IMG/VR virus record: IMGVR_UViG_3300035661_000235
Coordinates: 1-31,465 of that record
Length of the DNA: 31,465 nucleotides
Source of the DNA: a virus
Strand: one strand, 5' to 3'
Positions within the stretch are counted from its first letter, which is position 1, and each line of letters opens with the position of its first letter. Positions 1 through 31,465 of this stretch are shown here, in pieces. The notes under the pieces are model-generated. The model was not told the DNA's origin and did no database searches. It saw only the letters and a program-made list of their open reading frames with translations. Position numbers and translations under genes: made by a program.

Positions 1-127
1 GCACACTCGATCGCGCTCGATCGAGCGAAGACGCTTCAGTGGGCGTCTGCCGAGGCGCAGGCGAAGGAGATCAAGGCCGCGCAGGATGCCGCGAGCGCCT
101 TCGGGCAGTTCCGGTCAGCCCTGGCCA
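1..127. repeat. Terminal direct repeat, left copy (circular closure)
   Basis: These 127 bases are identical to the last 127 bases of the window (31339-31465). The reading frame of the tape measure gene continues through the repeat without a break when the ends are joined. A repeat of exactly 127 bp is a typical assembler k-mer length, so it most likely reflects closure of a circular or circularly permuted molecule and not a biological terminal repeat. Unit length is then 31338 bp. Confidence 0.93.
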
Positions 128-1146
128 CGGTGGGCGCGAAGCTCGCTGAGTTCGCTTCGTCGTTCGCCTCAACGCTCGCATCGAAGCTGGGAGACGCGGG
201 GAGCGCCATTCAGAATGTCGTCTCGGCTGCGCAGTCGGGCGGTGGAGCTGCGGCAGCAGGAGCCGCAGCAGCCGAGCTCTTCAGCCGCACGAAGGCGTTC
301 AACGACCTCCTCGAGACCGTGGGCGGTGCGTTTTCCAGCCTGATCACCGCGTTCGAGCCGATCGGTACGATGCTCTCTCAGGCGCTGATGCCGATTCTCT
401 CTTCGGCGTTTCGGCTCGTCACGACGATCCTCGATGGGATCGCGCCCATTCTCGACACGCTCTCGATCGCGCTGCAGGCCGTCTCGCCGATCCTTGTGGT
501 GATCGCGATCCTCTTCAAGGGACTGAAGCCGCTCTTTGAACTGCTCGGGCTCGTCGTGAAGGGCCTGATGTATGTGCTTCAGGGCGTCTTGATTGTTGTG
601 ATGTATATCATTGAGGGCGTTGGTCTTGCTGTGCTCGGGGTCGTGCGCGGAATCGAGGAAGCATGGAACTGGGTCGTCGAGGCGGTGGCGAAGGTCGTCG
701 ACTTCTTCACCGCTGGCACTGGTGGTGACTCGATCCGCGCCGGGAAGATCGACACCACCGATACCGACAAGGCGATCTCTGACCTGACCTCGACCTCCTA
801 CGCGGCCGCGCTCGCGCAGGCCGACAACGCCGCGGCAACTGACCAGGCTGCAGGCAAGACGGCAGACCTCGCGAAGGCGACGCAGGCCGCGAATGAAGCG
901 CTGCTCAACGTCCCAAGCGGCTACAAGGTAGCGCTCGCGCGCTTCCGGGCTACCCAGAACGAGGGCGGCCCACAGGGAGGGAGCGCGATCCCCGACTGGC
1001 TCAGCCCGAGCTCGGTGACGGTGCACATCGAGAACGTCAACGTCGATGGCGCTGACCCGAAGAGGTTCATGCAGAACCTCTCCGACGAGATCAAACGCAA
1101 CGGGACGCGCCTCTACGGGAATCCCTTCGCCTCGGGGTTCCCGTGA
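1..1146 (+). CDS. Tape measure protein, C-terminal part (continues from 30190)
   Basis: This is the second half of the tail tape measure protein, which sets tail length and occupies the tail tube lumen. The frame is open from base 1 and joins in frame with the CDS starting at 30190 through the 127-bp overlap, giving 764 residues in total. This half has an Ala/Ser/Gln-rich helical stretch, then a long hydrophobic region (about residues 500-620 of the joined protein) with several membrane-length helices, as tape measure proteins usually have. The C-terminus is Ala/Asp/Thr-rich and ends in a short beta-like segment. The stop overlaps the next gene's GTG by GTGA. The inner GTG at 130 is in frame but is not the start. 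The call rests on position after gpG/gpGT, length and hydrophobic pattern. Confidence 0.9.
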   Translation, partial: AHSIALDRAKTLQWASAEAQAKEIKAAQDAASAFGQFRSALATVGAKLAEFASSFASTLASKLGDAGSAIQNVVSAAQSGGGAAAAGAAAAELFSRTKAFNDLLETVGGAFSSLITAFEPIGTMLSQALMPILSSAFRLVTTILDGIAPILDTLSIALQAVSPILVVIAILFKGLKPLFELLGLVVKGLMYVLQGVLIVVMYIIEGVGLAVLGVVRGIEEAWNWVVEAVAKVVDFFTAGTGGDSIRAGKIDTTDTDKAISDLTSTSYAAALAQADNAAATDQAAGKTADLAKATQAANEALLNVPSGYKVALARFRATQNEGGPQGGSAIPDWLSPSSVTVHIENVNVDGADPKRFMQNLSDEIKRNGTRLYGNPFASGFP

Positions 1147-1928
1147 GCTTCCTCACCGCCAACGGGATCGAGATCCCTGTCGCTGATGGCACGCCCGACT
1201 TCTCGATCGAGGAAGTTGGCGCGATGGAGCGCGGGGTGAACGCAGCTCTGCAGGACGATCGGCGCGCGTTCAAGCGCGTATGGAAGGGCACCACGCCTCC
1301 GATCTCCGCCGCTGCCTTCCTCGCCTTCCGCGCCCTGGTGCTCGGATCTGGGCACAAGTGGGACTTCGAGGCGAACGGGCTCTTCTCCTCTCGAGGGCTC
1401 CAGGCTACGACTGCGGGCTCCGTCAATGCCTCGTTCGCGAAGTACGGCACGCAGTCACTCACGATCCCCGCGTCGAGCTTCGTCGACTTCACCGGGCTGG
1501 CAACGGGCGATTGGACGATCTGGCTCTGGTACTACGATCCAGGCATCACCGCGTGGAACTGGCTGAGCACCGACTCGAGCGCGGCGACGAACAGCAGCAC
1601 AGGCACCCCTTCGATCTCTATCTCCGCCGTCTCGGGAGCCGTGCGCGTGACGAATGGGAGCGGAACGCTGCCCATGTATCTCGACGACGTCTGGATCCTG
1701 CCGGCGAAGTACGCGGACCGCGCGACATGGCTGACCGCCCTTGCCGCGTTCAACGCGCCAAAGGGGGCCTGCGGGCGCATCGCTCTGGGCGGCAACTTCG
1801 TCGAGGCGGGTACGTCCGTTATCCAGGTGCGCGGCTCAAGCGACACCACCAAGATCGTGCAGGGCCGGCCCGGCGGCGTGTTCTCGCCGAACCTGCACCA
1901 GCTGACCTTCAAGTTTCAGGAGATCTGA
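1143..1928 (+). CDS. Distal tail (Dit)-like or minor tail protein with lectin-like insertion
   Basis: A protein of 261 residues that begins at a GTG overlapping the tape measure stop (GTGA) and ends overlapping the next ATG (TGATG). Its position directly between tape measure and the large tail-tip protein is that of Dit-type proteins, which form the ring joining tail tube and tip. The N-terminal 70 residues and the last 20 (ending LTFKFQEI) look like the two edges of one beta-rich domain. Between them is a region of about 130 residues with WDFEANGLFSS, SLTIPASSFVDF, DWTIWLWYYDPG and MYLDDVWILP, a pattern typical of concanavalin A/LamG-like jelly-rolls that bind carbohydrate. I infer a surface-glycan binding insertion. 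Function is by context and fold pattern only. Confidence 0.65.
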   Translation: MSFLTANGIEIPVADGTPDFSIEEVGAMERGVNAALQDDRRAFKRVWKGTTPPISAAAFLAFRALVLGSGHKWDFEANGLFSSRGLQATTAGSVNASFAKYGTQSLTIPASSFVDFTGLATGDWTIWLWYYDPGITAWNWLSTDSSAATNSSTGTPSISISAVSGAVRVTNGSGTLPMYLDDVWILPAKYADRATWLTALAAFNAPKGACGRIALGGNFVEAGTSVIQVRGSSDTTKIVQGRPGGVFSPNLHQLTFKFQEI

Positions 1929-4654
1929 TGCGCGCGATCACCGCTGCGGAGCAGGTAGCCTACGAGAGCGAGGGCGCTCGGTGGGCCTTCCGCCTCTCGG
2001 TGAAGGACGCCTCGAGCACGTGGCGAAACCTCGCCGATCTGCTCGGGAACGGTGACTTTGACTTTCTCGCCTCGGGGACGATCCGCGAAGACATCGACGC
2101 GAACGGCATGACGGGAGAGTTCAAGCTAAAGCGCGCGATCGATGGCGGCGTTTCGCTCTCGCCCCTCGTGTCGGCGAGCCCAGTGAATCGAGCGGTGCCA
2201 TTCGTGGTGGGCTCTGTGTCGAGCCTCCTGACGCCTGGGCGAGAGGTAAAGCTCGATCGGGCGCTCGTGCTCGACAGCTCCGCGGCGCTCACCTGGGTGA
2301 TGGCTTTTCACGGCTACCTCGACTCGGTCGAATTCGGAGACGAAGAGATCCAGATCGAGTGCCGCGATCTCTCCGCACTGCTGCTCGACACGCAGATCGA
2401 AGTCGAGCGGAGCTACTGTTTTGCCTCGGGTGCAGCTGCGACGAATGGTACTCGCACGTGGGCGCCGTCGACGCCCCTGGTGCTGAACGAGCTCGTCGTG
2501 CCCACCTCAGCCGCGCTGAATGGGCACTTCTACAGGGTGACAACGGTAGGCACGACGGGAACGGCTGAGCCCTCGTGGCCGACGGGCACCGGATCGACGG
2601 TCTCCAACGGTGGCGTGGTGCTCACCGAGGTCGGCACCACCTCGACCAGCACCGGAACCGCCGTCGAGACGATCATGCAGCAGCTGCTCAACGACAACCT
2701 CGCCAGCGCACCGACGCTGACGACGCCGGTGTCGCCTGGGTGGATGATCCGCGTGTACCAGCAAAAGCGCGTCTCGTTGTGGCAGGCCCTGCGCGATCTC
2801 GCGACGCAGATCGGTTGGGATCTGCGCTACCGGTACAACACCGGGCTCGGCGACTTCCGGCTCGAGTTCACTGGGCCGGCGCGCTCGAAGGTGACGCCCG
2901 ACTACGCGACCGCCCTGCGGCCGAAGAGCTACGGCACCACGAAGATCGACCGCGCCGACATTCGCAACGCTGTGCGGGTGATCTTCTCGAGTTCGCAGGT
3001 GCTCGACGCGGCCGGAACGCCCACGCGCCAGATCGTCGAGGTCACTGACTCCGCCTCGATCTCCGCGTTCGGCAGGCGCTTCATGGAGATTCAGGAGAGC
3101 AGCGCGAGCAACATCGACACGTCGACGGAGGCTACCGCGATGGCCACGGCCATCGTCTCGGACCTCTCGACGCCCGTCGTCGACGCCTCGCCTACCCTGC
3201 TCTTCTCCCCCTGGGTCGAGCTCGGGGATCTCTACACGCTGGCGGCCGACGGCATTCACTGGGACGCCGCTCAGAACCTCGCCGTCGTCAGCTACGAGCA
3301 CTCGTTCGACAAGGACAAGCACACGACGACGATGCAGGTGCGGGGGAAGCCGTCGGGAGGCACGGATCGATGGCTGCGGCTCGACGTGCGCGTGAACTTC
3401 GCCGACATGCACTCGTTGGTTCCGTTCCCGTCGATCGACTTCTCGGCGATCCTGAGTCAGATCGTCGGAGGCGCGCAGCTTCAGCTGAAGAGCAGCAAGT
3501 CAAAGGCGCTCAAGGGAATGATCTCGCACGAGGTGCATGTCTCGAAGAGTGCGGGCTTCACACCCAGCTCGAGCACCCTCGCAGCGCAGGGCGCCGGGGA
3601 ACTCTTCACGCTGGGCAACCTCGACCCCGGGGAGGCGTATTTCGCCCGCGTCGTGCCGGTGCACTACAACGCTGACAAGATTGTGCGCGGGCAGCCGGGC
3701 CCGCAGATCGCGTTCACTGCAGGCCAGGCTAAGGCACTCCATTACAACACGCTGGTGATGCCGAATCTTCTTCCGCTCAATGGCTCGTTCGAGCACATGA
3801 CGCGGGACCCGAACACGTACCCTCCCGATCAGTGGTCTGTCGACTCGGGGTCTTCTTGGGGCTCTGCGGGTTCGGTCTGGTGGGGAAACGATGCGACGTA
3901 TGGGAACTTCATCTCACTACGGCCGCACGCGACTGAGCGCGGATCGCTCACCTCTCGGCCATTCCCGATTCGCCGCGGACTCGCGGGGTTCAATCTCTAT
4001 CTCGACGTTCGACAAGTCACTGGTGCAGCTGCCGGGTATGACCTGATCGTCGATATCAAGACGTACAAGGATGCCGCGTTGTCTGTGATTGCAGACAACA
4101 TGTCGATCTACGTCTCGAGCGGAACCTTCGCCCTGAACACGTGGGGGACCTACAAGGGCGGTTTCGCTGGGTCGACGTCGTCAGGAGCGAACTTCGCGGT
4201 GGTGACGGTACGTCGCGCCACTGCAGGATCGACGGCGTTCGGCTGGGACGTCGGAAGCGTCTACTGGTACGAGGCCGATCAGGCTTGGCAGAACATCACG
4301 ACGCTCGAGGTTGCTGCGATCAACCAGACGGGATGGACCGCTGTCAGCACCTTCAACTCGACCTGGACGAACGTCGGCCTGTCGTACTTCCCCGTCGGCT
4401 ACTACAAGGACCGCCAGGGGCGCGTCTTCATGCGCGGGCTGGCGAAGTTCGTCGGCGCGTCGCTCGTCGGGCTCATGCTCACGCTCCCCCCGGGCTTCCG
4501 GCCGACGGCGTCGGCGCAGTACCCGATCCGTGGTGGCGCCGGCGGCCTCGGCTACCTGTCGATCGACTCAACGGGAGCCATCAACTTCGGCGGCACGCTC
4601 GCCGACGCGAACGGATCTGTGCCCCTCGACGGGATCTCCTTCGACACGCGGTGA
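1928..4654 (+). CDS. Tail tip / tail-associated receptor-binding protein
   Basis: A 908-residue protein starting at the ATG that overlaps the previous stop (TGATG); the frame is open further upstream but that extension is Arg-rich and lies over the Dit gene. Residues 1-430 fit a tail hub/Tal-like base (beta-rich, with ECRDLSALLL and a QALRDLATQIGWDLRY segment). Residues about 500-590 resemble a fibronectin III-like module (EVHVSKSAGFTPS ... GELFTLGNLDPGEAYFARVVP). Residues about 600-790 look like a carbohydrate-binding beta sandwich (LLPLNGSFEHM ... WGTYKGGF). The last 110 residues (PVGYYKDRQGRVFMRGLAKF, TLPPGFRPTA) match the compact receptor-binding head common at the C-terminus of siphovirus tail proteins. 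Together this suggests hub plus host-recognition in one chain. No other tail fibre gene is visible, so this is probably the host-range determinant. Confidence 0.8.
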   Translation: MRAITAAEQVAYESEGARWAFRLSVKDASSTWRNLADLLGNGDFDFLASGTIREDIDANGMTGEFKLKRAIDGGVSLSPLVSASPVNRAVPFVVGSVSSLLTPGREVKLDRALVLDSSAALTWVMAFHGYLDSVEFGDEEIQIECRDLSALLLDTQIEVERSYCFASGAAATNGTRTWAPSTPLVLNELVVPTSAALNGHFYRVTTVGTTGTAEPSWPTGTGSTVSNGGVVLTEVGTTSTSTGTAVETIMQQLLNDNLASAPTLTTPVSPGWMIRVYQQKRVSLWQALRDLATQIGWDLRYRYNTGLGDFRLEFTGPARSKVTPDYATALRPKSYGTTKIDRADIRNAVRVIFSSSQVLDAAGTPTRQIVEVTDSASISAFGRRFMEIQESSASNIDTSTEATAMATAIVSDLSTPVVDASPTLLFSPWVELGDLYTLAADGIHWDAAQNLAVVSYEHSFDKDKHTTTMQVRGKPSGGTDRWLRLDVRVNFADMHSLVPFPSIDFSAILSQIVGGAQLQLKSSKSKALKGMISHEVHVSKSAGFTPSSSTLAAQGAGELFTLGNLDPGEAYFARVVPVHYNADKIVRGQPGPQIAFTAGQAKALHYNTLVMPNLLPLNGSFEHMTRDPNTYPPDQWSVDSGSSWGSAGSVWWGNDATYGNFISLRPHATERGSLTSRPFPIRRGLAGFNLYLDVRQVTGAAAGYDLIVDIKTYKDAALSVIADNMSIYVSSGTFALNTWGTYKGGFAGSTSSGANFAVVTVRRATAGSTAFGWDVGSVYWYEADQAWQNITTLEVAAINQTGWTAVSTFNSTWTNVGLSYFPVGYYKDRQGRVFMRGLAKFVGASLVGLMLTLPPGFRPTASAQYPIRGGAGGLGYLSIDSTGAINFGGTLADANGSVPLDGISFDTR

Positions 4655-4662
4655 GCGCGACG

Positions 4663-4675
4663 TGTGAAAGCCTCG
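4663..4675 (+). promoter_or_regulatory. Late-gene motif copy 1 (TGTGAAAGCCTCG)
   Basis: Exact 13-bp motif found four times in the genome, each time in a gap before a late gene. Here it lies between the tail-tip stop (4654) and the membrane protein ATG (4691), its first base 28 bp before that ATG. No good Shine-Dalgarno sequence stands before the ATG. Possible roles: late promoter element, activator site or translation signal. Confidence 0.6.
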
Positions 4676-4690
4676 TCGCACCTTCGCCCC

Positions 4691-5068
4691 ATGGCCGAAG
4701 AGAGCAGCGACCTCCCTGCGTTCCGCAAGAGCCTCCTGACGATCGTTCGGGAATGGGCTGCTGCGACCGTCACCGTGATGCTGTGCTTGGGCGGGTTCGC
4801 GGGCTTCGTGCTCTCGACGGCGCACGCGCAGACTGCCGAGACGGTGCAGGCGATCCGAGCCGACGCGGGGCGCGCCCAGGCTGACGCGATCGCCGTGCGA
4901 GACGAGCTCCGGGAGCACGAGGAGACCTCGAGGCGAATCCACGCAGAGCTCGGCGCTGACATGCACGAGCTGCAGCTCGACATTCGTGCGCTCTACCGAC
5001 GGATCGAGACGGGGCAGCCCCAGCCGCGCCTCGAGCACCCGCTACCCAACGACGGAGGCGCGCCATGA
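4691..5068 (+). CDS. Single-pass membrane protein with coiled coil (lysis cassette; holin or spanin candidate)
   Basis: About 125 residues. A charged N-terminus is followed by one hydrophobic segment (ATVTVMLCLGGFAGFVLST) and then a long Ala/Asp/Glu/Arg-rich helix with heptad character that should form a coiled coil; the tail is Pro-rich. The stop overlaps the endolysin ATG (ATGA), which ties it to lysis. A GTG at 4664 is in frame, but it falls inside the repeated 13-bp motif, which in two of its other three copies is out of frame with the downstream gene, so I prefer the ATG at 4691. Topology would place the coiled coil in the periplasm. It may be a holin, a spanin-like protein or a lysis accessory factor; sequence alone does not decide. 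Confidence 0.6.
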   Translation: MAEESSDLPAFRKSLLTIVREWAAATVTVMLCLGGFAGFVLSTAHAQTAETVQAIRADAGRAQADAIAVRDELREHEETSRRIHAELGADMHELQLDIRALYRRIETGQPQPRLEHPLPNDGGAP

Positions 5069-5604
5069 ACTGGCTCCCTCTCACCCCGTGGCTCCCCGTG
5101 ACGCCACCGCTCACCAGCGGGTCGGCGCTCCGCTCGCCCGATCTGCTCAAGCAGATCGTCGCGCAGTTCGATCTCGACCACGCTCAGCGCTATCAGCCGC
5201 AGGACCTCAACGGCGACGGGCACCCCGAGACGCTCTGCAACGTCGCGGCGATCGACCTGACCACCGCGCTCGGTGCACCGCTCCCGCGCACGTGGCCTGA
5301 CGGCAAGGCGTGGCGCGAGCAGACCGCGAACTCTCTGCACGACTGGCTCACCTACTCGGGGCCCTCGCGCGGGTGGGAGGCTGTCGACGCCCACATCGCG
5401 CAGCGAATGGCCGACACCGGGCAGATCGCGATCGTCGCCTACCGCAACCCGCACCCCGAGGAGAGCGGGCACATCGCCCTGCTCGTGCCCTCGGAGGGAC
5501 AGCCCGGGGTGTGGATCGCCCAGGCCGGCGCCAGGTGCTTCTCTCGCGGGCCCCTCGCGCAGGGTTTCGGCGATCTCCCTATCGTCTACTTCGGACACCC
5601 CTGA
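5065..5604 (+). CDS. Endolysin, CHAP/NlpC-like cysteine peptidase
   Basis: A 179-residue protein starting at an ATG overlapping the previous stop. It has the layout of a papain-like peptidoglycan hydrolase: the motif ETLCNVAAIDLTTALG supplies the nucleophile Cys58 at the head of the central helix, and SGHIALLVPSE supplies the catalytic His136 at the start of the core beta sheet. The segment RYQPQDLNGDGHPETLCN carries a DxNxDG calcium-loop-like stretch just before the catalytic Cys. There is no separate wall-binding domain and no clear signal peptide, so export would depend on a holin. It should cleave murein amide or peptide bonds at the end of the lytic cycle. Family assignment is by motif; the exact bond cut is not known. 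Confidence 0.78.
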   Translation: MNWLPLTPWLPVTPPLTSGSALRSPDLLKQIVAQFDLDHAQRYQPQDLNGDGHPETLCNVAAIDLTTALGAPLPRTWPDGKAWREQTANSLHDWLTYSGPSRGWEAVDAHIAQRMADTGQIAIVAYRNPHPEESGHIALLVPSEGQPGVWIAQAGARCFSRGPLAQGFGDLPIVYFGHP

Positions 5605-5704
5605 CCCCCGGTGACGCCGGCGCCTCTAAGGGAGAGCGTCGTCGAGTCGACCTGCCGGGCTTTTCGCAGCACGCCACACCACCCGCAGTACCTGAGGTCG
5701 TACG

Positions 5705-6346
5705 ATGCGCCTTCTTTGCTTCCCCGTCCTGTTCCTGAGTCTCCTGCTGCCCCTGGCGGCCACCGCCCTCCCCTCGCCCCGCGTCGAGTATGTGCTTGCG
5801 GCCGACGCACCCGCGGCGAGCTCCAGTGACGCCACGCCGGCGCCCAGCTCGCCGGCCGTGGTCGCCCCCGCGAGCTCGGCCACGTCGAGCGACACGATCG
5901 GCCCGGTGATCAAGCAGGTCAGCACCGCCGCGCCCACCACCGACACGACGATTGCCCTCGTGGGAGCCCTCGTGCAGGCAATCCAGCACGGTCAGATCCT
6001 CCTCGCGGTCGCGCTGGGCCTCATGCTGATCGTGTTCGCGCTCCGCTTCGTAGCCGGCAAGGCGCCCGACTCGGGGATCGGCAAGGTGCTCTCGAGCAGG
6101 TGGGGCGGGTGGGTGCTGAACTTCGTGCTCTCGCTCGCCGGCGCGATCGGTACTGCGCTCGCTGCGGGCGTGCCGATCTCCGGGGCACTCGTGCTGACCG
6201 CCCTCGTCGGCTCTCTCACCGCCTCTGGCCTCTGGCAGCTGGTCTCTGACGCACTCGGCGCCGGAAAGGTAGCCACCGCGAGCTCCGCCGGTGCCACCGC
6301 CGCCGCCCAGGTCGCCAGCAAGAGCGACGCGCTCAAGGACCTCTGA
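5705..6346 (+). CDS. Multi-spanning membrane protein with signal peptide (holin candidate)
   Basis: 213 residues. The first 22 form a clear signal peptide (MRLLCFPVLFLSLLLPLAA). An Ala/Ser/Pro/Thr-rich disordered segment follows to about residue 75, then three hydrophobic helices (around ILLAVALGLMLIVFALRFV, WVLNFVLSLAGAIGTALAAG and LVLTALVGSLTASGLWQL), and a short Ala/Ser-rich tail. GAGGT stands about 9 bases before the ATG. The 100-base gap before it separates it from the endolysin, but orientation and content put it in the lysis region. Small hydrophobic proteins here are often holins; the signal peptide plus low-complexity linker is unusual for one. Function inferred from topology and context. 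Confidence 0.6.
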   Translation: MRLLCFPVLFLSLLLPLAATALPSPRVEYVLAADAPAASSSDATPAPSSPAVVAPASSATSSDTIGPVIKQVSTAAPTTDTTIALVGALVQAIQHGQILLAVALGLMLIVFALRFVAGKAPDSGIGKVLSSRWGGWVLNFVLSLAGAIGTALAAGVPISGALVLTALVGSLTASGLWQLVSDALGAGKVATASSAGATAAAQVASKSDALKDL

Positions 6347-6398
6347 TCGTCATGGCCGTCAGGTGGCACGGGTGGATTCGAGGGGGCGAGGTCGTGCC

Positions 6399-6731
6399 GT
6401 GCTGACCCACGCCCGATTCGGCCTCCTGGTTGCCCTCCTGGCGGGTTTTGAGGCCAAGGGGGCAGCCTCAGATACCCCTCACCTCATCGACGTGTCTGAG
6501 GCTCGCCTGGTCGACGCAGCGGGGCTCGCTCTCGAGGTCTCGGGCGGGGTGTGGATCTCCGACTCCGAGGCGCAGCGGGTGAGCCAGCAGATCCGCTCGC
6601 TTAGGGCGGAGAACGACTACCTGACGCAGCACGCGGGCGACCTGCCCGCGACATGGCTGCTCGGCGTAGGACTCGCGGCGCTGGCCGTGGGGCTGCTGGG
6701 GGGCTGGCTGCTGGCCCGGCTCTACCCGTGA
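6399..6731 (+). CDS. Small envelope protein: signal-like N-terminus, helix, C-terminal membrane anchor
   Basis: 110 residues if the GTG at 6399 is used; GAGG lies about 8 bases upstream of it. The frame is open further back, but that part is Arg/Pro-rich and overlaps the end of the previous gene. The N-terminus (LTHARFGLLVALLAGFEAK) is a weak signal or membrane segment. The middle has a short helix (SEAQRVSQQIRSLRAENDYL) with heptad leucines, and the end (TWLLGVGLAALAVGLLGGWL) is a strong transmembrane helix. The next gene starts within its stop (GTGA). Likely part of the lysis or envelope-disruption group, perhaps spanin-like; not assigned to a family. Confidence 0.55.
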   Translation: MLTHARFGLLVALLAGFEAKGAASDTPHLIDVSEARLVDAAGLALEVSGGVWISDSEAQRVSQQIRSLRAENDYLTQHAGDLPATWLLGVGLAALAVGLLGGWLLARLYP

Positions 6732-6853
6732 GGCGCTACCGGGACACCCACCGGCGGATCACCGTTGCCGAGTGGCTCACGGGGACCCTGCTCGGCCTGG
6801 CGTCGCTCCCGCTCTGGTTCGCGCTCTGGGCCATCACCCGCGCCCAGCGCTGA
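6728..6853 (+). CDS. Tiny single-pass membrane protein (41 aa)
   Basis: A 41-residue ORF whose GTG start overlaps the previous stop (GTGA), a coupling seen at most real junctions in this genome. It has a basic N-terminus (VRRYRDTHRRITVAEW) and one membrane helix (LTGTLLGLASLPLWFALWAI) followed by TRAQR. It is the last rightward gene before the convergent minus-strand cluster. A small lysis accessory or antiholin-type protein is possible. Evidence is coupling and topology only. Confidence 0.5.
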   Translation: MRRYRDTHRRITVAEWLTGTLLGLASLPLWFALWAITRAQR

Positions 6854-6878
6854 CTACGACGACGGGCGCCCTCACTCG

Positions 6879-7109
6879 TCATCTCCTGCGTCCTGCGAAC
6901 AGCGGGACCGGAGGGCTCCCCGCGAGCACGTAGTGACGCAGGGCACCTCGGCACCAGTCGGAGAGCGGCACCTGCGCCACCCGCGCCGCCTCCTCGACCA
7001 GTGCGCGGAGCTCTGCGCCGCATCGGACCTCGAGACGTGTCTCGCTCACTACACGCCCAGGTGGGCGACCGCGACCGCGCTTTGGCACTGCGTTGCGTGA
7101 GCCGCTCAC
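6879..7109 (-). CDS. AT-hook / ribbon-helix-helix-like small DNA-binding protein
   Basis: 76 residues, starting at a GTG that overlaps the stop of the upstream minus-strand gene (GTGA), so translationally coupled to it. The N-terminus holds PKRGRGRPPGR, an AT-hook-like RGRP core. This is followed by a short strand (ETRLEVRCG) and two helices (AELRALVEEAARVAQ, PLSDWCRGALRHYVLAG), the order expected of a ribbon-helix-helix domain. It is the last gene of the leftward cluster and faces the lysis genes tail to tail across 25 bp. Probably a small DNA-binding regulator; family assignment from pattern only. Confidence 0.6.
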   Translation of the reverse strand: MSGSRNAVPKRGRGRPPGRVVSETRLEVRCGAELRALVEEAARVAQVPLSDWCRGALRHYVLAGSPPVPLFAGRRR

Positions 7110-7753
7110 GGCAGGCCCTCGGGCTTCGGGCAGTGCTCGGCCCACGCCTTGACATCTGCCACCAGCACGCGGCGCGCGCTCCAGCGGTGAAGCAACTCTG
7201 GCAGGCGCGCAGGCGTCGAGACGCCGTGGTCCTGCTGCGGCCCGTCCTCCGCGAGCTGAGCCAGCTTGCGGCTTCCGCTCTTGCGGACCAACGTGACAGC
7301 GCCGTGCAGCTCCCACTCGTCACCCTCGACGTGACGGGCCCAGCCAACACGGGTAACACCCCAGTAGCGGCCCGGAACCTGGATCAGCAATAGTCCTTCT
7401 CTCATTTCGTGTGTCCTCCAGTGACTGCTGTTGTTGTTGTTGTCGTTGTTGTCGTCGGCGACGTCGGTGGCGACGTCGGTGGCGTCGTCGGCGACGTCGG
7501 TGGCGTCGTCGGCGTCGGTGTCGTCGGCGTCGGCGGTGGCGTCGGTGGCGTCGTCGGCGTCGGTGGTGGCGTCGGTGGCGTCGTCGGCGTCGGCGGTGGC
7601 GTCGTCGTCGTCGGCGTCGTGGTCGTGGTCGGGGTCGGCGGCGAGAGACGCAAACCGCGAGAACTTGCCCCAGCCGACAGGCTGGGCCGTCTCCTCGGCC
7701 GCGTCCTGCAATGCGTCGCGCACGCGCGGGTCAGAGAGTTTACGGTTCCTCAC
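7106..7753 (-). CDS. Asp/Ala/Thr-repeat acidic protein with C-terminal globular domain
   Basis: 215 residues from a GTG 3 bp after the previous gene's stop. Residues 1-40 are an ordinary helical domain (VRDALQDAAEETAQPVGWGK). Residues about 41-110 are an almost pure Asp/Ala/Thr/Val repeat (ADDATDATADADD) ending in Asn/Asp/Ser. The rest (from MREGLLLIQVPGRYWGV) is a normal mixed domain with several Trp. An in-frame ATG at 7405 has a strong GGAGG 9 bases upstream, so the last 99 residues may also be made alone, or were once a separate gene fused by growth of the repeat. The acidic tract could bind metal, mimic DNA or simply be a linker. I do not recognise a family. Confidence 0.65.
   Translation of the reverse strand: MRNRKLSDPRVRDALQDAAEETAQPVGWGKFSRFASLAADPDHDHDADDDDATADADDATDATTDADDATDATADADDTDADDATDVADDATDVATDVADDNNDNNNNSSHWRTHEMREGLLLIQVPGRYWGVTRVGWARHVEGDEWELHGAVTLVRKSGSRKLAQLAEDGPQQDHGVSTPARLPELLHRWSARRVLVADVKAWAEHCPKPEGLP
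7424..7640. repeat. Trinucleotide-based low-complexity tract (GTC/GTT/GGC/GGT units)
   Basis: About 215 bp made almost wholly of GTC, GTT, GGC and GGT triplets, with longer near-repeats of GGCGTCGTCGGCGTCGG type. On the minus strand it encodes the Asp/Ala/Thr/Asn tract. It keeps several frames open on both strands, which explains long false ORFs here. Such a tract is prone to slippage and copy-number change. Confidence 0.85.
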
Positions 7754-7756
7754 GGG

Positions 7757-7990
7757 TCACTTCGCCAGGAGCGTGGTGACGGCCTCCAGCTTCGCCAGCC
7801 GCGCCTTACTGGCAGCGATGGCGCTGGTCTTCGCGCCGGCGGCGTCCTTGAGCGCCTTTGCGAGGCGGTGGTAGCGTCCATGGGTATGGCCTCTCGGGCT
7901 AGTCGGGTGGTGGCTCGCGGTGGAATCAGGCAGGGCCGGCGAGCGATGCGGCCCTGCTCTGCGCCCGAGTCGCCTCGGGCGGTGCTGCAT
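7757..7990 (-). CDS. Small Lys/Ala-rich helical protein, unknown
   Basis: 77 residues starting at an ATG that overlaps the upstream stop as TGATG. The first 40 residues are Arg/Pro/His-rich and poorly conserved in character. The last 35 (LAKALKDAAGAKTSAIAASK, then ARLAKLEAVTTLLAK) form a regular amphipathic helix, which makes this frame credible. Another frame from an ATG near 7880 overlaps the next GTG, but its product is Arg/Pro/Ser-rich, typical of an out-of-frame reading in GC-rich DNA. No function assigned. Confidence 0.45.
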   Translation of the reverse strand: MQHRPRRLGRRAGPHRSPALPDSTASHHPTSPRGHTHGRYHRLAKALKDAAGAKTSAIAASKARLAKLEAVTTLLAK

Positions 7991-8472
7991 CAGGCGTCGC
8001 AGCGGCACTGCCCGGCCCAGTGGCGGCCGCACGGCGCGGCCACGTCCCAGGCGCCGCCGCTGGTGGTGATTGCCGAGCCGTCCGCGTAGGCGAACCGGGT
8101 CTCGGTGCCGTCGACGCGCGAGACCTCGGCGCCCTCGGTGAATGCCGCCCGCTGGGTCTCGGTGAGGGTCGAGCCGTCGTCGAACCGGGCCGCGCGCTGC
8201 TGGGCGATTGACCCTTCGCGCTCGCGCAGTTCGGCGCCCACCGCCTCGCGCCACGCGGCGTTGTACGCCCGGAGCGCCGCGCTGTCTGAGATGGGCGCGC
8301 CGAGGTGCTTCTCGGCCTGCGCGGGGGTGAGGGCGTTGAGCAACCCCTCGTCCGCCTCGAACTGCCCGGGTTGGAGAGAGCGCTCGAGGTCGGCAATCTC
8401 CTGCTCCCGCGCCCACTCCCGACCGCCCGCCGTGCCCGCCATCGTCGCCCTGCTGTAGTTCGTCTCGCCCAT
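7990..8472 (-). CDS. Hypothetical protein, 160 aa, first gene after minus-strand promoter
   Basis: 160 residues; GGGAG lies about 9 bases before the ATG. The frame is open upstream but the extension is low-quality Arg/Pro-rich sequence. The N-terminus has MGETNYSRATMAGTAGGREW, then charged helices with Gln/Glu/Ala (AREQEIADLERSLQ, LTPAQAEKHLG, SAALRAYNAAWREAVGAELR), then a beta-rich end with FDDGSTLTETQRAAFTEGAE, FAYADGSAITTSGGAWDV and a Cys/His-containing tail (APCGRHWAGQCRCDA). The regular strands and the C-x(8)-C-x-C tail suggest a small folded, possibly metal-binding protein. It is preceded by a good promoter at 8522-8550 with a leader of about 40 nt. Not recognised. Confidence 0.65.
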   Translation of the reverse strand: MGETNYSRATMAGTAGGREWAREQEIADLERSLQPGQFEADEGLLNALTPAQAEKHLGAPISDSAALRAYNAAWREAVGAELREREGSIAQQRAARFDDGSTLTETQRAAFTEGAEVSRVDGTETRFAYADGSAITTSGGAWDVAAPCGRHWAGQCRCDA

Positions 8473-8521
8473 GATCTCACTCCCCGTTGCGGGGCGGCTT
8501 GATTGCCGCGCCCGTTGGTTA

Positions 8522-8550
8522 TTTGTACGGCAGTTTATTGCGGAGTGCAA
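8522..8550 (-). promoter_or_regulatory. Sigma70-like promoter with overlapping palindrome (minus strand)
   Basis: Read on the minus strand: TTGCAC, 17-bp spacer, TACAAA. It lies in the only AT-rich stretch of this cluster, about 50 bp upstream of the ATG at 8472. The -35 box is part of TTGCACTCCGCAA, an interrupted palindrome whose TTGC/GCAA arms match those of the operator at 10142-10158. Confidence 0.6.
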
Positions 8551-8567
8551 GCCTTTTTGTGCGGCAC

Positions 8568-8957
8568 TTAATCTCTCCAGTAATTTCGGTATCTTGCGCA
8601 TGTTCTCGACGCTGCCCGGTAGGAGATCCGGTACTGCACCGCGAGGTCGACCAGGCGATGGCCCGCGCGCCTCGCCCGCACGATCTGCTCGATCTCGGCG
8701 AGCGAGAGGAGACGCCGATCCTCGGTCTCCCCGATCTGCTTCGCGACGCGCTGGGCCTGCGTCGACGGAGCCGGGTCGATCGTCTCGGCGTGGGTGCGGC
8801 AGACCGTGCACAGCCTGCCGCCAGCGGGAGGCGCCTCGTGCGTGTCCCCGGAGACCGAGAGCGAGCCCAGGCCGCAGGAGCTCAGCGCTGCATCGTAGTA
8901 CCAGTGCCAGAGCCCAGTCACCGCGCTGAGCGCCCACCTCGACGCGCCGGGGCTCAC
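8568..8957 (-). CDS. Helix-turn-helix protein with Cys-rich N-terminal half
   Basis: 129 residues from a GTG overlapping the upstream stop (GTGA). The N-terminal half has TGLWHWYYDAALSSCGLGS and GGRLCTVCRTH; the CxxC plus a nearby Cys and His suggest a zinc knuckle. The C-terminal half (LLSLAEIEQIVRARRAGHRL, then VDLAVQYRISYRAASRTCAR) is a resolvase/transposase-type helix-turn-helix, with VQYRISYRAASRTCAR as the recognition helix. A sequence-specific DNA-binding regulator is likely. It lies upstream of, and reads towards, the promoter at 8522-8550, 95 bp before the next gene. Confidence 0.65.
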   Translation of the reverse strand: MSPGASRWALSAVTGLWHWYYDAALSSCGLGSLSVSGDTHEAPPAGGRLCTVCRTHAETIDPAPSTQAQRVAKQIGETEDRRLLSLAEIEQIVRARRAGHRLVDLAVQYRISYRAASRTCARYRNYWRD

Positions 8958-9190
8958 CGGTGTGCCTCCGCTTCGCGCTCGGCTGCGCGCGCACGAGGGA
9001 TCAGCGCCTCTTCGGCCACGTCTCGGCCGCAGGTGCACCGACGCACGGTGAGCGTCACCATCTGGCCGCCGGAGCGGGTGGCGCCGACTACGCGCCGGAT
9101 CGGCAGGGCGTCGAGCTCGGTCCGCGTGAATGGCCTCGAGCACCAGGGGCAGCCCCAGACCGTACGGTCGTCACCACCCGCGTTGAACAG
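8954..9190 (-). CDS. Small zinc-ribbon-like protein, start uncertain
   Basis: About 78 residues with GCPWCSRPFT near the start and RRCTCGRDV later, two CxxC/CxC pairs that look like one zinc ribbon. The stop overlaps the next gene's GTG, which supports reality. No ATG, GTG or TTG lies in frame before the first CPWC; the only one, an ATG at 9061, would cut off half the ribbon. A CTG at 9190 is preceded by AGGGAG at good spacing and is my choice, with low certainty. The gene would then start only 39 bp from the divergent lipoprotein gene. Confidence 0.45.
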   Translation of the reverse strand: MFNAGGDDRTVWGCPWCSRPFTRTELDALPIRRVVGATRSGGQMVTLTVRRCTCGRDVAEEALIPRARAAEREAEAHR

Positions 9191-9229
9191 GAGTTGACGC
9201 TCCCTGGTGGGCGTGGCCGGATCCCCTGC

Positions 9230-9919
9230 ATGCGAAACTTGGTCGGCGTGTTCTTGGTGCTGGTCGCCTCTTCGTGCAGCCTCCTGCGGGTCCCGGAGCC
9301 CACTCACGGCTACCAACCCCCTGCGCCGCCCGCGTGCGAGAGTTCGCGCGCCAACCCGATCGTAGACACGGTGATCGCTGCGCTCTGCGCGGGGGGAGCA
9401 GTCGCGGGGCTCTCCGGCCAACTCGCCCAGGAGACGGGTCCGAATGCTGGGGCTGCGGTCGGAGGCGTGCTCTGTGCTGCGCTCTTCACGACCTCGGCGG
9501 TGCTGGGCTACGGCCGCACGAGTGAGTGCGCCGAGCAGGAGCAGACCCGACGGCGTTTTCTCGACGATCAGCGCCAGCGCCAAGAGCACCGTGTGGAGGA
9601 CCTGCGCCGCCTCACCTTGGACTCGAGGATCGTGCTCGCGAACGAGGTGGGCGAGGTGCTCCTGACCGTCGTCGCCGAGTTCTCCGAGACGGGGGAGCGT
9701 ATGACCCTGTACCAGGGGCGGATCCTCGCTGGAGGCAACGCCGAGGTGCTGCTCCGAGGCCACCCCGGGCAGTTGGTGCGACTCTTCGGCATGCTGACCT
9801 CCCTCGGCACCCAGTTCGCGATCGAGCCGTTCGAGACCACGTTCTCCGGCCAGCAGGGGCTGAACTTGTCGATCTGGTTCGACCCTGCACTTGGCGTCTA
9901 CCGCCTCCGTCCGAACTGA
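9230..9919 (+). CDS. Lipoprotein (probable lysogenic-conversion moron)
   Basis: 229 residues. The N-terminus MRNLVGVFLVLVASSCSLL is a lipoprotein signal peptide with lipobox ASSC and lipidated Cys16. A Pro-rich stretch with a second Cys follows, then two small-residue hydrophobic segments (VDTVIAALCAGGAVAGL; AGAAVGGVLCAALFTTSAVL), a basic Gln/Arg helix (RRRFLDDQRQRQEHRVEDLR) and a beta-rich domain. From memory this layout (CxxS.ANPIVDTV... then glycine-rich membrane segments) resembles lipoproteins of Myxococcota. It stands alone on the plus strand between a minus-strand cluster and the lysogeny region, the usual position of a moron. It may alter the cell surface or block superinfection; that is inference. 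Confidence 0.7.
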   Translation: MRNLVGVFLVLVASSCSLLRVPEPTHGYQPPAPPACESSRANPIVDTVIAALCAGGAVAGLSGQLAQETGPNAGAAVGGVLCAALFTTSAVLGYGRTSECAEQEQTRRRFLDDQRQRQEHRVEDLRRLTLDSRIVLANEVGEVLLTVVAEFSETGERMTLYQGRILAGGNAEVLLRGHPGQLVRLFGMLTSLGTQFAIEPFETTFSGQQGLNLSIWFDPALGVYRLRPN

Positions 9920-10141
9920 CCGAGGCAGTAGGCACACGCTTCGCTGCGGGAGACGCGCGAGCGCTCCCGTCTTCTGCTCGTTTTTCACGCACCACCCCGC
10001 GCTCGGCGCTCGCCGAGCCCTTGCTACGTGTCTTCCTGCTGACTGCTCTCCTGCGTCTCTCTGCTCACCGGGCCGACCCCGGCGCTCCCCTGCCCCACGA
10101 CGACGCCCGCAGCACCCGCACGACGCGTGGCGAACAATCGC

Positions 10142-10158
10142 AGATTGCACCGCAATCT
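10142..10158. promoter_or_regulatory. Operator-like palindrome AGATTGCACCGCAATCT
   Basis: Perfect 7-bp inverted repeat (AGATTGC/GCAATCT) around a 3-bp centre, ending 12 bp before the -35 box of the next promoter. TTGCA half-sites recur at the -35 box itself and at the minus-strand promoter 8522-8550, so one regulator may bind both. Confidence 0.6.
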
Positions 10159-10170
10159 ACAAGCGGGTCA

Positions 10171-10199
10171 TTGCAAAATCCACGAATAGACCGTACAAG
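10171..10199 (+). promoter_or_regulatory. Sigma70-like promoter TTGCAA-17 bp-TACAAG
   Basis: The two boxes match the standard hexamers at 4 of 6 positions each with the optimal 17-bp spacing. A transcript would start close to 10206, which is itself a GTG in frame with the RHH gene, so a leaderless start there is conceivable; otherwise the leader to the ATG at 10269 is about 60 nt. Confidence 0.55.
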
Positions 10200-10268
10200 G
10201 GGCGCGTGACCGAACTGGGAAAAGTGTTCAGTGGTATCGCTTCGCGAGCCGTGGTGGATTCGGAGCCT

Positions 10269-10613
10269 ATGGCCCCCGTCTACAAGCCGCGTCCCCCGAA
10301 GAGCACCGTCAAGGTGCAGGCCTACCTCTCGCCGAAGGTTCGCGAGGCGATGATGCAGCTGGGCCGGCTGTGGGCGATCCTCGACCGTCACTCTCCCCAG
10401 GAGACGAACGCCGAGGAGTGGACCGAGAGCGAGATCCTGAAGAGGTTGATCGAGTCAGGTATCGACGCGGCGTGGGACGAGGTGAAGGGCGGCGCTCCGC
10501 AGTCTGAGGAGGGCTGGGCCGCTCTCGAGCAGGCGATCGCTCGAGCAGCTCGGAGGCCTGACGCCTCGGAGCCCGCCTCGGCGGTAGACGAACCGAAGAA
10601 GTCGAAGCGCTGA
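10269..10613 (+). CDS. Ribbon-helix-helix-like regulator
   Basis: 114 residues from the ATG at 10269, which has GGAG 4 bases upstream. GTG at 10206 would add 21 residues. The N-terminal part KSTVKVQAYLSPKVREAMMQ, then LGRLWAILDRHSP, then TESEILKRLIESGIDAAW gives a strand followed by two helices, the ribbon-helix-helix pattern seen in Arc/CopG-type regulators. The last 40 residues are Ala/Glu/Ser/Lys-rich and probably disordered. It sits directly downstream of a promoter with a palindrome and could autoregulate. A repressor or lysogeny regulator role is plausible but not shown. Confidence 0.65.
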   Translation: MAPVYKPRPPKSTVKVQAYLSPKVREAMMQLGRLWAILDRHSPQETNAEEWTESEILKRLIESGIDAAWDEVKGGAPQSEEGWAALEQAIARAARRPDASEPASAVDEPKKSKR

Positions 10614-10614
10614 T

Positions 10615-10633
10615 CAGGCCCGCTTCGGGCCTG
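10615..10633 (+). terminator. GC hairpin after the RHH gene
   Basis: CAGGCCCG-CTT-CGGGCCTG, an 8-bp perfect stem beginning just after the stop codon. The nearest T-run (10658-10663, six T) is 25 bases further, so it is not a textbook intrinsic terminator, but a transcription-attenuating hairpin is likely. A second small palindrome, CACCGGAGCCGGTG, lies at 10666-10679. Confidence 0.5.
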
Positions 10634-10764
10634 TAGCAACCACGCAACCAACTGATCTTTTTTGGCACCGGAGCCGGTGTCAGGGGGCCGATCTATGTCC
10701 ACAGCACTGCGGGAGTGCGGTTTGCCCAGGGCGCGAGGCTCTGGGTTTCGACGAGGGGTGGCAG

Positions 10765-11151
10765 ATGGCGAGCAGCGAGATCGAGCAGTTCCTGAGGCGG
10801 GTGTCGGTGGAGATTCGGAGAGTGGTTCGGGAGGAGCTGGCGGCGCTGGGGAGTCCTCCTCCGCAGCAACAGCACGCGCTCACGTACGCCCAGGCCGCGA
10901 AGGCGTTGGGGCTGTCCCCGCGCACGATCCGGCGGCTGGTCTCGATGGGTCAGCTTCTGGTGACTCGCACCACCTCACGCACGCCGCGAGTGCTCCCGTC
11001 GGAGATCGATCGCCTGCGGAGCCCGGAGCGCCCCGCGCCTCCGCCGGCACCGGTGGCCGGTCGCTCGCGGTCGGCGAAGACCGAGGCGCAGCAGCTCCGC
11101 GAGGCCCTGCGCGCTCAGCGCCGAGCCGCGAAGAGCAAGGCCGCCCCCTAG
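10765..11151 (+). CDS. MerR/excisionase-type helix-turn-helix protein (recombination directionality factor candidate)
   Basis: 128 residues; GAGGGG lies about 8 bases before the ATG. Residues 38-85 (LTYAQAAKALGLSPRTIRRL, then VSMGQLLVTRTTSRTPRVLP and SEIDRL) are the classic winged HTH of the excisionase/MerR-like (HTH_17) type: helix-turn-helix, a small wing and a last helix. The N-terminal helix may dimerise; the C-terminal 40 residues are basic (EALRAQRRAAKSKAAP) and could contact DNA. The gene ends tail to tail with the integrase, with a 4-bp overlap, which fits an Xis-like partner that directs excision. Equally it could be a regulator of the integrase region. Confidence 0.7.
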   Translation: MASSEIEQFLRRVSVEIRRVVREELAALGSPPPQQQHALTYAQAAKALGLSPRTIRRLVSMGQLLVTRTTSRTPRVLPSEIDRLRSPERPAPPPAPVAGRSRSAKTEAQQLREALRAQRRAAKSKAAP

Positions 11152-12440
11152 CCTCCCTTGACCAGGCGGAGGCCCGCAGCGACAGCCGGCGCCTCCTGGG
11201 GGGCGCGCTCGTCGAGTTGGATGACCTGGGCCGCGAGCTGGGCGCGCTTAAGCTCGAGCGCCGCGAGCTCCACCTCGAGCGCCGCGCGCTGAGCCGCGAG
11301 GCTGAGCGGGGCGGAGGCCGGAGTGGGCGTCTCGTCGGCGTCGACGCGCACGGTGGGGATCGACCGTGTCGGGATCTTCGAGTCGACGTAGAACCGGCGC
11401 GTCGTCGACTCGCTCTTGTGGCCGGCGAACTCGGCGAGCGCCTTGAAGTCGGCGCCGAGGTCGTGCCCCCACGTGAGCACGCTGTGGCGCATCACGCCCA
11501 TTCCGAAGCGGGTCACGCCGGCCGCGTCGCAGGCGGCGCGCATCGCTCGAGCGAAGCCCATGCGGTTCGGCAGCGCCCCCTTGCGCTTCGGGTCGCCTCG
11601 GATCGCGAGCAGGCGCTCCGCGCACTCGATGTAGACGAGCTCCTTCAGGGGCGTGCGCGTCTCGCCACCGGTCTTGTGTTCAGTGACGAGCACTGCCAGC
11701 GGCCCATCGATGCGCCCTGGAGGGGGGCGAACGATCTCACCCGCGACGACGAAGCGCCGCGCCTCGGAGACGTGCCAGGCGGTCGCGCTGAGCAGCAGCA
11801 GCACGTCGTTCAGCGGCCAGTTGAGCTCGCGGTAGACCCGGCGAACGATCTCGACGTCGATCACCTTGCGCCTGCGATCCTTCTCGGGCTTGGCCTGCGG
11901 CACGAGGAGATCGAGGGTCGCATCTTCGGCGTTCTTGATCGTGTGCTTCACGGTGCGCAGCCACGTGAAGAGCCCCTTGATCGCCTTGATCCGCTGCGAC
12001 TTGCGGCGCGGCCACTGCTCGAGGGCCGGGTGCAGATCGTTGGCGAGCGAGAGCGCGCGGAGGTCCTTGTCGCCGACCACCTCGATCCAGTCGGCCAGAC
12101 ATCGGGCCATCTCGTCGGCCCACTCGGCCGTGACGCCCTGGGCGAGCTGGTGCGCGTGGTACTCGAGGCTCAGGGCCGTCGTGAGGCGGGGAGCGGTGGT
12201 CGGCACCACGCTGGCCGGCGTGTAGCCCTTCGGGTCGACCTCGAAGCGCGCGAGGTGCTTCAGCGCGGCCTGGCGATCGGTGGCCCGGGTCGAGACGTGA
12301 AAGCGGTCGCTCTTAATGCACTTCTCGATCACGAACACAGACTTGCCGAGCGGCTTCCCGGTCTCGGCGTCGACCTTCTGCCTCTTGTACCCGCCCTCCC
12401 ACTCGCCGACCGAGACCCACTTCGACTTCTTCGCGCGCAC
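11148..12440 (-). CDS. int: Tyrosine recombinase (phage integrase), variant catalytic residues
   Basis: 430 residues from a GTG preceded by GGAGG. It has an N-terminal arm-binding part, a core-binding domain (about 85-180, HAHQLAQGVTAEWADEMARC) and a catalytic domain (190-355). Seen are the beta-hairpin Lys256 (TEHKTGG), MRHSVLTWGHDLGADFKALA with Arg318, GHKSESTTRRFY with His341 and the nucleophile Tyr351. Two usual residues differ: the box I position normally Arg (GLRxSE) is His223 in ATAWHVSEARRF, and the HxxR His is Gly315 (GVMR). The C-terminal tail has an extra heptad helix (about 378-410, AALEVELAALELKRAQLAAQ). It lies next to attP with its arm repeats, reading away from it. It should integrate the phage at a tRNA-Glu gene. 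Confidence 0.9.
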   Translation of the reverse strand: MRAKKSKWVSVGEWEGGYKRQKVDAETGKPLGKSVFVIEKCIKSDRFHVSTRATDRQAALKHLARFEVDPKGYTPASVVPTTAPRLTTALSLEYHAHQLAQGVTAEWADEMARCLADWIEVVGDKDLRALSLANDLHPALEQWPRRKSQRIKAIKGLFTWLRTVKHTIKNAEDATLDLLVPQAKPEKDRRRKVIDVEIVRRVYRELNWPLNDVLLLLSATAWHVSEARRFVVAGEIVRPPPGRIDGPLAVLVTEHKTGGETRTPLKELVYIECAERLLAIRGDPKRKGALPNRMGFARAMRAACDAAGVTRFGMGVMRHSVLTWGHDLGADFKALAEFAGHKSESTTRRFYVDSKIPTRSIPTVRVDADETPTPASAPLSLAAQRAALEVELAALELKRAQLAAQVIQLDERAPQEAPAVAAGLRLVKGG

Positions 12441-12457
12441 GTCAGGCCTCCGAGATC

Positions 12458-12479
12458 TTCACCACAGCTTCACCACGCT
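12458..12479. repeat. Left arm-type integrase sites (two direct repeats)
   Basis: TTCACCACAGC followed directly by TTCACCACGCT, an 11-bp tandem pair with core TTCACCAC. The same pair in form TTACACCACAG/TTACACCACGC lies on the other side of the att core at 12644-12665. Paired repeats flanking a tRNA-derived core at 60-80 bp are what arm-binding sites of a lambda-type integrase look like. They also lie just upstream of the integrase start. Confidence 0.7.
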
Positions 12480-12528
12480 TCGCGACCGCAGTACCGTAAC
12501 CACTGAACAAACGAAGGAAAGGGACGAA

Positions 12529-13113
12529 ATGAAACAGGCCTTTCAAGCCGGTAACACGAGTTCGAATCTCGTTGGGGTCAATCCCCCTCCCTCGGAGAAA
12601 CGCCGAGGGCGGGGGCCTGCGGCGGCCACCGGCGGCCCCCCATTTACACCACAGTTACACCACGCCCCGACCCCCTCCGAGAACGGAACGGAGGTTCAGG
12701 CCAAGGCTCGCGCGCAGCGGAAGCCCGGCACGACGCCGATCGAGGCCCCGCCGACGGCCCGTCAGCTCGTTGTCCTGACGGAGGTCTGCCGGCTCGCCCA
12801 GGCTGCCGGCGCCACCACGATCCGAGAGATCGGTGACGCGCTCTCGGCGACCTCGACGAACGGCGTCGTCGACCACCTCGTGGCTCTGCAGCGCCGCGGG
12901 CTCCTCACCCGGGAGCCCCGCAAGAGCCGGACGATCCGCCCCACCCCCGCAGGCCTCGCGCTGGTCGGCAGGTTCGCGGGTCGCCCCGGGGCCGGTGTCG
13001 ACACCGCTCAGCAGGTGGTCGACGCCGCCCTGAGCCGCCTGCTCCCCCGCTCCGGCCGCGGCGCCTTCCAGACCGCTGCCCAGGTCGCGCTCAAGAAGCG
13101 GGGTGGCCGGTGA
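12529..13113 (+). CDS. LexA-like winged-helix regulator overlapping attP
   Basis: 194 residues from the ATG at 12529, with AAAGGGA 5-8 bases upstream; this is the only ATG/GTG/TTG in frame before the domain. Residues 75-143 (TARQLVVLTEVCRLAQAAGA, then TTIREIGDALSATSTNGVVD, HLVALQRRGLLTREPRKSRT, IRPTPAG) match the LexA DNA-binding domain: three-helix wHTH, ALxxxSTNGVVxHLxALxRRGLL and the KSR wing. The LexA/S24 protease domain is absent; the rest is a short Arg/Ala-rich tail. Codons 4-17 are the tRNA-derived attP core, so integration would cut the gene from its own start. The linker 20-75 is Pro-rich. A lysogeny or SOS-linked regulator is likely. It leads the early operon (GTGA overlap with the next gene). 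Confidence 0.7.
   Translation: MKQAFQAGNTSSNLVGVNPPPSEKRRGRGPAAATGGPPFTPQLHHAPTPSENGTEVQAKARAQRKPGTTPIEAPPTARQLVVLTEVCRLAQAAGATTIREIGDALSATSTNGVVDHLVALQRRGLLTREPRKSRTIRPTPAGLALVGRFAGRPGAGVDTAQQVVDAALSRLLPRSGRGAFQTAAQVALKKRGGR
12539..12580 (+). other. attP core: 3' part of a tRNA-Glu(TTC) gene
   Basis: The 42 bases contain an anticodon loop CTTTCAA (anticodon TTC), a 3' anticodon stem half GCCGG, variable loop TAAC, a T arm ACGAG-TTCGAAT-CTCGT with perfect 5-bp stem, the 3' acceptor strand TGGGGTC and discriminator A. The 5' half of the tRNA is missing, as in attP sites that restore the 3' end of a host tRNA on integration. Flanking arm repeats and the adjacent integrase support this. The exact core limits cannot be fixed without the host sequence. 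Confidence 0.88.
12644..12665. repeat. Right arm-type integrase sites (two direct repeats)
   Basis: TTACACCACAG followed directly by TTACACCACGC, matching the left pair at 12458-12479 (shared core T(T/A)CACCAC). They lie inside the coding region of the LexA-like gene, in its linker, so the integrase bound here would also cover that gene. Confidence 0.7.
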
Positions 13114-13427
13114 GCCACCAGGTGACGATCGAAGATCTGCTCGCGCCCAAGCCGGTCGAGGCGCGCCGGGTGAAGACCGCGAACCCCGATCTCGTGCGCG
13201 TGCGCTCGCGCCTGGGCTCAGCGGTGCTCGAGTTCTGCCGCTCTCGCCTGGGCGATACCCACGGGGGGACGTTCCGCGCCTCTGAGCTGCACGCCGCGGT
13301 GCCCGACGCGGCGCCGGCCTCTGCCGACCGCACCCTCCGCGAGCTCCGCCGTGACGGCGTGATCTCCTATCGAGTGCTGTCCCGCTCGCAGTCGCTCTAC
13401 CAGGTCGAGGCGGTGGCCAATGGCTGA
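13110..13427 (+). CDS. Winged-helix-like protein, paralogue of the C-terminal domain at 15863-16408
   Basis: 105 residues from a GTG overlapping the LexA-like gene's stop (GTGA). Residues 25-103 (NPDLVRVRSRLGSAVLEFCR, TFRASELHAAVPDAAPASAD, RTLRELRRDGVISYRVLSRS, QSLYQV) repeat almost word for word in the protein at 15863-16408. The pattern of three helices ending in LRELRRDGVISYRVL plus a beta wing is that of a winged HTH. The first 25 residues are unique (MSHQVTIEDLLAPKPVEARR). Two copies of one DNA-binding domain in the same operon point to duplication. Exact role unknown; DNA binding is likely. Confidence 0.65.
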   Translation: MSHQVTIEDLLAPKPVEARRVKTANPDLVRVRSRLGSAVLEFCRSRLGDTHGGTFRASELHAAVPDAAPASADRTLRELRRDGVISYRVLSRSQSLYQVEAVANG

Positions 13428-13989
13428 GACCAAGACCCTCGCCCAGTGGGTCGAGTCGCTCGACCTGAAGGCGCGCTCCTCGTACGCCGAGATCAGCACG
13501 AAGGAGTGCGCCGAGCTCCGCGACCTCCTCGCGCAGCGCACCGAGGTGACTGAGTGCGATCGGCTGCAGTTCGATCGTGCGGTTAACGCAAGCCCCTCGC
13601 TGAAGTGCGGGCGCTGCGGGCTCACCCCGACCACCGGGTGGCACTCCTGCGAGGCCCTGCCGGTCGAGCGGGCCGTGCTCGAGGCCTCGGAGCGAATGGC
13701 CGGCGTCGGAGGGGATTCGCCTGACGAGCTCGCGCTCGACGCCTGCCACGCTGCGCGCCGAGCGATCGAGGCGCGGGCATCTGCCCTCACCGGGGGCCTG
13801 ACGCGAGCCCTTGAGTGGGCCCGGGAGGATCTCCGCTGGCGGGAGAGCGGTGGGGTGGGCCCCGTCAACGTCTGCGACCTCCGGCACCGCGTTGAGGTGC
13901 TCGAGGCGCTGCTCGACGAGCACCGCCCCGCGGTGCGCCGGGCGGCCACCGGTGCGGGTCCTTACTGGGATCGCCGAGGTGACGAATGA
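13420..13989 (+). CDS. Hypothetical early protein with zinc knuckle
   Basis: 189 residues; the ATG overlaps the previous gene by 8 bp and its stop overlaps the next ATG (ATGA). The N-terminal part is helical (LAQWVESLDLKARSSYAEIS). Around residues 62-77, KCGRCGLTPTTGWHSCEALP has CxxC plus His and Cys, which can bind one zinc. The rest is helical and acidic (LTRALEWAREDLRWRE; RHRVEVLEALLDEHRPAV). Position in the early operon suggests a DNA-metabolism accessory role. I do not recognise a family. Confidence 0.6.
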   Translation: MAETKTLAQWVESLDLKARSSYAEISTKECAELRDLLAQRTEVTECDRLQFDRAVNASPSLKCGRCGLTPTTGWHSCEALPVERAVLEASERMAGVGGDSPDELALDACHAARRAIEARASALTGGLTRALEWAREDLRWRESGGVGPVNVCDLRHRVEVLEALLDEHRPAVRRAATGAGPYWDRRGDE

Positions 13990-14321
13990 TCCCGCCGCCT
14001 TTCCTCGAACGCGTCCGCGTGCTCACCGATGCCCTCGCGCGGGTGCCCGGGATCTCCGACGTGGGCGACACCCGCGCCGGCTACCGCGGGGGGCTGTACA
14101 AGGGCGAGCTCTTCCGCCGCTACCGTGTGCCTCCTCCGGTGCTCGCGCGGACGATCCTCTACCAGCAGGAGCGCCAGTCGGGGCCTCAGTGGGGCGCCCG
14201 GCTGCTCGTCGCCTTCGTGGGCGTGCTCAACGAAGCCAACGCCGGCAACCGCCCGGGGCTGGTCTCGCGACTCGAGGATCTCGCCGCGCTGTGCACCGCC
14301 TGGGCGGAGAGCTCGCGATGA
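13986..14321 (+). CDS. Hypothetical early protein, 111 aa
   Basis: 111 residues, coupled at both ends (ATGA overlaps). Contains ERVRVLTDALARVPGISDVG, RAGYRGGLYKGELFRRYRVP, TILYQQERQSGPQWGARLLV and a helical end. Balanced composition and a normal helix/strand mix, no Cys, no signal peptide. Not recognised; coding reality is supported by coupling and by natural composition. Confidence 0.6.
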   Translation: MIPPPFLERVRVLTDALARVPGISDVGDTRAGYRGGLYKGELFRRYRVPPPVLARTILYQQERQSGPQWGARLLVAFVGVLNEANAGNRPGLVSRLEDLAALCTAWAESSR

Positions 14322-14518
14322 CGCCCGCCGAGCGCGAAGACATGCTCGTCCGCGCCATGGCCACCGCCCTCGAGGCGTCCCTGCTCCTGATCGAGACCTC
14401 GCAGCTCCTCCAACAGGCTGGGGAGCTGCACCAGAGCGCGGAGTTTGCCCGGCTCTCCGCCCAGGTGGCCGACCGCGTCTCCTCCTTCGCCCAGGGCGTT
14501 CGAGGAGGTGCCCAGTGA
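14318..14518 (+). CDS. Small helical protein, 66 aa
   Basis: 66 residues from an ATG overlapping the previous stop. Almost entirely helical: MTPAEREDMLVRAMATALEA, SLLLIETSQLLQQAGELHQS, AEFARLSAQVADRVSSFAQG. The regular hydrophobic spacing suggests a helical hairpin or coiled-coil dimer. Next gene starts within its stop (GTGA). No function assigned. Confidence 0.6.
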   Translation: MTPAEREDMLVRAMATALEASLLLIETSQLLQQAGELHQSAEFARLSAQVADRVSSFAQGVRGGAQ

Positions 14519-14784
14519 GCAGTACCGAGAAGCGGAGGAGGTGCGCTCGGTCGTTCCTTGAACTCGAGCACCTGCGCGCGCGGGTGCTCAGGCTCACGCG
14601 TGCAGTCACGGGGCTCTACACGCGTCAGCCGCCCCAGCGACTGGGAGACCGAGCCTCGCGGCGCCCAGGTCGTCACCTGCTCAGCCTGCGGCAGAGCTCG
14701 CCGCGATGGCCCCGGCCCGCACTCACCCCACTTCTCGGCTGCCGGCGCCCTCGTCGTCGGCCCACCAATTCTTCGCACCCCTGA
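14515..14784 (+). CDS. Small basic helical protein, possibly frameshifted near 14636
   Basis: 89 residues as read in frame from the GTG overlapping the previous stop (GTGA). The first 40 residues (RSFLELEHLRARVLRLTRAV, then TGLYTRQPP) are natural: a basic helix with heptad leucines. After about 14636 this frame turns Arg/Pro/Ser-rich, while the +1 frame becomes credible (SDWETEPRGAQVVTCSACGR, RARRDGPGPHSPH) and stays open into the methyltransferase-like gene. The change occurs at CCGCCCC, where CCC-C could allow a +1 slip. Either a real frameshift, an assembly indel or a short gene with a ragged end. Confidence 0.4.
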   Translation: MSSTEKRRRCARSFLELEHLRARVLRLTRAVTGLYTRQPPQRLGDRASRRPGRHLLSLRQSSPRWPRPALTPLLGCRRPRRRPTNSSHP

Positions 14785-14794
14785 ACAATCGAAC

Positions 14795-15388
14795 ATGACA
14801 GCCCCTCTCTCTCCCCCAGCTGCTGACCTGCTCCTGAAGCTGTTCAACGCCTATGATCTCTTCGCCGGCGGCGGAGGCGTCTCGACCGGAATCGAGGCTG
14901 CAACCGGACACCCGGTCACCGTCGCGATCAACCACTCGCCGGGCGCCATCGCGGTACACGAGGCCAACCACGCGCACACGCACCACCTGATCTCCGACGT
15001 CCGATCCCCTCTCCCGACGATCACCGCGGGCGGAGTCGATCGCCGCGTTCAGGTGCGCGCCTTCCTCGCCGCCTACTACGGGAGCGACGGCAAGGACGTG
15101 GGGCAGAGCCTCCGGGAGCCGCTGCGCACCGTCGTCACCCGAGATCGATTCGCCCTGGTCACCGTGGCCGGCGTCGAGCACGAGATCTACGACATTGGGC
15201 ACCGAATGCTGCACTGGTCAGAGCTGCTGCGCGCCCAGTTCGGACGCTTTGCTCAGGCGTATGACCTCAGCGCCGTCAAGACCGTGAAGGAGAAGATCAA
15301 GCTGCTCGGGAACAGCGTTCCTCCTGAGCTCGTTGAGGCGCTGGTGCGGGCGAACATCTCGCAGGGCTTCGCGCGGAGGGCGGCGTGA
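14795..15388 (+). CDS. C5-cytosine DNA methyltransferase-like protein lacking the catalytic core
   Basis: 197 residues from the ATG at 14795 (the frame is open upstream). Motif I is intact (NAYDLFAGGGGVSTGIEAAT), followed by a motif II-like VAINHSPGAIAVHEANHAHT and SDV as motif III. The sequence then jumps to RSPLPTITAGG and the C-terminal parts: SLREPLRTVVTRDRFALVTV, RMLHWSELLRAQFG and KIKLLGNSVPPELVEALVRA (motifs IX-X). Motif IV with its catalytic Cys (PCQ), VI (ENV) and VIII are absent, and the protein is well under the usual 330 or more residues. An in-frame internal deletion is the simplest reading. It may still bind SAM or DNA but should not methylate alone. Confidence 0.75.
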   Translation: MTAPLSPPAADLLLKLFNAYDLFAGGGGVSTGIEAATGHPVTVAINHSPGAIAVHEANHAHTHHLISDVRSPLPTITAGGVDRRVQVRAFLAAYYGSDGKDVGQSLREPLRTVVTRDRFALVTVAGVEHEIYDIGHRMLHWSELLRAQFGRFAQAYDLSAVKTVKEKIKLLGNSVPPELVEALVRANISQGFARRAA

Positions 15389-15780
15389 TCTTCAGACTCG
15401 ACGACCAAGCCGACGTCTACGTCTCGACGTGGCGGACGGCTCGCAAACATCACCGGTGCTGTTGCTGCGGCCACGTCGTGGTGCCGGGCTCCCAGTACCG
15501 CTGCGACTCAATCGTCGCGGACGGTCGCGCCTACAGCGAGAAGTGTTGTTTCGCGTGCGCGGCAGCGCTCTTCGTTTTCCTCGAGATACACGGCGCGTAT
15601 CCGTCGCCGAGCTGGTTCCGCGACGTACTCCAAGCAGACGCCTCCTCCGACTGCCGCTGGGGCGGACTCGAGGCGCGTCGCAGGCGCAAGAGCGAACTGC
15701 GCGCGGAGCGCGACATGTTGGCGGGCCTGCTGCGCCGTTGGCGCGCTGCCCCTGACCAGATGCCTGGAGGCCTACCTTGA
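15385..15780 (+). CDS. Cys-rich zinc-binding protein, unknown
   Basis: 131 residues from a GTG overlapping the previous stop (GTGA). The centre has HHRCCCCGHVVVPGSQYRCD then SEKCCFACAAALFVFLE: CxxC, later Cys and another CxxC, a treble-clef or zinc-ribbon layout. The C-terminal third is a basic helix (LEARRRRKSELRAERDMLAG, then LLRRWR). The stop overlaps the TTG of the next small ORF. Likely nucleic-acid binding. No family recognised. Confidence 0.6.
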   Translation: MIFRLDDQADVYVSTWRTARKHHRCCCCGHVVVPGSQYRCDSIVADGRAYSEKCCFACAAALFVFLEIHGAYPSPSWFRDVLQADASSDCRWGGLEARRRRKSELRAERDMLAGLLRRWRAAPDQMPGGLP

Positions 15781-15819
15781 GCCACATCGCTGTCGACCTG
15801 AAGGTGATCGAGGGACTCG
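15766..15819 (+). repeat. 54-bp direct repeat, copy 1
   Basis: Matches 16555-16608 at 51 of 54 positions by eye. It spans GGAGGCCTACC, the start codon and the first 13 codons (SHIAVDLKVIEGL) of the following ORF. Copy 2 does the same for the replication initiator, so a start region including its ribosome site was duplicated. Confidence 0.85.
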
Positions 15820-15866
15820 AGGATTTGGTGGCCGAGGTGACCAGCTTGGCGGGGGTCTACCGGTGA
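15777..15866 (+). CDS. 29-aa ORF duplicating the N-terminus of the replication initiator
   Basis: TTG start overlapping the previous stop (TTGA), GGAGG 7 bases upstream, stop overlapping the next GTG. The first 14 residues (LSHIAVDLKVIEGL) equal those of the initiator at 16566 except for Tyr to His; then it diverges (EDLVAEVTSLAGVYR) and ends. This looks like the remnant of a duplicated initiator gene, kept short or kept only for translational coupling. Whether the peptide has a role is unknown. Confidence 0.45.
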   Translation: MSHIAVDLKVIEGLEDLVAEVTSLAGVYR

Positions 15867-16408
15867 GCGCCCCGTACACGCTGGAGGAGGCGCTCGCGCT
15901 CCGCGCGAGCCACTACGGAGCCAGCGCGGCTCGCGTCATCGCCACCGTCGAGGCACTGAACGCGCTCAAGGCAGAGGTCGAACTCCATCGGCGCGAGCTC
16001 GCCGGCTGGAAGAAGTCGCTGGCGGAGTCGTACGAGGAGAGGAAGAGCGCCATCGCCGAGCGCAACGAGGCTCGCGAGCGCGAGGAGGCGCTGCGCAAAA
16101 CCCTCGAACACGCCCTCGTGAATGCCATCGCGGTGGAGAAGGCGCGCGAGGTCGAGGCGCCCCGGCGGCCCGCCGCCAACCCTGACCTCGTGCGGGTCCG
16201 CTCCCGGCTCGGGGCTGCGGTGCTGGAGTTCTGCCGCTCCCGGCTGGGGCAAACCTTCCATGCCGCCGAGCTCCACGGCGCCGTCCCGTACGCTGCGCCT
16301 GCCTCCGCCGAATACACCCTCCGCGAGCTGCGCCGCGACGGGGTGGTGGACTACCAAGTCGTCTCCCGCTCGGAGTCGCTCTACCTCGTGCGGGCGGTGG
16401 CCTCGTGA
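15863..16408 (+). CDS. Coiled-coil plus winged-helix-like DNA-binding protein
   Basis: 181 residues from a GTG overlapping the previous stop. Residues 1-100 are a long charged helix (LKAEVELHRRELAGWKKSLA, SYEERKSAIAERNEAREREE) that should form a coiled coil. Residues 104-180 (NPDLVRVRSRLGAAVLEFCR, FHAAELHGAVPYAAPASAEY, TLRELRRDGVVDYQVVSRSE) are a close copy of the domain in the 13110-13427 protein and fit a winged HTH. It precedes the initiator gene and the ori-like repeats, so a helper in origin recognition or early regulation is a reasonable guess. Confidence 0.65.
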   Translation: MSAPYTLEEALALRASHYGASAARVIATVEALNALKAEVELHRRELAGWKKSLAESYEERKSAIAERNEAREREEALRKTLEHALVNAIAVEKAREVEAPRRPAANPDLVRVRSRLGAAVLEFCRSRLGQTFHAAELHGAVPYAAPASAEYTLRELRRDGVVDYQVVSRSESLYLVRAVAS

Positions 16409-16569
16409 GCCCGTACACCCGAGACCGGCGCCTGCGCGCTGTCGAAGACGTCTCCACGGACACAAGATACGCCGCCGTTGCGCGGGAGCGCCTCGCGGCT
16501 GAGTCTCGCGGCCTAACACTGCGCGACGCGCGCGCCGGACAACTCTCCCTCCTCGGAGGCCTACCGTGA
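16405..16569 (+). CDS. Small coupled ORF, 54 aa
   Basis: 54 residues from a GTG overlapping the previous stop; its own stop overlaps the initiator GTG. Sequence VSPYTRDRRLRAVEDVSTDT, RYAAVARERLAAESRGLTLR, DARAGQLSLLGGLP. The ending LSLLGG is reminiscent of bacterial beta-clamp-binding peptides (QLSLF-like), here GQLSLLGG, so clamp contact is a possibility but a weak one. GGAGG for the initiator lies within its last codons. Reality rests on coupling at both ends. Confidence 0.5.
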   Translation: MSPYTRDRRLRAVEDVSTDTRYAAVARERLAAESRGLTLRDARAGQLSLLGGLP

Positions 16570-16608
16570 GCTACATCGCTGTCGACCTGAAGGTGATCGA
16601 GGGGCTCG
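16555..16608 (+). repeat. 54-bp direct repeat, copy 2
   Basis: Near-identical partner of 15766-15819, covering the ribosome site, start codon and first codons of the replication initiator. The copies are 789 bp apart in the same orientation, so recombination between them would delete the coiled-coil wHTH gene and the 54-aa ORF. Confidence 0.85.
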
Positions 16609-17522
16609 CCGGGCAGGTAGCCCGGGCCTCCGCCGCCTCCGAAGATCGCGTGTTGGCCGGGCTCGTGCGCCTATGGCACCGGTGCTGGGTCACCACCTCC
16701 GACACCGTCACCCGATCGCAGCTCGCGGGCGTGTTCGGTGTCGATGGCGTCGAGGCCCTCGCCGACGCCCTCGTGCACCTCGAGTTCCTCGACGTCGTCG
16801 AGGGGGGCTGGCGGGTGCGTGGCGCAGAGCGTTATCTGCGCCTCAAGGAGTCGCGCAGGGCCGGCGCGCAGAAGACGAACGCCGCACGCTCTAGAGCGTC
16901 GCTCAAGTCACGCTCTAGAGCGTCATTGAGCGACGCTGGAGCGACGCTCCCGGACGCTCTCCCACCGAGCACCGAGCACCGAACACCGAACACCGAAGAA
17001 AAGATGGCGCCGGCCGCTTCGCAGCCGCCGCTGGCGCTGGTCGAGCAAGAGCCTGAGCGCAGGCCCCTGAAGGGGTCAGCCGCCATCTGCGAGGACTTCG
17101 CCGCTGTCGTGGGGGTCGCGTACCAGTGGCAGGGCGCGAAGGATAGCGCGGCCCTGGCGGCCATGCTCAAGGCCTCGACGCTCGAGGAGGTGCGCGCCCG
17201 GTGGCGCCGAGGCCTCGCCGAGCCCCCTGGCTGGCTCCAGGTGCGCACCGTCGCGCAGTTGAGGGCCAAGTGGAACGACCTCGCCATCGCGCAGCCTAGC
17301 GGCCTCGCGCAGGCCTCCTGCGTGCGGTGCGGCGGGGTGGCGGCCACCTGTGTGGTCGGTGACGAGTTCGCTGTGTGCTACCCCTGCGCCGGCGACTGGT
17401 CGCAGGCCTCGCGCGGGGGGCGCCACGTGAGCGGGGAGCTGTTCGATTGGTCCACGCCCGAGGGGGTCGCGGCGATCTCCGCGTTCACGCGCCACTGGGC
17501 CTCGAGCCGGGGGGCGGCATGA
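16566..17522 (+). CDS. Replication initiator-like protein (O/DnaD-type organiser) with internal iterons
   Basis: 318 residues from a GTG preceded by GGAGG. Residues 1-95 form a winged-helix domain (DRVLAGLVRLWHRCWVTTSD, SQLAGVFGVDGVEALADALV, FLDVVEGGWRVRGAERYLRL) of the type found at the N-terminus of phage replisome organisers, ending in the typical RYLRLKESRRAGAQK basic tail. Residues 100-165 are a low-complexity linker encoded by palindromic and tandem DNA repeats, as in lambda gene O where the origin lies within the gene. Residues 170-245 are a second helical domain (RARWRRGLAEPPGWLQVRTV). Residues 252-274 carry a zinc ribbon (CVRCGG ... CYPCAG). No helicase or polymerase gene is present, so host replication proteins would be recruited. 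Confidence 0.72.
   Translation: MSYIAVDLKVIEGLAGQVARASAASEDRVLAGLVRLWHRCWVTTSDTVTRSQLAGVFGVDGVEALADALVHLEFLDVVEGGWRVRGAERYLRLKESRRAGAQKTNAARSRASLKSRSRASLSDAGATLPDALPPSTEHRTPNTEEKMAPAASQPPLALVEQEPERRPLKGSAAICEDFAAVVGVAYQWQGAKDSAALAAMLKASTLEEVRARWRRGLAEPPGWLQVRTVAQLRAKWNDLAIAQPSGLAQASCVRCGGVAATCVVGDEFAVCYPCAGDWSQASRGGRHVSGELFDWSTPEGVAAISAFTRHWASSRGAA
16886..16998. other. Candidate replication origin (palindromic iterons and 7-bp tandem repeats)
   Basis: Two perfect 14-bp palindromes ACGCTCTAGAGCGT at 16886-16899 and 16910-16923, 24 bp apart, are followed by GAGCGACGCT-type half-sites to about 16960. Five tandem 7-bp units (ACCGAGC x2, ACCGAAC x2, ACCGAAG) lie at 16964-16998, then a short A-rich stretch (GAAGAAAAGATGG). 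The cluster falls in the disordered linker of the initiator gene. Layout is as in lambdoid origins; function inferred. Confidence 0.68.
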
Positions 17523-17953
17523 TCTCCGCGCGCCTCGACCGACGCCAGCGGGTGATCGCGCAGCTCCGCGACGCACGCCCGTTCCTGCTGGTCACCCTGC
17601 CGTTCCGCCTGAGCTCCCGCGGGAATGCCCGCGGGCACTCGCTCGCGCACGCGAAAGGCATCGCTGCTCAGCGTGAGGGCACCACCCTGAAGCTCGCGGT
17701 GCACCGAGCACGGCTGATCGAACACCTGGACAAGTCTGCTGTGCTCGCCGTTCGCGCCGTGCGCGTCTCTCCGCAGGAACTCGACGTGCACGACAACCTC
17801 GGCATGTCGCTGAAGGCCGTGATCGATGGGATCGCCGACGCCCTGAAGGTCACCGACGCAGATCCCCGAATCGAGTTCATTCCCGACGCTCAGCGTGGTG
17901 CTCCTCCTAGCGTCGTGGTGGAGTTCTACCCGCTTCCCCCTGGTGCCCTATGA
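17519..17953 (+). CDS. RusA-like Holliday junction resolvase
   Basis: 144 residues from the ATG overlapping the initiator stop (ATGA). RusA-family features are visible: N-terminal strand FLLVTLPFRLSSRGNARGH, and the acidic core ELDVHDNLGMSLKAVIDGIA then DALKVTDADPRIEFI, matching the family pattern D-x-DN-x(5)-K-x(3)-D-x(3)-DALGVDDxxI, with Asp92, Lys99, Asp103 and Asp113/115 as likely active-site residues. The strand SVVVEFYPLP ends the fold. It is slightly longer than typical RusA. It would cut branched intermediates during replication or recombination before packaging. Coupled to the methyltransferase gene (ATGA). Confidence 0.78.
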   Translation: MISARLDRRQRVIAQLRDARPFLLVTLPFRLSSRGNARGHSLAHAKGIAAQREGTTLKLAVHRARLIEHLDKSAVLAVRAVRVSPQELDVHDNLGMSLKAVIDGIADALKVTDADPRIEFIPDAQRGAPPSVVVEFYPLPPGAL

Positions 17954-19131
17954 TCCTCGACGTGCTGGAAGGCCGCGCCCAATGGGCGCTCGTGAATGGC
18001 GACGCGTGCGAGGTGCTCGCGCAGATCCCTCGCGTCGATCACGTGATCACCGATCCGCCCTACTCGCCTCACGTGCACGGGAAGCAACGCCGAATGCTTC
18101 GCGGGGCCGGCGGGGCATCGGTCGGTGATGCGCCCCTCGGTTTTGACGCGCTCACCGACAACACCCGCTCGACGATGGCGCTCGAGTTCGCGCGCCTGTG
18201 CGCTCGCTGGTGCCTCGTGTTCTCCGACGCTGAATCGGTGCACCTCTGGCTCAGGGACCTCACCTGCGCTGGCCTGCGCCACGTGCGCACCGGGGCCTGG
18301 GTCAAGGTGAACGGGCAGCCGCAGCTGAGCGGGGATCGTCCCGCTGTGGGATTTGAAGCGATCGAGATCGCACACGGCGCGCAGAAATGCGCGTGGAACA
18401 ACGGAGGACACCCAGCAGTCTGGCAGGTGGCGATCGCGACCGACCGCAACGGCCGGGGTGATCGCGTGCACACGACGCAGAAGCCGATCGGGCTCATGCT
18501 ACGCTTGGTCGAGCAGTTCACAAACCCCGGAGACGTGGTGCTTGACCCATTCGCAGGCTCCGGCACGACGGGAATCGCGTGCCTCGCGCTCGGGCGTAGG
18601 TTCATCGGTGTCGAGCGCGATCAGGCGTATGCAGAGATCGCTCGGAAGCGTCTCGCCGCCGAGGGGCGCGGGCTCACGCTCGCTGACGCCTCGAGCGGGC
18701 AGTGCTCGATCTACGACGTGATTGCATCGATCGACGAAGAGCCCGAGGAGGTCGAGAGCGAGCCGCCGACCACCCGTGGGATCCCTCTCGAGAAGCGGAA
18801 GCGGATCCGCGAACTGCGCGCCGAAGGACTGCCCCTGGGCATCGTGAGCGAGCGCCTCGGGGTCCACGTGAACACGGCGCTGAAGTACAGCCGTCGTTCG
18901 ACTCTTAAACGGTGCGCGACCTGCCAGCGCAAGCTGCGAGGCAAGGAAATGCGCTGCTACCTGTGCCGAGGAATGCGCGCCAGCGCCGCGCGCACCGTTC
19001 GCCAGGCGCTGAGCCGGGGAGAGCCTCTCGCGAACGTCGCCAGCAAGTACCGCCTGCGCCCCAGCGTGGTGCGCGAGCTCGCCGCCCAGTTCCAAGCGGA
19101 GAAGGGCGCGCTTGAAGCGCCACGTGACTGA
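17950..19131 (+). CDS. DNA methyltransferase (DPPY type) fused to HTH, zinc finger and second HTH
   Basis: 393 residues. DPPY (35-38, in VITDPPYSPH) is catalytic motif IV and FAGSGTTG (201-208) is the SAM-binding motif I; the order IV before I makes it a beta-class amino-methyltransferase acting on adenine N6 or cytosine N4. HTTQKPIGLMLRLVEQF is the usual segment before motif I. Residues about 210-250 finish the fold. Then come an HTH (RKRIRELRAEGLPLGIVSER, LGVHVNTALKYS; 281-314), a zinc finger (CATC ... CYLC; Cys322, 325, 336, 339) and a second HTH-like segment (ARTVRQALSRGEPLANVASK; 346-380). The C-terminal 150 residues are unusual for such enzymes. No restriction enzyme is present, so it is orphan: self-protection or regulation. 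Confidence 0.85.
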   Translation: MILDVLEGRAQWALVNGDACEVLAQIPRVDHVITDPPYSPHVHGKQRRMLRGAGGASVGDAPLGFDALTDNTRSTMALEFARLCARWCLVFSDAESVHLWLRDLTCAGLRHVRTGAWVKVNGQPQLSGDRPAVGFEAIEIAHGAQKCAWNNGGHPAVWQVAIATDRNGRGDRVHTTQKPIGLMLRLVEQFTNPGDVVLDPFAGSGTTGIACLALGRRFIGVERDQAYAEIARKRLAAEGRGLTLADASSGQCSIYDVIASIDEEPEEVESEPPTTRGIPLEKRKRIRELRAEGLPLGIVSERLGVHVNTALKYSRRSTLKRCATCQRKLRGKEMRCYLCRGMRASAARTVRQALSRGEPLANVASKYRLRPSVVRELAAQFQAEKGALEAPRD

Positions 19132-19459
19132 GCGACCGATTCTGTGTTCCGACTGGGGTCGGGATCTGGGCAGCACATTGCAGGCCTTGTGCGGCCTCGA
19201 GGCGGGCTCCGTAGGCCCCCCCCGGGGTCAGATCTCCGATCGACACCCCACCCCCCTTCGGCTACCTGCCCCTTGGAGGCGGCCTCCGGGCGCGCGAAAA
19301 TTTCCCCAGAATTCCGGGTGGGGACCCCGGCTGAGGCAACTTGGGGGGGGGGGAACCCTCAGGGGTCGTTTTTTGGGCGCGGTCTGCTCTGGTGATCCGC
19401 GTACGCCTCGAGGTCCCCGCGCTCAGATCCGTGTGACAGCCTCGGGGCACGGTCGATCC
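19132..19459. other. Non-coding gap with homopolymer runs, candidate cos/pac region
   Basis: About 330 bp between early and late genes, immediately before the small terminase. It holds C- and G-runs (CCCCCCC near 19217; 11 consecutive G at 19343-19353), a GGGTGGGGACCCC hairpin near 19317, and a T6 run. The next gene's frame is open through part of it but the residues are low quality. Packaging sites usually lie here in lambda-like genomes; no cohesive end can be read directly. Confidence 0.5.
19355..19374 (+). terminator. Short hairpin with T6 run
   Basis: ACCC-TCAG-GGGT stem-loop followed after CG by six T (19369-19374). It would end transcription from the early operon before the late genes. 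The stem is only 4 bp, so it is a weak terminator unless the upstream G-run joins the structure. Confidence 0.45.
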
Positions 19460-19477
19460 GTGGCTGCGCGGCGAAAA

Positions 19478-20203
19478 ATGAAGGGCGAGGCGCGCCGGTG
19501 CTCCCGGTGCCAGGCCGAGGGGCGCGACCCCTGGCACCCGATCACCGAGTTCCCGCCGAACAAGGCCACCGCCGACGGGCTCTCGCTCTACTGCCGGCGG
19601 TGCAAGCGCGAGTCGAGCAAGAAGCCGGCTGCCAAGGCGTCGAAGGCGCCCGAACTGTCAGACTCGAAGTCCGAATTTCTGACAGTTCCTGTCCCGCGCC
19701 CCCGCCGCCCAGGGCCTCCGAGCACGATCACCCCCGCGCTGGTCGAGCAGATCTGCACGCCCCTGCGCCGCGGGCACACCCGCCGGGTCGCCGCGCGGCT
19801 CGCTGGCGTCGACGAAGACACCCTCGCGCAGTGGATCAAGCGAGGTCGTGAGGAGAATTCTGGCCCGGCGCGCGAACTCCTCGATTCCGTCTTGGCCGCC
19901 GAGGCCCACGGAGAGCACCTGCACGTCGAGCGAGTGATCGAGGCGGGGGAGATCGACCCGACGCACAGCCGCTGGTTCCTCGAGCGGCGCTACTCACAGG
20001 GCACGGAGACGTGGGCGCGCAAAGAGCACCTCGACGTGTCGACCAACGAGGTCATGGATGCCAGCGCCGCGCGCGAACTCCTCACGAAAAAGCTCCTCGC
20101 CCTCGGGGTCGCCGCAGCGCGCCCCGCTACCGGTGCCGGAGCCGATCCGGCTGCACCACCTGATACAGATGGCGAGCCCGGAGGTCAGGAAGGGGCTCTT
20201 TGA
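19478..20203 (+). CDS. terS: Terminase small subunit-like protein with N-terminal zinc ribbon
   Basis: 241 residues from the ATG at 19478 (GTG at 19460 is also in frame; neither has a clear Shine-Dalgarno). Residues 1-50 have CSRCQAEGRDPWHP, then LSLYCRRCKRESS, two CxxC pairs of a zinc ribbon resembling those next to HNH nucleases. A basic linker follows, then an HTH-like helical part (TPLRRGHTRRVAARLAGVDE, DTLAQWIKRGREENSGPARE) as in small terminase DNA-binding domains, a helical oligomerisation part, and an Ala/Pro tail. It overlaps the large terminase start region in another frame. It should recognise the packaging site. Call based on position and HTH. Confidence 0.72.
   Translation: MKGEARRCSRCQAEGRDPWHPITEFPPNKATADGLSLYCRRCKRESSKKPAAKASKAPELSDSKSEFLTVPVPRPRRPGPPSTITPALVEQICTPLRRGHTRRVAARLAGVDEDTLAQWIKRGREENSGPARELLDSVLAAEAHGEHLHVERVIEAGEIDPTHSRWFLERRYSQGTETWARKEHLDVSTNEVMDASAARELLTKKLLALGVAAARPATGAGADPAAPPDTDGEPGGQEGAL
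19651..19687. repeat. 10-bp inverted repeat inside the small terminase gene
   Basis: GAACTGTCAG at 19651-19660 and CTGACAGTTC at 19678-19687, a perfect inverted repeat with a 17-bp centre. It falls in the linker-coding part of terS. Terminase recognition sites in many phages lie in or beside terS, so it is a candidate binding site. Confidence 0.6.
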
Positions 20204-21428
20204 GGGCCTCCCCGACGCCGCGATCGAGGTCCTACTATACGACTGGGTCGGGATCTGGGCTCGCGACAGCCAGCTTCTGCCCGCGGGCGAGTGGGAAACA
20301 TGGCTGATCCTCGCGGGTCGAGGCTTCGGGAAGACCCGCACCGGGGCCGAGGCCGTGCGTCACCTGGTCGAGAGCGGCCGCGCAAAGCGGATCGGACTCA
20401 TCGCACCGACCTCCGCCGACGCTCGGGACACGATGGTCGAGGGAGAATCGGGGCTTCTGGCAGTCTGCCCGCCATGGTTCAAGCCGCGCTACGAGCCATC
20501 AAAGCGCCGCGTTACCTGGCCGAACGGTGTTCGAGCAACGCTGTTCAGTGCCGAGGAGCCCGAACGCACGCGTGGACCTCAGCACGACGTGCTCTGGGGA
20601 GATGAGCCTGCGTCTTGGGACTCTCGCGAGGTCTGGGACAACGCGCTGATGGGCCTCCGACTCGGAGATCGCCCGATCTCGATCGTCACGGGTACGCCCA
20701 AGCCCGTGCCGATGGTGCTCGACCTGCTCAAGGATCCGAAGTGCCACGTCACGCGCGGATCGACCTACGACAACGCTGGAAACCTCGCTGCGGCCTTCGT
20801 CGATCAGGTGCGTCGTCTCTACGAGGGCACGCGCCTGGGGCGCCAGGAGCTGCACGCCGAGGTGCTTACCGATATGCCGGGCGCGCTCTTCACCCAGGCG
20901 CTGATCGACGAGGCCCGGGTGCTCTCCGTACCGGGCGATCTCGAGAGGATCGTCGTGACAATCGACCCGGCGCCGACGAGCGACTCGGGATCTGACGAGA
21001 CGGGGATCCTCGTAGTCGGGAAACGCGAGGGGCATGCGTACGTGCTCGCCGACTACTCGATGCGCGGCACGCCCGATCAATGGGGCCGAGCTGCGATCAA
21101 AGCATACCACACGCACCACGCGGAGCGCGTCGTCGCGGAGATCAACTGCGGGGGCGATATGGTCGAGAACGTGCTTCGAGGGATCGACGACTCGATCCCC
21201 TTCAAGGCCGTGCGCGCGATGCGTGGCAAGGCGAAGCGCGCTGAGCCCGTGGCAGCGCTCTACGAGCAGCACCGCGTGCACCACGTGGGGATCGCCGAAC
21301 GCTTCGACAAGCTGGAGAAGCAAATGCGCGTCTTCACCGGCGTGAACGGGCGCCGCGATGATCGCACCGACGCCCTGTGCTGGGGCGTGCATGAGCTCGT
21401 CGTCGAGAGCGGCTTCGCGTTCGTCTGA
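20169..21428 (+). CDS. terL: Terminase large subunit
   Basis: 419 residues from the ATG at 20169; the frame is open further upstream inside terS, but the part before MASPEVRK is low quality. The ATPase domain has Walker A ILAGRGFGKTRTG (48-60) and Walker B HDVLWGDEPA (139-148, Asp145-Glu146). LIAPTSADARDTM and VTGTPKP are the usual coupling motifs. The nuclease domain has Asp266 (VVTIDPAP), Glu324 (VVAEINCGGD) and Asp401 (RRDDRTDALCWG). The sequence resembles the terminase_6/GTA-like group common in HK97-type phages. It cuts and pumps DNA into the prohead together with the portal. Confidence 0.93.
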   Translation: MASPEVRKGLFEGLPDAAIEVLLYDWVGIWARDSQLLPAGEWETWLILAGRGFGKTRTGAEAVRHLVESGRAKRIGLIAPTSADARDTMVEGESGLLAVCPPWFKPRYEPSKRRVTWPNGVRATLFSAEEPERTRGPQHDVLWGDEPASWDSREVWDNALMGLRLGDRPISIVTGTPKPVPMVLDLLKDPKCHVTRGSTYDNAGNLAAAFVDQVRRLYEGTRLGRQELHAEVLTDMPGALFTQALIDEARVLSVPGDLERIVVTIDPAPTSDSGSDETGILVVGKREGHAYVLADYSMRGTPDQWGRAAIKAYHTHHAERVVAEINCGGDMVENVLRGIDDSIPFKAVRAMRGKAKRAEPVAALYEQHRVHHVGIAERFDKLEKQMRVFTGVNGRRDDRTDALCWGVHELVVESGFAFV

Positions 21429-21447
21429 CCTGGGCCTCGCGCGAGCG

Positions 21448-21460
21448 TGTGAAAGCCTCG
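21448..21460 (+). promoter_or_regulatory. Late-gene motif copy 2 (TGTGAAAGCCTCG)
   Basis: Lies in the gap between terL (stop 21426-21428) and portal. Its first base is 28 bp before the ATG at 21476, the same distance as copy 1. No convincing Shine-Dalgarno follows it. Confidence 0.6.
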
Positions 21461-21475
21461 CGCTACGCCATGCGC

Positions 21476-23017
21476 ATGGGCATTTTCTCCACCCTCGGAA
21501 GCCTGCTCGGTCTCAGCCGCGCCGCCCCGGCTGCGCTCTCTGCCGGAGATCTCTCCGGCGGCGTGCTCTCTGCCTCGCCGTCAGCCCGAGGGCCCGCTCG
21601 CCGAGGAACGCGCGAGCTCATGCAGGCCTACCGCGAGCAACCCTGGCTCCGAGCGGTCGTCGGGCGCATCGGCCAGGGCGTTGCCTCAGCGCGCTGGCGC
21701 CTCTACGTGCGCTCCGAGGCGCCCACGCGCCAGCGGAGCGCGCCCCGCCAGCGCCGAGGCCCTGCGGGGCAGTTCGGCGACGTGCAGGGGGTGCCGGCCT
21801 TCCGGTGGGGCCGAGATCGCAGCGTGGTCGACGTCGAACTGCGCAGCTCCGACCCGCTGACCCGAGCGGCGCGCCGGCGCGAGCTCGCTGCGCAGGGTCT
21901 CCTGCGCGAGGTGACCGATCACCCGCTGCTCGAGCTACTCGCCGCGCCTAACACCGAGATGACCGGCGCGGTGGCTCGACGGGTCACGCAGATCTGGCTC
22001 GATATCAAGGGCGAGGCGTTCTGGCTGCTCGAGCGCGGGGCGAACGGTGTGCCCAAGGCGATCTGGCCGATCCCTCCGCACTGGGTGAGCCAGGTCCCGA
22101 CCAAGGAGAACGCCCGCTTCGTGCTCTCGTTCGGCGGTCTTCAGATGCAGGTCGCGAAAGAGTCGGTGATCTGGCTCCGAGACGTCGACCCCGAGAACCC
22201 ATACGGCCGCGGAGCTGGCACCGCCGAGGCTCTCGGAGACGAGCTCGAGACCGACGAGTACGCAGCGAAGTACCTCAAGAACTGGTTCTTCAACTCTGCG
22301 ATCCCATCGTTCCTCGTCTCCTTCGAGGGCGCGACGAAGGATCAGCTCGTCGACGTCCGCGAGCGATGGATGCGCGAGCACCAGGGATACCAGAACGCCC
22401 ATGCTCCGCACTTCTCGAACGGGAAGATGAACGCCCTTCGCCTCGACTCAAGCCTTCGGGACCAGCAGATCGCCGACTTGCGCAAGCTCTCGCGCGATAC
22501 GGTCGCGCAGGTGTTCTCGATGCCGCCCGAGGTGCTCGGGATTATCGAGAACAGCAACCGCGCCACTGCCCAGGCGTCGCGATTCATCTACGTCGTAGGC
22601 GTCGAACTCCCTCGGGTGGAGTTCCTGCGCGAAGAGCTGCAGCACCAGTTCGCGCCGATCTTCGATCCAGCGCTGTGCCTCGAGGCTGAGATCTCGGTGC
22701 CTGACGACGACGAACGCCGGCTGAACGTGCTCAAGGCGATGCCGGGCGCGTTCTCTCTGAACGAGTGGCGCGGAGAGGCGGGGTATGACCCCGAGCCCGA
22801 CTTCGAGGGCGTATTCCCGCCCTTGGCGCTCCCCGGGCAGCAGCCCGGAACGTCACCCGCTGCTACGCCGAGCGAGACCACCCCAAAGTCTCCGCCCGAA
22901 GAGGAGCCGGAGACCTCTGACGACCTCGAAGAAGACGACGGCGTGTCGAAGGAGAACGAGCTCCCCGACGATGCGGACCGCGCCGATCCGCCGTGGGCGA
23001 AAGCTCCGATCAGGTGA
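21476..23017 (+). CDS. Portal protein, HK97 family
   Basis: 513 residues from ATG 21476; ATG 21470 and GTG 21449 are in frame alternatives. Starts MGIFSTLGSLLG as HK97-type portals often do. Core features: TDHPLLELLAAPNTEMTGAV (substrate of the PN-x-x-MT pattern), GEAFWLLERGANGVPKAIWP, VIWLRDVDPENPYGRGAGTA, LKNWFFNSAIPSFLVSFEGA, FSMPPEVLGI and SNRATAQASRFIY. The last 70 residues are Pro/Glu/Asp-rich and probably disordered. It forms the dodecameric ring at one capsid vertex through which DNA passes. An insert at about 70-115 (RQRSAPRQRRGPAGQFGDVQ) is rich in Arg and Gln and not typical. Confidence 0.92.
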   Translation: MGIFSTLGSLLGLSRAAPAALSAGDLSGGVLSASPSARGPARRGTRELMQAYREQPWLRAVVGRIGQGVASARWRLYVRSEAPTRQRSAPRQRRGPAGQFGDVQGVPAFRWGRDRSVVDVELRSSDPLTRAARRRELAAQGLLREVTDHPLLELLAAPNTEMTGAVARRVTQIWLDIKGEAFWLLERGANGVPKAIWPIPPHWVSQVPTKENARFVLSFGGLQMQVAKESVIWLRDVDPENPYGRGAGTAEALGDELETDEYAAKYLKNWFFNSAIPSFLVSFEGATKDQLVDVRERWMREHQGYQNAHAPHFSNGKMNALRLDSSLRDQQIADLRKLSRDTVAQVFSMPPEVLGIIENSNRATAQASRFIYVVGVELPRVEFLREELQHQFAPIFDPALCLEAEISVPDDDERRLNVLKAMPGAFSLNEWRGEAGYDPEPDFEGVFPPLALPGQQPGTSPAATPSETTPKSPPEEEPETSDDLEEDDGVSKENELPDDADRADPPWAKAPIR

Positions 23018-23029
23018 CCGCTGGCAGCG

Positions 23030-23042
23030 TGTGAAAGCCTCG
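23030..23042 (+). promoter_or_regulatory. Late-gene motif copy 3 (TGTGAAAGCCTCG)
   Basis: Between portal stop (23017) and protease. Its first base is 29 bp before the ATG at 23059. Here the GTGAAAGCC frame is not the frame of the downstream gene, so conservation is not due to protein coding. Confidence 0.65.
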
Positions 23043-23058
23043 CGTGACGGTCGGGCGC

Positions 23059-23886
23059 ATGAAGGTTCAGCGCCGCGAGCTCACGATTCGTCGAGGGAAG
23101 CCGACCAGCCCACCGCCGGCGCCTGTTCGCGTCGCGCAGGCCCCCTTGGGGTCCTGCAAGGCCTGCGGCGCAGAGGTCGAGGGCACGAACCCCGACTGCC
23201 CGCTGTGCTGCCCGCCTGCTGAGTCTCGCGTGCGCACCTTCGTGCTCTCGAACGAGACGCCCGACCGATACAACACCGTCTTTCGCGCCGACGGGTGGCA
23301 GCTCGACAACTATCAGCGCAACCCGGTGGTGCTCTGGGCCCACGATCGATCGCATCCGGCGATCGGAAAGGGAACCGCGCGCGTAGTCGGAACCGAGTTG
23401 CTGCTCGACGTGGAGTTCTTCGACGCCAACGTCAACGCCCTGGCCGAGCAGCTGCTGCGCACGATCGACGCTGGCGTGGGAGCGATCAGCGTCGGTTTTG
23501 AACCGCTCGAGGCGGAGTACGCCACCGACCGCGAGACCGGCGACGAGTTCCAGGACTACTTCTATCCGCCGCTCGACTACACGCGCACCGAGCTGCTCGA
23601 AGCGTCGATCGTCAACGTGCCGGGCAACGCCGAAGCGCTCCCCGTCGGCCGATCGGCGCCGGGCGCGCTCAACGACAAGATCGCCAAGCGATTCCGCGAG
23701 CGCTTCCTGCAGCGCACGCCGCCCGCTGCGCCACCGCCACCGCCTCCTGCTCCGCCCGAGCCGGGGCCCCTCACCCCTTCGGCCGAGGAGCTGCGCGCGG
23801 CCGTCGCTCGAATCACCGCGGAGGTCCTCCGGGATCGCCGCGCTCAGGACCTTCGCCGTTTGGGCAGCACTTCCACCAGGAGCTGA
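23059..23886 (+). CDS. Prohead (capsid maturation) protease with N-terminal zinc ribbon
   Basis: 275 residues from ATG 23059 (GTG 23044 adds 5). The protease core matches the HK97 prohead protease/U35 family: FVLSNETPDRYNTVFRADGW, NPVVLWAHDRSHPAIGKGTA with catalytic His95, and IDAGVGAISVGFEPLEAEYA with catalytic Ser144; LLEASIVNVPGNAEALPVGR is the usual C-terminal strand pair. Before the core, residues 33-50 hold SCKACGAEVEGTNPDCPLCC, a complete four-Cys zinc ribbon that I do not know from this family. A poly-Pro stretch and a helical tail (RAAVARITAEVLRDRRAQDL) follow the core, possibly a scaffold-like tail. It trims the capsid protein delta domain during assembly. Confidence 0.88.
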   Translation: MKVQRRELTIRRGKPTSPPPAPVRVAQAPLGSCKACGAEVEGTNPDCPLCCPPAESRVRTFVLSNETPDRYNTVFRADGWQLDNYQRNPVVLWAHDRSHPAIGKGTARVVGTELLLDVEFFDANVNALAEQLLRTIDAGVGAISVGFEPLEAEYATDRETGDEFQDYFYPPLDYTRTELLEASIVNVPGNAEALPVGRSAPGALNDKIAKRFRERFLQRTPPAAPPPPPPAPPEPGPLTPSAEELRAAVARITAEVLRDRRAQDLRRLGSTSTRS

Positions 23887-23891
23887 AAAAA

Positions 23892-25169
23892 ATGACCGCC
23901 GCGATCACCAAGGAAATTGAGCAGCAGATCCGCGCCACCGTCGAGAAGGAACTCGCGGAGCGCATGATCTCGTCGATGAATGCCGCCGTCGACCAGGCGC
24001 GCGCCGAGGGAAAGAATCTCGGCGAGCTCGTGCGTGAGGCGATCGCGCTCGAGCGCGCGGGAAAGGCGGTGCTCGACGGGAACGGTCGGATCCTCAACGA
24101 CCCCGCGAGCGGTCGCGGTCTCGAGTTCGCGCGCTGGGCTAAAACGAGCGTGGTTGCGCGCGCCGAGGGGCGTCTCGCTCGTGACGTCGCACACGCCTGG
24201 AGCAAGACGAACCGCGCGTACTCGGTGATCGCCGACAAGTTCTCCGAGGCTGAGAACGCCCGCGCCCTCACGCAGACCAGCCTCACCTCCGGCGGCGCGC
24301 TGGTGCCTCCCGAGATGTACTCGGAAATCATCGAGCTGCTCTACGCGAAGACCGTCGCCCTCGCGCACGGCGCGCGTACCCTCGAGTTCAGCGGATCGAT
24401 CTCGCTCGGGCGCATTAACCAGGGCGCGACCGTCTACTACGTGGGCGAGGCACAGAACATCACCCCGAGCCAGCAGGGCACGGGCGAACTGCGCATGACG
24501 GGCAAGAAGGCCGCCGCGATCGTGATGATCTCGAACGAGCTCATTCGGAACCCCGCCGTCGGCGCCGACGCCATGGTGCGCGATGACTTGCTGAACGCGA
24601 TCGCGCTCCGCCGCGACCTGTCCGCGCTCCGCGGAACGGGCGACACGTTCCAGCCGAAGGGCGTCACGGGCTGGATCAACACGAACAACGCGTTCGCGAG
24701 CTCCGGCACTACCACCGTGCAGAAGGTCGCGGACCTGGCGAAGATGATTCGCCTCGTCGATCAGAGCAACGTGTCGCTCGACTCGGGCGGCTTCGCCATG
24801 TCCCCGCGCTCGAAGTGGGCCCTGTTCTCCACCCTCGACGGCAACGCCCAGTTCGTCTTCGCCGCGCAGCTCGCGCAGGGCATGCTGTTCGGCTTCCCCG
24901 TGCGCACCACCACCCAGATCCCGGACAACCTGGGCGCGGGCTCCGACTCCGAGGTCTACTTCGGCGCATGGAACGATCTGATCATCGGTCTCGATCAGGC
25001 GACGCCCATGCAGGTCGAGGCGTTCCCCAACGGCGCGGTGTGGGACGGTACCCAGGTGGTCTCGGGCATCAGCTCCGATATCACCCCGATCCGCCTGCTC
25101 GAGGGGCACGACATCTGCCTCCGCCACGACAGCACGTTCAGCAAGCTGACCGGCGTTCAGTGGACGTGA
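23892..25169 (+). CDS. Major capsid protein, HK97 fold
   Basis: 425 residues; the ATG follows the protease stop by 5 bp with GGAGCTG upstream. Residues 1-125 are a charged helical delta domain (EIEQQIRATVEKELAERMIS; ARAEGKNLGELVREAIALER) that acts as internal scaffold and would be cut off by the protease. The mature part begins near TQTSLTSGGALVPPEMYSEI, the standard start of HK97-type capsid proteins. Later ones are AAAIVMISNELIRNPAVGAD, FQPKGVTGWIN, FAMSPRSKWALFSTLDGNAQ, LFGFPVRTTTQIPDNLGAGS, YFGAWNDLIIGLDQATPMQV and the end LEGHDICLRHDSTFSKLTGV. It builds the icosahedral shell. A strong hairpin follows the gene. Confidence 0.95.
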   Translation: MTAAITKEIEQQIRATVEKELAERMISSMNAAVDQARAEGKNLGELVREAIALERAGKAVLDGNGRILNDPASGRGLEFARWAKTSVVARAEGRLARDVAHAWSKTNRAYSVIADKFSEAENARALTQTSLTSGGALVPPEMYSEIIELLYAKTVALAHGARTLEFSGSISLGRINQGATVYYVGEAQNITPSQQGTGELRMTGKKAAAIVMISNELIRNPAVGADAMVRDDLLNAIALRRDLSALRGTGDTFQPKGVTGWINTNNAFASSGTTTVQKVADLAKMIRLVDQSNVSLDSGGFAMSPRSKWALFSTLDGNAQFVFAAQLAQGMLFGFPVRTTTQIPDNLGAGSDSEVYFGAWNDLIIGLDQATPMQVEAFPNGAVWDGTQVVSGISSDITPIRLLEGHDICLRHDSTFSKLTGVQWT

Positions 25170-25178
25170 TTCACGCCT

Positions 25179-25206
25179 GAGGGCCTCGAGAGCACCCGAG
25201 GCCCTC
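25179..25206 (+). terminator. Strong hairpin after the capsid gene
   Basis: GAGGGCCTCG - 8 bases - CGAGGCCCTC, a perfect 10-bp stem starting 10 bp after the capsid stop. A pyrimidine-rich tail follows but no T-run. It may end transcription partly or protect the 3' end of the capsid message, keeping capsid expression above that of downstream genes. Confidence 0.65.
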
Positions 25207-25260
25207 GCTCGTCTCTCCTCTCGCTTCCCCTCACTCGCAGCACTCAAAAGGCAGGCTCGC

Positions 25261-25704
25261 ATGTCGAACATTTCTCTCTCCGGCCCCGCGCCGGAGCTCA
25301 AGTTTCAGATCGGCACGCCGATCGCGGCCAGCGCCGCGGGCGCTGTGCTGGGCACTGGTGTGGATCGCCTCGGGGCGAACTTCATGGTGCTCGAGGCCGA
25401 GACCGGCGCCGTCACGGGCGCGCCCACCGCGCAGACCCTCGACGCGAAGGTGCAGCACAGCGACACCCAGGGCGGCACGTACACCGACTTCCAGCCCGGC
25501 GGCGTGGCTGCGGCTGGTGCGATCTCGCAGATCACCACGGTGTCGACGCGCAAGCGCAAGACGATTGACCTCCGCGGCGCGAAGCGCTGGGTTCGCGTCT
25601 CGACCACCACCGGCTTCACCGGCGGAACCTCGCCCACGCTGCTCAACAGCGTGAAGATCGTGTTCGCGTCCTTCGACACGCTCCCCGCCCAGGTCGACGA
25701 CTAA
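25261..25704 (+). CDS. Probable head decoration / capsid-associated protein
   Basis: 147 residues; AAAAGGCAGG upstream of the ATG gives a usable ribosome site. The protein is nearly all beta: PELKFQIGTPIAASAAGAVL, FMVLEAETGAVTGAPTAQTL, DAKVQHSDTQGGTYTDFQPG, TIDLRGAKRWVRVSTTTGFT, LLNSVKIVFASFDTLP. This strand pattern (KVQHSDTQGGTYTDF ... RWVRV) is common in small structural proteins encoded right after the capsid gene in siphoviruses. It is flanked by hairpins on both sides, which suggests its own expression level. Position favours a decoration or stabilising protein; a tail role is less likely. Confidence 0.6.
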   Translation: MSNISLSGPAPELKFQIGTPIAASAAGAVLGTGVDRLGANFMVLEAETGAVTGAPTAQTLDAKVQHSDTQGGTYTDFQPGGVAAAGAISQITTVSTRKRKTIDLRGAKRWVRVSTTTGFTGGTSPTLLNSVKIVFASFDTLPAQVDD

Positions 25705-25710
25705 CCCACG

Positions 25711-25739
25711 CGGGCGCCACAAGCGCGCCCGGGTGTTTT
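25711..25739 (+). terminator. Hairpin with short T-run after the decoration-like gene
   Basis: CGGGCGC-7 bases-GCGCCCG (25711-25717/25725-25731), with outer ACCC/GGGT pairing possible, followed by TGTTTTG. Intrinsic-terminator-like and just 6 bp past the stop. Confidence 0.6.
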
Positions 25740-25832
25740 GGGGGGAGTGGGACGGCGCGTCAGTAGCGCTGGGGCCACCAAGACCGAGATCGAGCCGGTC
25801 ACCCCCGTTTCTCGCTGCACCAGGAGTCCACC

Positions 25833-26297
25833 GTGCTCACCACCTGCCGTATGAAGGTCGACGTACCACCGAATCTCTCCGGGGAGATCGCCTCGTTCTC
25901 GCCCGAGCGCGCGGGCGAGCTGCTCAGCAAGGGGGCCGTACAGATCCTCGCGACGTTCGACGACTCGACGCACCAGTTCGACCTCGCGCTCGGCGTTCCT
26001 GTCCCGATTCCGGCGCCCGTTCCCGAGGTGACCGACGATCCCGCGCTGCTCGCGGCTACCGCGGAGGTCTCCGATCTCGTCGCCCAGCGCGCCGAGCTCG
26101 AGCGAGAGGTCGCGGCGCTCGAGGCTCGCCGCGTGGAGCTCGCGCAGCTCGCCGCCTCCGTCCCCACGCCCCCGCCGACCGTCCCCGTGACGCCTCCGGT
26201 TGCCACACAGCCCGCTCCCGAGCCCACGCCGACCGTCCCCGATCCGGCCTCGGCGGCCCCGGTCGTCGACCAGGCGGTTCCCGTCGCTCAGCCCTGA
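25833..26297 (+). CDS. Small head-region protein, paralogue of the next gene, with extended tail
   Basis: 154 residues from GTG 25833. The start is supported because LTTxRxK and then GEIASFSPERAGELLSKGA, FDDSTHQFDLALG line up with the start and body of the protein at 26458-26658. The shared 60-residue domain is of the short 'accumulating loop then FxxxxAxxLLxxGxA' type seen in phage head genes. After it comes an added helix (QRAELEREVAALEARRVELA) and a long Pro/Thr/Val tail (PTPPPTVPVTPPVATQPAPE). No function known; structural or assembly role from position. Confidence 0.6.
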   Translation: MLTTCRMKVDVPPNLSGEIASFSPERAGELLSKGAVQILATFDDSTHQFDLALGVPVPIPAPVPEVTDDPALLAATAEVSDLVAQRAELEREVAALEARRVELAQLAASVPTPPPTVPVTPPVATQPAPEPTPTVPDPASAAPVVDQAVPVAQP

Positions 26298-26305
26298 CCC
26301 CACGA

Positions 26306-26349
26306 GGCCCCGCAGGGCTCCTCAGCACCAGGTGGCGAGGAGCGGGGCC
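26306..26349. repeat. Long interrupted hairpin between the two paralogues
   Basis: GGCCCCGC (26306-26313) pairs with GCGGGGCC (26342-26349), with inner CTCCTC/GAGGAG arms. No T-run follows. It lies in a 160-bp gap that otherwise shows no gene; it may terminate or process the transcript. Confidence 0.5.
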
Positions 26350-26457
26350 GAAGCGCAGGACCGGGAGGAATCTGCTCCCGGGCGTCGTCGTCGAGCCGAG
26401 CGGGCCACCGGCTGTCTCGACGACGCGCGAACCACTCCGCAGCACCGAGATCACCAC

Positions 26458-26658
26458 ATGAAGCTCACCACCCTGCGCCTCAAGAAGCACTTCGGCAACA
26501 ACGTGGCCGGAGAGATCGCCTCCTTCACGCCCGAGATCGCCGAGCATATCCTGAAGCACTCCGGGGGTGAGCGCCTGGCCGACTTCGACGACAGCACGCA
26601 CCGCTTCGACTTGGCGACCGGGAAGGCCGTCGAGAAGACCACCCGCGCGAAGGCGTAA
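26458..26658 (+). CDS. Small head-region protein, short paralogue
   Basis: 66 residues from ATG 26458: MKLTTLRLKKHFGNNVAGEI, ASFTPEIAEHILKHSGGERL, ADFDDSTHRFDLATGKAV. It is nearly the same domain as residues 1-50 of the protein at 25833, with GEIASF-PE and FDDSTH-FDLA-G identical. A tandem duplication with one copy extended is likely. Not assigned to a function. Confidence 0.6.
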   Translation: MKLTTLRLKKHFGNNVAGEIASFTPEIAEHILKHSGGERLADFDDSTHRFDLATGKAVEKTTRAKA

Positions 26659-26670
26659 CGAGGGCACAAC

Positions 26671-27333
26671 GTGGCCGCGCTCAACTCCGATCTAACGACG
26701 ACGGCGACGCTCTCGGCCGAGCTCGGTGTGAGCTCTGCTGACGCACGCCTTCCTAGGCTGATCTCGGCCGCGAGCGCGGTCGCCCTTCGCTACCTCGGCC
26801 GTCGGCAGCTCTACTTTCAGGTCGGGATCATCGAGAAGGTGCCCGGCCTGGGGCGGCAAACGCTGCTCGTCGACGTGGTCCCCATCGTCGGCGTCACGAG
26901 CGTGCTCCTTCCTGATGGGAGCGCGGTCGCGGTCACCGATCTGTGGCGTACGCCCGAGCGAGACGCCCTCGGACACCTGTTCCGCGACGTCGGCTTCCCG
27001 TGGACCGGCGCCGTGCGGGCTGGCCTGCTCTACTCGGATCCCGCGATCGGTACGGAGGTCCCCTCGATCACCGTCACCTACGACGGCGGCTGGGTGACGC
27101 CGGGGCAAGTCGACAACGGGAGCCAGCTCGCCGCCGCGCGCTCCCTTCCCTCCGACGTCGAGGAGGCAGCGATCCATATCGCCGTGGGCCTCTACCGGCA
27201 GGGGGGCGCCGACCGCACCGTCTCGGCTGAGAGCCTTGGCAGCTACTCGGTGACGTACGCCGACCGCGGGAACGTCGGCGTCATGCCCGCCTCGGCGATC
27301 GAGATACTCGACCAGTACCGGCGGCTCACATGA
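26671..27333 (+). CDS. Head-tail connector / adaptor (HK97 gp6-like)
   Basis: 220 residues from GTG 26671. The N-terminal helices DLTTTATLSAELGVSSADAR and LPRLISAASAVALRYLGRRQ are typical of gp6-like adaptors that ring the portal (usual form LKxxLxIxxxxxDxxLxxLIxxAS). A beta domain with QTLLVDVVPIVGVTSVLLPD and PSITVTYDGGWVTPG follows, then a helical end (SDVEEAAIHIAVGLYRQGGA) and SAIEILDQYRRLT. The extra beta domain makes it longer than HK97 gp6 (about 110 aa) but common in this family. Its stop overlaps the next ATG. Confidence 0.8.
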   Translation: MAALNSDLTTTATLSAELGVSSADARLPRLISAASAVALRYLGRRQLYFQVGIIEKVPGLGRQTLLVDVVPIVGVTSVLLPDGSAVAVTDLWRTPERDALGHLFRDVGFPWTGAVRAGLLYSDPAIGTEVPSITVTYDGGWVTPGQVDNGSQLAAARSLPSDVEEAAIHIAVGLYRQGGADRTVSAESLGSYSVTYADRGNVGVMPASAIEILDQYRRLT

Positions 27334-27647
27334 ACTTCGCGCGCTTTCTCAAGGACACGATCACGATCGCCTCCGTCGCGAGTCGCGACGCCTTCGGCAA
27401 GCCGCTCTACGGAGCACAGCGCACGGCCCTGGGCCGCGTCGAGGCGCAGCGGAGGATCGTCCGCGGTGCGCATGGCGAGGAGACGGTATCCTCCCACAAG
27501 ATCTACCTCGCCTCCTCGGTGCTGCTGACCGATCGCCTGTGGCTCCCGGGTGCTGACGTCAACGTCACCGAGGCCGCGCGCACGCCGATCGACGTGAGCT
27601 CCTCGAGCGATCTGGCCGGAATCACCCTCGTTCAGGTCCTGCTCTGA
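27330..27647 (+). CDS. Head closure / head-tail joining protein
   Basis: 105 residues, ATGA-coupled to the adaptor and TGATG-coupled to the next gene. Beta-rich with the N-terminal FLKDTITIASVASRDAFGKP and LYGAQRTALGRVEAQRR, then SSHKIYLASSVLLTDRLWLP and the closing strand LAGITLVQVLL: the layout of stopper proteins (SPP1 gp16-like, Phage_H_T_join), which seal the capsid after packaging. Position between adaptor and neck protein agrees. Confidence 0.7.
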   Translation: MNFARFLKDTITIASVASRDAFGKPLYGAQRTALGRVEAQRRIVRGAHGEETVSSHKIYLASSVLLTDRLWLPGADVNVTEAARTPIDVSSSSDLAGITLVQVLL

Positions 27648-28042
27648 TGGCCGGCGTCGAGGTGAAGTTCTCGATCTCCGGCATTGACCAGGTCACGCAG
27701 GCCCTCGAGCGGATCGAAGCCGCGGCGCTCGACGAGCTGCGCGCCGCCACACCAGCCGAGGCCTCGGCGCTCCTGCAGCGGGCGCAACAGACCGTTCCCC
27801 GGCTCTCGGGGGAGCTCGCGGCGAGCGCCGAGATCGCCACGGGAACGGATGGGAGCGCCGTCACCGAAGCGGCCGTCGGGTACACCGACGGCAAGGCAGC
27901 CGCCGTGCATGAGGGCGTGCACCACGGCCACCACGTCCCGGGAACGAGGGGCTTCAAGTGGCTCGAGCGCGCTCACGACGAGGGGGCCGATGAGTCCCTC
28001 GAGCGCATCGCCGAGCGCCTGCGCGGCGTGCTGGGAGGCTGA
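27647..28042 (+). CDS. Neck / tail completion protein (HK97 gp10-like)
   Basis: 131 residues from the ATG at 27647 (TGATG). VEVKFSISGIDQVTQALERI, EASALLQRAQQTVPRLSGEL, AVTEAAVGYTDGKAAAVHEG and the His-rich VHHGHHVPGTRGFKWLERAH match the HK97-gp10-like family (first strand and helix, central V-P-x-x-SGxL, and the typical xxYAxxxExG-like segment, then a wide-helix end). It joins the head to the tail tube end. Confidence 0.78.
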   Translation: MAGVEVKFSISGIDQVTQALERIEAAALDELRAATPAEASALLQRAQQTVPRLSGELAASAEIATGTDGSAVTEAAVGYTDGKAAAVHEGVHHGHHVPGTRGFKWLERAHDEGADESLERIAERLRGVLGG

Positions 28043-28044
28043 CC

Positions 28045-28473
28045 GTGAGCGTGCTTAAAAATCCAGCGAGCGACCTCGCGACCTACCTCGCCGGGAAGAC
28101 GGTGGGGGGCGTCGCGCTGGTCCAGGCGACCAACCTCTTCGTGGGCAAAATGCGCGGCAACGACACCACGCCGAGCCCCTCGGTCTGGCTGCTCAACACC
28201 GGGGGCCCCCCCCCTGAACCCTACCTGGGCGGCTCGAGGCAGGGCTTCTACCGCGCCCAGGTGCAGATCCTCGTGCGCGGACCCGCGGGCGACATGCAGA
28301 CAGGCGAGCAGATCGCTCGCGACGTGTTCGAGCTAGTCGCCCAGCTGCAGCTGACGGGGTACGTGAGCACCTTCGCGCAGAGCGCCCAGCCCATATGGCT
28401 GCTCGAGGACAACGCGCAGCACGACGTGTGGGTGACGAACGTCGAGTGCCAGTACGTCGCGGCACTCGGGTAG
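28045..28473 (+). CDS. Tail terminator / minor capsid-type protein
   Basis: 142 residues from GTG 28045, 2 bp after the previous stop. Features: LKNPASDLATYLAGKTVGGV, ATNLFVGKMRGNDTTPSPSV, WLLNTGGPPPEPYLGGSRQG, FYRAQVQILVRGPAGDMQTG and the end WVTNVECQYVAALG; this is the two-strand, two-helix layout of phage tail terminators and minor capsid proteins. It caps the tail tube and stops its growth. The DNA contains a C-run (about 28204-28212) that could be an error-prone site. The 13-bp late motif follows the gene. Confidence 0.7.
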   Translation: MSVLKNPASDLATYLAGKTVGGVALVQATNLFVGKMRGNDTTPSPSVWLLNTGGPPPEPYLGGSRQGFYRAQVQILVRGPAGDMQTGEQIARDVFELVAQLQLTGYVSTFAQSAQPIWLLEDNAQHDVWVTNVECQYVAALG

Positions 28474-28478
28474 CAGCT

Positions 28479-28491
28479 TGTGAAAGCCTCG
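28479..28491 (+). promoter_or_regulatory. Late-gene motif copy 4 (TGTGAAAGCCTCG)
   Basis: In the gap between tail terminator (stop 28471-28473) and the tail tube gene. Its first base is 48 bp before the ATG at 28527. The GTGAAAGCC frame is out of frame with the gene. The following bases (CGCGACGGT) also match copy 3 (CGTGACGGT). Confidence 0.65.
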
Positions 28492-28526
28492 CGCGACGGT
28501 GCGCTTGCTCAGGAGGCACGCACCGC

Positions 28527-28949
28527 ATGGCTCTTCCCAGTCACCCGCTCAAATTTTACGTTCGAAGCGACGCCACCGCCCCGTCTGCGACTGACGAGGT
28601 CGCGGGCCTCAACAACTGCGACTACTCGCCCAACGTCGACCTGCTCGACGTCACCGACTTCAAGGACACCTCGGGTGCCAAGCTGAAGATGGCGGCGCTT
28701 ACCGACGGCTCGATCACCGCCTCGGGCGACGCGCTGCTGAGCGACACGCCTCAGTCGCTGATTCGCAGCTCGATGCTCACGGGCGCTAGCGTCTGGGTGA
28801 CGATCCAATTCAACCCATCCGGCACCGCCGGGCAGAAGGGGTTCCAGATCGAGACCAAGGTGAAGAACTACAAGGTGAAGGGCAGCGTCGCTGGCAAGAA
28901 CGAGTTCGACGCCGACTTCGAGTTCACCGGCGCTCCGTCGCTCGTCTGA
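28527..28949 (+). CDS. Major tail tube protein
   Basis: 140 residues; AGGAGG lies about 11 bases before the ATG. MALPSHPLKFYVRSDATAPS, LLDVTDFKDTSGAKLKMAAL, TDGSITASGDALLSDTP and the end VKNYKVKGSVAGKNEFDADF plus EFTGAPS are typical of siphovirus tube proteins (gpV/TTP type). Its final strand pair and YKVK-x(5)-FTGAP pattern is shared with the next gene. Highest-copy tail component expected, which fits its own late motif and a strong ribosome site. Confidence 0.85.
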   Translation: MALPSHPLKFYVRSDATAPSATDEVAGLNNCDYSPNVDLLDVTDFKDTSGAKLKMAALTDGSITASGDALLSDTPQSLIRSSMLTGASVWVTIQFNPSGTAGQKGFQIETKVKNYKVKGSVAGKNEFDADFEFTGAPSLV

Positions 28950-28979
28950 TCGAGCACATCACCCGAACGGAGAGCGACG

Positions 28980-29630
28980 ATGGCGACGCCGGCCTACCCG
29001 ATTCAGCTCAAGATTGCCTCGGCAACGGTCACGGTGATGACCTCCGAGGCGACCACGGCGATCGTCACGGGTTCGCAATACCAGATCGTCAACACCGCAA
29101 AGCGCGCGGTCGATCCTGCGACCACGCTCGTGGTGAAGGACGGCGCTGCCACGGTTCCGACGGCCAACGTCTCGTTCGACTACCTCTTCGGGATCGTAAC
29201 CTTCGTCGGGTACACGGCCACTGGTGCCGTGACGATCACCGGGGCCTACCTCTCGACGCAGTCGATCGCTGAGGGGAATGGAATCGAGCTCAACCTGTCT
29301 ACCGACCTGGTCGACGTGAGCGTGTTCGAGTCGAGCTTCAAGAAGAAGCTCGCAGTTCTGCTCGACTCCGATGGCTCGATCGCGATGCTGCGCATTCCGC
29401 TCGAGGATCTCGACTCGCTCACGGCCGGAACGCAGTCGTTCGACTCGTGGATGCGATCGGGCACGCCCAAGCTGCTCGACGTGCTCTTCACAGCCGGCGC
29501 CAGGTGGCGCGGGTGGGTCGTCTTCAAGGACTACAAGGTCAAGTCCGCGATCGCGGGCGTGATCGAAGTGTCGTTGGACTTCACCGGCGCTCCGCAGGGT
29601 GCGGGGGCCGTTTTCTCCTGGGGTGCCTGA
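28980..29630 (+). CDS. Second tail tube-like protein
   Basis: 216 residues; GGAGAG lies about 7 bases before the ATG. C-terminal two-thirds resemble the preceding tube protein: VDVSVFESSFKKKLAVLLDS and SDGSIAMLRIPLEDLDSLT like DVTDFKDTSGAKLKMAALTDGSI, and FKDYKVKSAIAGVIEVSLDF ending FTGAP. The first 80 residues are an extra beta domain (LKIASATVTVMTSEATTAIV; ANVSFDYLFGIVTFVGYTAT). Two consecutive tube-type proteins occur in some siphoviruses where both build the tube or one forms a specialised ring. Which is true here cannot be seen. Confidence 0.7.
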   Translation: MATPAYPIQLKIASATVTVMTSEATTAIVTGSQYQIVNTAKRAVDPATTLVVKDGAATVPTANVSFDYLFGIVTFVGYTATGAVTITGAYLSTQSIAEGNGIELNLSTDLVDVSVFESSFKKKLAVLLDSDGSIAMLRIPLEDLDSLTAGTQSFDSWMRSGTPKLLDVLFTAGARWRGWVVFKDYKVKSAIAGVIEVSLDFTGAPQGAGAVFSWGA

Positions 29631-30004
29631 TGCCTGCCGCCGCTGCTGAACTTCGAACCCGATGCCTCAATAAGCCTCGCCGTAACCTCGTCTCGGTGCT
29701 CGACAAGTCGGGCACCGAGACGGGCTTCTTCGTCCGTCCACTCACGATCGCGCAACGATCGCAGATCATGAAGGCCGCGAAGATCGCGCCCAACGAAGCT
29801 GGTGGCGCTCCCGTCGTCGATCTCGCTGGAATGCAGGTTGCCGCGATGATCGAGGCCATCGTCGACAGCACGGGCACCAGCGTGTTCTCGCCGCTCGACC
29901 TCGAAGCGCTGCTGAACTGCGAGCTCGACGCCGAGATGGAGATGCTTTCGGCTGCCGCGATGAAGCAGGTCAACGTCGACCAGGAGACGATCGCAAAAAA
30001 CTGA
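29630..30004 (+). CDS. Tail assembly chaperone, short form (gpG-like)
   Basis: 124 residues from the ATG at 29630 overlapping the previous stop (TGATG). Helical: RPLTIAQRSQIMKAAKIAPN, MQVAAMIEAIVDSTGTSVFS, PLDLEALLNCELDAEMEMLS, AMKQVNVDQ. Ends at TGA 30002-30004 just after the slippery heptamer. It is the equivalent of lambda gpG, which coats the tape measure during tail assembly. Position before the tape measure and the slippery site confirm the call. Confidence 0.85.
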   Translation: MPAAAAELRTRCLNKPRRNLVSVLDKSGTETGFFVRPLTIAQRSQIMKAAKIAPNEAGGAPVVDLAGMQVAAMIEAIVDSTGTSVFSPLDLEALLNCELDAEMEMLSAAAMKQVNVDQETIAKN

Positions 30005-30186
30005 GGCGCGATGGCGAGAGGCAGCTCCTCTACGCCATCGCTCGAGAGATCGGCGGGACAGCTGACGAGATCGCCGAGCGCCTCACCGTAGACGAGCTCT
30101 TCGAGTGGGCCGAGGTCTTCAAAATGGAGAGCGAAGCCAACAAACGCGCCATGGCTGACGCCAAGCGCAAGCACGGAAGGGGGTAA
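29630..30186 (+). CDS. Tail assembly chaperone, frameshifted form (gpGT-like)
   Basis: Joined product of 29630-30001 and, after a -1 shift, 30001-30186; about 185 residues. The extension (LRRDGERQLLYAIAREIGGT, then ADEIAERLTVDELFEWAEVF, KMESEANKRAMADAKRKHGR) is a natural helical domain with no start codon of its own near the front, which fits gpT-type domains made only as a fusion. It binds the tail tube protein in lambda. It ends 3 bp before the tape measure GTG. Confidence 0.85.
29995..30001 (+). other. -1 programmed frameshift site AAAAAAC
   Basis: The heptamer reads A-AAA-AAC in the gpG frame (GCA AAA AAC TGA), the exact X-XXY-YYZ form, with the zero-frame stop immediately after. The -1 frame is open for 61 codons to 30186. 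Classic gpG/gpGT arrangement of lambda-like phages. Confidence 0.9.
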
Positions 30187-30189
30187 CTC

Positions 30190-31465
30190 GTGGCGCTCAA
30201 GGTCGGCTCTCTCTTCGTCGGCCTCGAGGCGAACGCAACGGGGCTCCTGCAGGGACTCAGCGACTCCCTGAAGGCCGTGGAGCGCTTCACGAAGGAGGCA
30301 AAGCGCGCAGCCGGAGATATTGCGGCCATGTCCACTGCGCTCACCGCGATCGGTGGAGCAGCGCTTCACCTGGCTGCCGACCTCAACGGACCTACGAAGG
30401 CCGCGGTCAACGATCTCTCGGTCGCGACGAAGCAGCTCGCGGTGCCGATCGCCCAGCTGCTCTTGCCTGCGGTGCGCGCGCTCACCGCAGATATTCGTAC
30501 GTTCGCGCAGTACGTGGCCGGCCTCGACCCTCACCTGAAGGGACAGATCGCGAACTTCGCCAAGTGGTCCGTGGAGATCGGCGGCGTGGCGATGATCGGA
30601 TCGAAGGTGATCGGGGTGATCTCCGGCCTCTCAGGGGTCTTCTCGGCGCTGTTCGGTGTCCTGGCGGCGATCGGCGCGGGGCCCATCTTGGCGATCGTTG
30701 CTGGGATCGCGATCGTCGTCGGCGCCATCGTCGGTCTCCACGCCGCGTTTCGAACGAACTTCATGGGGATCTCTGACGCGACGCGCGCCTTCTCCGAATG
30801 GTTCACGGCTACGTTCTCCGAGTCCTTTGACGCCATCGTCGGGAACGCGAAGCTCTGGGTGCAGGCCGTCAGCCTGCTGCTGCAGAAGCTGGTCGACGCG
30901 ATCGCCATCGTCGAGGCCGTCATGGGCGAGCCGGCCGAAGGGCTCAAGGCCTCGAGCTGGGCGATGAAGGCGTTGATCCAGGGGATCACCGACGACCTGC
31001 TCGCAGGCAAGACCCACTTCATTTCCGCGGCGCTCGACCTCGGAAGCTCCTTCGGCGAGTCGTTCACGAAGGAAGTCCAGCTCATGATGAATGAGCTCGG
31101 AGTCTCGAAGTGGATCGACGGAATCAGGGGGCAGTTCAAGAAGGGATCTCTCGCTGGCGTAGGAGGCCCGCAAGGTGACAGCGCCGAGACCCGCGGCATG
31201 GCCTCGATCGAGGCGCAGAACGAAGCCATGAGGGCCGCGCGCCTCGCGAACGTCGCCCGCGACGTCGCCACCGGGAGGTCGAATCAGCAAGACGTCGACA
31301 TGGTCTCGGCGAATATCCAGGAGCTGAAGGCCCTCGAGGCACACTCGATCGCGCTCGATCGAGCGAAGACGCTTCAGTGGGCGTCTGCCGAGGCGCAGGC
31401 GAAGGAGATCAAGGCCGCGCAGGATGCCGCGAGCGCCTTCGGGCAGTTCCGGTCAGCCCTGGCCA
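30190..31465 (+). CDS. Tape measure protein, N-terminal part (continues at 1)
   Basis: Starts at GTG 30190 after GGAAGGGGG and runs off the window end, continuing in frame at base 1 (764 residues in all). The N-terminus is VALKVGSLFVGLEANATGLL then QGLSDSLKAVERFTKEAKRA, the usual start of tape measure proteins (a strand then long helices). Residues about 120-180 form a hydrophobic block (GVISGLSGVFSALFGVLAAI; ILAIVAGIAIVVGAIVGLHA). A tail of roughly 0.15 nm per residue would be about 115 nm long, if the usual scaling applies. The last 127 bases are the repeat of the window's start. Confidence 0.9.
   Translation, partial: MALKVGSLFVGLEANATGLLQGLSDSLKAVERFTKEAKRAAGDIAAMSTALTAIGGAALHLAADLNGPTKAAVNDLSVATKQLAVPIAQLLLPAVRALTADIRTFAQYVAGLDPHLKGQIANFAKWSVEIGGVAMIGSKVIGVISGLSGVFSALFGVLAAIGAGPILAIVAGIAIVVGAIVGLHAAFRTNFMGISDATRAFSEWFTATFSESFDAIVGNAKLWVQAVSLLLQKLVDAIAIVEAVMGEPAEGLKASSWAMKALIQGITDDLLAGKTHFISAALDLGSSFGESFTKEVQLMMNELGVSKWIDGIRGQFKKGSLAGVGGPQGDSAETRGMASIEAQNEAMRAARLANVARDVATGRSNQQDVDMVSANIQELKALEAHSIALDRAKTLQWASAEAQAKEIKAAQDAASAFGQFRSALA
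31339..31465. repeat. Terminal direct repeat, right copy
   Basis: Exact copy of 1-127. Count only one copy when annotating the circular genome. Confidence 0.93.

Follow-up and report, generated by a model that had tools for sequence, protein, structure and literature searches.

The locus analysed here raises the question of what becomes of a gene when its only standard start codon and its DNA-binding domain lie on opposite sides of a phage attachment site. The window, by which we mean the entire stretch of 31,465 bases that was analysed (68% G+C), is a whole circular phage genome that begins and ends with the same 127 bases. Because of this exact terminal repeat, the attP in the window is that of the free phage and not a prophage end. 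Terminase, portal and tail genes are found on either side of the attP region, and attP itself sits between the integrase gene int and a set of rightward early genes. The features of the region are as follows.

10765 to 11151, plus strand: excisionase-like HTH gene, convergent with int (phrog_66 excisionase/regulator, E 1.2e-7; TIGR01764 excise, E 2.6e-5)
11148 to 12440, minus strand: tyrosine integrase gene int, transcribed away from attP (phrog_1 integrase, E 1.9e-9)
12457 to 12476, plus strand: two left arm-type sites CTTCACCACAG (CTTCACCAC twice) with an 11-bp period, an exact repeat with equivalent pairs in the relatives L002, L007 and L010
12512 to 12531, plus strand: ribosome-binding site GAAGGAAAGGG with ATG 12529, the sole canonical start codon that the wHTH ORF has past the start of int
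12529 to 13113, plus strand: ORF of 194 codons that contains attP towards its 5' end and encodes a LexA-type winged-helix (wHTH) domain towards its 3' end
12540 to 12580, plus strand: attP core, corresponding to tRNA-Glu(TTC) from its anticodon loop through the discriminator base (3' half; Rfam tRNA; the same element lies beside related integrases)
12583 to 12615, plus strand: hairpin directly after the tRNA part, with a 12-bp stem and no U tract (segment -36.6 kcal/mol, z -1.8)
12644 to 12663, plus strand: two right arm-type sites TTACACCACAG (TTACACCAC twice) with an 11-bp period, an exact repeat inside codons 39-45
12667 to 12753, plus strand: leader segment with a coding signature and no canonical start (log-odds +0.35, GC3 0.90)
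12754 to 12933, plus strand: LexA-type winged-helix DNA-binding domain (PF01726, E 6e-10, over the cut-off; residues 76-135 counted from ATG 12529)
13110 to 13427, plus strand: next operon gene, with GTG 13110 within the wHTH stop region (coding log-odds +0.43; paralogue at 15863)

A preliminary description of this DNA had placed a tRNA-Glu-derived attP within the start of a LexA-like gene, and both the position and the origin of the core are borne out. The Rfam tRNA model aligns to 12523-12580 across its full length (Infernal, E 0.011) with anticodon UUC and intact anticodon and T arms; the lack of the 5' half of the tRNA keeps the score under the curated cut-off. The core consists of the anticodon loop CTTTCAA, the right half of the anticodon stem, the T arm and the acceptor strand, and the same tRNA 3' half adjoins homologous integrases in L002, L007 and L010. 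The window has just four places where an exact 8-mer is repeated at an 11-bp spacing, and two of these (12457 and 12644) flank the core. The site is thus a tyrosine-integrase tRNA attP: its core is formed by the 3' part of a tRNA from the anticodon loop onward, arm-type repeats flank this core on either side, and int lies next to it. Judged from the extent of the core, recombination probably takes place within the anticodon loop. The exact 42-base core was present in no other record among the genome contigs or viral contigs. The hairpin that follows the core is a candidate attenuator, and tRNA-adjacent hairpins occur at three of three attP sites, being strong in L010 (z -7.6) and weak in the window and in L002 (z -1.8 and -1.6, respectively).

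The attP spans codons 4-45 of the wHTH ORF, with codons 4-18 taken up by the core (12539-12580) and codons 39-45, in the linker, by the right arms, as had been described. In-frame starts occur at 12316 (ATG), 12343 (TTG), 12385 (TTG) and 12529 (ATG), and the next one, GTG 12880, is already inside the domain; no in-frame ATG, GTG or TTG is present from 12532 to 12879. Since the three leftmost of these starts lie opposite int, no standard start other than 12529 is sensible, in agreement with the earlier view of it as the sole credible one. Its ribosome site forms an anti-SD duplex of -5.7 kcal/mol, which is within the range of the other starts of this phage, although 23% of all ATGs score at least as well. 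A consensus scan recognised no promoter.

Codon log-odds trained on the clear genes of the phage were used to ask where coding begins. The first 45 codons carry no coding signature (12529-12648, log-odds -0.15, GC3 0.62), which is consistent with a leader constrained by attP and also with untranslated DNA. Coding bias is then present throughout 12667-13110 of the wHTH frame, commencing right after the right arm, and in the leader segment at 12667-12753 the other two frames of the strand score -1.04 and -0.26. An open frame through attP was also considered as proof in itself of a translated attP and was rejected, as the frame stays open by chance with a frequency of 0.60-0.70 when the core is fixed and the flanks are shuffled (0.25-0.30 in L002). 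The case for a genuine start left of the core is instead that the coding signature begins just past the right arm while no standard start exists beyond it, so that a canonical start must be located to the left.

The wHTH domain also matches TIGR00498 (E 2.4e-9, far below the family cut-off) and the LexA DNA-binding domain 1lea (E 0.005), and the protein has a weak match to the phage repressor family phrog_362 (E 2.8e-4). The product is like LexA in its DNA-binding domain (PF01726) but unlike LexA in that the C-terminal self-cleaving peptidase is absent, with only 59 residues following the domain. There is likewise no ssrA-like C-terminal tag on the ORF, which ends in ...QVALKKRGGR. Relatives of the protein were absent from viral contigs, and phages gave only short matches to the DNA-binding domain. 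Overlap between the wHTH stop and the start of the next gene indicates that the wHTH ORF heads an operon. The product of that second gene is without a strong family match and has no relatives in viral contigs. It is 71% identical over the alignment to a second small protein encoded at 15863-16408, and the two paralogues share a near-identical core, NPDLVRVRSRLGxAVLEFCRSRLG.

Four relatives were compared with the window. L002 was found by an integrase search (integrase 58% identical over the alignment), L007 and L010 by a degenerate core search (integrases about 30% identical, 30 and 32%) and L019 by an integrase-family profile search (37% identical). Integrase relatives were absent from phages and plasmids, and a two-member profile gave none in genome contigs. 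L002 carries the same core and arms, an excisionase-like gene and, further to the right, a DNA methylase gene. Its core lies one base off the frame used in the window, and that frame leads into an unrelated HNH nuclease (phrog_826, E 1.2e-32). As in the window, the coding signature sets in immediately past the right arm (about L002:5770), and the interval from there to the domain contains no standard start. The candidate starts in L002 are ATG 5928 and ATG 5913 left of the core (anti-SD duplex -5.9 for 5928) and GTG 5826 right of the core, the latter with a weak ribosome site; ATG 5928, with a ribosome site like that in the window, appears to be the best placed. At L002:4957-5928 the HNH frame runs about 450 bases beyond the coding signature, has no stop of its own and is antisense to a lipoprotein-like gene (L002:4960-5412, plus strand), which suggests that the nuclease gene is truncated. 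L019 has no recognisable tRNA-Glu core; its HNH gene is complete, begins 29 bases from int and includes a leader of some 70 codons.

The remaining two relatives have other layouts. L010 possesses left and right arms, yet a TAA stands four codons left of its core, its gene start is well right of the arms, and a very strong perfect hairpin lies between the tRNA-Glu core and the right arms (L010:7390-7428). L007 proceeds from the integrase side to the core and then to a very strong terminator-like hairpin (z -8.2). The 11-bp arm pairs flank the core on both sides in L002 and L010 but are found on the left side only in L007. L007 is thus presumably the end of a related integrated prophage with host-derived DNA past the core, an arrangement that fits attR; no attL was seen. 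An HTH_17-type gene occupies the excisionase position in L002, L007 and L019, and L010 has a small wHTH gene there. Searches of the four relatives (L002, L007, L010, L019), of which the two at the protein level had no positive control, found neither a LexA-type gene or domain nor the second operon gene in any of them, and among the collections searched the wHTH regulator is found only in the window, with no homologue of the same gene. The degenerate core search additionally yielded full tRNA-Glu genes in L006, L008 and L011, where the frames through the 5' half vary, as well as a core beside an unrelated integrase in L009.

The best reading of these observations, to which we give about an even chance, is that the wHTH ORF is a working gene that is made from unintegrated DNA only and is off in the prophage. 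The phage would be a temperate one whose tyrosine integrase inserts it at the anticodon loop of tRNA-Glu(TTC), and the leading gene of its rightward early operon would have attP within its translated 5' end. In the free phage, transcription and translation would both start between int and the core, the latter at ATG 12529, and reading would pass through the core, the hairpin and the right arms into the LexA-type domain to give what may be an early (lytic-side) regulator. Upon integration the ATG, its ribosome site and the probable promoter would stay at the int end. This part of the preliminary description is supported by the position of the start left of the core and is consistent with the end seen in L007. 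The rest of the wHTH gene would end up behind the restored tRNA-Glu and the hairpin that follows it, without a start codon. Host tRNA processing enzymes cut a transcript at both tRNA ends. A transcript entering from the tRNA would therefore be cut, would meet the hairpin at 12583-12615 and would offer no start codon. With the start lost, and with processing and the hairpin in the way, expression of the wHTH gene and perhaps of its operon would be limited to free DNA and would cease in the prophage. For the same reasons the earlier suggestion that the gene comes under the tRNA promoter after integration is doubtful, as tRNA processing and the hairpin would stop read-through from supplying a start. 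Further in favour of a free-phage-only gene, the HNH genes of L002 and L019 likewise begin next to int. Counted against it are the first 45 codons with no coding signature, the open frame expected by chance, the different layout of L010, the possible use of GTG 5826 in L002, the negative promoter scan and the missing homologue in the searched collections.

The relatives lend no support to a regulator switch that is conserved or dedicated. The gene that abuts attP is LexA-type in the window and HNH in another frame in L002, no gene overlaps attP in L010, and none of the four relatives has the wHTH gene. Because the neighbour of attP differs in this way, our reading is that the layout would act as a general silencing of whichever early gene abuts attP rather than as a switch that evolved around the wHTH regulator. 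Gene turnover at the attP margin may have produced this layout incidentally, and prophage silencing would then be a side effect that early genes can tolerate or profit from. Among the relatives, L002 has a start upstream of the core (ATG 5928), though GTG 5826 is also possible there, and in L010 no ORF begins to the left of the core. A variant that we regard as unlikely gives attP itself the role of a translated leader. Ribosomes from ATG 12529 would hold the hairpin open in the free phage so that the early operon is expressed, and integration would put untranslated tRNA in their place, making the same stretch a terminator and turning the operon off. If true, integration state would be read directly by translation and the operon would need no repressor.

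Gene turnover is also at the centre of a tentative alternative, which is possible though clearly not favoured, in which the locus is the scar of a capture event. According to this explanation a gene was already present when attP arrived beside it or within it, and acquired genes turn over in the zone to the right of attP. The wHTH gene would have lost its own start, would merely be open through attP and would be expressed poorly or not at all. The unrelated genes to the right of attP among the relatives, the coding signature whose onset coincides exactly with the arm boundary in both the window and L002 and the chance-level open frame through attP all point that way, as do the remnant-like HNH frame of L002 and the fact that LexA itself begins about four residues before its domain. 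Against a mere remnant, the wHTH frame keeps an intact domain, its own stop, the overlap with the next gene and coding bias over 12667-13110, and it has a ribosome site and ATG in frame left of the core. The beginning of LexA near its domain, together with the onset of the coding signature near 12667, could alternatively mean that translation begins right of the arms at a non-standard codon, namely ACG 12730 or 12733 after GGAAG, or ATC 12739, all shortly before the domain. The protein would then be made from free and integrated DNA alike and the position of attP would have no effect. We consider this rather improbable, as it does not account for the twenty or so codons with coding bias that precede 12730 and start codons of the ACG or ATC type are rare and weak.

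Two further alternatives assign the protein a function in the prophage. Integration-dependent immunity like that of phage BPs, with the prophage form of the wHTH protein an active repressor and the free form inactive, has a published precedent (PMC4557955) and draws on the DNA-binding domain and the weak phrog_362 match. However, integration here takes the start and not the C-terminus, no ssrA-like tag is present, and int and the wHTH gene are divergent whereas the BPs genes are co-transcribed, which makes this explanation very improbable. About the same credit, if anything slightly less, is due to the idea that the wHTH protein is a directionality factor (excisionase) encoded beside attP. Winged-helix directionality factors are known (PMC11963761), but prophage DNA has to supply an excisionase, and it is there that the wHTH gene would lose its start; the gene beside int at 10765-11151, which recurs in the relatives, is a better candidate. 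The preferred reading remains that of a gene expressed from free DNA and off in the prophage.

Comparison with known systems indicates what is particular about such a gene. The parallels drawn earlier to BPs and to phage Mx8 of Myxococcus xanthus are real as cases of attP inside a gene, although both alter the 3' end of that gene. In BPs-type phages integration removes the 3' end of the repressor gene; the shorter protein encoded by the prophage is the one active as repressor, the longer one bears a degradation tag, and int and repressor are co-transcribed (PMC4557955). The window resembles BPs in that attP lies in the ORF of a DNA-binding protein and the gene would be altered by integration. 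It is unlike BPs in that the 5' end and start would be removed, the genes are divergent, no tag is found and the predicted outcome is loss of the product. Truncation of the C-terminus with start and promoter retained is not what is seen, since the core falls in codons 4-18 and the start lies across it. In Mx8 attP is inside int and integration changes the 3' end of int (PMC6070905); that phage, also GC-rich, is similar in having attP within a coding sequence that is altered by integration but dissimilar in that the affected gene is int itself and the 3' end is what changes.

Integrative elements provide a different comparison. In ICEKp1, ICEclc and ICEEc1 the int promoter switches with integration state, and in ICEKp1 the int transcript that the integrated form makes from the tRNA promoter is damped by stem-loops downstream of the tRNA gene (PMC13023037). 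As in these elements, the gene behind the tRNA attachment site in the window would see different upstream DNA when integrated and when excised, and by analogy with the ICEKp1 stem-loops an insulating role for the hairpin is plausible. In contrast, in the ICEs it is int that is affected and only the promoter changes with the start codon kept, while here the start codon of a presumed regulator would be left behind. Boilgate (PMC10865867) is an example of tRNA-targeting integration with the tRNA restored at attL, but its attP is described as upstream of int and not inside the next gene. A limited literature search turned up no case in which integration at a tRNA gene costs an early regulator its start codon; the known phage cases of attP within a gene change the 3' end of a repressor or integrase. 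If the preferred reading is correct, an attP that deprives the leading early gene of its start codon would offer a simple route to expression confined to the free phage. For annotators, gene starts that run through a tRNA-derived attP may be real, and they would be lost from prophage sequences, where the same gene would look truncated.

Several observations elsewhere in the window and among the relatives concern other genes. A cytosine methylase-like ORF at 14558-15388 is seemingly shortened internally relative to its 568-codon homologue at L002:3048-4754, and the ORF at 7106-7753 (minus strand) contains low-complexity Asp/Ala/Thr-rich repeats at 7402-7653. The integrase family itself (window, L002, L007, L010 and L019) has an altered active site, with the first catalytic Arg (GLRVSE in a XerC-like structure) aligning to His in the motif variants TAWHVSE, TGLHVSE and SMHDTE, and, by eye, TGLHVAE in L019. 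The His of HxLRH aligns to Gly, and RHS, GH and Tyr are retained. This altered active site recurs among relatives whose attP sites are intact.
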